DNA of 64,000 nt from Geomonas sp. RF6. Lineage in GTDB: Bacteria; Desulfobacterota; Desulfuromonadia; Geobacterales; Geobacteraceae. The translations under genes and the position numbers were made by a program. The notes under the pieces were generated by a model. The model saw only the letters and a list, made by a program, of their open reading frames with translations. It was not told the origin of the DNA and searched no databases. Location: positions 2,497,001 through 2,561,000 of the forward strand of contig NZ_CP087999.1 of assembly GCF_021044625.1 (NCBI RefSeq). The letters are read 5' to 3'. This document shows, one piece after another, positions 1 to 64,000 of the stretch (position 1 is the first letter of the stretch; each line of letters starts with the position of its first letter).

Positions 1-1
1 C

Positions 2-115
2 GTCCGGGAGGCGGCTTCGGACGCGGCCGAGAAGACGGGCGTGGTACTGAAATGCCTTCCTGAGCCGATTGTGCGCTACCTGAAGCTGGATCTTTCCATC
101 TCCGAGCGGCCGTGA
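2..115 (+). CDS. 3' end of an unrecognised gene (partial)
   Basis: The frame is open from the window edge and ends at TGA 113-115, giving the last 37 residues of a protein that starts outside the window. The tail (VREAASDAAEK...LKLDLSISERP) matches no family I can name. The same frame continues after the TGA with a four-cysteine stretch (CPRC...CPSC) that looks like a zinc ribbon, so the stop could be a nonsense mutation in a longer gene. A probable ISL3-type end lies 400 bases downstream, so this may be part of a decayed mobile element. Confidence 0.35.
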   Translation, partial: VREAASDAAEKTGVVLKCLPEPIVRYLKLDLSISERP

Positions 116-509
116 CTCTACCGTTGCCCGCGCTGTGCGAGATCCCAGTGGAAAGAAGGGAAGAAATGCCCATCATGTGCTGTTGAAGCGCTGCCGCATC
201 GATGGGAAGTCGTACGTAGCTGGCCACCGTTCTCGTCCCCTGCATCCGCCGAGTTGGACGTCTGCGAAGAGCACGCCTCCCATGCTGTCGATGAGGCGAA
301 TCCAGCGACGCTGGTCTGGATGTACGGATTCTCTCCGTCGTGTACTTGCACCTCAAGTCGTGCACCTTCAGTATCGTTTTCAGCCGGATCTCTTCTATCG
401 GCCAGTGCTCCTCCCGGTCTTCCTGCTGGTCGTCCACCACGTTGTCTTCTCTGAGGCGCCTCGCTCGCTGGAGCGCTTCATTTAGTCAGTAGCACGTCTA
501 CCCCTCTAC

Positions 510-531
510 CCACGGAAAACTCTGAAGAGCC
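510..531. repeat. ISL3-type terminal inverted repeat (putative)
   Basis: This 22-base sequence (CACGGAAAAC ... GAAGAGCC) matches the one at 27646-27667 at about 20 of 22 positions and in the same orientation. Read on the minus strand it begins GGCTCTTC, like ISL3-family ends. The 27.6 kb copy lies just upstream of an ISL3-like transposase start. By analogy an element would lie to the left, over 1-531, but I see no intact transposase there. Confidence 0.45.
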
Positions 532-957
532 CTATTTACGCTTTTGCCTTTTGGGGACAACTTTCAGTGTTGTAGCTTTCGCCGGAGGGTGCAGAGAATG
601 CCCATGTGTTTTAGATACATTTTCGGAGATGCTATTGAACACGCCTGGATCGTAACTGTCCGCTAAATAAATGACTACGGTAGACGTGAATTCCGCCTTC
701 TTATCGTCTACGACCCTAAATAGGGTTAAGGGATTGCCTGGGCTGCATTTGTGTATCAAAAACCACGTTGGCTGTGACAAGTTGTAGCCGTTCATCATTT
801 CAATAATCGAGCCTATTGGGTCGTTGCGCTCTCCCTTGTTATATATATGGATGCCTCCAATTTCATGGTTATAGTACTTGGCGAAAGCAATAACTCTTTC
901 TATAAATAAATTTGTGTTAAGCTCGGCGAAACTTTTTAAGAATAGATATATTCTCAT
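532..957 (-). CDS. hypothetical protein, 141 aa
   Basis: I do not recognise this protein. The ATG at 957 was chosen because a strong ribosome binding site (GAGGAGG) lies 7 bases before it; the frame could extend 6 codons further up. It begins MRIYLFLKSF and ends in a basic tail (VPKRQKRK). There is no signal peptide or transmembrane segment. The gene is AT-richer than its neighbours, as expected for acquired DNA, and stands alone between a putative ISL3 end and the restriction operon, transcribed away from it. Confidence 0.6.
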   Translation of the reverse strand: MRIYLFLKSFAELNTNLFIERVIAFAKYYNHEIGGIHIYNKGERNDPIGSIIEMMNGYNLSQPTWFLIHKCSPGNPLTLFRVVDDKKAEFTSTVVIYLADSYDPGVFNSISENVSKTHGHSLHPPAKATTLKVVPKRQKRK

Positions 958-1510
958 GGTAAATCCTCCTCGCAATTCACTTTACATGTCTACTTGTGAA
1001 TGTCAAATGGTCCAAGTAAGCATATCATTTAGATTTATACTGGCATAATAGACGATATTCGATTGCATTTTTTTGACATAGATGAAATTTATGTGTGATT
1101 TTTTGATTTGTGTCAGTAAAAAATAAAAACTTCTTGTTGTGTGAAAGTGACATAAAGTGAAATATTTTTGCTACTATAACTTTTTTTGTGCCTTCACAAA
1201 AGCCGAAGCGGAGATGGCGGACCAGGGTGGGCCTGCGGAGTTGATGGGGGTGACGAGAAGAGACGGTCCCGCTACCGCAGCTATGAGACTCGAGCGATGC
1301 GAAGGGGCGAGAGCCCCCACGGACTGTCTCAGGCGTGGCTCTTTCCCTGCATGAGTGGCCAGAACGATCCACCCGGAACCGGCCCCTAGCTCGATAGATG
1401 CCCCCAAGCGGCTCCTTCTTGATCGTCTCCCAGGTCAGGGCGTCTATCTCCCAGCCATGGTCGCCGTTTCAGAAATTTTATGGGATGAATGTAATTACTC
1501 TGAAAAATAA
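958..1510. other. intergenic stretch without a supported gene
   Basis: The first part (958-1190) is AT-rich and the second part GC-rich. Short open frames exist in several phases (for example 1174-1407 minus) but none has a convincing ribosome binding site or family. The compositional break near 1195 suggests a junction of DNA of different origin. Confidence 0.4.
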
Positions 1511-1539
1511 TTGACAGCGGGGGTGGGCGGGCATATAGT
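1511..1539 (+). promoter_or_regulatory. sigma70-type promoter of the hsd operon
   Basis: TTGACA at 1511-1516 and TATAGT at 1534-1539 are separated by exactly 17 bases. A start 6-7 bases after the -10 box falls at about 1546, which is the A of the first ATG of the operon. The ATG has no Shine-Dalgarno sequence (GTCGCCTC precedes it), so the first gene may be translated from a leaderless transcript. Confidence 0.6.
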
Positions 1540-1545
1540 CGCCTC

Positions 1546-2151
1546 ATGAAGCCGACTACTGTGCGCATAGAGGACTGTGCCGAGGTGCGGTCCGGATTTT
1601 CAGCCAAAGGTGCCATTGAGAGCGAGCCTGACGGGGCCGTGCAGGTCATCACTGCGCAGCATCTTCGCAAGGGCGAGCCGTACCTTTACCGGGAGGAGCA
1701 CACGCTCCGTATTTCACCTTCCCGATCCACCGAAAAATATCACGTTATACCCGGTGACATCCTGTTTATGTCCCGCGGCGCAAACAACTACGCCGTCCTC
1801 ATCGCGGACATCCCCCAGCCGGCTATCGCCCCCCTCACGTTCTACATACTCAAGCCGAAAGCAAACGTGCTCTCGCCGTACCTCGCCTGGTGCATCAACC
1901 AGGAAGGGGTCAGAGCCCAGTTGAACGAGATACGCACCGGTGCCGGTACTCCGCTGATCCCGCGCCGTGAATTCGGCGAAATTGTCATTCCGCTCCCTCC
2001 CTTGGAGGTCCAGCGGCGCATTGCGGCTGTTGCCGACCTGCAGGCGCGGGAAAGGTCGTTGCTGCATCAACTTGTCGAGGAGACCGAGCGTCTGCATCGC
2101 TTGACCGGCCAGCAGCTTTTGTCCCGCCTGGCCCACGATCCAAAGGAGTAA
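1546..2151 (+). CDS. half-sized type I restriction specificity protein (single TRD)
   Basis: This 201-residue protein resembles one half of an HsdS subunit: one target recognition domain (about 1-150) with the typical end of such a domain (GTPLIPRREFGEIVIPLPPLEVQRRI), then a helical stretch (about 160-195) like the conserved dimer helix. Normal HsdS proteins have two such halves and about 400 residues, like the second specificity gene of this operon. It is the first gene of the operon, 9 bases before hsdM. Half subunits can work as dimers that recognise a palindromic target; whether this one does so, or modifies the full HsdS, is inference. Confidence 0.8.
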   Translation: MKPTTVRIEDCAEVRSGFSAKGAIESEPDGAVQVITAQHLRKGEPYLYREEHTLRISPSRSTEKYHVIPGDILFMSRGANNYAVLIADIPQPAIAPLTFYILKPKANVLSPYLAWCINQEGVRAQLNEIRTGAGTPLIPRREFGEIVIPLPPLEVQRRIAAVADLQARERSLLHQLVEETERLHRLTGQQLLSRLAHDPKE

Positions 2152-2160
2152 CGAATCACC

Positions 2161-3678
2161 ATGACGAGCAAGATATCTCAGCAGGAGATCAATGACATCC
2201 TCTGGAAGGCGTGCGACACCTTCCGGGGCACCATAGATGCCACGGAGTACAAGGACTACATCCTGACCATGCTTTTCGTAAAGTACATCTCCGACGTCTG
2301 GCAGGATCACTACGACGAGTACAAGAAGCATTTCGGGGACGACGAGGAGAGGATCCACCGCCGCATGGAGCGGGAGCGCTTCGTGCTGCCGGAAGAAGGC
2401 TCCTTCTACTACCTTTACGACAACCGCGAGGCGGCCAACGTCGGGGAGCTGATCAACATCGGTCTGGAAAAGATCGAGATGGCCAACAAGACCAAGCTCG
2501 CCAACGTCTTCCGCAACATCGATTTCAATTCGGAGCCCCGTCTGGGCAGCACGCGGCAGCGCAACCGTATTCTCAAGCACCTCCTGGAGGACTTCGGGGA
2601 TCCTCGGCTCAACCTGCGCCCGAGCCGGATTGGCAATCTCGACGTCATCGGTAGCGCGTACGAATACCTCATCGGCCGCTTTGCCGCGGATGCCGGAAAG
2701 AAGGCGGGAGAATTTTATACGCCTCCGGAGGTCTCGCTCCTTCTCGCCAAGGTGCTCGACCCTCAGCCAGGTGAGAGGATCTGCGACCCCGCGGCTGGGT
2801 CGGGTTCCCTTCTGTTAAAGTGCGCGGGCCAGGTGAGGTCCGCCCACAAGAGCAACGATTACTCCCTTTACGGCCAGGAGGCGATCAGCGGCACCTGGGC
2901 GCTGTGCATGATGAACATGTTCCTGCACAACGAGAACAGCACGCGCATCGAGTGGGGCGATACCCTCCTGGAGCCGAAGCTGATCGAAAACGACAAGCTG
3001 ATGCGCTTCGAGGTGGTGGTGGCCAATCCTCCCTTCTCCCTGGACAAGTGGGGGGCCGACAAGGCGGGAGAGGAAGCGAAGCGCTTCAACCGTTGGCACC
3101 GCGGGATCGCGCCGAAGAGCAAGGGGGATTACGCCTTCATCTCGCACATGGTGGAGACAACCACGCAAGGCACCGGGCGTGTCGGCGTTGTCGTGCCGCA
3201 CGGTGTGCTCTTCCGCGGCGGAGCGGAGGGGAAGATTCGCCAGGCGTTCATCGAGGAGAATCTGCTCGATGCGGTGATCGGGCTGCCCCAAAACCTTTTC
3301 TTCGGCACCGGGATCCCGGCCGCCATCCTCATCTTCCGCAGGGACAGGGATGAGCGCACCGAGGTCCTCTTCATCGACGCCAGCCGGGAATTCGAGAGCA
3401 GCAAGAACCAAAACCGGATCCGCGAGGACGTGGAGGTGGCGAAGATCGTCGAGACCTACCGCAGCCGCCATAGCGTAGAGAAGTATTCCTACCTGGCCAG
3501 CCGCGAGGAGATACGCGAGAACGACTACAACCTCAACATTCCCCGCTACGTGGACACCTTTGAAGAGGAGGAAGAGGTGGACATCGTCGCGGTGCAGGAG
3601 CGAATCGTCGGCATCGAAAAGGAGCTAGCCGAGGTGCGCGAGCAGATGGCTGTCTACTTGAAGGAGCTCGGTCTATGA
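2161..3678 (+). CDS. hsdM: type I restriction-modification DNA methyltransferase (HsdM)
   Basis: HsdM methylates adenine in the target of a type I system using S-adenosylmethionine, and is needed for restriction too. The N-terminal helical HsdM domain (about 1-150) is followed by the N6-adenine methyltransferase domain with FYTPPEV (about residue 184), the SAM-binding DPAAGSGSLL (about 208) and the catalytic NPPF (about 289). At 505 residues it is of normal length. AAGGAG lies about 12 bases before the ATG. Its stop overlaps the next start (ATGA), which indicates translational coupling. Confidence 0.95.
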   Translation: MTSKISQQEINDILWKACDTFRGTIDATEYKDYILTMLFVKYISDVWQDHYDEYKKHFGDDEERIHRRMERERFVLPEEGSFYYLYDNREAANVGELINIGLEKIEMANKTKLANVFRNIDFNSEPRLGSTRQRNRILKHLLEDFGDPRLNLRPSRIGNLDVIGSAYEYLIGRFAADAGKKAGEFYTPPEVSLLLAKVLDPQPGERICDPAAGSGSLLLKCAGQVRSAHKSNDYSLYGQEAISGTWALCMMNMFLHNENSTRIEWGDTLLEPKLIENDKLMRFEVVVANPPFSLDKWGADKAGEEAKRFNRWHRGIAPKSKGDYAFISHMVETTTQGTGRVGVVVPHGVLFRGGAEGKIRQAFIEENLLDAVIGLPQNLFFGTGIPAAILIFRRDRDERTEVLFIDASREFESSKNQNRIREDVEVAKIVETYRSRHSVEKYSYLASREEIRENDYNLNIPRYVDTFEEEEEVDIVAVQERIVGIEKELAEVREQMAVYLKELGL

Positions 3679-4697
3679 CCAAAGGGGAACTGATCATCTA
3701 CACGACCGAAGACGGTCGCGTAGCGATGCAGCTGCGGGTGGAGGACGGCACGGTTTGGATGACTCAGATGGAGATGGCGGAGCTATTCCAGAGCACCAAG
3801 CAGAACATCAGCCTGCACATCAAGAACGTTCTGGACGAGGGGGAACTTCCTGAGGAGGCAACTGTCAAGGAATCCTTGACAGTTCAAATCGAAGGGGGAC
3901 GAGAGGTTAAGCGAAAGATCCAGCTCTACAACCTGGACATGATTCTTGCCGTCGGCTACCGGGTCCGTTCCCCGCGCGGCACACAGTTCCGGCAGTGGGC
4001 GACGAGCACGCTGCGCGAGTACCTTGTGAAGGGCTTCGCCATGGACGACCAGCGGCTGAAGGAGCCCGGCGGCTGGGACTATTTCGACGAGCTCATCGAA
4101 CGAATCCGGGACATCCGGGCCTCGGAAAAGCGGTTCTACCAGAAGGTGCGCGACATCTACACCACCAGCGTCGACTACGATTCGCGGAGCGAAGCGGCGC
4201 AGCTCTTCTTCAAGAAGGTACAGAACAAGATGCTCTGGGCGATCACCGGCCACACCGCGCCAGAGATCATCTGCGAGCGCAGCAATACCGGGCTGCTCAA
4301 TATGGGGCTTATGTCATGGGAAGGGGGCCGCGTCCGCAAGAAGGATGTGACCATCGCGAAGAACTACCTGAAGCAGGAGGAGATCGACGAGCTGAACCGC
4401 ATCGTCGCCATGTACCTCGACTACGCCGATGACCAGGCGCGGCGGCGCAAGCAGATGACCATGCGGGATTGGGAAGAGAGACTGGATGCCTTCCTGTCCT
4501 TCAACGAGCGCGACGTGCTGACACATGCCGGGCGCATCAAGTCCGCGGTGGCGGAGAAACTGGCTCTGGGCCGCTACGAAAAGTTCGACGCCCATCGGCG
4601 CGAGGCGGAGCGGCTGGCAGCGGATCGGGTAGATCTTGAGGCGTTGGCGCGGATTGAGAAGTCTGCACTGCCGAAAAAAACGAAGGGGGCATCTTGA
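3675..4697 (+). CDS. RhuM-family protein within the hsd operon
   Basis: This 340-residue protein belongs to the RhuM (virulence protein RhuM) family. The N-terminal part carries a helix-turn-helix-like segment (WMTQMEMAELFQSTKQNISLHI), followed by the family core (YNLDMILAVGYRVRSPRGTQFRQWA) and a charged helical C-terminus. The biochemical role of the family is not established; members are often found inside restriction operons. Its start overlaps the hsdM stop and its stop overlaps the hsdS start, so it should be made together with the restriction complex. A regulatory or accessory defence role is inferred from position. Confidence 0.85.
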   Translation: MTKGELIIYTTEDGRVAMQLRVEDGTVWMTQMEMAELFQSTKQNISLHIKNVLDEGELPEEATVKESLTVQIEGGREVKRKIQLYNLDMILAVGYRVRSPRGTQFRQWATSTLREYLVKGFAMDDQRLKEPGGWDYFDELIERIRDIRASEKRFYQKVRDIYTTSVDYDSRSEAAQLFFKKVQNKMLWAITGHTAPEIICERSNTGLLNMGLMSWEGGRVRKKDVTIAKNYLKQEEIDELNRIVAMYLDYADDQARRRKQMTMRDWEERLDAFLSFNERDVLTHAGRIKSAVAEKLALGRYEKFDAHRREAERLAADRVDLEALARIEKSALPKKTKGAS

Positions 4698-5884
4698 TTC
4701 CCAAGGATTGGCGGAAAATGCGGGTGGATGAGATAGGTAGCGTCCAGGGAGGACGGCAACGCTCTCCACACGCAAAAGGCATCCTACAGCGTTATCTGCG
4801 CGTTGCGAATGTTCAGGATGGTTTCATAGACGCTTCAGACGTGCTCGAGATGCCTTTTACCGAGGCAGAAATTGAACGGTTTCACCTCAAGGATGGGGAC
4901 ATACTGCTGAACGAAGGGCAGAGTCTCGAGTTGGTGGGAAGATCGGCAATGTATCGAGGGAACCCACCGGATTGCTGTTATCAAAATACTCTGATCCGCT
5001 TCCAGGCGGGTGCGCACGTAGATCCCGAGTTCGCTCAGCATCTTTTCACTTACTGCCGTCTTTCAGGTCACTTCCAAGCCATAGCATCGAGAACGACCTC
5101 TATTGCTCACTTGGGCGTGGAGCGTTTTGCGTCTCTGGTTGTACCTGTTCCTCCCGTTGAAGAGCAGAAAAAAATCTCTGAGGTACTGGAAACTTGGTAC
5201 AGCGCCCAAAAATTCCTTGAAGAGGTAATTACCGCCAAAGAAGTGCGCCGTTCTTGGCTCATTCAGCAACTTGTGACCGGGAAGCGGCGGCTTTCGTCTT
5301 TCCAAAAACCGTGGCAAACGGTTCATCTACGAGATGTATTTACTAATCGAATGGAGCCTGATCATCCAGATCTACCCCTTGTCGCCATTACAGGTGAAAA
5401 CGGCGTCGTGAGCCGTGATGATTTGATTCGAAGAGACACCTCAAGCGAAGACAAAAGTAGGTACCTCCGAATCTGCCCTGGCGACATAGGCTATAACACG
5501 ATGCGAATGTGGCAAGGAGTATGTGGTCTCTCCCAGCTAGAGGGTATCGTTAGCCCTGCTTACACAATAGTTACGCCGAAAGATAGCGTCGATGGCGAGT
5601 TCATGGCCCTTCTTTTCAAATCCCCTACAGTAGTACACATGTTCCATCGTCATTCACAGGGGTTAGTCGACGACACCTTAAATCTAAAATGGCGGCACTT
5701 TGCAGAAATTAAGGTGACCATTCCAGAAAAGCCGGAGCAACAAGCCCTTGCCAAGGTCTTTCGTGCCGTGGACCAGGAAATCACTCTCCTACGTGATCAA
5801 CTAGACGCTCTGCGCGAGCAGAAGAAAGGGCTCATGCAGAAGCTTTTGACCGGAAAGGTGCGGGTGAAGGTTTCATGCAGGTGA
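4694..5884 (+). CDS. hsdS: type I restriction specificity subunit (HsdS)
   Basis: This 396-residue protein has two target recognition domains, each followed by a long helix (PVPPVEEQKKISEVLETW near 155-170 and KPEQQALAKVFRAVDQEI near the end). That is the normal layout for reading a bipartite target. The probable start is a TTG that overlaps the TGA of the RhuM gene (TTGA). It ends with the usual QKKGLMQKLLTGKVRV. Its recognition domains differ from the half-sized specificity protein upstream, so two specificities may be available to one HsdM. Confidence 0.92.
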   Translation: MIPKDWRKMRVDEIGSVQGGRQRSPHAKGILQRYLRVANVQDGFIDASDVLEMPFTEAEIERFHLKDGDILLNEGQSLELVGRSAMYRGNPPDCCYQNTLIRFQAGAHVDPEFAQHLFTYCRLSGHFQAIASRTTSIAHLGVERFASLVVPVPPVEEQKKISEVLETWYSAQKFLEEVITAKEVRRSWLIQQLVTGKRRLSSFQKPWQTVHLRDVFTNRMEPDHPDLPLVAITGENGVVSRDDLIRRDTSSEDKSRYLRICPGDIGYNTMRMWQGVCGLSQLEGIVSPAYTIVTPKDSVDGEFMALLFKSPTVVHMFHRHSQGLVDDTLNLKWRHFAEIKVTIPEKPEQQALAKVFRAVDQEITLLRDQLDALREQKKGLMQKLLTGKVRVKVSCR

Positions 5885-5911
5885 TGCTATGAACTGTTTG
5901 AGGGAGGCAGG

Positions 5912-8900
5912 ATGAGGCTTTCTTACCTTGAAGATTTCGATTCGGTTATCCCGGCTATCCAGCTCCTGAGCGCCCTGGGGTGGCGTTACCTGAGCCGGGA
6001 GGAGGCGCTGCGGCTGCGCAACGGCCGTGCCGACCAGGTGGTGCTCACCGAGGTGCTGCGCCCTTGGCTGGAGGCGAATAACCGCATCGAGGTCAAGGGG
6101 GAAAGCCACCTTTTCAGCGACGCCAACATCGCCGAGGCGATCAGACGGCTCACCTCGGAGCCTTTCGACGGGCTGGTGCGCACCAACGAGAAGATCTACC
6201 ACCTGCTCACCTTGGGGACGAGCCTCGATCAGACCATCGCCGGCGATCGCAAGGGGCGCTCCCTGCACTACATCGAATGGCAGCACCCGGAGAGAAACCA
6301 GTACCACGTGACCAACGAGTTCACGGTGGAGCGCACCCGCTCGCACGAGACGGTGCGCTGCGACCTGGTGTTGTTCGTGAACGGCATCCCCTTCGTGGTG
6401 ATCGAGTGCAAGCGCCGGGACAAGGACCACCAGGCGGGGGAGAAGCAGATTGAGATCGCCATCTCCCAGCAGCTGCGCAACCAGAAGGACGACTACGTTC
6501 CCCACCTTTTCCAATTCGCCCAGCTCCTCATAGCCACCAGTGTCAACGATATCCGCTATGCCACCGTAGGTACTCCGCGCAAGTACTGGAGCGTCTGGAA
6601 GGAGGAGGGGTGCCACGACGACGTGATCCACGCTGCCGCCAACCTGCGCCTCCCTTCGCAGGTGGAGGCCCAGATCTTCGCACCGCTGGAGGCGAAGGAG
6701 GTGGAGAGCTTCCGCGAGGCGCGCGACTTCTTCACCGATCTTTGGAGCGCAGGGGACCGGCTCCCCACCAACCAGGACCGCACCCTGTGGGCGTTGCTGC
6801 GGCCGGAGCGGCTGCTGGAGCTCGTCTATGGCTACGTGGTCTTCGACGCGGGAGTCCGCAAGATCGCCCGCTACCAGCAGTACTTTGCGGTGAAGCGGAC
6901 CGTGGAGCGGGTGCTTCCCCTGCACGAGGGGCAGCGACAGGGTGGCGTGATCTGGCACACCACCGGGAGCGGGAAATCCCTTACCATGGTCATGCTGGCC
7001 AAGGCCTTGGCCCTGCATTCCGCAATCGTCAGTCCCCGCGTCATCATAGTCTCCGACCGTGTCGATCTGGACGACCAGATCTGGCGCACCTTCGAAGCGT
7101 GCGGCAAGAGCGCCGCCAAGGCCACCACCGGGGAACACCTGGTGCGCCTCCTCACCGAGGGGAAGGCGAGCGTCATCACGACCATCATCAACAAGTTCAC
7201 CACGGTGCGCGGCAAGTACGGCATCAAGGACCCCAATCCCAACATCTTCGTGCTGGTGGATGAGAGCCACCGTACCAACTACGGCACGACTGCGGCCCAG
7301 ATGCGGCGCGTCTTCAGCCACGCCTGCTACCTCGGCTTCACAGGCACTCCGCTTCTTAAGAGCGAGAAGAGCACCGCCCGCAAGTTCGGGGGATTCATCC
7401 ATTCCTACACCATGCGCAACGCGGTGGAGGACGAAGCGGTGGCGCCGCTTCTGTACGAAGGGCGCATGGCGATTCTCGAGCAGAATCGGGACGCCATGGA
7501 GCGCTGGTTCCAGCGTGTCACGGCAGGCCTTAGCGATGCGCAGAAGGCCGACCTGAAGCGGAAGATGGCCACCAAGGAGGTGGTGCAGAAGGCCGAACAG
7601 CGCCTGCGCATGATCGCCTTCGACATCAGCGCCCACTACCGCGAGAACGTCCAGGGCACCGGGCTCAAAGCCCAGCTTGCCGCCGACTCCCGAACCGCAG
7701 CCATCCTCTACCGCAAATTCCTGAAAGAATACGGCATGGTGGAGGCGGAGGTCATCATGTCGCCGCCGGATACCCGCAAGGAGCACGACTCCACGGAAGA
7801 GGAAGACGAAACCTGCGTCAACGCCTTCTGGAAGGAGATGATGGGGCGTTTCGGCTCCGAAGAGCGCTACCTCAAGGAGCTCATCGGTTCCTTCGGCCGG
7901 GAGGATGGGGTGGAGATCCTCATCGTGGTGGACAAGCTCCTGACCGGCTTCGACGAGCCGCGCAACACCGTCCTTTACATCGACAAAGGGCTCAAGGAGC
8001 ACAACATTCTCCAGGCGATCGCCAGGGTGAATCGCCTCGCCACCGGCAAGGAGTTCGGATATATCGTCGACTACCGCGGCATTCTGGGAGAGCTGAACCA
8101 GGCGATGAACACCTACGACAAGCTGGAGGGGTTCGACGCCGCCGACGTCGACCTCGGGGGCGCCGTGATCGACACGCATGCGGAGGTGCGCACCCTACCG
8201 CAGCGGCACACGGACCTGTGGGACGTCTTCAAGGAGGTTAGGAACAAGCGCGACATCGAGGCGATGGAGCAGCACCTCGCTCCAGAAGACCGGCGGCAGG
8301 CCTTCTACGAAGCGCTCACGGCATACCAGAAGACCCTGGCGGTGGCGCTCGGCACCGAGCACTTCTACGAGGATACGCCGGCGGAGCGCATCAGCGCCTA
8401 CAAGGAGGACCTCAAACTGTTCCGCAGCCTGCGGGCCTCGGTGCAGCAGCGCTTCGCCGAGACGATCGACTACAGCCAATACGAGAAGCAGATCCGTAAG
8501 GTTATGGACAGTCACATCCAGGCGCCTGACGTCGAGGTGGTGACCGAGCTCGTGAACATCTTCGATGTGGAGGCCTTCGATAAAGAAGTGGAGCGCAGGG
8601 TGGGCGCCGCGGCAAAGGCGGACACCATTGCCAGCCGCCTGGTGAAGACCATTCACGAAAAGATGGACGAGGACCCCGTCTTCTACCGCAAGTTCGCCGA
8701 CCTAGTGCAACAGGCCATCGATGATTACCGCAGCGGCCGGATCTCCGACGCCGAGTACCTGCGCAAGGTGGCCGACCAGTTGGCAACGGTCAGGCAAGGG
8801 CATGAGGCGGAGCTGCCGGATCAGCTCACCCATTACAAGGAGGCACGGTCTTTTTACGGCGTGGTGGGAGAGGTGCTTGAGGGATACGGCCCGGAGCAGG

Positions 8901-9133
8901 CGGAGCGCAAACAGCTGGCCACCGAAATGGCCATCGCCATCGATGAGATCATCGGCAGCCTGAAACGCCGCGACTGGCACACCATGGAAGACGTAATGAA
9001 GGACATGCAGAACGCCATAGACGACTATCTTTTCGAGGCGCGAGACAGGCTCGGCGTCGGCCTTTCGACAGCTGACATGGACGTGATCATCGAGCGCTGC
9101 CTCTCCATCGCGAAGAAACTGGCAGGCGGATAG
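5912..9133 (+). CDS. hsdR: type I restriction endonuclease / translocase (HsdR)
   Basis: HsdR is the motor and nuclease subunit. The N-terminal nuclease domain shows a PD-(D/E)xK-type core (CDLVLFVNG then VVIECKR, about 150-168). A superfamily 2 helicase follows, with Walker A (TTGSGKS, about 352), DESH (about 450) and C-terminal motifs (LLTGFDEP, QAIARVNR). The C-terminal third is helical and probably contacts HsdM. At 1073 residues it is intact. The start is supported by GGGAGG a few bases upstream. Confidence 0.95.
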   Translation: MRLSYLEDFDSVIPAIQLLSALGWRYLSREEALRLRNGRADQVVLTEVLRPWLEANNRIEVKGESHLFSDANIAEAIRRLTSEPFDGLVRTNEKIYHLLTLGTSLDQTIAGDRKGRSLHYIEWQHPERNQYHVTNEFTVERTRSHETVRCDLVLFVNGIPFVVIECKRRDKDHQAGEKQIEIAISQQLRNQKDDYVPHLFQFAQLLIATSVNDIRYATVGTPRKYWSVWKEEGCHDDVIHAAANLRLPSQVEAQIFAPLEAKEVESFREARDFFTDLWSAGDRLPTNQDRTLWALLRPERLLELVYGYVVFDAGVRKIARYQQYFAVKRTVERVLPLHEGQRQGGVIWHTTGSGKSLTMVMLAKALALHSAIVSPRVIIVSDRVDLDDQIWRTFEACGKSAAKATTGEHLVRLLTEGKASVITTIINKFTTVRGKYGIKDPNPNIFVLVDESHRTNYGTTAAQMRRVFSHACYLGFTGTPLLKSEKSTARKFGGFIHSYTMRNAVEDEAVAPLLYEGRMAILEQNRDAMERWFQRVTAGLSDAQKADLKRKMATKEVVQKAEQRLRMIAFDISAHYRENVQGTGLKAQLAADSRTAAILYRKFLKEYGMVEAEVIMSPPDTRKEHDSTEEEDETCVNAFWKEMMGRFGSEERYLKELIGSFGREDGVEILIVVDKLLTGFDEPRNTVLYIDKGLKEHNILQAIARVNRLATGKEFGYIVDYRGILGELNQAMNTYDKLEGFDAADVDLGGAVIDTHAEVRTLPQRHTDLWDVFKEVRNKRDIEAMEQHLAPEDRRQAFYEALTAYQKTLAVALGTEHFYEDTPAERISAYKEDLKLFRSLRASVQQRFAETIDYSQYEKQIRKVMDSHIQAPDVEVVTELVNIFDVEAFDKEVERRVGAAAKADTIASRLVKTIHEKMDEDPVFYRKFADLVQQAIDDYRSGRISDAEYLRKVADQLATVRQGHEAELPDQLTHYKEARSFYGVVGEVLEGYGPEQAERKQLATEMAIAIDEIIGSLKRRDWHTMEDVMKDMQNAIDDYLFEARDRLGVGLSTADMDVIIERCLSIAKKLAGG

Positions 9134-9136
9134 CCG

Positions 9137-9844
9137 ATGCATCCCGACAGTGTCACCTGGGGTAGCGTGGAGATCACCTACCGTTACCAGTATTCAGAGA
9201 GAAAGACCCTCGCCATCAGCGTACATCCGGATCTTTCCGTCACAGTGAAAGCCCCGCACGGCACGACGCCGGAAGCGATTCGGGAGTATGTCCTGCGGCG
9301 GGCCGGGTGGATCAGCCGGTCTCAACGTGAATTTGAGGGGTATCTTCCAAAGCAGCCGCCACGGCGTTACGTGAGCGGGGAGACGCATCGGTACCTGGGG
9401 CGGCAGTATCGGTTGAAGCTGGAGCAGGGAGAGGCCGAGTCGGTGAAGTGTCTGCGGGGATACCTCCGGGTTACAACCAAAGCGGAACCGACTCCGGAGC
9501 GGGCTAAGGTCCTTCTCGATGGCTGGTACCGGACTCACGCGAAGGTGGTGTTTCACGAGCGACTGCTGGCCTGCTATAAAAGGGCCGAGCGGGAAGGTAT
9601 AGGGTTCCCCGCCATGACCGTGCGGCAAATGGGGAGCCGCTGGGGTAGTTTCTCGTCGGCGGGCAGGATTACCCTGAACCTCTCCCTCGTGAAGGCCCCC
9701 AAAGACTGCATCGACTACGTCATCATGCACGAGCTCTGTCACTTCGCGGAAAAGCACCACGGCCCGCGCTTCTGGGCACTCCTCGGCCGGCTGATGCCGG
9801 AGTATGAGGAGAGGCGAGCGAAGCTAAATCTTTATGCTGAATAG
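9137..9844 (+). CDS. YgjP-type zinc metalloprotease domain protein (DUF45 / WLM-like)
   Basis: This 235-residue protein has the arrangement of the YgjP/SprT-like family: an N-terminal beta-rich domain with a helix (about 1-130) and a zinc-binding HELCHFAEKHHGPRFW segment (about 198) where the HExxH histidines and the following histidine bind zinc. It starts 3 bases after hsdR ends, so it is in the same operon. Such proteins often lie next to type I hsdR genes, but their role is not settled; helping to turn over restriction subunits would be speculation. Confidence 0.85.
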   Translation: MHPDSVTWGSVEITYRYQYSERKTLAISVHPDLSVTVKAPHGTTPEAIREYVLRRAGWISRSQREFEGYLPKQPPRRYVSGETHRYLGRQYRLKLEQGEAESVKCLRGYLRVTTKAEPTPERAKVLLDGWYRTHAKVVFHERLLACYKRAEREGIGFPAMTVRQMGSRWGSFSSAGRITLNLSLVKAPKDCIDYVIMHELCHFAEKHHGPRFWALLGRLMPEYEERRAKLNLYAE

Positions 9845-9927
9845 TCACACCATTTACATCACGGAGAATTATGGCTGTCATGGCTACCGGGACCTTTTGG
9901 CCGTTCCCGGGGGAGGTGTAGAGGATC

Positions 9928-11151
9928 ATGGGAACCAGCTTTGAGGGTGTCGGAGCCTTTCCTGGCTCACCGAAGTGGGAAAAGTGCATCAGCAGGATGA
10001 CTAAGTTGTACAAGCGGCCGGATGAAATCCGCAGTGAATTCTCCCGCGACTACAACAGGCTCCTGCATTGTCCTGCGTATAGGCGGCTGAAGCATAAGAC
10101 ACAGGTTTTCTTCGCCACGGAAAACGACCATGTCTGCACCCGCATCGAGCACGTCAGTCATGTCTCTTCCGTGAGCTATACCATATCGAAAGAGCTCGGG
10201 CTCAATACAGAGCTTTGCTCAGCGATTGCGTTAGGGCACGATGTTGGACACGCGCCTTTTGGTCATGAGGGGGAGACGATCCTCAAGACCCTAGGCAAAG
10301 ACTACATCACCGACGTCTTTTGGCATGAGAGGAACTCTCTGTGGTTTGTAGACAACATTGAGACGCTGCCAGATCCCAACGGCAATGAGGATAATCTCAA
10401 CCTGACATATGCAGTAAGAGACGGCATCGTTTGCCATTCAGGCGAGGTAGACGAAAATGCCATCTTACCACGAGATTTCTTCAACGACTTGTCCGAAATC
10501 GATCGGCCCAACAAGTTCTCCCCCTACACGTGGGAGGGGTGCATAGTGAAAATAGCTGACAAGATCTCCTATCTGGGTCGAGATATTGAGGATGCGATCA
10601 GTTTGCGAATCCTCGATAGATCTCAGCTGAGAGAACTTGCAGCCATAATAAAAACTCTTACAAAAATAGATGTAAGAGAGGTGAATAACACCATTCTGAT
10701 GCATCACTTTATACTTGATCTTTGTCATTGCAGCAGTCCCAAACAAGGCATCTGTTTTTCTAAAGAGTATCTAGAATTCATCAACCTGATTAAGGCCTTT
10801 AACTATAAGAATATCTATTACCACAAAAGACTTACCTACTACAAAAAATATGCTAACGTCGTACTCGAATCAATCTTCGAATTTTTGCTATCGCATTACA
10901 GAAACAAAGATTTGTACAAAAAGCTGTTCGCCATCGCTCCATCATATCCGACCATCGTCCCAACCTTCTGCGAGTGGCTCCTGAAATACTCCGATTGTGA
11001 CTTGGACCTCAGGAGTAGGCGAAAATACAAGAATAAAATTATCTATGCAGCGTCTGATGAAATACAATACGTCAGGTCAATCCTTGACTTCATCTCCGGT
11101 ATGAGCGACCACTTTGCCGTGAAGTGCTTCAATGATGTGATGAAATTTTAA
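9928..11151 (+). CDS. dGTPase-like HD-domain nucleotide triphosphohydrolase
   Basis: The protein has the dGTP triphosphohydrolase HD fold: a histidine in TRIEHVSHV (about 74), the metal-binding HD in LGHDVGHAPFGHEGE (about 103) and a distal aspartate in KIADKISYLGRDIEDA. The usual N-terminal dGTPase motif (FSRDYNRLLHCPAYRRLKHKTQVF) is also present. The C-terminal third is AT-rich and diverges. It lies 83 bases after the protease gene at the end of the restriction cluster. dNTP-depleting enzymes of this kind are known antiphage proteins, so a defence role is plausible; a housekeeping Dgt is the alternative. Confidence 0.85.
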   Translation: MGTSFEGVGAFPGSPKWEKCISRMTKLYKRPDEIRSEFSRDYNRLLHCPAYRRLKHKTQVFFATENDHVCTRIEHVSHVSSVSYTISKELGLNTELCSAIALGHDVGHAPFGHEGETILKTLGKDYITDVFWHERNSLWFVDNIETLPDPNGNEDNLNLTYAVRDGIVCHSGEVDENAILPRDFFNDLSEIDRPNKFSPYTWEGCIVKIADKISYLGRDIEDAISLRILDRSQLRELAAIIKTLTKIDVREVNNTILMHHFILDLCHCSSPKQGICFSKEYLEFINLIKAFNYKNIYYHKRLTYYKKYANVVLESIFEFLLSHYRNKDLYKKLFAIAPSYPTIVPTFCEWLLKYSDCDLDLRSRRKYKNKIIYAASDEIQYVRSILDFISGMSDHFAVKCFNDVMKF

Positions 11152-11679
11152 GTGGTGGCAGTAGACGCCAGTGCGTTCACTTGAAAAGGAGGAGAGGGGA
11201 TCTGTGAGGGCAATTTTGTCAATGGATGCGGCGTGGACCCGACGGCAGCGAAGTGGCGTCGCTGCTGTCGTCTTCTCTGGAGGGAGGTGGCGCAGTGCCG
11301 GCGTTGCTCCGAGTTAGGAATGAATTCCATTCCCTTGCAGAAATGGCGAATCCATCGACAGGAATGGATGGGAGCCTTAGAGGTTCATATTCGGCATAAA
11401 CAGCTGATAGGGCGGTGAGGCCTAAGCCCCCAGCTCCCTTTTAATCATCTGCATACTTATCGAGCTCTTGTGTTTTCTCTGTCTGCCAACGTTGTGCCCT
11501 CATCGCCCGAGGAGCACGCCGGGGTAATGTTCAGGTCTGTCCCGGAATATTACCAGCACCAACTACAGGAAGTTGAGGAGACGGAACGACTGAGAGAGGC
11601 TCAAACGGGTGTTCAGACTGGAGACAGTGGCGCTTCCGCTTAAGTAGCTTAGGAAGAATTACGCATCGCTTTCAACAGC
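11152..11679. other. intergenic stretch, possible gene remnant
   Basis: I see no convincing complete gene. One frame is open from 11419 to the TAA at 11641-11643 and its last part (VMFRSVPEYYQHQLQEVEE...) looks protein-like. It has no good start or ribosome binding site beyond an ATG at 11527, so it may be the 3' end of a lost gene. Confidence 0.3.
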
Positions 11680-11703
11680 CGCCCCGCCGGTGCCGGCGGG
11701 GCG
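11680..11703 (-). terminator. GC-rich hairpin, probable hcp terminator
   Basis: An 11-bp perfect stem (CGCCCCGCCGG with its complement) around a 2-base gap lies 22 bases beyond the end of hcp. There is no long T run on the minus strand, so termination may be weak or bidirectional. Confidence 0.55.
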
Positions 11704-11725
11704 ATTTGGATATGACGTCTCAGCC

Positions 11726-13321
11726 TCAGCCCAGAATTGCCTGGAGATCAGCGTCGGCAGTCGTGATAGGTCCGATGTTGAAGGTGTCCACGAGGAAGCT
11801 GAGGACGTTCGGGGTGATGAAGGCTGGGAGCGACGGCCCGAGCTTGATGTTCTTGATCCCCAGGTGGAGCAAGGTCAGGAGCACCACCACCGCCTTCTGC
11901 TCGTACCAGGAGAGTACGAGTGAGAGAGGCAGGTCGTTGACGCCGCACTTGAAGGCGTCCGCCAAGGCAAGTGCTATCTGGATGGCCGAGTAGGAGTCGT
12001 TGCACTGCCCGACATCCAGGAGCCGCGGGATGCCTCCTATATCGCCAAAGTCGAGTTTGTTGAAGCGGTATTTGCCGCAGGCGAGGGTAAGTATGACAGT
12101 GTCTTCCGGTGCCTTCTCTGCAAACTCGGTATAGTAGTTGCGCCCGGTTTTCGCACCGTCACACCCGCCAATCAGGAAGAAATGGCGGATCTTCCCAGCC
12201 TGCACTGCTTCAATTACCTTGTCCGCTACACCAAGGACTGCATTGTGGCCAAAGCCGGTCAGGATCTCCTTGCCCGGATTCTCAGGCAGATCTGGGCATT
12301 CGAGTGCCTTCTCGATCACTGCGGAGAAATCCCATCCCTCTACATGCTTGGCCCCGGGCCAGCTTACCAGCCCCCAGGTGAAGAGGCGGTCGGTGTAGGA
12401 TTGGGCGGGACGCTGGATACAGTTGGTGTTGAATATGACTGCGCCGGGGAAATCAACAAACTCCTTTGCCTGGTCCTGCCATGCGCCGCCGAAGTTGCCG
12501 GTGAGGTGGCTGAACTTCTTCAGCTCGGGATACCCGTGGGCCGGAAGCATCTCACCATGGGTGTAAATGTTGATCCCCTTCCCTTCAGTCTGCTTCAGCA
12601 GCTCTTCCAGCATCTTCAGGTCGTGCCCGGAGACCAGTATCCCCTTTCCCGCTCTCGTCCCGAGCTGCACGGGTGTCGGCACCGGGTGGCCGTAGGTGCC
12701 AACATTGCCCTTGTTCAGCAGGCCCATCACCGTCAGGTTGTGCTTTCCGCACTCTAAGGCGAGGGTTGCAAAGTCCATCAGGCCGAGGGTGGAATCGGTG
12801 GTGGCAGCCAAGGCGCGTTGGAAGAAAGCCAGCACATCATCGTCGCTCTGGCCCAGGATCATGGCGTGGTCCATGTACGCGGCCATCCCTTTGAGCCCGA
12901 ACATGAGGATGTGGAGGGCGGAGCGGGTGTCATCGTCCTCATGTTGCGTTTTGAGGCCATACAGTTCGCCCTGCGCCGCCATCCCTGCGACGTCTTCGGC
13001 GGGTTTCCATTCGGCATAGGGGCCGCTAACCACCGCCGCGGAAAGTGCCTTCGCTTTTTCCTTCAACTCGTAGCAGCGCTTAATCATCGCGCCAATTCCT
13101 GCCGGCTCGAAGGCAACATTGGTAACGGTAGTGAAGAGTCCCTCGATGGTGAAGCGGTCTATCTCCGGGTTCCGCCCCAGCTTGTCCGCGTAGAGGGCGA
13201 GGCTTTTAAGACCATAGACGAGGTGATCCTGCAGCGCGGCCACGTCCGGCTTCTTGCCGCATACGCCCGAAATGTTGCATCCCGTCCCATTTGCTGTCTG
13301 CTCACATTGGTAACAAAACAT
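11726..13321 (-). CDS. hcp: hybrid cluster protein (hydroxylamine reductase / NO-related)
   Basis: Hcp carries a cubane [4Fe-4S] and a hybrid Fe-S-O cluster and acts in nitrosative stress (hydroxylamine or NO reduction). The N-terminus MFCYQCEQTANGTGC...GVCGK gives the Cys pattern C-x2-C-x8-C-x5-C at residues 3, 6, 15 and 21. Cluster-ligand segments are seen further on (VFNTNCIQRP, FLIGGCDGAK, LACGKYRF). The start at 13321 is chosen because AAAGGAGG lies just before it and it gives the canonical N-terminus; an upstream in-frame extension is unlikely. It is 531 residues and monocistronic. Confidence 0.95.
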   Translation of the reverse strand: MFCYQCEQTANGTGCNISGVCGKKPDVAALQDHLVYGLKSLALYADKLGRNPEIDRFTIEGLFTTVTNVAFEPAGIGAMIKRCYELKEKAKALSAAVVSGPYAEWKPAEDVAGMAAQGELYGLKTQHEDDDTRSALHILMFGLKGMAAYMDHAMILGQSDDDVLAFFQRALAATTDSTLGLMDFATLALECGKHNLTVMGLLNKGNVGTYGHPVPTPVQLGTRAGKGILVSGHDLKMLEELLKQTEGKGINIYTHGEMLPAHGYPELKKFSHLTGNFGGAWQDQAKEFVDFPGAVIFNTNCIQRPAQSYTDRLFTWGLVSWPGAKHVEGWDFSAVIEKALECPDLPENPGKEILTGFGHNAVLGVADKVIEAVQAGKIRHFFLIGGCDGAKTGRNYYTEFAEKAPEDTVILTLACGKYRFNKLDFGDIGGIPRLLDVGQCNDSYSAIQIALALADAFKCGVNDLPLSLVLSWYEQKAVVVLLTLLHLGIKNIKLGPSLPAFITPNVLSFLVDTFNIGPITTADADLQAILG

Positions 13322-13735
13322 TGGTGTGCCTCCTTTGCGATGTAATACCCATTCCATAACAATGCCGATGATATAGCAGAATCTGGTAAAAATTAAAACA
13401 AGATTTAATAAAGCTTCGTCTGGAAGTTTTCAGCGCGGAGTTGAGGTGACCTAGGCTCTACCGACAGGGATGTACGACACGAACGGGCCATCAGCACGGA
13501 GGTTGTACAGGAGGTCCGACCTTCTTTCACGTCCCTTCCGGTGTTAGTAACATTGTCCATTCCAATATACTCAGGTCCTATGGCGAGCTCGCTCGACATT
13601 GCAGCCTTGTTACTCGAATATTTATGGGTGGTGCTTTGCGATGAAAAGGGGAAAGATTGCTCGACTTTCGATCCCCTCACTTCATTGCAAGCTTGCTTAT
13701 CCTGCTGAGTCGATTCGGGGATCGTTAATCACGCT
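13322..13735. other. intergenic stretch without a supported gene
   Basis: The part next to hcp (13340-13420) is AT-rich and should hold the hcp promoter, though I see no clear FNR- or HcpR-type palindrome. A 91-codon minus frame with a GTG start (13405-13680) has no ribosome binding site or recognisable sequence. Confidence 0.4.
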
Positions 13736-14410
13736 CTAGTTGTTGCCGCTGTTTTGCGCCCTGGCCTTTTCGTTGGGGCTAATTTCCATCTGCACACGAC
13801 GGTTCAGCGCACGATTTTCAGCAGTATCGTTAGGCACAGCAGGGCGGCTTGATCCGTACCCAATGGCCGTCATCCGGGAACCTGGTACGCCATTGGCTAC
13901 TAGAAAATCCCGAACATGGTTGGCCCGTTTTTGGCTCAATGGCTGATTAATCGCATCGGAGCCTGTGGAATCTGTGTGACCTTGAATAATGATGTTGGTC
14001 TCTGAGCCTTTTAGCGTGGCTGCGGCTTTTGCTAGGGATTCTTTAGCCGACGCTTTTAAGGCATCTTTCCCAGTATCGAAGAGAATGCCTGATGGTAAGG
14101 CAACGAATACCTTGTCACCGTCACGCACGACTTCCGCTTCGGGCATACTCTTCTTCAAGGCAGCGGCCTGACGGTCCATATAGTTCCCAATACCGCCTCC
14201 AACTACCGCGCCGGTCAATCCACCAATCGCCGCTCCCTTACCCCCACCGAAGATCGCGCCGACACCAGCACCCAACGCGGCACCCCCCACTCCGCCGATG
14301 GCGCTCCTCTTGTATTCGTAGCTACCATCGGGGTTTGTTGCACACCCGCTCGCCAAAACGGCGACTGCTGAAGCACAGACGATGCCCTTTGCAATGCGGT
14401 TCGATTTCAT
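13736..14410 (-). CDS. OmpA-family outer membrane lipoprotein
   Basis: This 224-residue protein has a lipoprotein signal with lipobox LASGC (Cys at about 23). A glycine-zipper region (GGVGGAALGAGVGAIFGGGKG, about 38-75) follows, then an OmpA-type peptidoglycan-binding domain (about 105-215) with the hallmark GHTDSTGSDAINQPLSQKRA and NRRVQ. The layout resembles YiaD-type proteins that link the outer membrane to peptidoglycan. A purine-rich AGGAGG lies directly upstream of the ATG. It is divergent from the large sensor kinase gene. Confidence 0.9.
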   Translation of the reverse strand: MKSNRIAKGIVCASAVAVLASGCATNPDGSYEYKRSAIGGVGGAALGAGVGAIFGGGKGAAIGGLTGAVVGGGIGNYMDRQAAALKKSMPEAEVVRDGDKVFVALPSGILFDTGKDALKASAKESLAKAAATLKGSETNIIIQGHTDSTGSDAINQPLSQKRANHVRDFLVANGVPGSRMTAIGYGSSRPAVPNDTAENRALNRRVQMEISPNEKARAQNSGNN

Positions 14411-14584
14411 CTCCTCCTCCTTTCACTACTACTGCAAATTTATTTGCCTATCGCGCTAACATGAGGGTACAAAGTAGGTGGTTCCTTATGTAGGCGGTCC
14501 CTTATAACACACAAATCCTCGTCCTGAAAATCACTTTGGACATGCAGCCAAGAAGCCCCTGGCTGCGGACTGCAGAGGTAGAGC

Positions 14585-17500
14585 ATGTTCCAGACAAAAA
14601 GATTCTTATATCTTAATGTGTTGCTCGTTGCGTTGGCCCTAGCGACCTCCACGGTCTTCTTCCTCCAGCAAGTACGAGAGTCAGCGGAACAGTGGGTGCT
14701 GCGTGAGCAGGATCAACACTTGCGCACGTTCAAAAAATTGTTGGCGAGCAAGGGGCACGGCTTTACGGTGCAGAATGGGCAACTCCTTGTCGGCAATTAT
14801 GTTCTCAACGGCAGGAATGAGTTACCGGACACCGTGTCGGAGATTTTCGGGGGCACCGCCACCATTTTCCTTGGCGACCGTCGCATCGCGACGAACGCGC
14901 TCAAGCAGGATGGTAGTCGCGCTATCGGCACCGTCTTGCAGGGGCCACCACGGATCGCACTTTTCAACCACGGAACCAGTTATCGCGGCGAGGCTCTTGT
15001 CCTTGGCGTACCCTCCCTCACTGCCTACGACCCCATCAAAAATGCTGATGGGAATATAATCGGGGCTCTCTACGTTGGCACACCTAAGAGCACCTACATG
15101 GCGGTGTATGACAAATTCCGTAGCGAGATCGCCCTCTTTGCTGTGGTGCTTACGATTCTTTTTTCCTCGGCTGCCTTTTTGCTGGTGCGTCTAAGCACCA
15201 GGAATGAGCGGCAACTAGCTGAAAAGGAGCAGAAGTTTAGCCAACTTTTCGAGATGCAAAGCGATGCCGTCGTACTGGTTAACACAGAGACAGATGCAAT
15301 AGTCGAGGCTAACCACAGCGCCTGCTCCCTCTATGGCTTTACCCGTGACGCGCTTGTCGGGCAGAAGATAACTGTCCTCGGGAACATTGACGTTGCTGCT
15401 GCCCCTAATCTCGCCCATGCTATCCGGCATCGTGCAAGGGACGGAAGGGCCTTCCCGGTGGAATGTCGGGTGTCGCACCTCACGTTGCGGGAGGACACGG
15501 TTGCCATAGTTGCGATACGCGACGTTACGGAGCGCGAGCAGGCCGCCGAGGAGTTGCGAGAGAACAGGGAACGGTTAGTCTTCGCGGCTGAACTCGCGTC
15601 GCTTGTACAGTGGGAATATGATGTTGCCAGCGGGCTGTTCCGATTTAATGACGAATTCTACGCCCTTTACGGCACCACCGCCGAGCGAGAAGGAGGATAT
15701 TCTCTCTCTTGTGAGCAGTATATGCGATTTTTACCTTCAGAGTGTGCCGGCATGGTCCCTGCGGGGATTGAACGCGCCCTCGCCAGCCGCAACTGCGACT
15801 ACATGGTGCAGGTAGAGCACCCGATTCTTCGGCGTGACGGAGAAACCCGGTACATGGTGGTGCGGTTCCGGGTCGCCTGCAACGACGCTGGGAACATCAT
15901 CAAGCTGTACGGAACAAATCAGGACATCACTGATCTTAAAAAGGCAGAACTCGCTGCCAGAGAGGGGTATCAGCTATTCCGGGCCGCATTTGACGTAATT
16001 CCAGAGTACCTTTCCATAAGTGGTTTTGAGGATGGCGTCTTCACTGATGTCAACCCGGGGTTCACAAAGGTCACCGGATATGCCGCAGAGGACGTGATCG
16101 GAAAGAGCGCGCTGCAGCTGGGGATCTGGACCAATGAAGGGGATCGTCGCAGACTAATCGAGACAGTGCAGAAGGAGGGCTTTGCAGATAGCCTCGTGAC
16201 TACATTCCGCCACAAGGATGGGCATTACCTCACTGTGGCGGTCTCCGCAGGAAAGATAACCCTGCATAACAAGTCCTTCCTTTTCGGATTCGTCAAGGAC
16301 ATAACGGAAAGCCGTCGCGCTGAGAACGCTATGGTGCACCTGAACCGCACCCTGCGAGCTCTTACCAAATGCAACGAAGCCCTGGTGCGGGCGAGCAACG
16401 AGCAACAACTCCTCAATGACATTTGTCGGCTAGTCGTTGAGGAGGGTGGGCATAGGTTGGCCTGGGTCGCTTACGCCGAAAAAGATGCCCCGCGCGCATT
16501 CAGGGCTGTTGCGGAGGCTGGTGACACAGGTGGTTATGTACAGACACTGCAGATAACCTGGGATGATGCTGACATCGAACAAGGCCCCGTTGGGACTGCA
16601 ATTCGCACCGGAGCCCCGGCCTACGTAGCTGACATCGAGCTTGCGCCGCCCACCGCGGGATGGCGCCAGCGGGCTGAGTCGCACGGATTCCGATCAATTC
16701 TTGCAGTGCCTCTCCTCTCTGAAGTCCAACATGGAGCAATCAGCATCTATTCGGCGGAGCCGGACGCCTTCGATCCAGAAGAAGTCGAACTCATGATGCA
16801 ACTTGCCAATGACTTGGCCTATGGGATTGGTGCATTACGGACGCGGGCTAGCCATCGCGAAGCTACTGAGACGCTGCGCTCCGCCGCAGAAGAATATCGT
16901 GCTCTCGCCGCCAGCTCTGATCAACAGCGAGCCCTCCTGCGAGCGCTGCTCGACTCCATCCCGGACCTCATCTTCTTCAAAGACCACAGCAGCACTTACC
17001 TTGGTTGCAATAAAGCTTTCGCAACATTCGCCGGCAGAACGGAGCAGGAGCTGACCGGCATGACGGACTTTGATATTTTCCCGCGTGAAGCAGCTGCACT
17101 CTTTCGTGAGATGGACAACCAGATGATGACGCAACGCCAGACTCTCCGGTACGAAGAGTGGGTAAACTACCCGGACGGCCGTCGTGTGCTTCTAGAAACA
17201 CTGAAGACGCCATTCTACGACCCCGACGGCACTGCCTGCGGCCTCATTGGGATCAGCAGGGATGTTACGGAGCGCCATCACGCAGAGGAGAAGCGTGGTC
17301 AACTGGAGGTGCAACTACATCAAGCGCAGAAGATGGAAGCGGTGGGGCAACTTGCAGGAGGAATAGCCCATGACTTCAACAACATCTTAACGGCTATTAT
17401 GGGGTATTCCGACATACTTGCCATACGTCTGGAGGAAGACAGCGTTCTCCGCGGTTACGCCAGCCAAGTACAGCTCGCCACCGGGCGCGCAGCAGAGCTG

Positions 17501-18472
17501 ACAGCACGGCTCCTCGCTTTCAGCCGTAAGCAGGTACTGCGGACGAAGCCAGTGGTTCTCCAACAGGCTGTGTCAGAGTTTAAGAAGGTATTCGCTCGAA
17601 TTATCCCAGAGGACATCGATTTCACAGTAAATATGCCTAAGGAAGACCTCGTAGTGCTGGCGGACCAGGGGCAGCTCGAACAGGTGCTAATGAATCTCCT
17701 TACAAACGCCAAAGATGCGATGCCCCAAGGGGGGACTCTAGTCCTGGCGGGGTCAAAGGTTTCGATGGATACTGGGTTCCTGCACGTTCATGGATTCGGT
17801 GCTCTGGGGGACTACGCTTGCCTTTCAGTAAGCGACACAGGTGTGGGCATGGACGAGGAGACTAAGCGCCGCATCTTCGAGCCCTTCTACACGACAAAGG
17901 CTCTCGGCAAAGGGACGGGCCTCGGGATGGCTGTGACGTACGGAATCGTGAAGCAACATAACGGCTACATAGCGGTTCAATCCGCCCTCCACGCCGGCAC
18001 CACTTGTCAAATCTATTTGCCACTGCTCGAGGAGGTCCCACAGCACGCTGAAGTGTCTGCAGAGGAATACCCAGTACAGGGCGGGAAGGAAACCATACTT
18101 CTCGCTGAGGACGACGAAGCGGTAAGGCAGCTACACAAAATGATCCTGGAGCAGGCTGGGTACCGGGTCATTGAGGCGGGGGACGGGCAGGATGCCCTGG
18201 AGCACTTTATCGCACATGAAGGGGAAATCGACTTTCTGGCGACGGACGTTGTGATGCCGAAGCTGGACGGCAAAGCGCTTTACGAGAAGATTAAGAACCT
18301 GCACCCTGGTATAAAAGCCATTTTTATGAGTGGGTACACGAAGGACGTTGTCATTATGCGCGGAGTAGTCCCTGGGGAGGTCCCTTTGCTTCACAAACCT
18401 TTCCCCCCCGCAGAACTCCTGAAAAAAGTCCGAAGCATTCTAGATCAGCCAACGGAACTCAACGAGAAATAG
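14585..18472 (+). CDS. hybrid sensor histidine kinase (Cache, PAS, GAF, HK, REC)
   Basis: This 1295-residue membrane kinase has TM1 at about 8-28, a periplasmic single Cache-like domain (about 35-170, with GALYVGTPKS near its end) and TM2 at about 180-203. Several PAS domains follow (about 215-330, 335-460, 465-590), then a GAF domain (about 600-750), another PAS (about 775-900), a HisKA domain with His in GGIAHDFNN (about 930), the ATPase domain and a C-terminal receiver with Asp in ATDVVMPKLDG (about 1221). It should sense a small periplasmic ligand plus cytoplasmic cues and pass phosphate within the protein. No partner regulator gene is adjacent. Confidence 0.92.
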   Translation: MFQTKRFLYLNVLLVALALATSTVFFLQQVRESAEQWVLREQDQHLRTFKKLLASKGHGFTVQNGQLLVGNYVLNGRNELPDTVSEIFGGTATIFLGDRRIATNALKQDGSRAIGTVLQGPPRIALFNHGTSYRGEALVLGVPSLTAYDPIKNADGNIIGALYVGTPKSTYMAVYDKFRSEIALFAVVLTILFSSAAFLLVRLSTRNERQLAEKEQKFSQLFEMQSDAVVLVNTETDAIVEANHSACSLYGFTRDALVGQKITVLGNIDVAAAPNLAHAIRHRARDGRAFPVECRVSHLTLREDTVAIVAIRDVTEREQAAEELRENRERLVFAAELASLVQWEYDVASGLFRFNDEFYALYGTTAEREGGYSLSCEQYMRFLPSECAGMVPAGIERALASRNCDYMVQVEHPILRRDGETRYMVVRFRVACNDAGNIIKLYGTNQDITDLKKAELAAREGYQLFRAAFDVIPEYLSISGFEDGVFTDVNPGFTKVTGYAAEDVIGKSALQLGIWTNEGDRRRLIETVQKEGFADSLVTTFRHKDGHYLTVAVSAGKITLHNKSFLFGFVKDITESRRAENAMVHLNRTLRALTKCNEALVRASNEQQLLNDICRLVVEEGGHRLAWVAYAEKDAPRAFRAVAEAGDTGGYVQTLQITWDDADIEQGPVGTAIRTGAPAYVADIELAPPTAGWRQRAESHGFRSILAVPLLSEVQHGAISIYSAEPDAFDPEEVELMMQLANDLAYGIGALRTRASHREATETLRSAAEEYRALAASSDQQRALLRALLDSIPDLIFFKDHSSTYLGCNKAFATFAGRTEQELTGMTDFDIFPREAAALFREMDNQMMTQRQTLRYEEWVNYPDGRRVLLETLKTPFYDPDGTACGLIGISRDVTERHHAEEKRGQLEVQLHQAQKMEAVGQLAGGIAHDFNNILTAIMGYSDILAIRLEEDSVLRGYASQVQLATGRAAELTARLLAFSRKQVLRTKPVVLQQAVSEFKKVFARIIPEDIDFTVNMPKEDLVVLADQGQLEQVLMNLLTNAKDAMPQGGTLVLAGSKVSMDTGFLHVHGFGALGDYACLSVSDTGVGMDEETKRRIFEPFYTTKALGKGTGLGMAVTYGIVKQHNGYIAVQSALHAGTTCQIYLPLLEEVPQHAEVSAEEYPVQGGKETILLAEDDEAVRQLHKMILEQAGYRVIEAGDGQDALEHFIAHEGEIDFLATDVVMPKLDGKALYEKIKNLHPGIKAIFMSGYTKDVVIMRGVVPGEVPLLHKPFPPAELLKKVRSILDQPTELNEK

Positions 18473-18520
18473 TTCAAGGGGAGTTTGGGTGCGTAAAATG
18501 TACTCGGTGTTGACACCCCT

Positions 18521-18721
18521 TTACTCCGCTGTGTCGTCCCCACATTCAGATGCAGCATCCCGATCTAAACAGTTTGTGTAGCCTGGTATATCGCAACCGG
18601 TGCATCGCAGCTTGATGAAGTCTTCTATCAGGCTGTGGTATCGGTCAACTTGGCTTTGAAGAATAAGCAACTCATCGTAAACAGAAGAGCCGATGCAGCG
18701 CTTGAAACATCTTTTTTTCAC
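18521..18721 (-). CDS. small cysteine-containing hypothetical protein, 66 aa
   Basis: A GTG-started frame encodes a short protein with six cysteines (RCFKRC near the start; CTGC, C and C near the end) and a central helix (YDELLILQSQVDRYHSLIEDFIKL). A better ribosome binding site (AAAGGAG) and an ATG lie about 30 bases upstream but in another frame, which stops after 8 codons, so either the GTG is used or the gene has suffered a frameshift. The cysteine spacing suggests metal binding. I do not recognise a family. Confidence 0.35.
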   Translation of the reverse strand: MKKRCFKRCIGSSVYDELLILQSQVDRYHSLIEDFIKLRCTGCDIPGYTNCLDRDAASECGDDTAE

Positions 18722-18880
18722 TTGGGGCCCCGCAAAACGTACATAAAATCTCCTTTGTGATTAGCCGCGGAGGTAGCGATACTAGAACTTCACAGAATAC
18801 CAGCACGCTTTTTCGACAGCCATGGCTCATGTGTTCCGCTGTATGGCCGCGAGACGTGGTTGACCGGTCAAAATCCGCTA

Positions 18881-20797
18881 CTATGGCAGCGTAAAGTAAA
18901 AGGTTGCGCCCTCTTCTCGTTTAGCTGTTGCCCACGCCCGTCCTCCGTGCCGCTGAATTATGCGATTGACGGTTGCCAGGCCGATACCAAAGCCTCTGAA
19001 GGTATCAGCACCAGGAAGACGCTTGAACGGTGCAAAAAGCCCATCGGCATCTGCCATGTCGAATCCAATTCCATTATCTTTCACATAAAAGGTTTCTTGG
19101 CCCTCTATCTCAGTCACACCAAATTCGATGACTGCTTCTTCCCGCGGCCCTGTGTATTTCCAAGCATTGCCGATGAGATTGGCGAGAACCACTCGCAGTA
19201 GGCTAGCATCTCCGTCCGCCGTCACCCCTTCGGCAATACGGAAGATCACCCTCCGATTGGGCTCGTTCAACCTCACTTCCTCAGCGGCGCCCCTCGCCAT
19301 CGAGCTCAGGTTAATGGTTTCCCGTCGCAGTTCCTGGCGGGTGGAACTGGAAAAGGCCAGAAGCGTACTGATGAGATCATTCATCACGATTACGCGATGG
19401 TGAATCGACTGGACGTAGTTTCTGCACGCCTCGTCCAGGTTCTCACCGCACAGCAACTCAAGTGCCTGAACGGTAAGGCCCATACTACTCAACGGCTGAC
19501 GGAGATCGTGGGAGACCATTCGATTGAACGCTTCCAGTTCCTCGTTTGCTCCTTTCAGTTCCGCAACCTGGGCGGCCAAGCTCGCATTTAGCCGCTCTAT
19601 TTCCTGATCGGCAAGCTTTTTCCCCGTGATGTCCTGCACCATGATGAGCAGGTATCTGGTGTCGTCGACATCGATGAACTCGGCGGAAAGGAGTCCAGTA
19701 TAGGTCTGGCCTGATTTTCCCCTGAAGTTGACTTCAAGATTGCGGATCCCCCGCTGTTCCTCCATGGCCTGTAACATTGTCACGCGATCCGATTGATCGC
19801 CCCACAACCCCAGCTCACGTGTGGTTTTGCCGATCACTTCCTCCCGCCGGTACCCAAGAAAGCGGAGGGCGCTTTCGTTAACATCGATGATTTCACCATC
19901 TTTAAGAGTGGTTATGCCAACAAGAGCAGGGGCCGAATTGAAAATGGTGGCAAACTTGTTCTCAGAGCGTCTTAGCGCGTCCTCCCACCGCTTTCGCGCT
20001 GTAATGTCGGTAAAAAGTATTGCCACCTGCCGGCGTTCCGCGTTTCCGTAGCGGAAGGCAAAGACGTCATACCACCGGCCCAGCTGTGCTGCTGCCTGCT
20101 GAAAACGCGCCGGTTCTCCCGTCAGAGCGATATGTCCATATATCTCGTACCAGTGCTCCTCGAGTTCTGGCGCAAGTGCCCGCATCCTCTTCCCCTGGAC
20201 GTCGATGAGCCCGGTATGCTTCGAGAACGATGGATTGGTTTGCAGAAAGAGGTAATCGACGGGCTTGTCGTTCTCATCGAAGATGACTTCTACTATGCAG
20301 AAGCCTTCATCGATGGAATTGAACAGGGTGCGGTAGCGGCTCTCGGACCGCTCCAGTTCCAGCATCTGGTCTCTCACCAGATATTGGCGCCGCCTGCTTC
20401 GCAGGGCGGAATGTACGTGTGCCACAAACGTATTTACCCGCAGGGGGCGCGCTATAAGTGTCACATCCCCCGGCAGCAGCAGAATGTTTCGGACGCTCTT
20501 TGTCTGCGGGCCCTGCCGCAAAAGCACTATGATCGGCATATCCGACCACGCGGGGAGGCGGTCCAACGTCTCCCGCAGACGGTAAGCGACCCGGTGCGTG
20601 AGCAATTCCTCGGCTATGATGAGTGCTCCTACCCCTTTTTCAATTTCGGCGCAGGCATGATCCTCAGTCGCGCACACAAGCGAAGCCACTCCGACCTGCT
20701 CTAGCACCCGCGGAACCGACTCCGCGTCCCGGCTTTTCGGCAGGAGTAAGATCACCCGCTCATCCTTGCCGTGGTATGGACCTCCGCTACCCTTCAA
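18881..20797 (-). CDS. pseudo-receiver / PAS / PAS histidine kinase paired with KaiC-like protein
   Basis: This soluble 638-residue kinase has an N-terminal receiver-like domain (about 12-130) in which the usual phosphorylated Asp is not evident (GALIIAEELL at that place). Two PAS domains (about 145-270 and 280-400), a coiled coil (about 400-425) and a kinase core follow: His in MVSHDLRQPLSS (about 432), then ATPase motifs (NLIGNAWKYT, VKDNGIGFDM, GFGIGLATV). Its start lies inside the end of the KaiC-like gene (11-base overlap), so the two are co-translated. It is clearly paralogous to the kinase at 28229-30169. A KaiC-to-kinase output like SasA or CikA is inferred. Confidence 0.9.
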   Translation of the reverse strand: MKGSGGPYHGKDERVILLLPKSRDAESVPRVLEQVGVASLVCATEDHACAEIEKGVGALIIAEELLTHRVAYRLRETLDRLPAWSDMPIIVLLRQGPQTKSVRNILLLPGDVTLIARPLRVNTFVAHVHSALRSRRRQYLVRDQMLELERSESRYRTLFNSIDEGFCIVEVIFDENDKPVDYLFLQTNPSFSKHTGLIDVQGKRMRALAPELEEHWYEIYGHIALTGEPARFQQAAAQLGRWYDVFAFRYGNAERRQVAILFTDITARKRWEDALRRSENKFATIFNSAPALVGITTLKDGEIIDVNESALRFLGYRREEVIGKTTRELGLWGDQSDRVTMLQAMEEQRGIRNLEVNFRGKSGQTYTGLLSAEFIDVDDTRYLLIMVQDITGKKLADQEIERLNASLAAQVAELKGANEELEAFNRMVSHDLRQPLSSMGLTVQALELLCGENLDEACRNYVQSIHHRVIVMNDLISTLLAFSSSTRQELRRETINLSSMARGAAEEVRLNEPNRRVIFRIAEGVTADGDASLLRVVLANLIGNAWKYTGPREEAVIEFGVTEIEGQETFYVKDNGIGFDMADADGLFAPFKRLPGADTFRGFGIGLATVNRIIQRHGGRAWATAKREEGATFYFTLP

Positions 20798-22256
20798 GGT
20801 TCGGCACCCCAGTCAGAACCCCTTGCATTTTCACCAGCGGCTCTCCTATAGAGATACCCTCGGCGGTGAGAGTAAATCCCCGTATCGTGGTTTCGTGGGC
20901 TCCCCTTCTCTTCTTGACTACAGAGATGGCCCGCCTGATCGCGCCCCGGTGCTCGTAGTAACGCAGGAGAAGAATCGTGTCGGCAAGGTAGCTGATACTG
21001 CTTACGTCGCCGCTCTCTGTGCCGAATATGCCATGCTGTTCCATGATCAGGAACGTCGACACCTTCTTGTGTGCAAGATAAGTCAAAAGCTGGTGCAACT
21101 GGGCGTGCAGTTGTTTCTCGGCGGACATAGCAGCGATATACCCGGTCAATGTGTCAATGACGACGGTCCGTACACCTCGTTCCTCCACGTCCTGAAGAAG
21201 TTTCCAGACGAATTCACCGGCAGAGAATTCCGCGACATCGACTTGGTGGAGAATGACCAGTCCCTGCTCGATGAAGTCGTCCATCGGCATCCCCAATCCC
21301 GCCGCCCGTTCCTTGAGCGAATCCTCTGTCTCCTCGAATAAATAGATTACAGCCGGTTCCCCTTTTTGGGCCCGTCCATAAACGCATAGACTGGCCAGCG
21401 TTGTCTTGCCAGTGCCGGAGGCCCCGATGATCGCGGTAGTGGTGCCACGGTCAATACCGCCTCCGAAAAGGAGATCAAGCTCCTCGTTGCCCGTGGGAAT
21501 GATCTCCCTCTGGCTCTTTTCAGAGCGGAGGGGGTCTACGGTGAGGGTTGGGAAGACGCGCAGACCGCCTGCCTCTATCTTAAAGCTGTGCCAACCACTC
21601 CGGTACCCCCTGCCCCGCATTTTCTGAACAAGTAGGCGCCTGTGTACCGGCCCATATTCGGCCGCTACCTGCTCGAGCCGGATGACACCATGGCAGATGG
21701 TCTCCATGTGCGTGTCAAGATCGCTCTGCCCGATGTTGTTGGTGAAAAGGACGGTACACTCGTTGCCGGCGAATTCCCGACGAAGTGCAAGGACGAAGCG
21801 ACGGAAGCTAACCAGGTCCTCGGAGAGAAGTCGCAGGTCAGAGAGGGAATCGATGACGAGACGCAGCGGCTTCACACGCCTGACCTCTGCGAGCAGATCT
21901 ATCATCGCCCCCGATGGCTCCATTTCCGCAGAATGGAAGATCCTTTGCTCGGGACCTTCCATGATTTCACCCGAGATCTCTACGGAGTGGGTGCTGAAAA
22001 AGGCGGGATCCAGGAAAATGCCAGCGTCCCGTGCCATGTCGGCGAGGTCCTCGCATCCACCGGCAACAGCCACATAGAGACACTGTTCGCCGCTTCGAAT
22101 CCCTTCTGCGAGAAATTGCATGAAAAAGGTGGTCTTCCCGGTACCCGGAGCTCCGGAGAGAAGGAACATCTTGCCCGCTTTCAAGCCTCCTCGTAAAATT
22201 TCGTCGAGACCTGGAATACCGGTGGGTAGATCCTTTGTCTTTTTTGACACTTCCAT
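20787..22256 (-). CDS. KaiC-like tandem RecA-fold ATPase
   Basis: This 489-residue protein has two KaiC domains. The first has Walker A GAPGTGKTT at 35-43 and Walker B LRLVIDSLSD. The second has Walker A GASGTGKTT (about 277) and Walker B TVVIDTLTGY. Near residue 418 there is GDVSSISYLADTI, the place where cyanobacterial KaiC has its Ser/Thr phosphorylation pair. No kaiA or kaiB is nearby. The start at 22256 has GAGGAG shortly upstream. It is the first gene of a two-gene operon with the histidine kinase and probably acts as an ATP-dependent signalling module; a timing function is unproven. Confidence 0.9.
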   Translation of the reverse strand: MEVSKKTKDLPTGIPGLDEILRGGLKAGKMFLLSGAPGTGKTTFFMQFLAEGIRSGEQCLYVAVAGGCEDLADMARDAGIFLDPAFFSTHSVEISGEIMEGPEQRIFHSAEMEPSGAMIDLLAEVRRVKPLRLVIDSLSDLRLLSEDLVSFRRFVLALRREFAGNECTVLFTNNIGQSDLDTHMETICHGVIRLEQVAAEYGPVHRRLLVQKMRGRGYRSGWHSFKIEAGGLRVFPTLTVDPLRSEKSQREIIPTGNEELDLLFGGGIDRGTTTAIIGASGTGKTTLASLCVYGRAQKGEPAVIYLFEETEDSLKERAAGLGMPMDDFIEQGLVILHQVDVAEFSAGEFVWKLLQDVEERGVRTVVIDTLTGYIAAMSAEKQLHAQLHQLLTYLAHKKVSTFLIMEQHGIFGTESGDVSSISYLADTILLLRYYEHRGAIRRAISVVKKRRGAHETTIRGFTLTAEGISIGEPLVKMQGVLTGVPNLEG

Positions 22257-22603
22257 GCTGTCTCCTCGGTTTTGTCACAATTCGGATAACGGCACGAAAA
22301 ACAGGAGGCTCCTTAGCCTAACGGCATGGGATACGCCTATGCTGCAGTGTAATGCAAAATTCTTTTAATTAATTTTTGCGAACTTTGCAACAGAAAGCAG
22401 CACAGTGGGCGTGAACCAGAGCTTACAAAGGTGAGCCTGCATCATGTGAGTCCCCAGTGCTAGCGCATCTGCCAGTCAAGACCCATTCGCTTCAGAAACC
22501 TTCAATCCGAGGTTCACATTGACTTTTGTATTCCCTAGTGATATCCAGTGAGTGCTCATTAGTACAGCATCAGTAGATGGAATGTAATCCAAAAGGAGGA
22601 TGT
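22257..22603. other. divergent promoter region
   Basis: This gap separates the divergent KaiC-like and OmpA genes and should hold both promoters. A segment near 22330-22400 is AT-rich. I see no coding frame or known riboswitch motif. Confidence 0.4.
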
Positions 22604-24115
22604 ATGAAAAAAGTAGTCTCATCGGTATTGATGGCTGCCGCCATAACTGCAGTGGCGCAACCGGTTTTTGCTGGAGAGCGTGCAGGTGCACTCTCCGTGT
22701 CGCCGTTCGTGGGCGGGTACACTTTCGATGGGGAGCAGCACCTCAAAACTGCGCCCGTGTACGGGCTGCGCCTTGGCTACGACATCACCAAAAACCTTGG
22801 GGTTGAAGCCGTAGGCGACTACCTGTCGAGCGAAAGGACGCGGGGAGGCGAGAGGAGTGTGAATGCCGTGTCGTACCGTCTGGACCTTCTCTACAACTTC
22901 CTGGCCGATGGTCCTCTGGTGCCGTATCTAGCTGCCGGCGGAGGGGGGATGACCATCGGCCACGGCGGGAGCTTCGACAACCGCGACGGCAACGAGCTTC
23001 TCTACAGTAACTCCGGCAGGAACACGGCCGCGACTGCTAACGTCGGCGGCGGCTTGAAGTACTTTCTGACCGACTCCGTTGCCCTACGCGGCGATGTCCG
23101 TCAGCTCTTCGTTTTCGGCGAAAAAACTATGTATAACTGGGAATACACCGCTGGCCTCTCCTTCCTCTTCGGCGGCGAAAAAGCTGTCCCCGCTCCGGCT
23201 CCGGCTCCTGCAGCAGCAGAAAAAGCCGCTTCCGTACCGCCTCCGGCTGCGGTTCCGACAGCTTCCCTGTCAGTGGCACCCTCTTCCATCAGGAAAGGAG
23301 AGAGCGCAACCCTGAAATGGACGTCGCAAAACGCTACAGACTGCTCAATAGCCCCGGAAGTGGGTGCTGTCCGTCCGCAAGGCAGCATGACCGTCACACC
23401 GGCAGGGGATACCTCCTACACTCTTTCCTGCAATGGCCCCGGCGGCTCCACGACAAGTGCTGCACAGGTAGCGATCGCACTGCCTGTAGCTCCGCCTGCA
23501 GCGCCAGCACCAAAAGCCACTCTCACCGCAACTCCTGCCTCCGTTTCGCGTGGGGAGTCCGCCAAACTCCAGTGGTCGTCGCAAAATGCCACTAATTGCG
23601 ATGTGCAGCCTGGTGTCGGCCCGGTGAAAACGCAGGGGGAGATGAGCGTCACCCCTTCCGACAACACCGCGTACACCCTTACCTGTAACGGAGATGGGGG
23701 CACGGTACATGATACCGCTAACATCTCGGTGGTGGCGCCGGCGCCTCCGGCGCCGAAAGCGGAAGAATTGTGTGTGACGCTGGATATCAACTTCATTACT
23801 GGGAAGGCGGCGATACCCGCGCAGTACCGGCCCGAGCTTGAGAAGGTCGCAAACTTCATGAAGACATATCCTCAGGTCAAGGGCGTGATAGAAGGACACA
23901 CTGACAACGTCGGTAGCAAGGCAATGAATGACAGGCTGTCACTGCGTCGCGCCCAAAGCGTCAAGGACTACCTGGTGAAGGAATTCGGTATTGACCCATC
24001 CCGCCTCCAGGCGAAAGGGTACGGCTTCTCCAAGCCTGTTGCCAGCAACGCCACCGCGGAGGGGCGCCGGAACAATCGCAGGATAGTGGCAAACTTCGAC
24101 TGCGTGCAGAAGTAG
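22604..24115 (+). CDS. OmpA-family protein with beta-barrel and two Ig-like repeats
   Basis: The start at 22604 is set by AAAAGGAGG just before it and gives a Sec signal peptide (cleavage after VFAG, about 24-27). An outer membrane beta-barrel follows (about 30-200, ending in SFLFGG), then an Ala/Pro linker. Two repeats of about 85 residues come next, each with a cysteine pair (CSIAPEVGAV...LSCNG and CDVQPGVGPV...LTCNG), and a C-terminal OmpA peptidoglycan-binding domain (about 400-500; GHTDNVGSKAMNDRLSLRRA). It probably anchors the envelope; the Ig-like repeats may span the periplasm. A clear terminator follows. Confidence 0.92.
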   Translation: MKKVVSSVLMAAAITAVAQPVFAGERAGALSVSPFVGGYTFDGEQHLKTAPVYGLRLGYDITKNLGVEAVGDYLSSERTRGGERSVNAVSYRLDLLYNFLADGPLVPYLAAGGGGMTIGHGGSFDNRDGNELLYSNSGRNTAATANVGGGLKYFLTDSVALRGDVRQLFVFGEKTMYNWEYTAGLSFLFGGEKAVPAPAPAPAAAEKAASVPPPAAVPTASLSVAPSSIRKGESATLKWTSQNATDCSIAPEVGAVRPQGSMTVTPAGDTSYTLSCNGPGGSTTSAAQVAIALPVAPPAAPAPKATLTATPASVSRGESAKLQWSSQNATNCDVQPGVGPVKTQGEMSVTPSDNTAYTLTCNGDGGTVHDTANISVVAPAPPAPKAEELCVTLDINFITGKAAIPAQYRPELEKVANFMKTYPQVKGVIEGHTDNVGSKAMNDRLSLRRAQSVKDYLVKEFGIDPSRLQAKGYGFSKPVASNATAEGRRNNRRIVANFDCVQK

Positions 24116-24123
24116 TCAGGTAC

Positions 24124-24159
24124 AGCGGGCAGGGACTAATGATCTCTGCCCGCTTTTTC
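24124..24159 (+). terminator. Rho-independent terminator after the OmpA gene
   Basis: A 9-bp stem (AGCGGGCAG pairing with CTGCCCGCT) with a 13-base loop is followed by TTTT, directly after the OmpA gene. Confidence 0.85.
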
Positions 24160-24195
24160 GTACCATAGACACCAACGAACGAAAAGGAGGAACCT

Positions 24196-24600
24196 ATGCT
24201 GCAAGAGTTCAAGGCTTTCCTGACGAAGTCGAATGCGTTGGCCCTGGCTGTAGGGGTTATCATTGGTGCGGCCACTGGGAAGGTTGTGTCCGGAATTGTG
24301 GATGATCTCCTGATGCCGATCGTTGGCCTGATCCTGCCGGCAGGGGACTGGCGGGAGGCGAAATGGGTTATGCGCACAGTCGTTGATATCAAGGGGAAGG
24401 CTAGTGAGAGCGCCATCGCATATGGGCACCTGCTCGGGACGTTGGTTGACTTCCTATTCATTGCCCTGATAGTATTCCTGATCACGAAGGCGCTCCTGAA
24501 ACCGCCTCCGGCACCCCCTGTGAAGAGCTGCCCTGAATGCCTCGAAAGCATTCCTGCGCAGGCCCGTCGATGCAGGGCGTGCGGGGCAGCAGTCGCCTGA
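24196..24600 (+). CDS. mscL: large-conductance mechanosensitive channel with zinc-ribbon tail (MscL)
   Basis: MscL opens on membrane tension and releases solutes during osmotic downshock. The N-terminal amphipathic helix (MLQEFKAFLTKSNALALAVG), TM1 (about 14-45) and TM2 (about 75-98) are all recognisable. Instead of the usual cytoplasmic helix alone, the tail ends in CPECLESIPAQARRCRACG (about 113-131), a four-cysteine zinc ribbon. AAAAGGAGG precedes the ATG. It is 134 residues, near normal length. Confidence 0.92.
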   Translation: MLQEFKAFLTKSNALALAVGVIIGAATGKVVSGIVDDLLMPIVGLILPAGDWREAKWVMRTVVDIKGKASESAIAYGHLLGTLVDFLFIALIVFLITKALLKPPPAPPVKSCPECLESIPAQARRCRACGAAVA

Positions 24601-24633
24601 GTCTCGAAGTGAACCCCAAAAAGGAGTAACTGT

Positions 24634-25086
24634 ATGAGCGTGTATGGGTATGAGGAGATCGTCGCCTCAGCCGTCGACAACGAGATTGAAGCATTTGATT
24701 TTTACAGCTCCGCCGCGGGAAAAGTGGCCGACGTTACTCTAAAGGCAATCTTCAAAGACCTCGCCGAAGAGGAGCTGAAGCACCGTGAGTTCCTGCAGAA
24801 TCTTCTCAGCGAGCCCCAGAAGATGAGTTTCGATCCAGGTCACGACTACAATATCGCCCAGGCGGTTGACGACCCGAAACTGAGCATCTGGATGAAACCG
24901 TCAGAAGCCATTGCACTGGCAATAAAAAAGGAAGAAGACGCAATGGTCAAGTACTCTAGGCTTGCGACCGTCAGTTCAGACGGCCCTCAAAAGGATATGT
25001 TTGAAGCCTTGTCGCGCATGGAGCAGGGGCATAAGGTCAAGTTGGAAACGCTGTACAACGACATGGCCTTCGCTGAAGCGTGGTAG
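24634..25086 (+). CDS. ferritin-like / rubrerythrin-type diiron protein
   Basis: This 150-residue four-helix protein has the spaced Glu and Glu-x-x-His pattern of rubrerythrin-like carboxylate-diiron proteins (NEIEAFDFY about 17-25, AEEELKHREF about 47-56, KKEEDAMVKY about 94-103, EQGHKVKLE about 130-138). It lacks the C-terminal rubredoxin domain. It probably handles peroxide or iron in an anaerobe. AAAGGAG lies upstream of the start. It follows mscL by 33 bases and may be co-transcribed with it. Confidence 0.88.
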   Translation: MSVYGYEEIVASAVDNEIEAFDFYSSAAGKVADVTLKAIFKDLAEEELKHREFLQNLLSEPQKMSFDPGHDYNIAQAVDDPKLSIWMKPSEAIALAIKKEEDAMVKYSRLATVSSDGPQKDMFEALSRMEQGHKVKLETLYNDMAFAEAW

Positions 25087-25179
25087 ACCTAAGGAAATAG
25101 TGAGTGAACAGCAGCCGAAGCACAGTCGAAGGGTTGCAGCACTGCAATTAAATCTTGTAAGGGAAAAGGAGGGTGTTGT

Positions 25180-25554
25180 ATGAGGAAGATGTCGATGCTG
25201 GTTGCTTTTGTCTTTTGTGGAAGTCTTTCCGCATCTGCGTACGCAGCCGATGTGTTCGAAAAAGCCGACAACGCTTTAACCAAAGCGAATACCGCTGTAG
25301 GCACTGCTTCCCAAAAAGAAGCTGATACCAAGGCCCAGACCGCCACCAAGAGTGCGGAAGTAAAGGCTAAGGTTTCCAAGAAAAAAGCTGCTGCCGACGC
25401 TAAGAAAAAGGAAGTAAAGGATAGTGCGAAGGCAACGAAGCTGAAGGCAAAAGCCTCCGCCGATGCGGCAGGTCAGAAAATGAAAGCGACGGCGAAAGAA
25501 GCCAAGGGAGTAAAGGACTCTGTCGTTAAGGATGCTACCACGATCTCCCAGTAA
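25180..25554 (+). CDS. exported Lys/Ala-rich protein, 124 aa
   Basis: A Sec signal peptide (cleavage after AYA, about residue 22) is followed by a body made mostly of Lys, Ala, Thr, Asp and Val, predicted as one long charged helix. The low-complexity Lys/Ala pattern is reminiscent of histone H1-like or late-embryogenesis-like stress proteins, but the signal peptide places it in the periplasm. AAAAGGAGG precedes the ATG, and a strong terminator follows. The function is unknown; it may accompany the ferritin-like protein in an envelope stress response. Confidence 0.75.
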   Translation: MRKMSMLVAFVFCGSLSASAYAADVFEKADNALTKANTAVGTASQKEADTKAQTATKSAEVKAKVSKKKAAADAKKKEVKDSAKATKLKAKASADAAGQKMKATAKEAKGVKDSVVKDATTISQ

Positions 25555-25586
25555 ACCTACTACCACACCTGTATTAAAATGACGAG

Positions 25587-25627
25587 AGAGGCGCGGCAAG
25601 ATATAGCCGCGCCTCTTTTACTTTTTA
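25587..25627 (+). terminator. Rho-independent terminator
   Basis: An 11-bp GC-rich stem (AGAGGCGCGGC with GCCGCGCCTCT) and an 8-base loop are followed by TTTACTTTTT, just after the Lys/Ala-rich protein gene. Confidence 0.88.
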
Positions 25628-25862
25628 CACTACAGTATCTAGACTCGGTTGCCTCTACTGCTGCCACTAGCTGCGGATCTTCTGCTGGACTCGGTTATGT
25701 CATCTATCGTGAGCAGGGGGGGGGAAGGGGCATTTTTATCACGCAACTGTAGGACGTCCCTGTACTTCAAAGCGGGCCTACTCAGAGAGCGAAACACTTT
25801 CAAGAAACGCTTTTTTTCCACATGAGCATGGCAGAAGCCAACCTTGCGGATATGTCTGCGAA

Positions 25863-26165
25863 CTAACCTCCTGATGTCATCATGTGTTCTGCCTCGGCTC
25901 TTTTCCCTTCAATTGCTAGTGTGGCAATACGACCAGCTGTTCTGTGGAACTCGGCATGAAGTTCTTTAACCGTCCGGTAGTGTTCGGATTGTTTTTCCTG
26001 GAAGGCGAGTAAGGGGCTGTAAAGCCATTTGCCGAAGTCGCATTCATTATCAGCCTGAATTTGCGCGAGTGACATATCCAATCTTCCGATAGCAAGAGCC
26101 GCGGTGAGCCGCGCTCTCCATAAAGCATGACTTACGAGTGCGTTGTCAATTTGCTTTGCATTCAT
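25863..26165 (-). CDS. stand-alone chemoreceptor zinc-binding (CZB) domain protein
   Basis: The 100-residue protein matches the CZB domain: His13 in HALW, Cys42 in CDFGKW, and His70 and His74 in HAEFH, the three-His one-Cys zinc set of the family. CZB domains usually sit at the end of chemoreceptors or diguanylate cyclases and sense zinc or hypochlorite; here the domain stands alone, with no receptor fused or adjacent. GAGGAAGG lies 8 bases before the ATG. It is separated from the IS21 left end by less than 100 bases. Confidence 0.8.
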   Translation of the reverse strand: MNAKQIDNALVSHALWRARLTAALAIGRLDMSLAQIQADNECDFGKWLYSPLLAFQEKQSEHYRTVKELHAEFHRTAGRIATLAIEGKRAEAEHMMTSGG

Positions 26166-26260
26166 TTAGCATACCTTCCTCGAAAGCACTTCGCCTACAT
26201 TCCCCGTCATAGGCCCACAGCTGTCCACCGTTACCCCCTGGGTGCGTATTCCGGCCGATT

Positions 26261-26344
26261 GCGACCGGCATTCCGATCTGATCGCGACCGGCATTCCGAC
26301 GGTATTGCGACCGCCATTCCGGAGGCATTGCGACCGGCTGATTT
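26261..26344. repeat. IS21-type end with four 23-bp-spaced repeats
   Basis: Copies of GCGACCGGCATTCCG, the third with one mismatch, start at 26261, 26284 and 26307. A partial copy (GCGACCGGC) starts at 26330. The spacing is a regular 23 bases. Multiple spaced terminal repeats in front of istA are characteristic of IS21-family left ends, where the transposase binds. Confidence 0.75.
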
Positions 26345-26405
26345 AGGGTAGTCGCGAGGTAACTCAACCGGTATCGTACCTCCTCATTTCATGAGGGAGG
26401 GCACG

Positions 26406-27272
26406 ATGCCTAAGGAAAGAGTTACCATGCGAAAAGTACGAGACATCCTCAGCCTTGTCTGGTCCTGCGGCCAGAGCAGGGCTTCCGTGTCACAGAGCTG
26501 CGGCGTCAGCAAGACCACGGTCACCGACACCGTCAGGCGCGCATTCATGGCAAAGCTGTCCTGGCCTCTTCCCGCCGTCCTGGACGATGCCGCCCTCGAA
26601 AAACTCCTCTATCCCCCCAGCAATACTTCCCCCACCTTTTCCCGACTGCAGCCGAAGTGGCGCGACCTCCACAACGAGTTGACCACCGACAAGGACGTGA
26701 CCCTGATGCTCCTGTGGCAGGAGTACAAGGGGTGCGATCCCAAACGGTATTAATACAGCCAGTTCTGTGAGCCCTTCCGACAGTGGCGCAAGAAGCTCGA
26801 CCTCTCCATGCGCCAGGAGCACCGCGCCAGAGAGAAGATGTTCGTCGACTACTGCGGCCGCACGCTCCCCATCGTCGACGCCGCTACCGGCGAGTTCCGG
26901 GAAGCCCAGGTATTCGTGGCGGTGATGGGCGCCAGCAATTACACCTTTGCCGAGGCCACCTGGAGCCAGGCGCTCCCCGACTGGATAGGCTCCCACGTGC
27001 GCGCCTTCGCCTTTATGGAGGCCGTGCCGAAGTGCCTCATCCCGGATAATTTGAAAAGCGGCGTCGCCAAGACCTGCCGCTACGAGCCCGACATAAATCC
27101 CACCTACGCCGCACTGGCTAAGCATTACCAGGTCGCCGTCGTCCCCGTCCGCGTGCGGCGTCCGAAGGGCAAGTCGAAGGTCGAGGTCGGCGTCCGAATC
27201 GTGCAGCGTTTCATCCTGGCGGCGCTGCGCCACCGCACCTTCTTCAGTCTCGCCGAGGCGAACGCCGCGTAA
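26406..27272 (+). pseudogene. istA: IS21-family transposase IstA, broken
   Basis: The start MPKERVTM with GGGAGGG upstream and the N-terminal helix-turn-helix (SRASVSQSCGVSKTTVTDTV) are typical of IstA. The DDE core follows (KMFVDYCGRTLPIVD, LIPDNLKSGVAKTCRYEPDINPTY, RRPKGKSKVEVGVRIVQRF). An in-frame TAA at 26751-26753 interrupts the gene in a conserved YSQFC region, a likely CAA to TAA change. The frame ends at FFSLAEANAA, about 200 residues short of a normal IstA, and no istB follows, so the 3' half has been deleted. Confidence 0.85.
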
Positions 27273-27388
27273 ATCGTCTTATATCTAAAAGTTTACGGCG
27301 TTTTGCATTATTAGGGGGAAATCGCTTCTAATTGGCGACTCCAGGGTGCGACGACGTTTACAAGAGTCCAGATCTCCCTCAAGTACGC

Positions 27389-27598
27389 CTACTTGACCTC
27401 GCTAGGTTGGATTCTCAGGTAGGATAGGGTCTGCTTCTGGCTTGAGTGGTTGAACATGTGCATCAGCGTCGGCACGTCCGTGTTGAAGACGATGCGTTGC
27501 ATGTAGACATCGACGCAGCTGCGCTGCGACGTCAAGGTGAACAACGGCCACGGCAACTCCAAGGCCAGCAGGTGACGATACAGCTCGGTATCTCGCAT
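27389..27598 (-). pseudogene. chimeric remnant: ISL3 transposase N-terminus joined to integrase C-terminus
   Basis: The frame starts MRDTELYRHLLALELPW, the standard N-terminus of ISL3-family transposases. The next segment matches the family only if another frame is used (VVHLDVAAQ), so a frameshift has occurred. After about 36 residues it changes to DVPTLMHMFNHSSQKQTLSYLRI, the C-terminal motif of tyrosine recombinases (H...TL.YL). Two unrelated decayed genes have therefore been joined by deletion. Confidence 0.6.
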
Positions 27599-27645
27599 GA
27601 CGCCACTCTTTCAGGGGGGTCAAGTCCACCAAAGCACATTCAGAT

Positions 27646-27667
27646 TACACCACGGAAAACCCGGAAG
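27646..27667. repeat. ISL3-type terminal inverted repeat
   Basis: Read on the minus strand this begins GGCTCTTCCGGG and lies 48 bases upstream of the ISL3-like transposase start at 27598. It is nearly identical to the copy at 510-531 in the same orientation. Confidence 0.6.
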
Positions 27668-28228
27668 AGCCAGACGAAAGCGCCCACTCCGCGCAGTGGG
27701 CGAGGCTGTTGACGTCTGCCCATTATTTGTGCAATACGGTAGATGCATCTTCCATACGGGCACTCCAGAATCGTTTTCAACAGGGGGCGCGGGGTTTTTC
27801 AACAGTGTCTGTGGAAAAGCGAAAGGGGCGGGTAAACCGACCTTCGGTTACTGCTTTTCTAGGAGTTCAAGAGCAGCGAACAGTCTGAGACAGAACTCGG
27901 AGGTCCGCCCGAGTACTTGGACAAAGGAATGACAACAACGGAGGAGATGCGGCAGCTCAACGTGTATGCTCGCCCGTTGCTCATTCTCGTCGAGCTGGTG
28001 ATGGCCACCAAGTAGACCGCCGCCATGATGGAGTTGCTTGGAGGTGTAACCGGCAGCGAAGGAAACGGCATGGGATTTCCCCAGAAGTAGGCATTGAGGC
28101 ATAGGCTGAGGTGTCCCCCGGTCATGAGGCTTACAGGGCCAGTGGGACGAGCTTCCACCTTGTTATTTATTAATTGATTCAAAGCGCACAACGCGATAGG
28201 ATAAGCCTCTGAATTAGCGTGGGCAGTC

Positions 28229-30169
28229 ATGCTCTCGATGTGGCTGAGGGGGAACATCTTGAACGGGAACGATGGCAGACATAGTAGCGTCGAAGGCAAG
28301 GTCGTTGTTTACCTGCAGAGCTCGGAAGACGTCCAGATGATCCACGAGGCGCTTGAGGAGGCCGGCGTAGCGTCTGTCGTCTGCGTGGCGCCAGATCACT
28401 TCATTTCTGTCCTCCAGACTGGAGCTGGTGCCGCCATCGTGGGGACGGAGATGCTTACTCCAGCAGTGGTGCCCTTGCTAAGAGACATACTGGAAAAGCA
28501 ACCTTCCTGGTCCTACCTCCCCCTCTTCATTCTTTTAACCGATGACACAGACAATTCCCCAGACTGCGACTGCTTTATCGGGGATGTCGAGTATATCGCT
28601 CGTCCCACCCAGGCCCGTACACTGGTTCCCCGCATTGGCGCAGCGCTCAGGAGAAGACAACGCCAATACAAGGTCAGAGACGAGGTTCTGGCTCTCAAGT
28701 ACTCCGAAAACCGTTACCGCACCCTGTTCAATTCCATCGTCGAGGGCTTCTGCATCATCAGAATGATCTTCGACGACAGCGGAAAGCCGATCGACTATCT
28801 CTTTCTCGAGACCAACGCGGCATTCGAGCGATATACCGGCCTGCACGCGCGGGGAGAAACCCTGCGCGACTTGGCCCCTATGCACGAAGAGCAGTGGCTT
28901 GAGGCATACGGGCGAGTGGCGCTCACAGGTGAACCTGCACGGTTTGTAAGTCACGCCTCGCAGCTGGATCGGTGGTTCGAGGTGTACGCTTTTCGGCATG
29001 GTCCCCCGGAGAAGGGGGAGTTGGCCGTTCTCTTCAGCGACATCACTGAAAGGAAAACGGCTGAGGATGCCGCCCGAAGTTCCGAGGGGCGGTTCGCAAA
29101 AATATTCAACTTCGCCCCGGCATTGATCGGCATCACTACGCTCGAAGAGGGCAGAATAATCGATGTGAACGACAATGCGCTGCAGTTTCTGGGGTATGCC
29201 AGGGCTGAGGTTCTGGGGAGAACGACTCAGGAGATCGGCCTGTGGGGGGATGAACAGGACCGGGCCCGGATAATACGGGCGGTCGAGGAGCATGCGGGTT
29301 CCATCCGCAACCTCGAGATCACCTATCGGGGGAAAAGCGGAGCCGTTTTCACCGGCCTCTACTCGGCCGAGATCATTGATTTCGACCACAATCGCTATCT
29401 GCTCAGCATGGTCCAGGACATCACCGATCTAAAAGGTGCGCAGGAGGAAATTGAACGGCTGAATCGAGATCTGGAGAGCCAGGTGGCGGAGCTTAAGGAG
29501 GCGAACACAGAGCTCGAGGCGTTCAACCGCATGGTCTCGCACGACCTGCGCCAGCCGCTCAACCGCATGGGGCTTTTAATCCAGGCTGTTGAGATGCTTT
29601 GCGGAGAGGCGCTTAGTGAGGAATGCAAAGACCACGTTCGCGGCATTTACCAGAGAACGCTGGCGATGAACGACCTCATTACCAGCCTGCTCAACTTCTC
29701 AAATTCAACAAGAGTGGAATTGCGTCGCGAGCTTATTGATATAACCGATATGGCAAAAGACGTCGCAGCGGAAGTCACATTCAACGCCCCGGGCCGCGGG
29801 ATTACTTTCCGCGCTGCTGAGGGGATGGTGACCCATGCCGACCGCGGACTGATACGCGCGGTCCTGCAGAACCTCATCGGGAATGCCTGGAAGTACACCA
29901 GCATGCGTGTCGACGCGGTCATCGAGGTCGGCGTCACGGAGTTCGAGGGAAGGGAGACGTTTTACGTCAGGGACAACGGCATGGGGTTCGACATGGCGCA
30001 GGCAGGCGAACTCTTCGCTCCCTTCAAGAGGCTTCCCGGAGTTGAGGAATACATAGGTTTCGGTATCGGCCTCGCTACAGTCGAGCGTATCATCCGTCGG
30101 CATGGAGGCTGTGTCTGGGCCGAGTCCGAGCCCGATCGGGGTGCGACTTTCTACTTCACCCTGCCGTAG
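28229..30169 (+). CDS. pseudo-receiver / PAS / PAS histidine kinase (paralogue of 18881-20797)
   Basis: This 646-residue soluble kinase is colinear with the KaiC-linked kinase: a receiver-like N-terminal domain without an obvious phosphorylatable Asp (GAAIVGTEML), two PAS domains, a coiled coil, then HisKA (MVSHDLRQPLNR) and ATPase motifs (NLIGNAWKYT, VRDNGMGFDM, GFGIGLATV). Long stretches are identical in both proteins. The start is uncertain: the ATG at 28229 or a TTG at 28262 preceded by GAGGGGG. No KaiC gene is next to it. It converges on another kinase gene only 3 bases away. Confidence 0.88.
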   Translation: MLSMWLRGNILNGNDGRHSSVEGKVVVYLQSSEDVQMIHEALEEAGVASVVCVAPDHFISVLQTGAGAAIVGTEMLTPAVVPLLRDILEKQPSWSYLPLFILLTDDTDNSPDCDCFIGDVEYIARPTQARTLVPRIGAALRRRQRQYKVRDEVLALKYSENRYRTLFNSIVEGFCIIRMIFDDSGKPIDYLFLETNAAFERYTGLHARGETLRDLAPMHEEQWLEAYGRVALTGEPARFVSHASQLDRWFEVYAFRHGPPEKGELAVLFSDITERKTAEDAARSSEGRFAKIFNFAPALIGITTLEEGRIIDVNDNALQFLGYARAEVLGRTTQEIGLWGDEQDRARIIRAVEEHAGSIRNLEITYRGKSGAVFTGLYSAEIIDFDHNRYLLSMVQDITDLKGAQEEIERLNRDLESQVAELKEANTELEAFNRMVSHDLRQPLNRMGLLIQAVEMLCGEALSEECKDHVRGIYQRTLAMNDLITSLLNFSNSTRVELRRELIDITDMAKDVAAEVTFNAPGRGITFRAAEGMVTHADRGLIRAVLQNLIGNAWKYTSMRVDAVIEVGVTEFEGRETFYVRDNGMGFDMAQAGELFAPFKRLPGVEEYIGFGIGLATVERIIRRHGGCVWAESEPDRGATFYFTLP

Positions 30170-30172
30170 AGG

Positions 30173-31558
30173 CTAAACCTTAATGATAAAGCTGGCCCCG
30201 CCGGGGACGTTTTCCACCATCAAGGACCCGCTCATGCTCCTTTCGATTATCATTTTCGACATGTAAAGTCCGATGCCCGTGCCCTTGCCGGGCTCCTTCG
30301 TGGTGAAGTACGGGTCGAATATCTTTTCCACGATGTCCTCCGGTATTCCCCCGGCGTTATCAGTGATCCGGACCATCGATTTCTCGCCTTCGGAACCGAT
30401 CTCCACCCTGATCGCACGATCGTTGACCTGCCGCGAGGCAAAGGCATCCAGTGCATTCATGAAGATATTGAGGATGACCTGGGAATACTCCCGTGGAAAC
30501 CCCGTAAGTATCGGCTTCGAGCCCGAGACTGTTACCTTGATTTCGGCGCCGTCCAGGACGGCGGAGAGGAGCGCAACCGTCCGGTGGACCATCTCTGCGA
30601 TACAAAACGGCACCTTCGCCTTGGTCGGGCTGAAAAAATGCCGGAAATTATCTATCGTCTCGGACATGTGGTTTATCGCCGCCATCATTTTGCCGACGTT
30701 ACCATTGATATACTCATCGTCCACCCCGCCCGCACTGAAGGTGGCGGGTATGTCCTGTGCGAGCAGCGCCATTAGGTTCAGCGGCTGCCTCCATTGGTGA
30801 GCGATATTGCTGATCATTTCCCCCATCGCTGCCAGTCGGCTCTGCTGCAGCAGCATGTGCTCGCGCAGCCTGAGCTGCTCTGATACGCTCAGCCGATCCG
30901 CCGTCTCTTTTTGCAGCTTCTCGTAGGCTTCGCGCAGTTCCCCGTGCTGGGCTTTCAGCCTCTCCTCCGCGTCGAGACGCGCCGCAACCTCGGAAGTCAA
31001 AGCGGCGCGCTCCAGCACCAGGGCTTCTTCGGCCTTGATTCTCACGGCGATTTCCGTTCGGAGCTGGATTTCCGTCATTACGGCATAGGACAGCTTGGCA
31101 ACTATGGAAATCTCTTCTTCCGTCCATTGCCTCGGCTTACCGTCGATGACGCAGAAGGATCCGAGGATGTACCCATCGGCGGTTACCAGTGGCATGCCGA
31201 GGTAGGCGATGACGTTTAAGTCTTTAACCGCGAGGTTGTCCCTGAAGAGCGGGTCCTGTCGCGCGTCCTCGATCACCAGCGGCTTCCCGGCAACGCGGTT
31301 GTACTTGCAGAATGAGTGTGTCAGAGGTGTCTCACGCTGGGCTTGCCAGGGCTCCGGCAGGCCGATGCAGCTCTTGAAGAACTGGCGGTCGGCATCTACC
31401 AGAGATACGAGCGCTACTGGCGCATGCAAGCTCCGCGTCGCCAGCCATGCAAGGCGGTCGAATGCCTCCTCCGTCGGCGTATCCAGAAGGGCTACAGCCC
31501 GCAAAGCTGCCAGCCTTTCCGGATCCGCTACATGTTCTGAAACATCGAATTGGTTCAT
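30173..31558 (-). CDS. GAF-domain sensor histidine kinase
   Basis: The start at 31558 (MNQFDVSEH, with GGAGAG upstream) gives 461 residues. The N-terminal GAF domain (about 30-165) has the typical [15 protein letters not shown] and [14 protein letters not shown] motifs of this kinase group. A long coiled coil (about 170-225) and the kinase core follow: His in [11 protein letters not shown] (about 247), [14 protein letters not shown] and [10 protein letters not shown]. No transmembrane segment is seen, so it is cytoplasmic. It is convergent with the preceding kinase gene; the response regulator is not local. Confidence 0.92.
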
Positions 31559-31573
31559 GGACGCTCTCTCCAA

Positions 31574-32077
31574 GCGGCGCCGTACCCGCCGTTACCGTCC
31601 GCAACCCCATTAATATTTTAGAGTAGAGATGACGCAGTGCCAAGATGTTCGATAGCTGGCTGGCAACCCCCTCACGAGTAGACAGGGGCCATCCGGCTAA
31701 GATAATCTGCAGAAGGGGGCTGCGTTTGAGCTGGTCCTGTCTGACATAAAATCTACTGGCCCATTATTCGGGTTAACGTCGCAGGCTCCTAATCTAGATG
31801 GTATTGCTGGGAAAATAAAGGCTGCATCAACAAAAGCCCCGGACGGTAGTAGGCGGTACTACTAGTCTATCAAGGATGCGCCCCCCACTACTCCCCCTTT
31901 TGCAAAGCCTTAGGGTATGCTGCAGGTATGTTCAGGTGTGACAACAAGGCATTATCCGAAGCAGGGTTCTCGGTGCCTCTACACATGAAGGAGTTGCCGC
32001 CTTTTCGGTAGCTAAATCTTTTTCGCGGGGGGGCAGCGCTGTAAATGTGAGTCATTATCTTGGCAATATAGATTTGT
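31574..32077. other. intergenic stretch without a supported gene
   Basis: About 500 bases separate the kinase gene from the integrase. I see no coding frame, tRNA or strong hairpin; the composition is mixed. Confidence 0.35.
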
Positions 32078-33316
32078 TCAGGCCGTCATGTCCTCTTGCG
32101 CGTGTCGCTCCGCTCCAGTTCTGAGTGCGTCCAAGTAGTTAGCCCACATCTGCATCATGCCGTGTCGTAATGCTAAATCCTCTGCTTGGTCGTACCCCTG
32201 CTTGTGCGAGCGACTTGTTTTCTCCTCAAGCTGTTGCGCAATGATATGCGGGCTCACTTTGAAGATGTCTTGAAGAACCGTCCGCGCCATGGAACGGAAT
32301 CGCTCTCCAAAAATGAGTTCTTCTTCAAACCCCATTACCCGTAATGCAGCACTGACTGCGCTATTACTAATACAACGGGTGTGCGATCTGGCAGAGCTGA
32401 AAACGTATTCACTTTTTTCAGTTAGAGGCCGAACATTCCGCAGGATGGCCATAGCTTGATTTGATAGAGGGACAATACGTGAGATTCCTTCGTTCGCCCT
32501 TTCAGGTTGGACATGCCACCGTTTTGTCTCGAAGTCGATATCGATCCACTTCGCGTGTCGAAGTTCTACAGGGAGAGCTAATACAAGGAAAGCAAACTGC
32601 AAGGCATATTTAACGATACGGGAGCCTTCGTACCCATCGATCAAACGTAGAACGGCCTGTACTTCTTTAGGCTCAGCAGGAGGTACAGATTCCCATCTCG
32701 TCTTTTTCTTGTACTTACTCTGCAAAGCTCCACGCAAGTCATTGACAGGGTTGAAGAGAGCCCTTTTTGTTGCAAAGGCATAGCAGAAGATTCCATCACA
32801 GGCAGTCCTGATACGGTGCGCCATATTGAGGCACCGAAGCTCAATTCGACGCAGGACCGCCAGAACTTCGGACGCTGTAATTTCGGAAATTTGATGGTTG
32901 CCGATAAATGGAAACACATCCTTTTCGAGGCGGGATAAAAGGTCGGGAGCATCTGACCAGCGAGACTGGTTTTTCTCGTACCACTCCCTAGCCACCATTT
33001 CAAACGTATTAAGAGGTGTTTGTGCCTTAGCTGCCTTTTCTGCCTTCTTCACACTGCCAGGATCGACGTGATGCGCCAAGTGCTCTTTTGCCTGGTCCCT
33101 CAATACCCGCGCCTGTTCCAATGGGACAGCGGGGTAAGCCCCGAGGGCGAGAAGCTTCTGCTTGCGGTCGAAACGGTATTGGAAGCGCCATAACTTCCCG
33201 CCTGACTTGGTAACCAGCAGATGCAGGCCCTGGCCATCTGACAACTTGTAGTCCCTGTCTCTCGGCGTCGCACTTTCCACCTGAGAGTCCGACAGTGGCT
33301 GAATCCGCTTTGGCAT
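32078..33316 (-). CDS. P4-type tyrosine recombinase (integrase)
   Basis: This 412-residue protein has the N-terminal arm-type DNA-binding domain of P4-like integrases (DUF4102; KLSDGQGLHLLVTKSGGKLWRF...LALGAYPAVPL), a SAM-like core-binding domain (about 100-200) and the catalytic domain (about 205-395). The catalytic Arg is poorly conserved: ALPVELRHAKW stands where the family has a T(G/A)xRxxE motif, and the C-terminal H-x-x-R and Tyr region (SHKQGYD...) is atypical. It lies 230 bases from the 3' end of tRNA-Thr, the usual target of this family. Confidence 0.88.
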   Translation of the reverse strand: MPKRIQPLSDSQVESATPRDRDYKLSDGQGLHLLVTKSGGKLWRFQYRFDRKQKLLALGAYPAVPLEQARVLRDQAKEHLAHHVDPGSVKKAEKAAKAQTPLNTFEMVAREWYEKNQSRWSDAPDLLSRLEKDVFPFIGNHQISEITASEVLAVLRRIELRCLNMAHRIRTACDGIFCYAFATKRALFNPVNDLRGALQSKYKKKTRWESVPPAEPKEVQAVLRLIDGYEGSRIVKYALQFAFLVLALPVELRHAKWIDIDFETKRWHVQPERANEGISRIVPLSNQAMAILRNVRPLTEKSEYVFSSARSHTRCISNSAVSAALRVMGFEEELIFGERFRSMARTVLQDIFKVSPHIIAQQLEEKTSRSHKQGYDQAEDLALRHGMMQMWANYLDALRTGAERHAQEDMTA

Positions 33317-33329
33317 TGCCCGATCTCCT

Positions 33330-33393
33330 TTTTGGTGGATCCGTCTTTTGGTGGTATCCGGCTTTTGGTGGTATCTATGTTTTTGGTGGTATC
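33330..33393. repeat. four spaced direct repeats beside the integrase
   Basis: Copies of TTTTGGTGGTATC begin at about 33330 (variant TTTTGGTGGATCC), 33346, 33363 and 33381, spaced 16, 17 and 18 bases apart. They lie between the integrase start and the tRNA attachment site. They could be arm-type binding sites for the integrase or its excision factor (inference). Confidence 0.7.
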
Positions 33394-33485
33394 AGGCTGG
33401 GAGCTAAAAGAGGATACCCCCAAAATTGCCCTAAAGTGCTACGGATTTCCTTCGGTCCACATGGACATCTCTGGACAACATACGC

Positions 33486-33512
33486 AAAAAAGGCCCCGTG
33501 ATTTCGGGGCCT
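33486..33512 (-). terminator. Rho-independent terminator of tRNA-Thr
   Basis: On the minus strand a GGCCCC hairpin stem with a 6-base loop is followed by TTTTTT, 35 bases beyond the tRNA 3' end. Confidence 0.85.
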
Positions 33513-33546
33513 TTCGCGTTTTACTGTTTCCTGTCGGATTGTTGTT

Positions 33547-33622
33547 TGGAGCCGATTGTCGGAATCGAACCGACGACCTCATCATTACGAGTGATGTGCT
33601 CTACCAACTGAGCTAAATCGGC
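33547..33622 (-). tRNA. tRNA-Thr (anticodon CGT)
   Basis: The 76-base sequence folds as a cloverleaf: acceptor GCCGATT/AATCGGC, D-loop AGTTGGTA, anticodon arm CATCA-CTCGTAA-TGATG with anticodon CGT, T-arm GTCGG-TTCGATT-CCGAC, and a genome-encoded CCA end. It reads ACG codons. Its 3' end faces the P4-type integrase gene and is the likely attachment site of the island to the left. Confidence 0.97.
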
Positions 33623-33677
33623 TTGTCTTCTCTTTTCGCTGCCTTAGGAGGTGTGCCCCCTTCTTAGCCGCCCTAGA

Positions 33678-33706
33678 CTTTTACCGGAAAAAGTACCGCT
33701 CGTCAA
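33678..33706 (-). promoter_or_regulatory. promoter of tRNA-Thr
   Basis: On the minus strand TTGACG and TAAAAG are separated by 17 bases, about 50 bases upstream of the tRNA 5' end. Confidence 0.55.
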
Positions 33707-33760
33707 TTAGATTCTGCCGCCGACGGGCGCTGGGGGCGGCTCTGCAAGGGTCAAGGCGAA

Positions 33761-33803
33761 CCCCATCCCCACCCTGTCCCTCCCCTTGAAAGGGAGGGGA
33801 CGT
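33761..33803. repeat. G/C palindromic intergenic repeat, family 1
   Basis: The unit reads CACCCTGTCCCTCCCC, a short loop, then GGGAGGGGACGTG. The same family is found at 42826-42870 (inverted) and 42895-42942. It is REP-like. Confidence 0.7.
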
Positions 33804-33853
33804 GCCACCGGGTGTGCGGGCTGAAGATGAGGGGGCAGAGGATGAGGGGTAAA

Positions 33854-33882
33854 GGGGACTGGCACCTGCGGAGCCAGTCCCC
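33854..33882 (-). terminator. hairpin after thiC
   Basis: A 10-bp stem (GGGGACTGGC with GCCAGTCCCC) and a 9-base loop lie 21 bases beyond the thiC stop; TTTACC follows on the minus strand, a short T run. Confidence 0.6.
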
Positions 33883-33902
33883 TGCTGCGGAGCCAGTCCA
33901 CC

Positions 33903-35210
33903 CTACACTGCTGCCTGCTTCTTTTCCTTCTCGGTGGCGTCGTCCATTACCTTGTAGGCGCAGAACTCGCCGCACATGGTGCAGGCGCCGTGGTCGGCTA
34001 CGCCGGACTCGGCGCGCAGGCGGCGCGCCTTCTCGGGGTCGATGGCGAGTGCAAACTGCCCTTCCCAGTCGAGTTTTTTGCGGCAGGCCGCCATCTTGTC
34101 GTCCTTTTCCCGCGCGCCTTTCACCCCCTTCACGATGTCGGCGGCGTGGGCGGCGATGCGGCAGGCGATCACCCCTTCCTTTACATCCTCCACGGTCGGC
34201 AGCCTCAGGTGCTCGCTCGGGGTGACGTAGCAGAGGAAGTCGGCCCCTGCGGCGGCGGCAATCGTCCCGCCGATGGCGGAGGTGATGTGGTCGTAGCCGG
34301 GGGCGATGTCGGTCACCAGCGGCCCCAAAACGTAGAAGGGCGCGCCGTGGCACAGCCTCTTCTGCAGGAGGATGTTCGCCTCGATCTGGTTGATCGCCAT
34401 GTGCCCCGGCCCTTCGATCATGACCTGCACCCCGAACTCCTGCGCCCGCTGGGTGAGCTCGCCCAGCAGGATGAGCTCGTGGATCTGCGCGCGGTCGGTG
34501 GCGTCGGCGAGGCACCCGGGACGGAAGCCGTCACCGAGCGAAAGGGTGATGTCGTATGCCTTCGCGATCTCCAGAAGGCGGTCGAAGTGCTCGAAAAGCG
34601 GGTTTTCCTGGTTGTTGTGCGCCATCCACTCGATGGTGAAGGCGCCGCCGCGCGAGACGACATCCATGATCCGCCCCTCGCGGCGCATCCGCTCGACCGT
34701 CGCCCGCGTCACACCGCAGTGCACGGTGATGAAGTCGACGCCGTCCTCGGCATGTTTCAGGATCCCCTGGAACATCTCCTCCACGGTCATCTCCACAATC
34801 GCCTTCTTCTGTCTGCGCACCGCGTCGAGCGCCGCCTGGTACAGCGGGACGGTGCCGATGCAGGCGCTGGTATGCGCGATGACGGCGCGGCGGATCTCGT
34901 CGACGGGGCCGCCGGTGGAGAGGTCCATGATGGCGTCGGCGCCGTTTGCCACCGCCACCCGCGCCTTCTCCAGCTCCTTCTCGATGTCGGTGTCGTCGGC
35001 GGAGCTGCCGATGTTCGCGTTCACCTTCGTGCGCAGACCCTTCCCGACGGCGAGGGGAATCCCGTTGGTGTGGACGTTGTTGTGGCAGATGATGATCGTC
35101 CCTTCGGCGATGCCGGCGCGGATGAACTCCGGCTCCACCCCTTCGGCGGCCGCGGCGGTCCTCATCTTCTCGGTTATTACCCCTTTCCGGGCGTACTCAA
35201 GCTGTGTCAT
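33903..35210 (-). CDS. thiC: phosphomethylpyrimidine synthase (ThiC)
   Basis: ThiC is a radical-SAM enzyme that converts aminoimidazole ribotide to hydroxymethylpyrimidine phosphate for thiamin synthesis. The 435-residue protein shows the conserved core (GTIIICHNNVHTNG, DLSTGG, MIEGPGHMAINQIEAN) and the C-terminal [4Fe-4S] motif CTMCGEFC (about 413-420). Its ATG lies 2 bases after thiED ends, so both are in one operon under the TPP riboswitch. The length is that of the shorter ThiC form. Confidence 0.96.
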   Translation of the reverse strand: MTQLEYARKGVITEKMRTAAAAEGVEPEFIRAGIAEGTIIICHNNVHTNGIPLAVGKGLRTKVNANIGSSADDTDIEKELEKARVAVANGADAIMDLSTGGPVDEIRRAVIAHTSACIGTVPLYQAALDAVRRQKKAIVEMTVEEMFQGILKHAEDGVDFITVHCGVTRATVERMRREGRIMDVVSRGGAFTIEWMAHNNQENPLFEHFDRLLEIAKAYDITLSLGDGFRPGCLADATDRAQIHELILLGELTQRAQEFGVQVMIEGPGHMAINQIEANILLQKRLCHGAPFYVLGPLVTDIAPGYDHITSAIGGTIAAAAGADFLCYVTPSEHLRLPTVEDVKEGVIACRIAAHAADIVKGVKGAREKDDKMAACRKKLDWEGQFALAIDPEKARRLRAESGVADHGACTMCGEFCAYKVMDDATEKEKKQAAV

Positions 35211-35212
35211 GG

Positions 35213-36703
35213 CTACTCCTGGTTCTCTATCGACTGGCCCGCCTGCTCCCTGGCTGCCAGAAAATGGTTCACCGGACCGTGCCCCTTTCCGAGCGGCTGG
35301 GCGAGCCTCAGGGCTGCGGTCACGAATTTCTTTCCTTTTTGCACCGCCACCGGCAGTGGTTCTCCCTGCGCGAGATAGGCAGAGATCGCGGAGGCGAGGG
35401 TGCAGCCGGTGCCGTGGGAATTGCGGGTGAGGGTGCGGGGCGCGGAGAAGCGGTGGTAAGTGGTCCCGTCAAAGAGGATGTCCGTCACCGTCCCGCCGGT
35501 CAGGTGCCCCCCCTTCAGAAGGACGTTTCTCGCGCCCATGAGGTGCAGCTTCCTCGTTGCCCGCTCCATTCCCTCTTCATCGTATATCTCCATCCCGGTG
35601 ATCCGTTCCGCCTCCGGGACGTTCGGCGTGAAGAGGTAGCAGGCGGGAATCAACCGCTGCTTCATGCTATTTAGCGCCACCTTCGCCAGGAGCTCGGTCC
35701 CCCCTTTCGCAGTCATGACCGGATCGAGGACGAGCATGCGCAGCTGGTAACTTTGCAGCGCCTGGGCGAGCGCCAGCGCGATGTCGGCGGAAAAGAGCAT
35801 CCCCACCTTCACCACGTCTATCTGCAGATCGGTCAGCACCGCCTCCAGTTGCTGCGCGACGAAGCTCGCGGGGGGCGCGTGGATCGCGGAGACCCCCTTC
35901 GTGTTCTGGGCAGTCAGCGCGGTGATGACCGAGGCGCCGTAGCTCCCGAGGAGCGTTATCGTCTTCAGGTCCGCCTGGATCCCTGCGCCGCCGCAGGAGT
36001 CGCTCCCGGCAACGGTGAGGACCTTGCCGCGCGGGAAAGGGGCGGTGCGGTTGAAAAGGAGGCAGATCTCGGTGGCCGCCAGTGCCGGCTCGCGCGCTCC
36101 GAGGATCGCGGAGATGACGGCGACCGCGTCGGCGCCGGCGTCGATGACCGCGCCCGCATTGTCCCGGCAGATACCGCCGATCGCCACGACCGGGATGCGC
36201 AGCTGCGCCTTCACCTGCGCCACCATCTGCGGCCCCACGGTGCGGGGGACGTCCTTGCTCCCGGTGGGAAAGATCGCGCCGAGTCCCACATAGTCCGCGC
36301 CCGCTTCCTGCGCTGCCAGCGCCTCCTCCAGGTTGTGGGTGGAGACACCGATGATCCGCTTGTCGCCGAGCATCCTGCGGGCGGCCACGGCATCGCCGTC
36401 GTCCTGCCCGAGGTGGACGCCGTCGGCGTCGAGTTCCAGGGCGAGCTGCACGTGGTCGTTCACGATGAAGGTCGCGCCGTACTGGCGGCAGAGCCATTTG
36501 AGCTCGCTCCCCAGCGCCACCCGGTCGGAGTAGTCGCGGATCTTGTCGCGGTACTGGACGATCTTCACGCCACCCGACAGCGCCTCGCGCACCCGCTCCA
36601 GCAGCCGGTCCCCATCGTCCGTGATGAGGTAGAGACCACAGACGCGGCGCTCGGTGCTGCTGTGGTCCACCACGAGCTTCAGCGATCTTTCGTGTCTGTC
36701 CAT
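35213..36703 (-). CDS. thiED: ThiE-ThiD fusion (thiamin phosphate synthase / HMP kinase)
   Basis: The N-terminal half (about 20-225) is thiamin phosphate synthase ThiE (YRDK, NDHVQLALELDADGVHLGQDD, GLGAIFPTGSK, AIGGI). The C-terminal half (about 230-490) is hydroxymethylpyrimidine/phosphomethylpyrimidine kinase ThiD (VAGSDSCGGAGIQADLK, VLDPVM, THGTGC-like SHGTGCTLASA). The fusion joins the two steps after ThiC. The start at 36703 is preferred because GGGAG lies upstream and it fits the ThiE start; the open frame extends 57 codons further into the riboswitch region, which is not coding. Confidence 0.95.
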   Translation of the reverse strand: MDRHERSLKLVVDHSSTERRVCGLYLITDDGDRLLERVREALSGGVKIVQYRDKIRDYSDRVALGSELKWLCRQYGATFIVNDHVQLALELDADGVHLGQDDGDAVAARRMLGDKRIIGVSTHNLEEALAAQEAGADYVGLGAIFPTGSKDVPRTVGPQMVAQVKAQLRIPVVAIGGICRDNAGAVIDAGADAVAVISAILGAREPALAATEICLLFNRTAPFPRGKVLTVAGSDSCGGAGIQADLKTITLLGSYGASVITALTAQNTKGVSAIHAPPASFVAQQLEAVLTDLQIDVVKVGMLFSADIALALAQALQSYQLRMLVLDPVMTAKGGTELLAKVALNSMKQRLIPACYLFTPNVPEAERITGMEIYDEEGMERATRKLHLMGARNVLLKGGHLTGGTVTDILFDGTTYHRFSAPRTLTRNSHGTGCTLASAISAYLAQGEPLPVAVQKGKKFVTAALRLAQPLGKGHGPVNHFLAAREQAGQSIENQE

Positions 36704-36821
36704 GCCCACTCCCTGCCTGTAGAGGTCCTCACGGAGAGACTTGCGCGCGGAGCTCCCGCTGTCGCCCGGTGATTGGCCAAAGGTGCCGCTTCTGGCGGTA
36801 CTATTGCTTGCGTGGGCGAAT

Positions 36822-36848
36822 AAAAAAACCGTGACGAAGAGGTCACGG
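36822..36848 (-). terminator. riboswitch expression-platform terminator
   Basis: On the minus strand the stem CCGTGAC / GTCACGG is followed by TTTTTTT. It lies about 30 bases after the TPP aptamer and before thiED, so thiamin pyrophosphate probably causes early termination. Confidence 0.88.
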
Positions 36849-36877
36849 CTCCAATCGGGCTGCCTGGGAGACACGCG

Positions 36878-36966
36878 CCGCTTCCCTACGCCGGAGTGAC
36901 CCGGATCAGGTTCAAAGGGTTTCAGGCAGTGCCTGTCTCAGCTCTTGCGAACTCCCCCAGCTGGCA
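36878..36966 (-). promoter_or_regulatory. TPP riboswitch (THI element)
   Basis: On the minus strand the conserved parts are GAGCTGAGAC and then TTTGAACCTGATCCGGG...CCGGCGTAGGGAA. These are the pyrimidine- and pyrophosphate-sensing helices of the TPP aptamer. It sits upstream of thiED-thiC with a terminator between. Confidence 0.95.
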
Positions 36967-37194
36967 GTTCTAACTTCAGGGCAAGTTAATGGAATGGGCC
37001 CAAATTGTCAACACTTTTCAGGTTTTTGCCTTTACAGCGTACTGCAGAAGTGGTAGAAAAAGTCGATGGCTGAATGCCCGGCAAAGACTGAGTGCCAGAG
37101 GTTGGAAAGCGAATAAGAGTGTGAGCTCCCGCTTTCCACTATCTGGTCCGCCGAGCGCTTCAGCCAAAATCTATTTGGGGCCGGGAATTTTCAG

Positions 37195-38331
37195 ATGCAA
37201 ACGGATGGCCGCCCGACAATGGCAGAGATCAGGCTCTCCGCCTTGAGGCACAACTATCAGTTGGTGAAGAAGATGGCACCGCCGTCGGCAGGAATCCTGG
37301 CGGTGGTAAAGGCCGACGCCTACGGCCACGGTTTTCTCGATGTCTGCAAGGAGCTGGAGACGCTCGGGGCCGACGCTTTCGGCGTGGCTTTTCTCGCCGA
37401 AGGGGTGCAGCTGCGGCGGGCCGGCCTGCAGCGCACGGTCCTCATCCTCGGCGGAGTCTACCCCGGCGAGGAAAGGCGCTGCATAGGGTATGACCTCTCC
37501 ACCGCGCTCTTCACCCTCGAGCAGGCCCGCGCCCTCGACGAGGCGGCGCGCAAGCTGTACCGCAAGGCGAAGGTCCACCTGGAGATCGACACCGGGATGG
37601 GACGACTGGGGATTCCTTCCGCCGACGCCGCGCACTTCCTCAGGGAGCTGAAGACCTTCAAAAATCTCGACCTCGAGGGGGTCTTCTCCCACTTTGCCAG
37701 CGCAGACGAGCTCGATGCCGACGGGCAGGCGTACAGCAAGCTGCAGGCGGAGCGTTTCGAATCAGCCATCATCGAGGCACGCCGCCTCGGTTTTTCCCCC
37801 CGCTACATACACATATCGAACAGCGCGGCACTCCTTGGGATGGATCTCCCGTACTGCAACCTGGTGCGCCCGGGGATCGTCCTTTACGGCGCCCTGCCGT
37901 CGGACGAGTTCAAGGGGAAGGTCGCCCCGCAGCCGGTATTGAGATTGCGCAGCAAGGTCGCTATGCTGAAGTGGGTGGAGCCGGGAACCTCCATAAGCTA
38001 CGGCCGGCGTTACCAGGCGCAGACGCGCGCTCTCATCGCCAGCGTCCCCGCGGGGTACGCCGACGGCTACCCGAGAGCTCTCAGCAACTGCGGCGAAGCG
38101 TTGGTGCGGGGGGAGCGGGCGCGGGTGGCGGGAACGGTGTGCATGGACTGGATCATGCTGGACGTGACGAACGTCCCCGGCGTCAGCGTGGGGGACGAAG
38201 TGACCCTTCTGGGCGCCGACCCGGCGGGGAACTGCATCAGCGCCGAGGAGCTCGCGCACCGTGCGGGGACGATCCCGTATGAGATCTTTTGCGGTATAAG
38301 CAAGAGGGTGCCCAGGGTGTACCTGCCTTAA
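37195..38331 (+). CDS. alr: alanine racemase (Alr)
   Basis: Alr makes D-alanine for peptidoglycan, using pyridoxal phosphate. The Lys of [10 protein letters not shown] (about 36) binds the cofactor, and the second catalytic Tyr is in [10 protein letters not shown] (about 265). The N-terminal barrel and C-terminal beta domain ([10 protein letters not shown]) are complete at 378 residues. No strong ribosome binding site precedes the ATG at 37195; a later in-frame ATG ([13 protein letters not shown], 37219) is also possible and fits the family start better. It stands alone between the thi operon and a repeat cluster. Confidence 0.93.
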
Positions 38332-38706
38332 AGGCAAAACCTACGGCAAAAGCAAAGGCAACACCCACCGCAAAGGCGCAAAGAGCGCAAAGAACTGCGC
38401 GCAAAGAAAAGCGGAGAAATATAAAAGCAGGGGTCAAGCATTTCTTTTCTCTTTCCTGATTTTCCTTTGCGCCTTTGCGTCTTTGCGGTGAGAGGGTTTT
38501 TGGTTTTAAGGCAAAAGGCGAAATTAACCGCAAAGACGCAAAGAGCGCAAAGAACGGCCCTATAAGTCAGGGGGCTTTGCTTGAATCGTTCAAGGTTCTA
38601 GGTTCCCTTTGCGGATTTTCCTTTGCGCCCTTTGCGCCTTTGCGGTGGATGTTTGCTTTGGATGTTCGATTTTGATGTTCCGTTTTTGTGATTTCGAGTG
38701 GAGACT
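38332..38706. repeat. CGCAAAG-family repeat cluster upstream of selD
   Basis: Four arrays built from CGCAAAG-type units (for example CCGCAAAGACGCAAAGAGCG) lie in alternating orientation near 38355-38410, 38450-38490, 38525-38560 and 38605-38650. The arrays can pair with each other. The last one ends about 57 bases before the selD start. The same repeat family recurs at 51135-51390, 54100-54965 and 55690-55725. Confidence 0.75.
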
Positions 38707-39741
38707 ATGACAGCAGATAAGATCCGACTGACAACGATGGTGCAGGCGGCGGGTTGAGCCGCAAAGCTGGGCCCGGCGGGCCTGGAAGAAGCCATTCATG
38801 ACATCACCCTCTCCGACGATCCGAACCTCATCGTGGGGATCGAAGGGGGCGAGGATGCGGGGGTCTACCGCATAGGGGACCAGCTCGCCCTGGTGGAGAC
38901 CACCGACATCATCACTCCTCTCGTCGACGATCCCTTCACCTTCGGCCGCATCGCTGCGGCAAACGCCCTCTCCGACGTCTACGCCATGGGGGCGCGCCCC
39001 GTGACCGCCATGAACCTCGCCTTCTTCCCTTCCTGCGTCCTCCCGGTCCCGGTGCTGGCCCGGATCATGGCGGGCGGGCTGGAGGCGATAAAGGAGGCGG
39101 GGGCCTGCCTCGTGGGGGGGCATACGGTGGAGGACGACGAGCTGAAGTACGGCCTCGCGGTGACGGGCCTCGTCGACCCGGATCGCGTGGTGCGAAACTG
39201 CACAGCAAAGGAAGGGGATCGCATCATCCTCACCAAGCCGCTCGGTACCGGGATCGTCAGCACGGCGATAAAGGCGGAGATGGTGCCGCAATCGCTGGAG
39301 CTGGAGGCGATCTCCTGGATGAGCACCCTCAACCGCACCGCCGCGGAACTCATGGTGGAGTGCGGCGCGACCTCCGCCACCGACGTCACCGGCTTCGGCT
39401 TCATCGGGCACGCCTGCGAGATGGCGCTCGGCGCGAAACTCACCTTCATGCTCGAGCTCTCCCGCATCCCGCTTATGAACGACATCGCCACCCTCGTCGC
39501 GGACGGCATGGTCCCCGCGGGCTGCTACCGCAACCGGGCCCACTACAGCGGCTTCGTATCCGGCATCACCGGAGAGCCGCTCATCCCGCTCTTCGATCCG
39601 CAGACCTCCGGGGGGCTCCTCATCACCTTCTCCCCCGAAGGGGCCGAGCGCTTTCTCTCCCGCGCCGCCGAGTCCGGCGTCTTCGCGACCGCCATCGGCG
39701 ACGTCGTGCCACGGGGAGGCTCCCCCATTGTCCTCTATTAA
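38707..39741 (+). CDS. selD: selenide, water dikinase (SelD), itself a selenoprotein
   Basis: SelD makes selenophosphate from selenide and ATP for selenocysteine synthesis. The frame starts at ATG 38707 ([16 protein letters not shown]) and codon 17 is TGA (38755-38757), exactly at the catalytic Cys/Sec position, followed by [11 protein letters not shown] with the conserved Lys. Reading TGA as selenocysteine gives a complete 344-residue protein; annotation starting at 38833 would lose the active site. ATP-binding motifs ([37 protein letters not shown]) are present. Its stop overlaps the start of the ASKHA gene. Confidence 0.95.
38755..38785 (+). promoter_or_regulatory. Sec codon (TGA) and SECIS-like hairpin in selD
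   Basis: The TGA is followed after 9 bases by an 8-pair hairpin (38767-38774 with 38778-38785, including two G-U pairs) closed by a GGC loop. This is the position and size of a bacterial SECIS element. Confidence 0.75.
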
Positions 39742-40975
39742 GAGATTCGCAGTCGCCTTCGACCTCGGCACCACCACCATAGCCGCGTCGCTTGTCGACC
39801 TGGAAAAGGGCGCCCGGATAGCGGCACTCGGTGCAATGAACCCCCAGCGCGCCTGGGGGGCCGACGTGCTGGCCCGCCTGGAGGCCGGCCGCTCCCCCGA
39901 GACCCTCGCCGCCATGCAAAAGAGCGCGGGGGCGGAACTGGAGCGGTTGGCGCTGGAGCTCCTCGCGGGCGCCGGGGGGGCGGAGGACGAGCTCGCCGGA
40001 ATAGCACTTGCGGGAAACAGCGCCATGGAGCAGATCCTCCTCGGGCTCCCGGTCGACCGCCTGATCCACCCGCCGTATCTCCCGATCTCCAAGGAGGCGC
40101 GACGCACCTCCACCCGCGCGCTCGGCTGGTCCCGCGACTTTCACGCCTACCTTTTTCCCCTCCCCGGCGGCTTCGTCGGCGGAGATCTCGTCTCCTTTCT
40201 CTTCTCCCGTCAGCTCGCCGAAAAAGGCCCCACACTCTACCTCGACCTCGGCACCAACGGGGAGATGGCCCTTTGCGACGGCGAAACGATCCTCGCCACC
40301 TCCGCCGCGGCGGGCCCCGCCTTCGAGGGGGGGAACCTCTCCTGCGGCATGGCCGCGCTTTCCGGAGCGGTGAGCGGGGTGAAGATCGAAGGTGAGCGGG
40401 TCGCCCTCAGCACCATTGGCGGTGCCCCTCCGCGCGGCATCTGCGGCTCCGGCGTCCTGGAGTGCGTGGCGGAGCTTCTTTCCTGCGGCGTCGTGGAGCC
40501 GTCCGGGCGGCTGCGGCCGGCCGCGGAGATAGAATCGAATCTCGCCAACCGCGTCGTCGACATCGACGGCGTCACCTCCTTTCTCCTCTACCGGGACGCC
40601 TCGAGGAGCGTCTATCTCTCCCAGGAAGACATCCGCGCCCTGCAGCTGGCGAAGGGCGCCCTGCGGGCGGGGATGGAGGTTCTCGTCTCCCGCGCCGGCG
40701 TGTCGCTCGACTCCCTCTCCGAGGTCGTGCTGACCGGTTCTTTCGGCGCCGTGCTGCCGCCAGCGGTCCTAAAAAAAATTGGAGTTTTCACGGAAAAGAT
40801 GGTAATAGTCTCCGGATTTACCCGGGACGGTGCGCTGGCAGGCGTGGAGCGCTTCTTGGTGGAAAAGGACGGCGCGAAAAAGGTCGATGAACTGGCCGCA
40901 CGGGTGCGGGTAATTCCCCTTTCGGGGACGCCAGCTTTCGAGAGGCTCTTCCTCGGCAGGCTCGATTTTGCCTGA
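39728..40975 (+). CDS. ASKHA-fold DUF4445 protein (RACo-like, without ferredoxin domain)
   Basis: This 415-residue protein has the actin-like ATPase motifs of the DUF4445/RACo group ([15 protein letters not shown] about 9-23, [19 protein letters not shown] about 97-115, [13 protein letters not shown] about 170-182, ICGSGVLE). RACo proteins reactivate corrinoid enzymes; the N-terminal [2Fe-2S] domain of full RACo is absent. The likely start is a TTG inside the selD end (14-base overlap), so it is co-translated with selD. Whether it serves a corrinoid enzyme or something selenium-linked cannot be told from here. Confidence 0.85.
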
Positions 40976-41150
40976 CCTTCATATACTCGTTCCCAAGGTC
41001 ACCTTGGGAACGCACTTGGGCGCAAAGCTCCAGCTTTGCATCCGCATCAGCACATAAAAGATCAATCGCGGTTCTGGGAGGCGGAGCCTCCCGGGCAAGT
41101 GCGCTTCCCAAGCCGGAGCTTGGGAACGAGGTGCCCCCGGAATTCCGCAG
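40976..41150. repeat. stacked GTTCCCAAG-type hairpin repeat
   Basis: Successive palindromes read CGTTCCCAAGGTCACCTTGG, AAAGCTCCAGCTTT, GGAGGCGGAGCCTCC and CTTCCCAAGCCGGAGCTTGG. They form a chain of hairpins that opens and closes with the GTTCCCAAG/CTTGGGAAC motif. It lies between the ASKHA gene and purH and is a dispersed repeat rather than a single terminator. Confidence 0.7.
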
Positions 41151-41174
41151 AGCACCAATAAAAAGGAGTGGACT

Positions 41175-42740
41175 ATGGCAAGGATAGGGCGTGCGCTGAT
41201 CAGCGTTTCGGAAAAGACCGGGGTTTTGGAATTCTCCCGGGAACTGGCAACCTTTGGGATCGAGATCCTCTCCACCGGCGGGACGGCGAAGCTGCTGCGC
41301 GATGCCGGGATCCCCGTGAAGGACGTTTCCGAGTTCACCGGTTTTCCGGAGATGCTTGACGGCAGGGTGAAGACGCTGCACCCGAAGGTGCACGGCGGGA
41401 TCCTCGGCATGCGCGACAACCCGGCGCACACCGCGAAGATGGCCGAGCACGGCATCGAGCCGATCGACATGGTCGTCGTCAACCTCTATCCCTTCGAGGC
41501 CACCGTCGCCAATGACGATTGCACCATGGAAGACGCCATCGAGAACATCGACATCGGCGGCCCCACCATGCTCCGCTCCGCGGCGAAGAACAACCGCGAC
41601 GTCACCGTCATCGTCGACTGCGCCGACTACCAGGCGGTCCTCGAGGAGATGCGCGCCAACGGCGGGCACGTCTCGCGCCAGACCAACTTCCGCCTCGCGG
41701 TTAAGGTGTACCAGCACACCGCCGCCTACGACGCCGCCATCTCCAACTGGCTCGGCGCCCGTACCGGCGAGGGGGTCGCGGATTACCCGGATACCCTTAC
41801 GCTGCAGTTCAAGCTCTCCCAGGGGATGCGCTACGGCGAGAACCCGCACCAGAAGGGTGCGTTCTACGTGGAGAAGAAGGTCTCCGAGGCGAGCGTCGCC
41901 ACTGCGCGCCAGCTCCAGGGTAAGGAGCTCTCCTACAACAACATTGCCGACACCGACGCGGCGCTCGAGTGCGTGAAGCAGTTCTCCGAAGGGGCCGCCT
42001 GCGTCATCGTGAAGCACGCGAACCCCTGCGGCGTTGCGGTGGCCGATACGACCCTCGAGGCGTACGAGGCCGCCTACCGCACCGACACCGAGTCCGCCTT
42101 CGGCGGCATCATCGCCTTCAACCGCGAGCTCGACGAGACGGTGGCGCGCGCCATCATCGACCGCCAGTTCGTGGAAGTGATCATCGCGCCGGCTGTGACC
42201 GAGGCCGCCAAGATCGTACTCGCGGAGAAGAAGAACGTGCGCGTCCTCGAGTGCGGCTACTGGCCGGAAGTTCCCGCTCCGCGCCTCGACGTGAAGCGCG
42301 TGAACGGCGGCCTCCTGGTGCAGGACACCGACCTCGCCCTCTTCAACGAGCTGAAGGTGGTCACCAAGAGAGTGCCGACCGACGCGGAGATGGAAGACCT
42401 CCTCTTCACCTGGCGCGTGGCGAAGTTCGTGAAGTCGAACGCCATCGTGTACGGGAAGAGCGGCGCCACCGTCGGCGTCGGCGCAGGGCAGATGAGCCGC
42501 GTCAACTCCGCGCGCATCGCCGCCATCAAGGCGGAGCACGCAGGTATCCCGGTCGCCGGTGCAGTCATGGCTTCCGACGCCTTCTTCCCCTTCCGCGACG
42601 GGCTCGACAACGCGGCCGCCGCAGGGGTCACCGCCGTCATCCAGCCGGGCGGCTCCATGCGTGACGCGGAAGTCATCGCCGCCGCCGACGAGCACGGCAT
42701 CGCGATGGTCTTCACCGGGATGAGGCATTTCAGGCACTAG
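41175..42740 (+). CDS. purH: bifunctional AICAR transformylase / IMP cyclohydrolase (PurH)
   Basis: PurH catalyses the last two steps of IMP synthesis. The N-terminal IMP cyclohydrolase domain (about 1-195; [22 protein letters not shown]) is followed by the AICAR formyltransferase domain (RYGENPHQ about 220, [12 protein letters not shown] about 277, [10 protein letters not shown]). At 521 residues it is normal. AAAAGGAG precedes the ATG. It begins the purHDE group, though repeats lie between the genes. Confidence 0.97.
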
Positions 42741-42980
42741 TCCGGTACTCTCCCCTCCCGCAAGGGAAGGGGGGGGATTACGTGTAATAAAGGTCTCCGG
42801 GGAATGGGGATGAACTTGGGCTCAACGTCCCCCATCCCTTGACGGGAGGGGGACAGGGGGTGGGTGAAGCTGGCATCTGCTGAAATGGTGGCACCTTCCC
42901 CCCCACCCTGTCCCTCCCCCGCCAGGGGGGAGGGGACGTCACCCCGGAATTGTCTGACCAACTTTAGATAGAGGGAAGCT
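42741..42980. repeat. G/C palindromic repeats, family 1 (two or three copies)
   Basis: A short hairpin (CCCCTCCCGCAAGGGAAGGGG) follows purH. Two copies of the CACCCTGTCCCTCCCC family lie in inverted orientation at 42826-42870 and 42895-42942, so together they form a large inverted repeat between purH and purD. Confidence 0.75.
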
Positions 42981-44258
42981 ATGAAAGTACTCGTTGTAGG
43001 TAGTGGTGGCAGGGAGCATGCGCTGGTCTGGAAGATCGCCCAGTCTCCCCTGGTGGAAAAACTCTACTGCGCGCCGGGCAACCCGGGCACCGCGCAGCTC
43101 GCGGAGAACGTGGTAATCGCGGTGGACAACCTCGAGGGGCTCCTCGCCTTTGCGAAGGAAAATGCCATCGACCTCACCGTGGTCGGCCCCGAGCTCCCCC
43201 TTTCCCTCGGGATCACCGATCTCTTCGAGGAGCACGGTCTGAAGGTCTTCGGCGCCAGGAAAAACGCCGCCATCATCGAGGCGAGCAAGGCGTTTGCCAA
43301 GGACCTGATGCACAAATACCAGGTCCCCACTGCCGCCTACGGCGTCTTCACCGAAGTGAAGGAGGCGATCGACTTCATCGACAGCACCGGGATTCCCATC
43401 GTCATCAAGGCCGACGGCCTGGCGGCAGGGAAGGGGGTCATCATCGCCCAGACCCGCGAGGAAGCGGTCGAGGCGGTCACCGACATGCTCTCCGGCAACG
43501 CCTTCGGCTCTGCGGGTGCCCGCGTCGTCATCGAGGAGTTTTTGAAAGGTGAGGAGGCGTCCTTCCTCGCCTTCACCGACGGCTCCCGCATCATCCCGCT
43601 CGCCAGCGCCCAGGATCACAAGGCGGTCTTCGACGGCGACAAGGGGCCGAACACCGGCGGCATGGGCGCCTACTCCCCCGCGCCTGTCGTCACGAAGGAA
43701 ATCCACGACAAGGCGATGGAAGAGGTCATGCGCCGCACCGTCGAGGGGATGGCTGCCGAAGGAAGAACCTATCGCGGCGTCCTCTACGCAGGGCTCATGA
43801 TCGACGGCGACAGCGTGAAGACGCTGGAATTCAACGCCCGCTTCGGCGACCCGGAGTGCCAGCCGCTTCTCATGCGGATGAAGTCTGACCTGGTGCCGGT
43901 TCTTCTGGCCGTTGCCTCCGGCGACATCTCCGGCGTGGAGATCGAGTGGCACGACCAGGCAACCATTTGCGTCGTCATGGCCGCCGAGGGGTATCCCGGC
44001 GACTACCGCAAGGGTGATGTTATAGCCGGCCTCGAAGAGGCGGCGACCCTGGAAGAGGTTGTGGTCTTTCATGCCGGGACGCGCAGCGCGGACGGCAATA
44101 TCGTCACCAGCGGCGGCCGCGTCCTCGGCGTCACCGCCATGGGGGAGACGGTGCAGGGGGCGATCGACCGCGCCTACCGCGCCGTCGACAAGATCTCCTG
44201 GCCCGGCGTCCACTACCGCCGCGACATCGGCGCCAAAGCGGTAAAGAGGCAGGGATAG
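42981..44258 (+). CDS. purD: phosphoribosylamine-glycine ligase (PurD)
   Basis: PurD is the ATP-grasp enzyme that joins glycine to phosphoribosylamine in purine synthesis. It begins MKVLVVGSGGREHAL and shows the family motifs GNPGTA, GLAAGKGV, GGMGAYSPAP and EFNARFGDPE. It has 425 residues, as expected. GAGGGAAG lies just before the ATG. Confidence 0.97.
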   Translation: MKVLVVGSGGREHALVWKIAQSPLVEKLYCAPGNPGTAQLAENVVIAVDNLEGLLAFAKENAIDLTVVGPELPLSLGITDLFEEHGLKVFGARKNAAIIEASKAFAKDLMHKYQVPTAAYGVFTEVKEAIDFIDSTGIPIVIKADGLAAGKGVIIAQTREEAVEAVTDMLSGNAFGSAGARVVIEEFLKGEEASFLAFTDGSRIIPLASAQDHKAVFDGDKGPNTGGMGAYSPAPVVTKEIHDKAMEEVMRRTVEGMAAEGRTYRGVLYAGLMIDGDSVKTLEFNARFGDPECQPLLMRMKSDLVPVLLAVASGDISGVEIEWHDQATICVVMAAEGYPGDYRKGDVIAGLEEAATLEEVVVFHAGTRSADGNIVTSGGRVLGVTAMGETVQGAIDRAYRAVDKISWPGVHYRRDIGAKAVKRQG

Positions 44259-44447
44259 GGAGCGTTCCCTCCCGTGTCGGCGATCGGGAGTGAGCCAACA
44301 GGTTTTATGCGATAGCATTTCAAAAGAGTATTCACGCGGGCAGCCTGCCACACCCCCATCGACAGGCGCAGGAAATGCTTCGACAACGACGCAACCATCC
44401 ATCCCCCTCCGAGAGCAGGGGGCCTTTCCACAAGAGGGACATCAAAG

Positions 44448-44951
44448 ATGAGTGAGCCGGCAGTATTGATAGTAATGGGGAGCGACTCCGACCTTTCCGT
44501 CATGGAAGAAGCTGCAAAGGTATTCAAGGAGTTTGGCATCGGCTACGAGATGCGGATTTCCTCCGCCCACCGCTCACCTGCGCGGACCGCTGCCCTTGCC
44601 CGCGACGCAGCCGGGCGCGGGATCAAGATGATCATCGCCGCAGCAGGGATGGCAGCTCATCTTGCCGGGGTGGTCGCCGCTGAAACGACCCTGCCGGTGA
44701 TCGGGGTACCGATCCCCGGAGGAGCACTGAACGGCGTCGATGCCCTCTACGCCATGGTGCAGATGCCTGGCGGGATCCCGGTGGCGACCATGTCCATCGG
44801 GAAGGCCGGCGCGAAAAACGCCGCACTCTTCGCAGTCCAGGTGCTCTCCCTGAGTGATCAGTCTCTGGCGGGGCAGCTCACCGAGTTCCGCGCGCGGATG
44901 GCGGCAGAGGTCGAGCAGAAGGACAACGCCCTGCAGCAGGCGCAGAAGTAA
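44448..44951 (+). CDS. purE: N5-carboxyaminoimidazole ribonucleotide mutase (PurE)
   Basis: PurE rearranges N5-CAIR to CAIR in purine synthesis. The 167-residue protein has the family signatures MGSDSDLSVMEEA (about 9), SAHRSPART (about 42), AAAGMAAHLAGVVAAET and GVPIPGGALNGVDAL. It follows purD after 189 bases with GAGGGAC upstream of its start. Confidence 0.96.
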   Translation: MSEPAVLIVMGSDSDLSVMEEAAKVFKEFGIGYEMRISSAHRSPARTAALARDAAGRGIKMIIAAAGMAAHLAGVVAAETTLPVIGVPIPGGALNGVDALYAMVQMPGGIPVATMSIGKAGAKNAALFAVQVLSLSDQSLAGQLTEFRARMAAEVEQKDNALQQAQK

Positions 44952-44994
44952 TCGGAGCGTGGCCGCGCTGAGGCGGCAATTTTAGTCGTTTGAC

Positions 44995-45023
44995 TTGACA
45001 GATCCAATGAGGGGTCGTATTAC
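44995..45023 (+). promoter_or_regulatory. promoter of the cytochrome c7 gene
   Basis: TTGACA and TATTAC are separated by 17 bases, giving a start near 45030 and a leader of about 30 bases that holds the ribosome binding site GGAGGG. Confidence 0.65.
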
Positions 45024-45059
45024 TTCCCTAGTTTGTTATCCATTTCAGGAGGGAGAAAT

Positions 45060-45329
45060 ATGAAAAAGATTGTTGCTGCAGTCGCCGTCGTCCTTGCCTT
45101 CGCAGTTACCGCCATGGCTGCCGACAGCTATGTCTACCCCGCCAAGAACGGCAACGTAGCCTTCAACCACAAGGATCACGCGGCCAAGGTTGATTGCAAA
45201 GCGTGCCACGGCGCCGGTGCTCCCGGCAAGATCGTGATCGACAAGGAAAAAGGCCACGCCCTGTGCAAGGGGTGCCACGTCGAGAAGAAGGCCGGCCCGA
45301 CCAAGTGCGGCGAGTGCCACAAGAAGTAG
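45060..45329 (+). CDS. periplasmic triheme cytochrome c7 (PpcA family)
   Basis: This is an electron carrier of the periplasm, used by Geobacter relatives to move electrons toward outer-surface acceptors. A signal peptide (cleavage after AMA, about 22) precedes a mature part of about 67 residues with three heme sites, CKACH, CKGCH and CGECH, and the conserved ends NHKDH and GPTKCGECHKK. The start at 45060 with GGAGGG upstream is chosen over an upstream in-frame start because it gives a proper signal peptide. It has its own promoter and terminator. Confidence 0.95.
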   Translation: MKKIVAAVAVVLAFAVTAMAADSYVYPAKNGNVAFNHKDHAAKVDCKACHGAGAPGKIVIDKEKGHALCKGCHVEKKAGPTKCGECHKK

Positions 45330-45360
45330 GAAACCTGATTTAGCCGCAAGGCTTTGAGAG

Positions 45361-45395
45361 AAAAGGGGTAACGAGCGATCGTTGCCCCTTTTTTT
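45361..45395 (+). terminator. Rho-independent terminator after cytochrome c7
   Basis: A stem of GGGGTAACGA with TCGTTGCCCC and a short loop is followed by TTTTTTT. Confidence 0.88.
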
Positions 45396-45411
45396 ATGGA
45401 TCTTTCGGTCA

Positions 45412-45497
45412 TTCCGTTGCTGGAAACGGTTGAGGTTCTCCGGATGTGCCAGCAAAGAGCAAATCCCCCCTGTCCCCCCTTCGCAAAGGGGGGGACG
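45412..45497. repeat. 3' remnant of a second DUF559 unit with its palindrome
   Basis: The sequence from GTTGCTGGAAACGG to GGATGTGCCAGCAAA matches the 3' end of the DUF559 gene at about 46467-46520, with small deletions. It runs into the same palindrome (CCCCCCTTCGCAAAGGGGGG, 45459-45497). It is therefore a truncated copy of the downstream element. Confidence 0.75.
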
Positions 45498-45627
45498 TAA
45501 CGGCCTCGCCTCGCCCTTCGAGGGAAGACCATACCGGCTCCGGCATTCACCAATGAGCGGCCACGACGAGTATCGTGGCTCCGCGGGATTTAGGAAAAAG
45601 CCCTTTGCCACTTCGGAACGTGTGCCT

Positions 45628-46091
45628 GTGGTCGCGTGCACTAAAGTCGTGGTGGCGTGCACCGAAGCTCGTGGTGGCGAGCACCGAAGCTCGTGTTCGC
45701 ATGGACGAAGTTCGTGGTAGCGTGGACGAAGCTGGTGGTCGCGTGGACGAAGCTCGTGGTCGCGTGGACGAAGCTCGTGGTCGCGTGCACGAAGCTGGTG
45801 GTCGCGTGCACGAAGCTGGTGGTCGCGTGGGCGAAGCTCGTGGTCGCGTGGACGAAGCTCGTGGTCGCGTGGGCGAAGCTCGTGGTCGCGTGGACGAAGC
45901 TCGTGGTCGCGTGGACGAAGCTGGTGGTTGCGTGCACGAAGCTTGTAGTCGCGTGGACGAAGCTTGTAGTCGCGTGCACGAAGCTCGTGGTCGCGTGGAC
46001 GAAGCTGGTGGTTGCATGGACAGAGCTGGTGTTCCCGTGCACGAAGCTGGTGGTCGCATGCACCAAGCTGCTGGTCGCATGGACGAAGCTC
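45628..46091. repeat. 21-bp minisatellite, about 22 copies
   Basis: The unit GTGGTCGCGTGG-ACGAAGCTC is repeated about 22 times; the second and third units have 22 bases, the rest 21, with variation mainly at GTGG/GTGC/GTGGGC and CTC/CTG. Because the period is a multiple of three, at least four reading frames stay open through the array; the plus frame is continuous with the DUF559 gene (VDEARGR repeats). I regard the array as non-coding by default. Confidence 0.9.
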
Positions 46092-46114
46092 GTTATACTT
46101 CGACGAGGCGGTGC

Positions 46115-46165
46115 AGGAGACCTAGAGTTCCCCCCTTTGCGAAGGGGGGACAGGGGGGATTTGCC
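46115..46165. repeat. 5' palindrome of the DUF559 unit (family 2)
   Basis: After GCAGGAGACCTAGAG comes the palindrome CCCCCCTTTGCGAAGGGGGG (46130-46149) and ACAGGGGGGATTTGCC. The same order of sequences recurs at about 54548-54600, and the 3' copies (45459-45497 and 46532-46569) are inverted. Confidence 0.8.
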
Positions 46166-46573
46166 TTGGTTCGGCCTTACGACCACCACTTGAAGGGACC
46201 ATCCCGCAAGCTGCGCAAGCAGATGACAGATGCTGAGCGACTGCTCTGGTCTCATCTACGGGGCAAGCAACTTCTTGGCGTCCAGTTCAACCGGCAGAAA
46301 TCACTCGGCCCCTATGTCGTTGATTTCTACGCTGCCTCACCCCTGCTGGTGATTGAGCTGGATGGCAGCCAGCACCTCCAGGATGAGAATGTCAAAAGTG
46401 ATGCTGCCCGTGACTCCTTTCTTCTGGAACAGGGGTTGATGGTGCTTAGATTCGACGACCGGCAGGTGTTGCTGGAAACGGCTGCGGTTCTGGAAGAGAT
46501 ATTTCGGATGTGCCAGCAAAGGGTAACAAGAGCAAATCCCCCCTGTCCCCCCTTCGCAAAGGGGGGGACGTAA
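46166..46573 (+). CDS. DUF559 endonuclease-like protein
   Basis: DUF559 proteins have a restriction-endonuclease-like fold related to Vsr mismatch endonucleases. The 135-residue product shows the family core: PYDHHLKGPSRKLRKQMTDAE, LLWSHLRGKQLLGVQFNRQ, then the nuclease signature YVVDFYAASPLLVIELDGSQH and LRFDDRQVL. A TTG start at 46166 fits the family; upstream the frame runs through the 21-bp repeats. The last residues (PPCPPFAKGGT) are encoded by the 3' palindrome. The gene with its inverted flanking palindromes looks like a discrete dispersed unit. Confidence 0.8.
   Translation: MVRPYDHHLKGPSRKLRKQMTDAERLLWSHLRGKQLLGVQFNRQKSLGPYVVDFYAASPLLVIELDGSQHLQDENVKSDAARDSFLLEQGLMVLRFDDRQVLLETAAVLEEIFRMCQQRVTRANPPCPPFAKGGT
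46532..46569. repeat. 3' palindrome of the DUF559 unit (family 2)
   Basis: GCAAATCCCCCCTGTCCC is followed by CCCTTCGCAAAGGGGGGGACG, the inverse of the copy at 46130-46165. It overlaps the end of the DUF559 coding frame. Confidence 0.85.
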
Positions 46574-46822
46574 GGTCACCTGTAGCCGTTAGTGCGAAAT
46601 GGTCGAAACTGCCCGGATTTGTCCGATGAACCTGCGTAAACAGCACACGCCTCGCCTGCTCGCTAACCCGTCCAGCGACGCCAAGACATTCCTCCCTGAA
46701 GCCGCCCATCCCGCGCCGCTCCATCCCGCCTTACGTTAGAAAATATTATTTTGCGCTTGCCTGCAATTTGACTATAATGCGCACTTGCTTTTTTGTGACA
46801 TGACTCTTACCGGGAGACTGCC

Positions 46823-48184
46823 TTGACAACGACGAATCGCGGATTTGCACAGCAGCTGTGGGATTTCTTCTGCTCCTTGAGACTTTCGATCTTCCTGCTC
46901 ATCGGGCTGGCTATCGTTTCCATTATCGGTACGGTCATCCCCCAGGGGCCGCCCCCCGCGGAATACCTCGCCACCATCTCCGATACGAAGCTGCGCCTCT
47001 ATACTTCTCTCGGCTTCTTCGACATGTACCACTCCTGGTGGTTCATCCTCCTCCTCTACCTCCTGACGGTGAACCTCATCTGCTGCTCCATCAAGAGGCT
47101 CCCCCGCGTCTGGAAGATCATCTCCGAGCCGGTCCTCGTCATGGACGAGAAGTACGAGCGCACCCTCACCCAGGTGAAGCACCTCAAGATGCAGGGTGGC
47201 GCGGCGCAGCTGAAGGACCGCCTGGTGGCGAAGCTCTCCTCGGAGTTCGCCGCCCCGGTCGTCACGGAGCACGGCAACGAGTACCACCTCTTCGCCCAGA
47301 AGAACGCCTGGTGCCGCCTCGGCGTCTACGTGGTGCACTTCTCCATCATCTTCGTCTTCATCGGCGCGCTCCTCGGCTCCTTCTTCGGCTACAAGGCGTA
47401 CGTGAACATCCCGGAAGGGGGCGCCATCTCCAAGGTGGAGAAGCGTAGCGGCGAGGCGGTCGACCTCGGCTTCGCGGTCCGCTGCGAGAAGTTCTCCGTC
47501 GAGTTCTACGACACCGGCGCTCCGAAGGAGTTCAAGAGTATCCTTACCGTCCTCGAGAACGGCCAGCCGGTCAACGGCTACAAGGACGTCCCGATCGTCG
47601 TGAACCGCCCCCTCACCTACAAGGGGATCACCTTCTACCAGTCGAGCTACGGCCCGAGCAACGAGGGGGCGACCTACCACCTGACGGTCCGCGACCGCAA
47701 GGGTGGCGCTGCGACCCCGCTCACCGTGCGTCAGGGTGAAAGGGTCTCCCTCCCCGGCGGCGCGCAGCTCTCCGTCATGGAAGCAACCCAGGACGTCCGT
47801 CCCTTCATGAAGGACTTCGACGGCCCCGGCGCCCAGGTCGAGTTCACCCCCGCCGGCGGCGCTCCGCAGTCCTTCGTCATCCTCGGCGAGCAGTACGAGT
47901 CGTTCAACGCCCAGCACGGCGGCGACCTCGTCCTCACCTTCGCCGGGATGGAGCAGAAGTACTACACCGGGCTGCAGGTGGCGAAGGACCCCGGCGTTCT
48001 TGTCGTCTGGTTCGGCTGCTTCCTCATGGTCATCGGCATCTGCATGGCGTTTTTCATGTCTCACAAGAGGGTCTGGATCCGGGTCTCCGAGCACGGCGTC
48101 GCCGTGGGGGGTTCCGCCAGCAAGAATCAGGCAGGCTTCGAGCTTAGCTTCGACGAGCTCACCAAGAAGCTGGCAGAGGGGTAG
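46823..48184 (+). CDS. resB: cytochrome c biogenesis protein ResB
   Basis: ResB (Ccs1) works with CcsB in the system II pathway that carries heme across the membrane and attaches it to CxxCH motifs. The 453-residue protein has TM segments at about 20-40, 70-90, 165-190 and near the end (about 390-412), with a large periplasmic domain between. The likely start is a TTG with GGGAG upstream. It heads a three-gene group with ccsB and a multiheme cytochrome. Confidence 0.93.
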   Translation: MTTTNRGFAQQLWDFFCSLRLSIFLLIGLAIVSIIGTVIPQGPPPAEYLATISDTKLRLYTSLGFFDMYHSWWFILLLYLLTVNLICCSIKRLPRVWKIISEPVLVMDEKYERTLTQVKHLKMQGGAAQLKDRLVAKLSSEFAAPVVTEHGNEYHLFAQKNAWCRLGVYVVHFSIIFVFIGALLGSFFGYKAYVNIPEGGAISKVEKRSGEAVDLGFAVRCEKFSVEFYDTGAPKEFKSILTVLENGQPVNGYKDVPIVVNRPLTYKGITFYQSSYGPSNEGATYHLTVRDRKGGAATPLTVRQGERVSLPGGAQLSVMEATQDVRPFMKDFDGPGAQVEFTPAGGAPQSFVILGEQYESFNAQHGGDLVLTFAGMEQKYYTGLQVAKDPGVLVVWFGCFLMVIGICMAFFMSHKRVWIRVSEHGVAVGGSASKNQAGFELSFDELTKKLAEG

Positions 48185-48232
48185 TCGTACCCCAGTCCCA
48201 ACCGTAACTGAACCTTTTCGGAGGAATACTGA

Positions 48233-49093
48233 ATGTCCAGTTCTCTGCTGTTCAACGTAACTACCATGGCCTACCTGGTCTCCACCTGCCTCTTCTTCGC
48301 CTTCCTGGCCTCCAGGAACAAGGGGGTGGGGCTCTCCGGCACCTACGCGGCACTCTTCGGCTTCATCGTGCAGACGGTGGCGATCGGCCTGCGCTGGAAA
48401 GAGTCGTACGACCAGGGTCACGGCCACGCGCCCCTCTCCAACCTCTTCGAGTCGGTGGTCTTCTTCGCCTGGACCATCATCCTCATCTTCCTGATCATCG
48501 ACTTCAAGTACCGCTACCGCGCGGTCGGCTTCTTCGTCGTCCCCTTCGCGCTTCTGGGGATGGCCTGGGCGCAGCTCGCGCTCGACAGCGGGATCGAGCC
48601 GCTGGTGCCGGCGCTCCAGAGTAACTGGCTCCTGTACCACGTGGTGACCTGCTTCCTCGGCTACGCAGCCTTCGCGGTCGCCTGCGGCATCTCCATCATG
48701 TACCTGATCCGCGAGAAACTGGAGGCGGGGGGTGGGAGCACCGCCGTCGGCGCTCCGGCAGGGGGGCTTCTCTCCATGTTCCCCTCCATCAGGGCGCTGG
48801 ACGACCTGAACTACCGCGCCATCATGATCGGCTTCCCGCTCCTGACGCTGGGCATCGTCACCGGCGCCGCCTGGGCCAACTACGCCTGGGGCACCTACTG
48901 GAGCTGGGACCCGAAGGAGACCTGGTCCCTCATCGTGTGGTTCGTGTACGCAGCCTTCCTCCATGCCCGCATCACCCGCGGCTGGGTCGGGCGCCGCGCC
49001 GCGATCCTCTCGGTGATCGGCTTTGCCGCCACCATCTTCTGCTACCTGGGCGTCAACCTCTTCCTGTCCGGCCTGCACAGCTACGGGAAATAA
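48233..49093 (+). CDS. ccsB: cytochrome c biogenesis protein CcsB (ResC, heme handling)
   Basis: CcsB (ResC) carries the tryptophan-rich WWD-type heme-handling segment NYAWGTYWSWDPKETWSL (about 220) and several TM helices with conserved histidines (GHGHAPLSN, LLYHV, FLHAR). With ResB it forms the heme lyase for periplasmic c-type cytochromes. It starts 48 bases after resB with GGAGGA upstream. It is 286 residues and complete. Confidence 0.95.
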   Translation: MSSSLLFNVTTMAYLVSTCLFFAFLASRNKGVGLSGTYAALFGFIVQTVAIGLRWKESYDQGHGHAPLSNLFESVVFFAWTIILIFLIIDFKYRYRAVGFFVVPFALLGMAWAQLALDSGIEPLVPALQSNWLLYHVVTCFLGYAAFAVACGISIMYLIREKLEAGGGSTAVGAPAGGLLSMFPSIRALDDLNYRAIMIGFPLLTLGIVTGAAWANYAWGTYWSWDPKETWSLIVWFVYAAFLHARITRGWVGRRAAILSVIGFAATIFCYLGVNLFLSGLHSYGK

Positions 49094-49120
49094 CCAATGA
49101 TCTGAAGGAGTCCGGTAGCG

Positions 49121-50113
49121 ATGCCACGATCCTGCACTTACCATCTGGTCGCCCTTTTCTGCCTGCTCGGCGCGGTACTCGCGCCGAGCATTGGCTTTGC
49201 TGAGCCTTTCAAGTGCAGCATCTGCCACCGGAAAGTGGTGACCGGATCGGTGGTGCACAAGCCGGTCGCCAAGGCTGCCTGCCTCGACTGCCACCAGCAG
49301 TTCTCCAACGATCACCCCCTCGGGAAGGGCTCCATGGGGTTCATCGTCCCGAAGGAGAAGCTCTGCGGGGTCTGCCACGGTTCCCTCCTCACGAAGAAGT
49401 TTTTGCACGGCCCGGTCGGCAAGGGTGAGTGCAGCGCCTGCCACCTCCCGCACAGCGGCGAGAACAAGTCCCTCCTGCGCGACCCGGCTCCGGCTCTTTG
49501 CTTCCGCTGCCACCCGAAGGACCACTTCGACGGCGCCCACGGCCATCCGCCGGTGGCGAAGGGGGAGTGCCTCTCCTGCCACGACGCCCACCAGTCCGAG
49601 GGTAAGGGGCTCCTGAGAAAGGAAGGGAGTGCGCTCTGCTTCTCCTGCCACGATGGAAAGATCGCGGTGGGGAAATCGCTGCACAAGCCGGTCGGCGAAG
49701 GGAAATGCGTCGACTGTCACGCCCCGCACGCCTCCGCCTGGAAAAAGCTCCTGAAGGCCGACTACCCGAACGTGCTGTACCGTCCTTTCAGCGGGGATGC
49801 CTTCCCCCTCTGCTTTTCCTGCCACGATCCCGCGCTCGCCTCCGAGACCACGACCGAGAAGTCCACGAACTTCAGGAACGGCACCCGGAATCTCCACTCG
49901 GTGCACGTGAACAAGGTGGGGAAGGGGCGTTCCTGCAGGATGTGCCACAACCCCCACGCCTCGGCGCAGGACCGCCTGGTCTACCCGAAGGCCCCCGGCT
50001 TCGGCACCTGGGACATTCCGATCCGCTTCCAGACGACCTCCACCGGCGGCAGCTGCTCCGTGGGGTGCCACCGGACCTTCAAATACGACCGGGTGAATGC
50101 CGTTGTCAACTAG
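49121..50113 (+). CDS. multiheme c-type cytochrome (10 CxxCH plus one CxxxCH)
   Basis: A Sec signal peptide (cleavage after GFA, about 27) leads into a 300-residue heme-rich protein. I count ten CxxCH motifs: CSICH, CLDCH, CGVCH, CSACH, CFRCH, CLSCH, CFSCH, CVDCH, CFSCH and CRMCH. One CSVGCH (CxxxCH) lies near the C-terminus. The repeated HKPV...GKC/ECxxCHxxH pattern is that of doubled-CxxCH domain cytochromes. It is located downstream of the heme ligation genes resB and ccsB, which suggests it is a client of that pair. It is periplasmic; no membrane anchor is seen. Confidence 0.92.
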   Translation: MPRSCTYHLVALFCLLGAVLAPSIGFAEPFKCSICHRKVVTGSVVHKPVAKAACLDCHQQFSNDHPLGKGSMGFIVPKEKLCGVCHGSLLTKKFLHGPVGKGECSACHLPHSGENKSLLRDPAPALCFRCHPKDHFDGAHGHPPVAKGECLSCHDAHQSEGKGLLRKEGSALCFSCHDGKIAVGKSLHKPVGEGKCVDCHAPHASAWKKLLKADYPNVLYRPFSGDAFPLCFSCHDPALASETTTEKSTNFRNGTRNLHSVHVNKVGKGRSCRMCHNPHASAQDRLVYPKAPGFGTWDIPIRFQTTSTGGSCSVGCHRTFKYDRVNAVVN

Positions 50114-51134
50114 CGCCGGGGCCTTGCGCGCCGCCGATCCCGATACCTCCGCGACAGGGGAGCCTGAACCGGCTCCTGCGCTGCGGGTTTCCGTCATCAT
50201 CCCGGTGAAGCCGGGAGGGGCGGTGCGGGCGCTGGAGAGGCTCGCAGTGGCGACGTACCCCGCGGATCGTTTCGAGGTGCTCGTCGCCTACGGCACCCGC
50301 CCGAGCGCGCAGAGAAATCTGGCGGCGCGCCAGGCCGGCGGGGAGATCCTCTTCTTCCTGGACGACGACTCGCAGGTCTCCCCCGTTTTTCTGCAGCGCG
50401 CCCTCGAGCACTTCCGCGATCCGCGCGTCGCGGCGGTTGGCGGCCCCTCCCTCACCCCGAGCACGGACTCCCCGATCCAGCGCGCCATCGGCGCCGCCTT
50501 TGCCTGCCGCTTCGGCGGCGGTGGGGTGCGAAACCGCTACCGCTGTGCGGGGGAGGCGCGCCACACCGGCGACCACGAGCTTATCCTGTGCAACCTCGCC
50601 TTCCGGCGCGACACCTTTCTCGCCCTGGGAGGGCTGGACGAGCGGCTCTACCCGAACGAGGAAAACGAGCTCATGGAGCGGCTGGTGCACGGCGGGCACC
50701 TGCTGGTGCACGACCCGGAGCTTGCGGTGCATCGCAGCCAGCGCCCCAACTACCGCGCTTTCGTGCGGCAGATGTACGGCTACGGCAGGGGGCGCGGTGA
50801 GCAGACGCTCCTGACCGGGAGGGTGAAGCCCTCCGCCATGGCTCCCGCGTTTTTTCTGTTGTATCTCCTGGCGGCGCCCTTTTTCCTGACGGGGATCTGG
50901 TTCGCGCCGGCGCTTCTTTATTTCGCAGGGTGCCTTGCCGCAGCGGCTGTCGTGTCGCGCGGAGAGCTGGCGCTCTTTTGGCGTTTGATCGGGGTCTTCC
51001 CGACGCTGCATCTTTTGTACGGAGCGGGGATCTGGCGCGGACTCTTCACGCCGCGGTTCAGGAAGGCAGCCGGAGAGGCGCCTCCGGTCGAGGTGCGGAC
51101 GGTGAAGCCGTTTGGTGCGGAGATCAAAGGCTAA
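50097..51134 (+). CDS. family 2 glycosyltransferase, membrane-anchored
   Basis: The catalytic GT-A domain (about 28-250) has RVSVIIPVKPGG, the DDD motif (FFLDDDSQVSP) and an acceptor region (YPNEENELMERL). Two to three TM segments follow at the C-terminus (about 255-305). It starts inside the end of the cytochrome gene (17-base overlap), so it is translated from the same transcript. It probably transfers a sugar to a lipid-linked or surface glycan; the substrate is unknown. Confidence 0.85.
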   Translation: MPLSTSAGALRAADPDTSATGEPEPAPALRVSVIIPVKPGGAVRALERLAVATYPADRFEVLVAYGTRPSAQRNLAARQAGGEILFFLDDDSQVSPVFLQRALEHFRDPRVAAVGGPSLTPSTDSPIQRAIGAAFACRFGGGGVRNRYRCAGEARHTGDHELILCNLAFRRDTFLALGGLDERLYPNEENELMERLVHGGHLLVHDPELAVHRSQRPNYRAFVRQMYGYGRGRGEQTLLTGRVKPSAMAPAFFLLYLLAAPFFLTGIWFAPALLYFAGCLAAAAVVSRGELALFWRLIGVFPTLHLLYGAGIWRGLFTPRFRKAAGEAPPVEVRTVKPFGAEIKG

Positions 51135-51404
51135 ACTTCCACCGCAAAGACGCAAAGAGCGCAAAGGAAAATCCGCAAAGGAAAACCGAAGGCATAGAGG
51201 CGTAAAACGGTAACGGCAAAGGCGCAAAGAACGCAAAGGAAAACCAAAACTGCAGTCCCGAATTTCCATGCACCACCTTCTGGTTTTCTTAAGCCTTTAA
51301 AGCCTTTCTTTGCGCCCTTTGCGTCTTTGCGGTTCAATCTGCTTTTGATTCTGACTTTGTTTTCTCCATTGCGTCTTTGCGGTGGAAGTTAAAGATTTTA
51401 TAGA
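51135..51404. repeat. CGCAAAG-family repeat cluster
   Basis: Arrays of CCGCAAAGACGCAAAG-type units at 51140-51180 and 51215-51240 are opposed by inverted arrays at 51303-51335 and 51368-51385. The last ends about 20 bases before the next gene start. Confidence 0.75.
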
Positions 51405-52361
51405 TTGGAGTCTGGTTTGGATCTTAGTGTAGTAGTACCTATTTACAACGAAGAGGAGAACATCCCGGTTCTCTACCAGCGCGTCACCGACGCCCTTGCC
51501 CCTACCACCATCGACTACGAGCTCATCCTCGTGGACGACGGCTCTGCGGACAATTCCTTCGCGCAGCTGAAGCTCCTCGCCGCGAAGGACAAGCGGGTAA
51601 AAGTCATCCGCTTCCGCCGCAACTTCGGCCAGACCGCCGCCATGTCCGCTGGCTTCGACTGCGCCACCGGCCACGTCGTCGTCCCCATGGATGGTGACCT
51701 GCAGAACGACCCCCTGGACATCCCGCTGCTCCTCGACCGGATGCACGACGGCTTCGACGTCGTCTCGGGGTGGCGCAAGGACCGCAAGGATACCTTCATC
51801 AACCGCAGGCTGCCGTCGATCCTCGCCAACGGCTTCATCTCGCACATGACCGGCGTGCACCTGCACGACTACGGCTGCACCCTGAAGGCGTACCGCCGGG
51901 AGGTGCTGGAGGACGTGAACCTCTACGGCGAGATGCACCGATTTGTCCCGGCCCTCGCCCACCAGGTCGGCGCAAAGGTCACCGAGATGCCGGTGCGCCA
52001 CCACGAGCGCCTGCACGGCCAGAGCAAGTACGGCATCTCCCGCACCACCCGCGTCATTCTCGATCTCCTGACGGTCAAGTTTCTCCTCTCCTACTCGACG
52101 AAGCCGATCCAGCTCTTCGGCCGGTGGGGGATCTACACGTTCGGCGCGGGCTTTGCCACGGGCCTCGTGACGATGTACATGAAGTTTTTCGAGCACGTAA
52201 ATATGAACCGCAACCCGCTCCTCATCCTCACCGCCTTCCTCCTCTTCATGGGGGTGCAGTTCCTGGTGCTCGGACTCCTGGGGGAGCTCACCGCGCGCAC
52301 CTACTACGAGGCGCAGGGGAAGCAGATCTACAACGTGAAGGAAAAGATCAACTTTGTCTGA
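51405..52361 (+). CDS. dolichol-phosphate-mannose-synthase-like GT2 glycosyltransferase
   Basis: The 318-residue protein resembles GtrB/ArnC/DPMS-type enzymes that load a sugar on a polyprenyl phosphate: DLSVVVPIYNEEENI (about 5-19), LILVDDGSADNS (about 40-51), VVPMDGDLQNDP (about 92) and HHERLHGQSKYG (about 199). Two C-terminal TM helices (about 240-262 and 275-300) anchor it. The start is a TTG at 51405 or 51417 immediately after a repeat array. It overlaps the next gene by 8 bases. Confidence 0.92.
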   Translation: MESGLDLSVVVPIYNEEENIPVLYQRVTDALAPTTIDYELILVDDGSADNSFAQLKLLAAKDKRVKVIRFRRNFGQTAAMSAGFDCATGHVVVPMDGDLQNDPLDIPLLLDRMHDGFDVVSGWRKDRKDTFINRRLPSILANGFISHMTGVHLHDYGCTLKAYRREVLEDVNLYGEMHRFVPALAHQVGAKVTEMPVRHHERLHGQSKYGISRTTRVILDLLTVKFLLSYSTKPIQLFGRWGIYTFGAGFATGLVTMYMKFFEHVNMNRNPLLILTAFLLFMGVQFLVLGLLGELTARTYYEAQGKQIYNVKEKINFV

Positions 52362-53529
52362 GTCCGCGCTGCGCGTCCTGGTGCTGGCACCGACCCCCTT
52401 CTTTGCGGATCGCGGCTGTCATGTGCGCATCCTGGAGGAGGCGCGCGCAGCAATCGGCTGCGGAGTGGAGTTGCGCCTGGTCACCTACCACATCGGGCGC
52501 GACATCCCGGGGATCCCTACGGAACGCATCCCGCAGATCCCCTGGTACCGCAAGCTCGCGGCGGGGCCGTCGTGGCACAAGCCGTACCTCGACATCCTCC
52601 TCCTTTTGAAGGCGCTGAAGGTCGCGCGCTCCTTCCGTCCGCACCTCATCCACGCGCATATCCACGAAGGCGCCTTCATCGGGATCTTCCTGAAGAAGAT
52701 CCTGCGGATCCCCCTCGTCTTCGACTGCCAGGGGAGCCTTACCGCAGAGATCGTCGACCACGGTTTTGTGAAGGAAGGGTCGCTCCTGCAGCGCTTCTTC
52801 TCCTTCCTGGAGCGCCGCATCGACCACGGCGCCGACTACGTGATCACCAGCTCGACCCCGACAGCCAGGCTCCTGGCAAAGGGAGGGGTGGGGCCGGACC
52901 GGCTGCAACCGCTCCTGGACGGCGTCGACACCGACACTTTCGCACCGCAGCCGAAGGAGATCGTGAGAAAGAGGCTTTCCCTCCCTGACGACCGTCCAAT
53001 CGTTTCGTATCTCGGGGTGCTGAGCGTGTACCAGGGTGTCGACCTCCTGCTGGAGGCGGCGGCGCTCTTGAAGCAGGCGGGGGCGAAGATTCATTTTCTC
53101 ATCATGGGCTTTCCGGAAGGTGGATACCCCGCGAAGGCGGACTCGCTGGGGGTCGCCGACATGGTAACCTTTACTGGAAGGGTCCCCTACGACGAAGCGC
53201 CCCTCTATCTGTGCGCCGGTGACATCGCCGTTTCCGCAAAGGTCTCCCTCACCGAGGCGAACGGGAAGCTCTTCAACTACATGGCGTGCGGGCTCCCCAC
53301 GGTCGTTTTCGACACCCCGGTGAACCGGGAGATTCTGGGGGACGCGGCGCTCTACGCGCGGCTCGGGGATGCGGCGGAACTCGCGGGGGCGATCGGGAGG
53401 CTTGCCGGCGACCGGGAGCTGCGAGCCGAGCTGGGTGAGCTGGCCCGGGAAAAGGCCATAGCCGAGCACTCGTGGCAGGCCCGCGGGCGCGAGCTGGTGG
53501 CGGTATACCGGAAGACATTGCAGCGGTAG
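52354..53529 (+). CDS. GT4-type glycosyltransferase
   Basis: The 391-residue protein has a GT-B fold: an N-terminal glycosyltransferase 4-like domain (about 8-170) and a C-terminal Rossmann domain (about 190-370) with VSYLGVLSVYQGVDLLLEAA and KVSLTEANGKLFNYMACGLP. The second contains the Glu-containing nucleotide-sugar site (TEANGKLFNYMA). The start is a TTG overlapping the preceding gene. It continues the glycan operon. Confidence 0.9.
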   Translation: MSESALRVLVLAPTPFFADRGCHVRILEEARAAIGCGVELRLVTYHIGRDIPGIPTERIPQIPWYRKLAAGPSWHKPYLDILLLLKALKVARSFRPHLIHAHIHEGAFIGIFLKKILRIPLVFDCQGSLTAEIVDHGFVKEGSLLQRFFSFLERRIDHGADYVITSSTPTARLLAKGGVGPDRLQPLLDGVDTDTFAPQPKEIVRKRLSLPDDRPIVSYLGVLSVYQGVDLLLEAAALLKQAGAKIHFLIMGFPEGGYPAKADSLGVADMVTFTGRVPYDEAPLYLCAGDIAVSAKVSLTEANGKLFNYMACGLPTVVFDTPVNREILGDAALYARLGDAAELAGAIGRLAGDRELRAELGELAREKAIAEHSWQARGRELVAVYRKTLQR

Positions 53530-53540
53530 GGTGGTGGGGA

Positions 53541-54080
53541 ATGATTCTTGTCGTTTCCGCATATCCTGACGAGTCCATCGAGGCCGACGGCGCGATGGAG
53601 CGAATCGCCATCGTGGACATGGTCCTTGCCGGCCACAGCAGGGCGTACCTCGACATCAGCCTCAAGGGGCACATCTTCCCCGAATGGGAGGAGGTCAGCC
53701 CCGGCGTCATCGTGCACCGGGTGAACCTCTTCCTCCATTTCTGGTACATTCTCTCCATCGCCGCAAAGGCCTCCATGGTGTACGTGCACAGCGTGCCAAA
53801 CGCGCTGCGGGTGCTCCCTCTCTATCTCTCCTTCCCCATCGTCACCGATCTCTCCCTCACCGGCGGCGCAGCCGACGGCGGTCCTCTCTGGAAACTGGCC
53901 CAGCTGGTAGCGCATCACAAGAGCAAGGCGCTCGTACTGGATGTAGGTGCAGAGGTCCCCCGCGTCGCCGGTCTGCGGATGTTCAGGGCGGCCGAGCCCG
54001 CCAGCAAGGAATCGAAGGCCCTAGCCGCGTTTGTCACGAAAGACGAGCCCGAAGTAAAGCCCGCCCACCCGGTGCGGTAG
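53541..54080 (+). CDS. hypothetical protein, possibly glycosyltransferase N-terminal half
   Basis: This 179-residue protein begins MILVVSAYPDESIEADGAMERI and resembles the first, acceptor-side domain of a GT4 glycosyltransferase. There is no nucleotide-sugar domain after it, and the frame ends in a charged tail (FVTKDEPEVKPAHPVR). It is 11 bases after the GT4 gene, in the same operon. It could be a truncated transferase or a partner subunit; the resemblance is weak. Confidence 0.6.
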   Translation: MILVVSAYPDESIEADGAMERIAIVDMVLAGHSRAYLDISLKGHIFPEWEEVSPGVIVHRVNLFLHFWYILSIAAKASMVYVHSVPNALRVLPLYLSFPIVTDLSLTGGAADGGPLWKLAQLVAHHKSKALVLDVGAEVPRVAGLRMFRAAEPASKESKALAAFVTKDEPEVKPAHPVR

Positions 54081-55048
54081 AAACGACTCGAACACCCACC
54101 GCAAAGCCGCACCAGTGTACACTGCTTTTGTTTTATCCGCAGATTACACAGATTCGCGCAGATTATTATCTCGCACGTTCAACGGACCCTGTCATGTTGT
54201 AACAGCGACGGATGGGCAACGGATCCAACGATTACTGCAGGAGCGATTGGAAAGATCAGGTTTTTAAGGGTGGCAAGAAAAATCCGCAAAGTAGGCACAA
54301 GGGATAAGGCACCTGCACGGGAATCAAAAGCTAAAACATGAACACCCACCGCAAAGCCGCAAAGGGCGCAAAGGAAAATCCGCAAAGAAACCCGCCGTCG
54401 CGTGGGCGGACCGCGGTGGTCTTTTTGGGTGCACACTGGTTCAGCCGGCAATGACATGTAGTGGGAAGGACTAACGAGGCTATAGCGTTCCATGCGAAGG
54501 TTCATTCCGGAATTCGGTGGAGCGTGGGTACATTGCCACGAAGCACTGCAGGAGGCCTAACGTCCCCCCCTTTGCGAAGGGGGGACAGGGGGGATTTGCC
54601 CTTCTAGGCACTTCTCCTTAACCCCGGATGAAGCACACCTTCAGGATCATCCTTCCTTTGCGCGCAGTTCTTTGCGTCCTTTGCGTCTTTGCGGTGGGTG
54701 TTCAAAAGGCGGAGGCGATTCCAACCAAGCCTAAACTCGGAGCACCCACCGCAAAGTCGCAAAGACCGCAAAGGAAAATCCGCAAAGTAGGCTTCCAGGG
54801 GAAAAAGTGATGTCTGCGCAGGTCCGCTGATCGCTGATGTATTCTTGATCAGTGCAGGGGAGGTGAAGATCACACCGTTCGAGGAATCCGAACAAAAGCC
54901 CCCTCAGACCTGACCTTCCTTTGCGCGCAGTTCTTTGCGTCCTTTGCGCCTTTGCGGTGGGTGTTCAGCCTTTTTTGCGTTGGGTGTACCGCCGTTTTGT
55001 CTACATTTTTAATTGATTCCTGAGATCGATTATTGTAGTGTTCAGCGA
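54081..55048. repeat. repeat-filled intergenic region (CGCAAAG arrays and a DUF559-unit 5' end)
   Basis: CGCAAAG-type arrays occur near 54340-54390, 54655-54700, 54745-54790 and 54910-54965. Between them, at about 54548-54600, lies a second copy of the DUF559-unit 5' end: GCAGGAGGCCTAACG, then CCCCCCTTTGCGAAGGGGGG and ACAGGGGGGATTTGCC, with no DUF559 gene following. I see no coding frame in this kilobase. Confidence 0.7.
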
Positions 55049-55663
55049 ATGAACGCTGACGATGAAAAGGTCCTTGATAGCTACCGATTTTTCCTGCTTC
55101 TGTCAGAGATCTCGGGGGAAGAGCAGCTCTCCCAGAGGGAACTGGCGAAGCGGCTCGGCATCGCGCTGGGACTCGTCAACTCCTACCTGAAAAACCTCGT
55201 GGCCAAAGGGTACGTCCGCGTCGCCAACTTCCCGAAAAACCGCTACGCCTACCTCCTCACGCCGAAAGGCTTCGCCGAAAAAAGCCGTCTCGCCTACCAG
55301 CACCTGAGCTACTTCTCCGGCCTGTACACCGTTGCGCGCCAGGACTACCTGCGCCTCTTCCGCCGCCTCGCCGCGGACGGAACGCGCCGCGTCGCCTTTT
55401 GCGGAGTTGACGAGACCGCCGAGATCGCCTACCTCTCGCTAAAGGAAGTCGGACTGGAACTGGAGCTGGTGATGGACCAGTGCGGCGCGGGGCAGCTCTT
55501 TTTCGAGCAGCCGGTGCTCGCGCCTGGGGAAGGTCTCGCCGCGGCGCCGGGAAAGATAGTTATAACCTCTCTCAAGCGCGGCGATGCACTGCGCGAGGAG
55601 TTGTTGCGACTGGGAGTTGAGCCGGCCGCCATCTATGACGCCTCGGCGGCAGTGGCAGAGTAG
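55049..55663 (+). CDS. winged helix-turn-helix regulator of the polysaccharide locus
   Basis: The N-terminal winged HTH (about 5-80; SQRELAKRLGIALGLVNSYLKNLV) is of the MarR-like type. A C-terminal part (about 110-200; RRVAFCGVDETAEIAYLSLKE, KIVITSLKRGDALREELLRLG) looks like a Rossmann-type nucleotide or sugar-sensing domain. Such proteins often head polysaccharide gene clusters in Geobacter relatives. The start is uncertain: ATG 55049 is favoured because it gives a compact N-terminus, while a TTG at 55013 is possible. It faces the flippase operon and may control it. Confidence 0.8.
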   Translation: MNADDEKVLDSYRFFLLLSEISGEEQLSQRELAKRLGIALGLVNSYLKNLVAKGYVRVANFPKNRYAYLLTPKGFAEKSRLAYQHLSYFSGLYTVARQDYLRLFRRLAADGTRRVAFCGVDETAEIAYLSLKEVGLELELVMDQCGAGQLFFEQPVLAPGEGLAAAPGKIVITSLKRGDALREELLRLGVEPAAIYDASAAVAE

Positions 55664-55689
55664 GAGAAGAAAATAAGCCAGGGCCTTGC

Positions 55690-55725
55690 TTTTCTTTGCG
55701 TCCTTTGCGTCTTTGCGGTTCAAAT
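55690..55725. repeat. CGCAAAG-family array
   Basis: TTTCTTTGCGTCCTTTGCG and a following CTTTGCGG form one array in the orientation that reads toward the nucleotidyltransferase gene, about 30 bases before its start. Confidence 0.7.
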
Positions 55726-55755
55726 ATGTTTTTCGATTTCGAAGGAGAGGATGTC

Positions 55756-56181
55756 ATGAGTAGTGAAATGAGTTTCAAAGGGGAATTTGGTGCAGCAGAA
55801 ATAAAGGCGACGCTGAAGCCGATTTTTGAGAAGGCAGGGGAGAGGGTTGTTGCCAGCTACCTGTACGGCTCGCAGGCCACCGGCAAGGCCGATGCGACGA
55901 GCGACATCAACGTCGCGGTCCTGCTCCATCCGGAAGCGTGGGAAGCGGGGCACGACCCGCGTCACGAGATTCACCTCGAATGCTGCAAGGCGCTGGACAG
56001 GAAGGATGTGGATCTGGTGGTGCTGAACGGCACCGGCGACCTTCTCCTTCTGGAAGAGATCACCAACAGGGGCATCGTCCTCCACGACCACAACCCCGCC
56101 TTCCGCGCAGAATTCGAGGCAAAGGTGCTGCACGACTTCCTCGACTGCAGGGGGCACAAAGTCAATACGTTGTGGGATTAG
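55756..56181 (+). CDS. MNT-type nucleotidyltransferase domain protein, catalytic residue changed
   Basis: The 141-residue protein has the minimal nucleotidyltransferase (MntA/antitoxin-like) motif YLYGSQATGKADATSDIN (about 34-52). In this family the last motif is normally D-x-D (SDID); here the second Asp is Asn (SDIN), so metal binding and activity are doubtful. The start at 55756 has GGAGAGG upstream. There is no HEPN toxin gene next to it, unlike the usual MNT/HEPN pairs. It probably binds nucleotides or has lost function. Confidence 0.75.
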   Translation: MSSEMSFKGEFGAAEIKATLKPIFEKAGERVVASYLYGSQATGKADATSDINVAVLLHPEAWEAGHDPRHEIHLECCKALDRKDVDLVVLNGTGDLLLLEEITNRGIVLHDHNPAFRAEFEAKVLHDFLDCRGHKVNTLWD

Positions 56182-56331
56182 GTGACGCGCTTTAGGTACA
56201 GGCTTCAGGTTACTCTTCGGAGGATGACCCGGTGCTGGTAGATGTGAAAGGGATGTATAGCAGGGACGCTGCTGAGGCTGCCGGAATTGGTCTATGTCCG
56301 CTCTGAAGCAAGCCTCAGCACCGGAGAAAAT

Positions 56332-57714
56332 GTGAACGAGGAACAGAAAGCTTGTGTCGAGACGGATGGCGGAGCAGCGTCCGACCGGATGTGGGTCCGT
56401 TATCTTCCACTTTTCCTGCGCAAGCGATTCCAGAGTCGACACGTCTTTCAGGAGGCGGTGGAGAATAGCGGGTGGCTCGTGGGTGACAAGCTCCTGCGGA
56501 TGGGGATAGGCCTTCTTGTCGGCGTATGGGTTGCTCGCTATCTCGGGCCCGCGCAGTTCGGAATCATGAGCTACGCAGGATCCGTAGCAGGGCTTGCTGG
56601 TGCTATTGCCGGTCTCGGCATCGACAGCATAGTCATCCGCGACCTCGTGAGGTATCCGGAAAGGAGCGATGAGTTCCTCGGTACAGCATTTGTGTTGCGC
56701 TTTTTCTCTGGGCTTGTCTGCTACCTTGTGATGTTGGGCATTGTCATCGCCATCAAGCCGGGGGAGACGCTGACCCATGTCATCGTGGCGATAATAGGCT
56801 GGACCCTCACCATCGGCGCCTTCGACACCGCGGACCTTTGGTTCCAGTCGAAGGTGATGTCGAAGTACGTGGTCTATGCCAGGAGCGCAGGATTTCTCAT
56901 CTCCGCGCTAGTCAGGCTCGTCCTGATTTTCGCCAAAGCCTCCCTCGTCGCATTCGCGGTTACCAACCTTGTAGAAATTGGCATCGGCGCCATCGCCTTG
57001 CTCTATGCCTACTACCGGAAGAACGGCTGTCTCAGGAGGTGGAAGGCAAGGCTTCCCCTGGCGAAGGAACTGGTGCACAGCGGGTGGCCCGTCCTTCTGG
57101 GTGGGATAGTCTCCATGATTTGCCTCCGCGTCGACCAAGTGATACTGGGGCAGATCAGCAACCCTAAAGAACTCGGAGTATATGCGGCGGCCGTGAGGGT
57201 AGCGGAGCTTTGGTTTTTTCTCCCTTCCGCTATCATCGCGTCGGTCTTTCCGAACATCATCAAGGCAAAAGAGGTAGACGAGGAGGAGTTTTACAAGAGG
57301 CTGCAAAAGCTCTTCAACTTTCTCGCCTTCGCCGGGTACGCAGTTGCAATCCCGGTGACCTTCCTCGGGCCATTCGTGATCAACCTGCTGTACGGCAAGG
57401 CGTACTCAGGCGCCGCGCCAATGCTCATCATTCTCATTTGGAGCGACCTCTTCATCAACCTGGCCATGGCACGCGGTGCGTACCTCTTCGCCATGAACTG
57501 GACATGGATACTCCTGGGTGTGAATGCGGTCGCTGCCGTGGTGAACATAGCGCTCAACCTGGTCCTCATCCCGCACTACGGCGGGACCGGGGCAGCTGTC
57601 GCCTCACTTCTCTCGTACTGGGTGTCGGCTCATGGTGTGTGCTTCCTGATAAAGCCACTCCGCAGGGGCGGGCAAATGATGACACGGGCACTTTTGTGGC
57701 CCAAATTCTGGTAA
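56332..57714 (+). CDS. Wzx-type lipid-linked oligosaccharide flippase
   Basis: This 460-residue polytopic protein has about 12-14 TM helices and the look of polysaccharide flippases ([28 protein letters not shown] near residue 50; [24 protein letters not shown] near residue 250). It should move undecaprenyl-linked glycan units to the periplasm. A GTG at 56332 with GGAG 5 bases upstream is the preferred start; an earlier frame extension is less likely. It is followed closely by the acetyltransferase gene. Confidence 0.88.
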
Positions 57715-57733
57715 GCCTGCCAAAGGATGTGCT

Positions 57734-58387
57734 ATGACCGGGACGAGACCTAAATTAGTCGTATGGGGCGCTTCAGGTCATGCGCGCGTCGTCGCTGACA
57801 TAGTTAGACTGGAGCGCCGCTTCACCCTTGAAGGCTTCATTGACAACATTGAGCCGCAGCCACGGCAGTTTCTGGGGCTGCCCGTTTTTACCGGCACCCG
57901 CATAGTGCAAACCCTCAAGGAGCGCGGTGTGACGCACGTCATCTTCGGGTTCGGCAACTGCTCAGCACGCCTCAAGCTATCGGCGGAAATGCGTGAGGCA
58001 GGCTTCTCAATCGCCACCGCAGTCCACCCGCAAGCTGTAGTGGCCGCTGACGCAGTGGTAGGGGAAGGGACGGTCATCGCAGCAGGGGCGGTAGTTAATT
58101 CAGGCTCCAACGTTGGCGAGAATGTCATCGTCAACACTCGTGCGAGTGTCGACCACGACTGCGTGATAGCCGACGGAGCGCATATCTGTCCTGGAGTTAC
58201 TCTTGGCGGTTGGGTAGTGATCGGCAGGGCCGCGTGGGTGGGAATCGGATCGACTGTTAAGGATAGAGTAACGATCGGTGCCGGCGCCTTGGTCGGCGCC
58301 GGTTCTGTCGTGCTGCGCGACGTCCCGGACGGGGTCGTTGCCTACGGCGTTCCCGCCCGAATACATAGTGAGGCAGAAGGACTGTGA
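57734..58387 (+). CDS. NeuD/PglD-type sugar O- or N-acetyltransferase
   Basis: The N-terminal part ([18 protein letters not shown], about 9-26) is the Rossmann-like PglD/NeuD domain. The C-terminal part (about 95-210) is a left-handed beta helix of hexapeptide repeats ([34 protein letters not shown]) with the active-site histidine in DHDC. Such enzymes acetylate amino sugars. The next gene (aminotransferase) overlaps its stop and may supply the amino group. Confidence 0.92.
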
Positions 58388-59556
58388 TGAAAGAAGAAGA
58401 GAAAATTAGCGTTTCTCCCGTTACCCCTACTTTCCCCGAAAAACTCCATGTGGGGCGTCCAAACCTCGGCGACCGTGACCGTTTTCTCGCCCGTGTCGGC
58501 GACATGTTCGATCGCAACTGGCTCACGAACAATGGCCCTTTAGTGCAGGAACTCGAGCAGAAGCTCGCGGAGATGCTCGGGGTGCGCCACTGCATCGCGT
58601 TGTGCAATGCCACGATTGCGCTGGAGATAACGGCTCGAGCCCTGGGGCTTCATGGAGAGGTAATCGTTCCCTCTTTCACGTTTGTCGCCACCGCTCACTC
58701 CCTGCAGTGGCAGGGAATAACTCCTGTCTTTGCGGACATTGACCGGAAGACGCAGACTCTCGATCCAGCTTCCGTTGAACGTATGATTACTCCGCGTACC
58801 ACTGGGATAATCGGGGTACATGTATGGGGTCGGCCTTGTCACGTCGAGGCACTCCAGGAAATAGCAGACCGCCGCAACCTCAAGCTGATTTATGATGCCG
58901 CACATGCTTTCGGCTGCTCCCACGGGGGAAAGATGATAGGCAGGTTCGGGAATGCTGAGGTTTTTAGCTTCCACGCGACGAAGTTTTTCAACACGTTTGA
59001 AGGTGGCGCCGTTACCACTAACGACGACGAACTTGCGGAAAAGATCCGCCTGATGAAGAACTTCGGGTTCTCCGGTTACGATAACGTCATCTACATTGGG
59101 ACCAATGGCAAGATGACTGAAATATGTGCTGCAATGGGCCTGACATGTCTGGAGAGCCTTGACAACGTCATTGAGATTAATCGTAGAAACTACAGAAGCT
59201 ACATCCAGGGCCTTGCCGGACTGCCAGGACTGCATCCGGTAGTCTACGATGAGGCGGAAAAGTGCAACTTTCAGTATATCGTCTTTGAGGTGGACGAGGC
59301 CGTCGCAGGAATAAGCAGGGATAAACTGGTGGAGGTGCTGCACTCCCACAACGTCATGGCCAGGCGATACTTCTATCCGGGATGTCACCGGATGGAGCCA
59401 TACCGCTCTTACTTCCCTCATTCACATCTGCTGCTGCCGAACACCGAGAGACTATCAGAGACGGTCATGTCACTGCCGAACGGAACGTCAGTAGGCGTCA
59501 CTGAAGTAGGCAAAATTTGTCAGATCATTAGACGGGCAATTCTCGGAAATGTCTAA
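58387..59556 (+). CDS. DegT/DnrJ/EryC1/StrS-family sugar aminotransferase
   Basis: This 389-residue PLP enzyme makes amino sugars or related amines on nucleotide sugars. The fold-type I core is complete: CNATIALEITARAL (about 73), PSFTFVATAHSLQWQGITPVFADID (about 95-120), the cofactor Asp in IYDAAHAFGC (about 168) and the PLP Lys in FHATKFFNTFEGGAV (about 200). The start overlaps the acetyltransferase stop (TGATGA). It overlaps the following gene by 8 bases. Confidence 0.93.
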   Translation: MKEEEKISVSPVTPTFPEKLHVGRPNLGDRDRFLARVGDMFDRNWLTNNGPLVQELEQKLAEMLGVRHCIALCNATIALEITARALGLHGEVIVPSFTFVATAHSLQWQGITPVFADIDRKTQTLDPASVERMITPRTTGIIGVHVWGRPCHVEALQEIADRRNLKLIYDAAHAFGCSHGGKMIGRFGNAEVFSFHATKFFNTFEGGAVTTNDDELAEKIRLMKNFGFSGYDNVIYIGTNGKMTEICAAMGLTCLESLDNVIEINRRNYRSYIQGLAGLPGLHPVVYDEAEKCNFQYIVFEVDEAVAGISRDKLVEVLHSHNVMARRYFYPGCHRMEPYRSYFPHSHLLLPNTERLSETVMSLPNGTSVGVTEVGKICQIIRRAILGNV

Positions 59557-60844
59557 AAGAGCCACCTCCTATAATTCGCTGGGGCCTGCAGTACTCCTTG
59601 GAACATCGTCCAGCATATTCCCTCTTCACTTGGCGCGCTACTGGAGATCTTTAGGAATTGCTGTGGCCATCGTCACTCACGACCTCGATCAGGATGCCAT
59701 CACAGAAGATGGCATCCCCATCGTGAGCACGAGGCGGTTCCACTCCGCGATAGTAAGAGTATTGCTGAAGTTTTACCGTGTCCTGCACTGGGGCGAAATG
59801 CTCCTAGTCCGCCTTTACAAGCCCTACTACAGGCGGCGCACCGGGCGGAAGGAACCCGATCCGTGGGAACCGTATTTTGTAGAAAATGTCCTTAAATCGT
59901 TTGCCGCAGCAAAAGCAGCAAAAACACTACGGCCTCGTTTCGTCTTTGGACATGAGGCTGGCTGCTATGGATTGCCATCAGCATACTGCAAGGATGTTCC
60001 ATCCTTCCTCTTTCCGTGGGGGGCCGATGTATTTCTGTCTGCGGAAACCTCGCCCGTTTATTTCAGGCTAATCCGATACGCTCTGCACAATGTGGATCTT
60101 GTGCTTCCTTCTTCAGTTACAGCTGCTAAGCACATAACTGCTAGATTCGGGGTGGCCAGCGACAAAGTTATCCCCGTCTCCTGGGGCGCGGACTTCTCTC
60201 TATTCCAAAGAGCCTCGGCACAAAATCGTAGGCATATCTTGGAGCGATTCTCCATCCCGTCCGACGCCTTTGTCATCTGCAATCCCCGTAGGTTTCGCCC
60301 TGCTTGGGGCTGTTTCGCAGCTCTGGATGCTTTTATGGCCCTGGCAGAGGAGCGGGCAGACCTCCATTTTGTCATGGTCGGTGGTGCCGGGACTGAGGCG
60401 CATGTAGAGAGTGCACTGCTGGCAATAGAGCAGAGAGGACTGCTAAGCCGGTTTACGATTCTGCAAGAAGATATCCCTATAACAGTATTTGCCGACCTTA
60501 TGTCCATTGCGGATGTATTCGTATCGTTACTGGGGCGGGGTGATATGCGCTCCTCGAGTGTTTTGCAGGCTGCTGCTGCTGGAGCTGTACCAGTCATAGT
60601 AGACAATCCTGAGTATCAGGAAATGACTCGGTGTGGGTTTATGGCCCGCCTGATAAGCAGCGCAGATCCTGTGAAAATTGCCGACGCAGTGAAGTCGTAT
60701 CTGCATGACCCTGACTACCTCCATGCGACGAGGGAAACGAACTACGAGTATCTGCAGAAGAATGAAGACGCTCGGACTCAGATGGCACATATGCTGGATC
60801 TAATACAGACGGTATGTCTTGAGTACGAGCGAGGATGCGCATGA
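59549..60844 (+). CDS. glycosyltransferase, GT4-like
   Basis: The 431-residue GT-B protein has a variable N-terminal domain with an HEAGCYGLPSAY and FLFPWGADVFLS region, and a C-terminal domain (about 230-410) with PRRFRPAWGCFAALDAF and SLLGRGDMRSSSVLQAAAAGAVPVI, the nucleotide-sugar-binding segment. The classical E-x7-E motif is not clear. The start (ATG inside the previous gene's end) and the ATGA overlap with the next gene show tight coupling. Confidence 0.85.
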   Translation: MSKRATSYNSLGPAVLLGTSSSIFPLHLARYWRSLGIAVAIVTHDLDQDAITEDGIPIVSTRRFHSAIVRVLLKFYRVLHWGEMLLVRLYKPYYRRRTGRKEPDPWEPYFVENVLKSFAAAKAAKTLRPRFVFGHEAGCYGLPSAYCKDVPSFLFPWGADVFLSAETSPVYFRLIRYALHNVDLVLPSSVTAAKHITARFGVASDKVIPVSWGADFSLFQRASAQNRRHILERFSIPSDAFVICNPRRFRPAWGCFAALDAFMALAEERADLHFVMVGGAGTEAHVESALLAIEQRGLLSRFTILQEDIPITVFADLMSIADVFVSLLGRGDMRSSSVLQAAAAGAVPVIVDNPEYQEMTRCGFMARLISSADPVKIADAVKSYLHDPDYLHATRETNYEYLQKNEDARTQMAHMLDLIQTVCLEYERGCA

Positions 60845-62220
60845 CTAGTTCAGAAGAGAAAGTCGGGCTCGCAGTACACAGCAGTGAAGAAGGGAACCTG
60901 TACGACGTTGAAAGACTCAGAACCCTCATCTCCGACTGCCTCTGTGCCTGGGGTGCGACAGATGCGCAATCCCCTTTTTCAGACATTGTTTCACCCGGGA
61001 TGTCTGTTCTGTTGAAACCAAACTGGGTCCACGACCAAAATGTTAGCGGGCTTGGCAACGACTGCCTCGTGACGCACCCCAATCTCATCTTGGCTGCACT
61101 TCAGGAAGTCCTGAAAGCAAAACCGAGCAGAGTCATCATTGCGGATGCTCCAATACAACAGTGCGACTTTTCCGCGCTCGTCCCTTCCGACTTGCGCCTT
61201 CGAATAAAAGATTTGGCAGATCTGACGGGGTGTCCTGTCGAGGTCATAGATTTGAGACGCACCATTCTCCGCAAAGGGGGATATGTTGCGGGGCAGGATC
61301 TGGAAGTTCGCGGTGATGATCGTTATATTCTGTTCGACTTGGGAAAGGAAAGCCTGCTAGACCCTGTTTCAACTCCCGATAGCCGCTTCCGGATCACGTG
61401 TTATCACCCGGACCTGCTTTCCCTGCACCACAGGCCGGGAAAGCACGAATACTTCGTCGCCAAAGAACCATTTGAAGCAGACGTTGTCATTAACATGCCG
61501 AAGCTTAAGGCTCACAAGAAAGCTGGTCTCACCGGGGCGATGAAAAACCTCGTTGGCATCAATGGAAACAAAGAGTTCCTGCCGCACCACAGGCTCGGAG
61601 GGAGTGCAAGTGGTGGCGATTGTTATGCCGGGTGGTCCTTGATCAAAAGGATGATCGAGCGTTGCTATGATGAGGCAAATCGGGGAATTGGAACCCCCCA
61701 GTGTGCAAAATGGCTCAAGCGATCAGGGCAACTTCAGCGGGTTCAGAATCTTATCGGAAATCCAGAAATCGAGGGCGGGTGGCATGGAAACGACACGGTC
61801 TGGAGAATGACCCTGGACCTCAATCGCCTGTTGCTTTATGGCCGCAGCGACGGGACTCTCTCTGACACGCCTCTGCGAAAGGTGTACTCATTGACAGACG
61901 CCTTGATTGCCGGCGAAGGCGAGGGGCCACTCGCGCCGTCTCCCCTCGTGCTCGGAGTCCTTACTTTCTCTGATTCCTCCGTCTTTTCCGACTTGGTAGG
62001 CGCTAGTCTTATGCACTTCGACTACCGGAAGATCCCCACCGTTCGTGAAGCTTTTGGAGCATTCAGATATCCCTTGGTAACGCATGCACCTGAAGACTGC
62101 CGTGTGCTGTTTGAGGGGGAAGAGATAACGCTGCATGACGTGGCACGATGGTTCGGTAAAGATTTCCACCCTTCCGCTGGCTGGCGAGGGCACATCGAGA
62201 TGACTGGAGACGCGGAATGA
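60841..62220 (+). CDS. DUF362-family protein without ferredoxin domain
   Basis: The 459-residue protein shows the DUF362 core: VLLKPNWVHD (about 58), THPNLILAALQEVL (about 80), VIIADAPIQQCDF, then FEADVVINMPKLKAHKKAGLTGAMKNLVGINGNKEFLPHHR (about 215-255) with the conserved Lys/His segment. Many DUF362 proteins carry a ferredoxin-like CxxCxxC motif; none is present. The function is unknown. It is coupled by ATGA overlaps to the glycosyltransferase before and the ATP-grasp gene after it, so it is a part of the glycan pathway. Confidence 0.88.
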   Translation: MTSSEEKVGLAVHSSEEGNLYDVERLRTLISDCLCAWGATDAQSPFSDIVSPGMSVLLKPNWVHDQNVSGLGNDCLVTHPNLILAALQEVLKAKPSRVIIADAPIQQCDFSALVPSDLRLRIKDLADLTGCPVEVIDLRRTILRKGGYVAGQDLEVRGDDRYILFDLGKESLLDPVSTPDSRFRITCYHPDLLSLHHRPGKHEYFVAKEPFEADVVINMPKLKAHKKAGLTGAMKNLVGINGNKEFLPHHRLGGSASGGDCYAGWSLIKRMIERCYDEANRGIGTPQCAKWLKRSGQLQRVQNLIGNPEIEGGWHGNDTVWRMTLDLNRLLLYGRSDGTLSDTPLRKVYSLTDALIAGEGEGPLAPSPLVLGVLTFSDSSVFSDLVGASLMHFDYRKIPTVREAFGAFRYPLVTHAPEDCRVLFEGEEITLHDVARWFGKDFHPSAGWRGHIEMTGDAE

Positions 62221-63266
62221 GGATAGGTATCCATCCAGATCACATGTGGGGTTCAAGCTACTCGGACAGGTGGATTGAGTTCCTGATGGCAAAGAACGTG
62301 GAGATCGTTGACCTTGATTTGCTGGCGCCAGATTTTTTGGAGCAGGCTCATAAGTGCGACGGCATTATGTGGCGCTGGTTTCACACCCAGGATCACAAGC
62401 AGTCTGCAAAGATGATCCTCTACACCATCGACAAGTACCTCGGCATCCCCGTCTTTCCGTCGGAGGAGATGTCCTGGCACTTCGACGATAAAGTGGCTCA
62501 ATACTACCTCCTGAAAACGCTTGATGCCCCACAACCGGACGCGTCAGTATTCTGGGACATAGAGGCTGCAATCAGTTGGGCCCGCAGCGCTATTTACCCG
62601 ACAGTATTCAAACTCGCGGCTGGTGCGGGGGCCTCAAACGTGCTGAAAGTAGATAGTTCTGCCCACGCGGTGCAACTGATCCGGAAGATGTTCTGTGAAG
62701 GAATCTTCCCAATGACCATGAATGAGTACCGTGGACCTGTTCTGCCAAGAACACGGCGGGAGGCCAAGGCGAGGGTGCGGAGGGTCGCAGACGCTCTCCG
62801 ATACGCCCGAACGGGCGATTTCCCACGATTGCCCGAGTTCTGGTGGAAACCCGAGAAGGGCTATGTCTACTTTCAGGAGTTTCTCCCCGGAAATGCCTTC
62901 GATACGCGCGTGACGGTCATAGGAGATCGCGCCTTCGCGTTTCGGCGCATGAACCGCCCCAACGACTTCCGCGCCTCGGGGAGCGGAAACATCGACTGGG
63001 CCCCCGGTGAAATCGACCCGGCGTGCTTAAATATTGCCTTCGAGGTCTCAGAGAGAGCTGGGTTCCAGACGATGGCATACGATTTCCTGTACAAGGCGGG
63101 GAAGCCTGTAATCTGCGAGATCAGCTACACCTTTGTCGATACTGCAGTTTTCAACTGTCCCGGGCACTGGGACAGGCAACTGAACTGGCACGAGGGGCAT
63201 ATGTGGCCGGAAGAAGCGCAGGTCGAAGATTTCCTGGCGGTGGTAGCGCGAGCGGGTCGGGGGTGA
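62217..63266 (+). CDS. ATP-grasp-like protein in the glycan operon
   Basis: The 349-residue protein looks like a RimK-type ATP-grasp ligase: YPTVFKLAAGAGASNVLKVDS (about 127-147) for ATP binding, VYFQEFLPGNAFDTRVTVIGDRAFAFRR (about 220-247), and the metal-binding AYDFLYKAGKPVICEISYTF (about 285-305). It probably forms an amide or ester bond, possibly adding an amino acid to a sugar. It starts at an ATGA overlap and ends in a GTGA overlap with the next gene. Ligase activity on a glycan is inferred from neighbourhood. Confidence 0.82.
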   Translation: MRIGIHPDHMWGSSYSDRWIEFLMAKNVEIVDLDLLAPDFLEQAHKCDGIMWRWFHTQDHKQSAKMILYTIDKYLGIPVFPSEEMSWHFDDKVAQYYLLKTLDAPQPDASVFWDIEAAISWARSAIYPTVFKLAAGAGASNVLKVDSSAHAVQLIRKMFCEGIFPMTMNEYRGPVLPRTRREAKARVRRVADALRYARTGDFPRLPEFWWKPEKGYVYFQEFLPGNAFDTRVTVIGDRAFAFRRMNRPNDFRASGSGNIDWAPGEIDPACLNIAFEVSERAGFQTMAYDFLYKAGKPVICEISYTFVDTAVFNCPGHWDRQLNWHEGHMWPEEAQVEDFLAVVARAGRG

Positions 63267-64000
63267 CTTCTATTCTTGACAAAAGAGTTGTCGTTTATCT
63301 CCCCAGTCTTGAAATGGGCGGCTCGGAGCGTCAAGGACTGCGCCTTGCGGCCTATCTCCAGAGGGAATGTGGTGCAAAGGTCGAGGTGTGGGGGGTAGCG
63401 GGAGAAGGTCTCGGCACAGTTTTTTGCGACAAGGAAGGCATCCCCTGGCGCATTGTTCCTGTCCCCTGGCAAACGAGCCCGCTGAAGCGGTTGAGGACGG
63501 TGCGAACCCTCAAGGAAACGCTCTCGCTGGCGAAACCTGACATCCTCCTCCCCTTTACCGTAACGCCAAGCTTCATCTGCGGCCTCCTCTGGGAAAAGGT
63601 TGGTGCCTCTCTTTCAATTTGGAACCAGCGTGACACTCTGGGGCACACCCCGGGGTTCTTCTGGCAGCAGGCGGCAGTCCGCAAGACTCCGCTGTTCGTA
63701 TCCAATTCCGGTCATGGAGCAAAGTATCTCACTGATTTTTTAGGTGCACCCCGGGAAAAGATCCGTGTCGTGCACAACGGAATACAGCTGGATGCTCCTC
63801 TCCGGACGAGAGCGGAGTGGAGATTTGAGCTGCAGGCTTCGAAAGATCAGTTTGTCGCGGTGATGGTGGCGAACCTCCACGCAGACAAGGACCACGCCAC
63901 TGTGTTGCGCGCCTGGAAGAAGGTGTTGGGAAGAGTGCCCGGGACATCCCCTGTCTTCGTGATGGCGGGATACCACGGGAACCGCTATGAAGAGCTGCGG
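63263..64000 (+). CDS. GT4-type glycosyltransferase (partial, runs off the window)
   Basis: The visible 246 residues begin VTSILDKRVVVYLPSLEMGGSERQGLRLA, the N-terminal donor/acceptor domain of a GT-B enzyme with the GGSER signature. The C-terminal domain starts at about residue 200 (VAVMVANLHADKDHATVLRAW). The GTG start overlaps the ATP-grasp stop. The rest lies beyond 64000, so the operon continues. Confidence 0.9.
   Translation, partial: MTSILDKRVVVYLPSLEMGGSERQGLRLAAYLQRECGAKVEVWGVAGEGLGTVFCDKEGIPWRIVPVPWQTSPLKRLRTVRTLKETLSLAKPDILLPFTVTPSFICGLLWEKVGASLSIWNQRDTLGHTPGFFWQQAAVRKTPLFVSNSGHGAKYLTDFLGAPREKIRVVHNGIQLDAPLRTRAEWRFELQASKDQFVAVMVANLHADKDHATVLRAWKKVLGRVPGTSPVFVMAGYHGNRYEELR

Follow-up and report, generated by a model that had tools for sequence, protein, structure and literature searches.

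The window analysed here, a stretch of 64,000 nt, corresponds to bases 2497001–2561000 of the single-contig 5.26 Mb genome of Geomonas sp. RF6. At 46114–46582, it contains a DUF559 gene placed between two inverted copies of the stem-loop CCCCCCTTTGCGAAGGGGGG, each carrying ACAGGGGGGATTTG on its gene side (Table 1). The inverted arms (46114–46171 and 46525–46582) are 58 nt long and 86% complementary. The G tail of the left copy, AGGGGGGA, appears to occupy the position expected of a ribosome-binding site. No left outer end was recognised for the intact unit, and a 21-bp tandem repeat array adjoins it on that side. This array lies between the two DUF559 copies, comprises 18 registers that are about 85–92% alike in its middle part, and leaves several reading frames uninterrupted. 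Neighbouring genes (purE, cytochrome c7, and resB) were named by reading their translations.

Table 1. Features of the DUF559 unit, its incomplete copies and their surroundings (positions within the window)
Feature	Position	Strand	Basis or remark
Hairpin and T-run resembling a terminator, belonging to the upstream c-type cytochrome gene; the insertion starts right after it	45361–45397	+	by eye
Outer end GGATCTTTCGGTCATTCCG of the truncated copy	45398–45416	+	by eye; resembles the outer-end consensus
Truncated copy: 3' end of a DUF559 gene and right palindrome	45416–45500	+	92%, 81%, and 100% identical to the intact 3' end
21-bp tandem repeat array adjoining the left side of the intact unit	45601–46114	+	not recognised as belonging to the element family
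Left end of the intact unit: inner arm, stem-loop, G tail	46114–46164	+	sequence comparison
DUF559 nuclease gene, 135 aa, TTG start inferred	46166–46573	+	stop codon and protein tail encoded inside the right palindrome copy
Right end of the intact unit, an inverted copy of its left end, with G tail, stem-loop and tag	46525–46582	+	arm comparison
Right outer end CCCGGATTTGTCCGATGAACC of the intact unit	46612–46632	+	script and by eye
Isolated, gene-less left end from another unit, with outer end, arm, stem-loop and G tail	54499–54599	+	sequence comparison

The truncated copy is identical to the intact unit in direct orientation at 46 of 46 positions (45455–45500 versus 46528–46573), with coding homology before its palindrome at 45416–45462 (identities in Table 1). 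An exact palindrome lies at 54575–54598, within a lone 5' end at 54548–54600. The initial annotation had described a palindrome-bounded unit, a truncated 3' end of a second unit upstream and a gene-less 5' end, and all three were borne out. The homology that it had noticed past the palindromes reaches further than it saw: the arms continue past the palindrome for about 70 nt, as far as an outer end like GGTTCATCCGGGAATTCCGGGG. Single-strand folding z-scores of four window palindromes were weak (−0.5 to −2.0); G/C-rich shuffles also fold.

The window protein was assigned to DUF559 (PF04480) with an E-value of 4e-33 and 114 bits against a Pfam gathering cut-off of 20.6. This was the sole family above its cut-off, and no Y1/HUH transposase was found inside the unit. 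An alignment of 18 domains, including that of the window protein, possessed 22 invariant columns. A profile search of the PDB yielded 3hrl (E 6e-35) as well as, with an E-value of 7.5e-4, the homing endonuclease I-Bth0305I (3r3p). The AlphaFold model (mean pLDDT 80, pTM 0.73) matched 3hrl and I-Bth0305I as well (TMt 0.90 and 0.80), and its matches to Vsr were weak (TMt 0.41 and 0.46; E 0.19 and 0.53). Based on the profile and model matches, the window protein is likely a nuclease of the I-Bth0305I/Vsr-like fold. Profile matches to toxin B-subunits (E 0.03 and worse) were taken as chance. PADLOC reported a partial DpdF match (E 3.6e-6).

We measured the abundance of the window palindrome in the genome using a 24-nt pattern comprising a palindrome half and its tail. 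With up to three mismatches allowed, 98 and 92 copies (190 in total) were detected on the two strands, and the same pattern read backwards yielded none. Among the 100 palindrome places listed, 87 were exact. We inspected 3–10 kb around most of the exact places, leaving out six late in the list, and found 36 inverted pairs, the window unit included, plus 43 distinct copies occurring singly (up to four substitutions); the lone window copy at 54575 is outside this count. The window unit excepted, spacing within the pairs ranged from 178 to 274 bp. For all 35 short pairs, alignment of the interior to the window DUF559 gene outscored every one of 100 dinucleotide shuffles (z 4.5 to 18.3), with the better of two orientations being compared to shuffles in one orientation. 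The orientation varied between pairs. The short pairs are internally deleted copies of the gene-bearing unit that kept its ends. In this, all 35 are like MITEs, which are short, non-autonomous and inverted-ended and arise when a coding element loses its interior; the pattern is also REPIN-like. Groups among the 35 derivatives resemble each other, so the derivatives are not independent. The same resemblance means that a deleted form has multiplied, and multiplication of this kind implies trans-acting help. At the ends, which are degenerate and often abut other copies, no target-site duplication was recognised by eye.

The outer end was recognised in 63 of 115 arms. Forty of these ends abutted half a palindrome (with up to four substitutions in 14), seven abutted a T-run and 16 neither; at random positions, a T-run was found in 266 of 9200 cases (2.9%). 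Junctions with half palindromes would be expected if units insert into palindromes, if palindromes recombine with each other, or if stem-loops are replaced in the way described for IS1272 (PMC5678879).

The insertion in the window starts just past the terminator of the cytochrome gene. In a relative (locus L303), a matching terminator is followed by native spacer, whereas in the window the element takes the place of the spacer (by eye). Among the 29 loci kept from relatives with a match, the gap between the cytochrome gene and resB was 160–217 bp in 26, and in the remaining three the cytochrome gene was absent beside resB; the gap is about 1.49 kb here. The gap in the relatives is an empty site, albeit one read across genera and with the 21-bp array also filling part of the gap here. 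In L303, a decayed palindrome cluster was seen at 780–900 between purE and the cytochrome gene, i.e., one gene upstream of the latter, not downstream.

One of the nearest relatives of the window protein (82% identical; locus L260 of genome G030) has the same stem type on both sides of its gene. It is located at 4.14 Mb, about 175 kb away from the resB locus of that genome (3.97 Mb), where the gap is empty (177 bp). Of the close DUF559 relatives, some are syntenic and others share no flank of at least 150 bp. That whole units have been copied or moved, as proposed initially, is thus supported by the deletion derivatives, by the empty sites for which a search in relatives had been suggested, and by the position of L260.

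Several further candidates were considered as evidence of movement. The loci L238 and L245, which come from two genomes of one genus and encode 95% identical proteins with no shared flank of at least 150 bp, were dropped as proof since shorter repeat pieces are shared on the same contig. The E. coli gene ycjD, covered to at least 80% in 3333 of 5426 genomes, provided no clean empty site because the three ycjD-less strains opened carry efflux genes after sapF. For S. meliloti pSymB, one of 158 records reached at least 80% query cover and no empty site was read, and the g15 search returned mainly repeats and no clean empty site. On three Deinococcus plasmids from three species (L278, L279, and L356), DUF559 genes were seen at three different junctions of the hpa catabolic cluster; this is suggestive only, since gene order may differ for other reasons. 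Two full DUF559 domains were found in tandem on one strand of G019 contig 32 (4727–5564), about 190 bp apart, possibly as a double insertion.

The Geomonas genome contains three DUF559 places. At the second (L002), the gene is enclosed precisely by two inverted copies of another palindrome, CGTCCCCTCCCTTTCAAGGGGAGGG, each differing from this sequence by one base. This palindrome was detected in 52 and 65 copies on the two strands (117 in total, up to three mismatches; control 0), and close head-to-head dimers with CGTC outside were present in 10 of the 30 loci opened. The third place (L001) has an upstream stem-loop of yet another type, for which flank scores revealed no matching downstream partner.

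We assessed the generality of the inverted flanks in 172 DUF559 loci, comprising the three above, 89 from relatives and 80 named ones. The relatives' loci were mostly best-scoring places (the strong places G032:C44 and G096:C26 were left out), and the named loci were the best 80 of at least 577 confirmed, which biases them towards A1, the query of 18 rows that was made from the first group of loci. By record title, the named loci belonged to Pseudomonadota, Deltaproteobacteria, Bacteroidetes, Chlorobi, Chloroflexi, Nitrospirota, Bacillota and others. We compared up to 250 bp of the upstream flank with the inverted downstream flank (score ≥14), dropping eight loci with short or N-containing flanks. 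Inverted flanks were detected at 124 of the 164 usable loci versus six of 1638 equal-length random windows from the same loci. When ORF ends were used as anchors, they were detected at 77 of 159 DUF559 ORFs versus one of 391 other ORFs. These controls replaced an earlier one based on flanks of different loci, in which between-locus matches often scored as high as within-locus ones because the loci share palindrome types. DUF559 genes are thus often bounded by matching inverted palindromes, and the observation made in the window is general. The proposed check on DUF559 genes elsewhere gave a mixed outcome, with inverted flanks at these 124 loci and flanks below the threshold at the other 40.

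Twelve named loci were also chosen by hand among the 42 matching records of a plasmid collection. Seven of them scored at least 20: S. meliloti (64), D. psychrotolerans (55), D. proteolyticus (47), Sphingobium (27), A. lipoferum (25), Sphingomonas (24), and Deinococcus NW-56 (20). The other five (N. gonorrhoeae, E. coli ycjD, Synechocystis, Picosynechococcus, and Photobacterium) scored 7 to 11, with palindromes nonetheless visible nearby by eye. The recurring architecture across DUF559 loci consisted of a C-run stem, a short loop, 1–4 nt and a second G run. In the 50 loci with clear tails on both sides, both tails faced the gene in 33, and the tails were mixed in 13 and outward in four. The three nucleotides outside the stem were RYY in 81 of 136 arms.

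Next, we related palindrome type to nuclease clade. Six stem classes, defined by regular expressions written after viewing the flanks, typed 146 of the 172 loci; the 26 untyped loci, including L002, were excluded. On a maximum-likelihood tree of DUF559 (quick search), the typed loci required 16 type changes versus a minimum of 72 in 200 shuffles. The Geomonas and relatives' loci alone (86 rows) required nine versus a shuffle minimum of 46. When labels were permuted within genomes, at least 21 changes were needed, and none of 300 permutations reached the observed nine. Two or more typed loci were present in 24 genomes, and of the 32 pairs that these provided within a genome, 28 differed in type. 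The tree counts and the within-genome permutation indicate that the palindrome follows the nuclease, not the genome.

Palindrome abundance was also compared between genomes with and without DUF559, by counting two stem patterns with no mismatches in 97 genomes. The median number of copies was 11 in the 73 genomes with DUF559 and two in the 24 without (Mann–Whitney p = 8e-4). Type-2 copies had a median of 40 in the 10 genomes with a type-2 stem beside DUF559 versus five in the 49 others examined, and type-4 copies a median of 16 in the 13 genomes with a type-4 stem beside DUF559 versus four in 46 others. The flanking copies themselves are part of all these counts, which take no account of relatedness. 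Palindromes are therefore rarer where DUF559 is lacking, as the initial annotation required, but they are present there too: two DUF559-free genomes still hold 46 and 53. Type-A palindromes numbered 0 to 108 in 20 named genomes (control 0); these counts, made without reference to the other DUF559 genes of those genomes, were not used as evidence.

Taken together, the unit is probably a mobile element of about 0.5 kb with a single gene, which encodes a DUF559 nuclease of the Vsr/EDxHD fold, and with clade-specific inverted stem-loop ends bearing a G-rich tail; the nuclease most likely recognises and opens the ends, and the host copies the unit into hairpins. In such a process, the nuclease would recognise its own stem-loop ends and matching hairpins elsewhere and would open them by a nick or a double-strand break. 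Host repair or replication would then copy the unit, or a gene-less derivative that kept the ends, in the manner of homing. The targets would be intergenic hairpins such as terminators and older palindromes.

The initial annotation had suggested, by analogy with REP sequences and RAYTs, that the nuclease may mobilise the palindromes. We infer the same, and the analogy is strengthened by the pairing of nuclease clade and palindrome. The reading we favour makes DUF559 nucleases the dedicated enzymes of minimal mobile elements of a REP-like kind, which are analogous to the RAYT/REP system and not members of it. Several observations weigh against this reading: the 40 loci with flanks below the threshold, the five low-scoring named loci, the palindromes kept by two DUF559-free genomes, the lack of a recognised target duplication, the limited share of loci with both tails facing the gene (33 of 50), the mutual resemblance of the 35 derivatives, the absence of a relatedness correction from the presence and absence counts, and the role proposed for a Caulobacter DUF559 protein (PMC12907096). 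More tentatively, we consider it possible that they represent a second, bacterium-wide kind of REP: autonomous elements of about 0.5 kb whose sole enzyme, a nuclease of the Vsr/EDxHD fold, would open the hairpins at the element's ends, home into other hairpins (terminators and older copies), and act in trans to move gene-less derivatives.

Alternatively, the palindromes could be mobilised by RAYT/Y1 transposases encoded elsewhere, with DUF559 as a passenger. REPs are thought to be moved by RAYTs, according to passages of a 2013 survey (PMC3733652), and Y1_Tnp genes were detected in 52 of the 58 genomes searched, including six in the Geomonas genome. However, when 20 hand-picked Y1 loci (L336–L355; three of these six and 17 others) were analysed by the same flank method (score ≥16), 16 possessed inverted terminal repeats of other sequence, mostly GGGTCA-like, and a DUF559-type palindrome occurred in the flanks of just one (L355, class E; side not recorded). 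The method thus recovers the terminal repeats of another element class, and the Y1 and DUF559 systems differ in their ends. Nor would a passenger role account for palindrome type tracking the DUF559 clade within genomes, and we regard it as very unlikely.

In a second alternative, DUF559 could be a Vsr-like mismatch-repair or defence nuclease whose flanks are REP-like because short genes occupy repeat-rich intergenic hot spots. The predicted fold would suit such an enzyme, the Vsr matches themselves being weak, and a Caulobacter DUF559 protein has been proposed as a Vsr-type mismatch repair enzyme, as stated in excerpts of that work (PMC12907096). Yet inverted flanks were found at just one of the 391 other ORFs in the same loci; the gene-less pairs are, moreover, remnants of the DUF559 gene itself in every case, and the clade-specific pairing is left unexplained. 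We consider this explanation unlikely. Quite unlikely, in our estimate, is that the units are relics of an ancient mobile family that now spreads just by replication slippage and recombination between palindromes, the nuclease having been domesticated. The derivatives are eroded, the outer ends abutting half palindromes are obtainable by recombination, and several gene loci are syntenic between species, all of which would suit relics. Against this stand the predominance of exact copies among the listed palindrome places, the retention by the window protein of all the invariant columns, and the presence of related nucleases of the same type at unrelated places.

The reading of the units as nuclease-driven mobile elements places them beside several known systems. 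As in RAYT/REP systems and REPINs, inverted stem-loop ends surround one small nuclease gene, gene-less inverted pairs are dispersed in high copy number, and enzyme and palindrome are cognate. The DUF559 enzyme differs from RAYTs in having a predicted PD-(D/E)XK/Vsr fold, not HUH/Y1, its units have a G-rich tail with no GTAG tag seen, and the window-family derivatives differ from REPINs in still carrying gene remnants.

CGTC-tagged REPs are said to lack a dedicated transposase, and passages of the same survey leave open which enzyme moves non-GTAG REPs (Di Nocera et al. 2013, PMC3733652). Like the DUF559 units, they are stem-loops, many of them in head-to-head dimers, as far as these passages describe them. 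For the tag itself (CGTC, or TGTC/CCTC, at one end), the observations differ between families: CGTC lies outside the palindromes of the L002-matching family, TGTC/CGTC outside the S. meliloti unit, and CGTY outside the window family, but GTC directly outside the stem was found in just 13 of 136 DUF559 arms. The survey passages define an 8–9 bp stem starting with AT and mostly a CCA tail, whereas DUF559 stems have a C-run and a G tail. Classic AT-type CGTC REPs were found on both sides of none of the 172 loci and were therefore rejected as the DUF559 partner. Despite the similar dimer layout, we did not file the DUF559 elements under CGTC REPs because this sequence definition mostly failed.

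In the sampled genomes, DUF559 genes are widespread, as are intergenic palindromes rich in G/C, and both are poorly explained. Linking the two offers a testable role for the DUF559 family and a candidate enzyme for the palindromes, and the cognate pairing makes a version of the question about the enzyme of non-GTAG REPs directly testable. The link would also add a nuclease superfamily to the enzymes of minimal mobile elements, beside HUH (RAYT) and DDE. We found no connection between DUF559 and REP-like palindromes in the open-access library searched, with most subscription journals and all of bioRxiv outside the search, and a search by palindrome letters returned no bacterial-repeat paper by title among the matches listed. 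Passages of two papers on Geobacter genomes report many multicopy sequences, some of them palindromic, and discuss them as regulation (IHF/HU sites) rather than in relation to a nuclease (PMC2996986, PMC2700814).

The remaining resemblances concern target and fold. IS1272, a classical IS of greater length, uses another transposase. It inserts into inverted repeats, with no target duplication reported in the passages cited here (PMC5678879), so the resemblance is to a possible target habit only. The EDxHD homing endonucleases, represented by I-Bth0305I, probably share the nuclease fold, judging from the profile and model matches given above. DUF559 units differ from them by their inverted palindromic ends and gene-less derivatives; EDxHD homing endonucleases sit in introns or inteins. 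Among other structures, Toxoplasma mitoribosomal large-subunit proteins matched the DUF559 fold model with a TMq of about 0.55.
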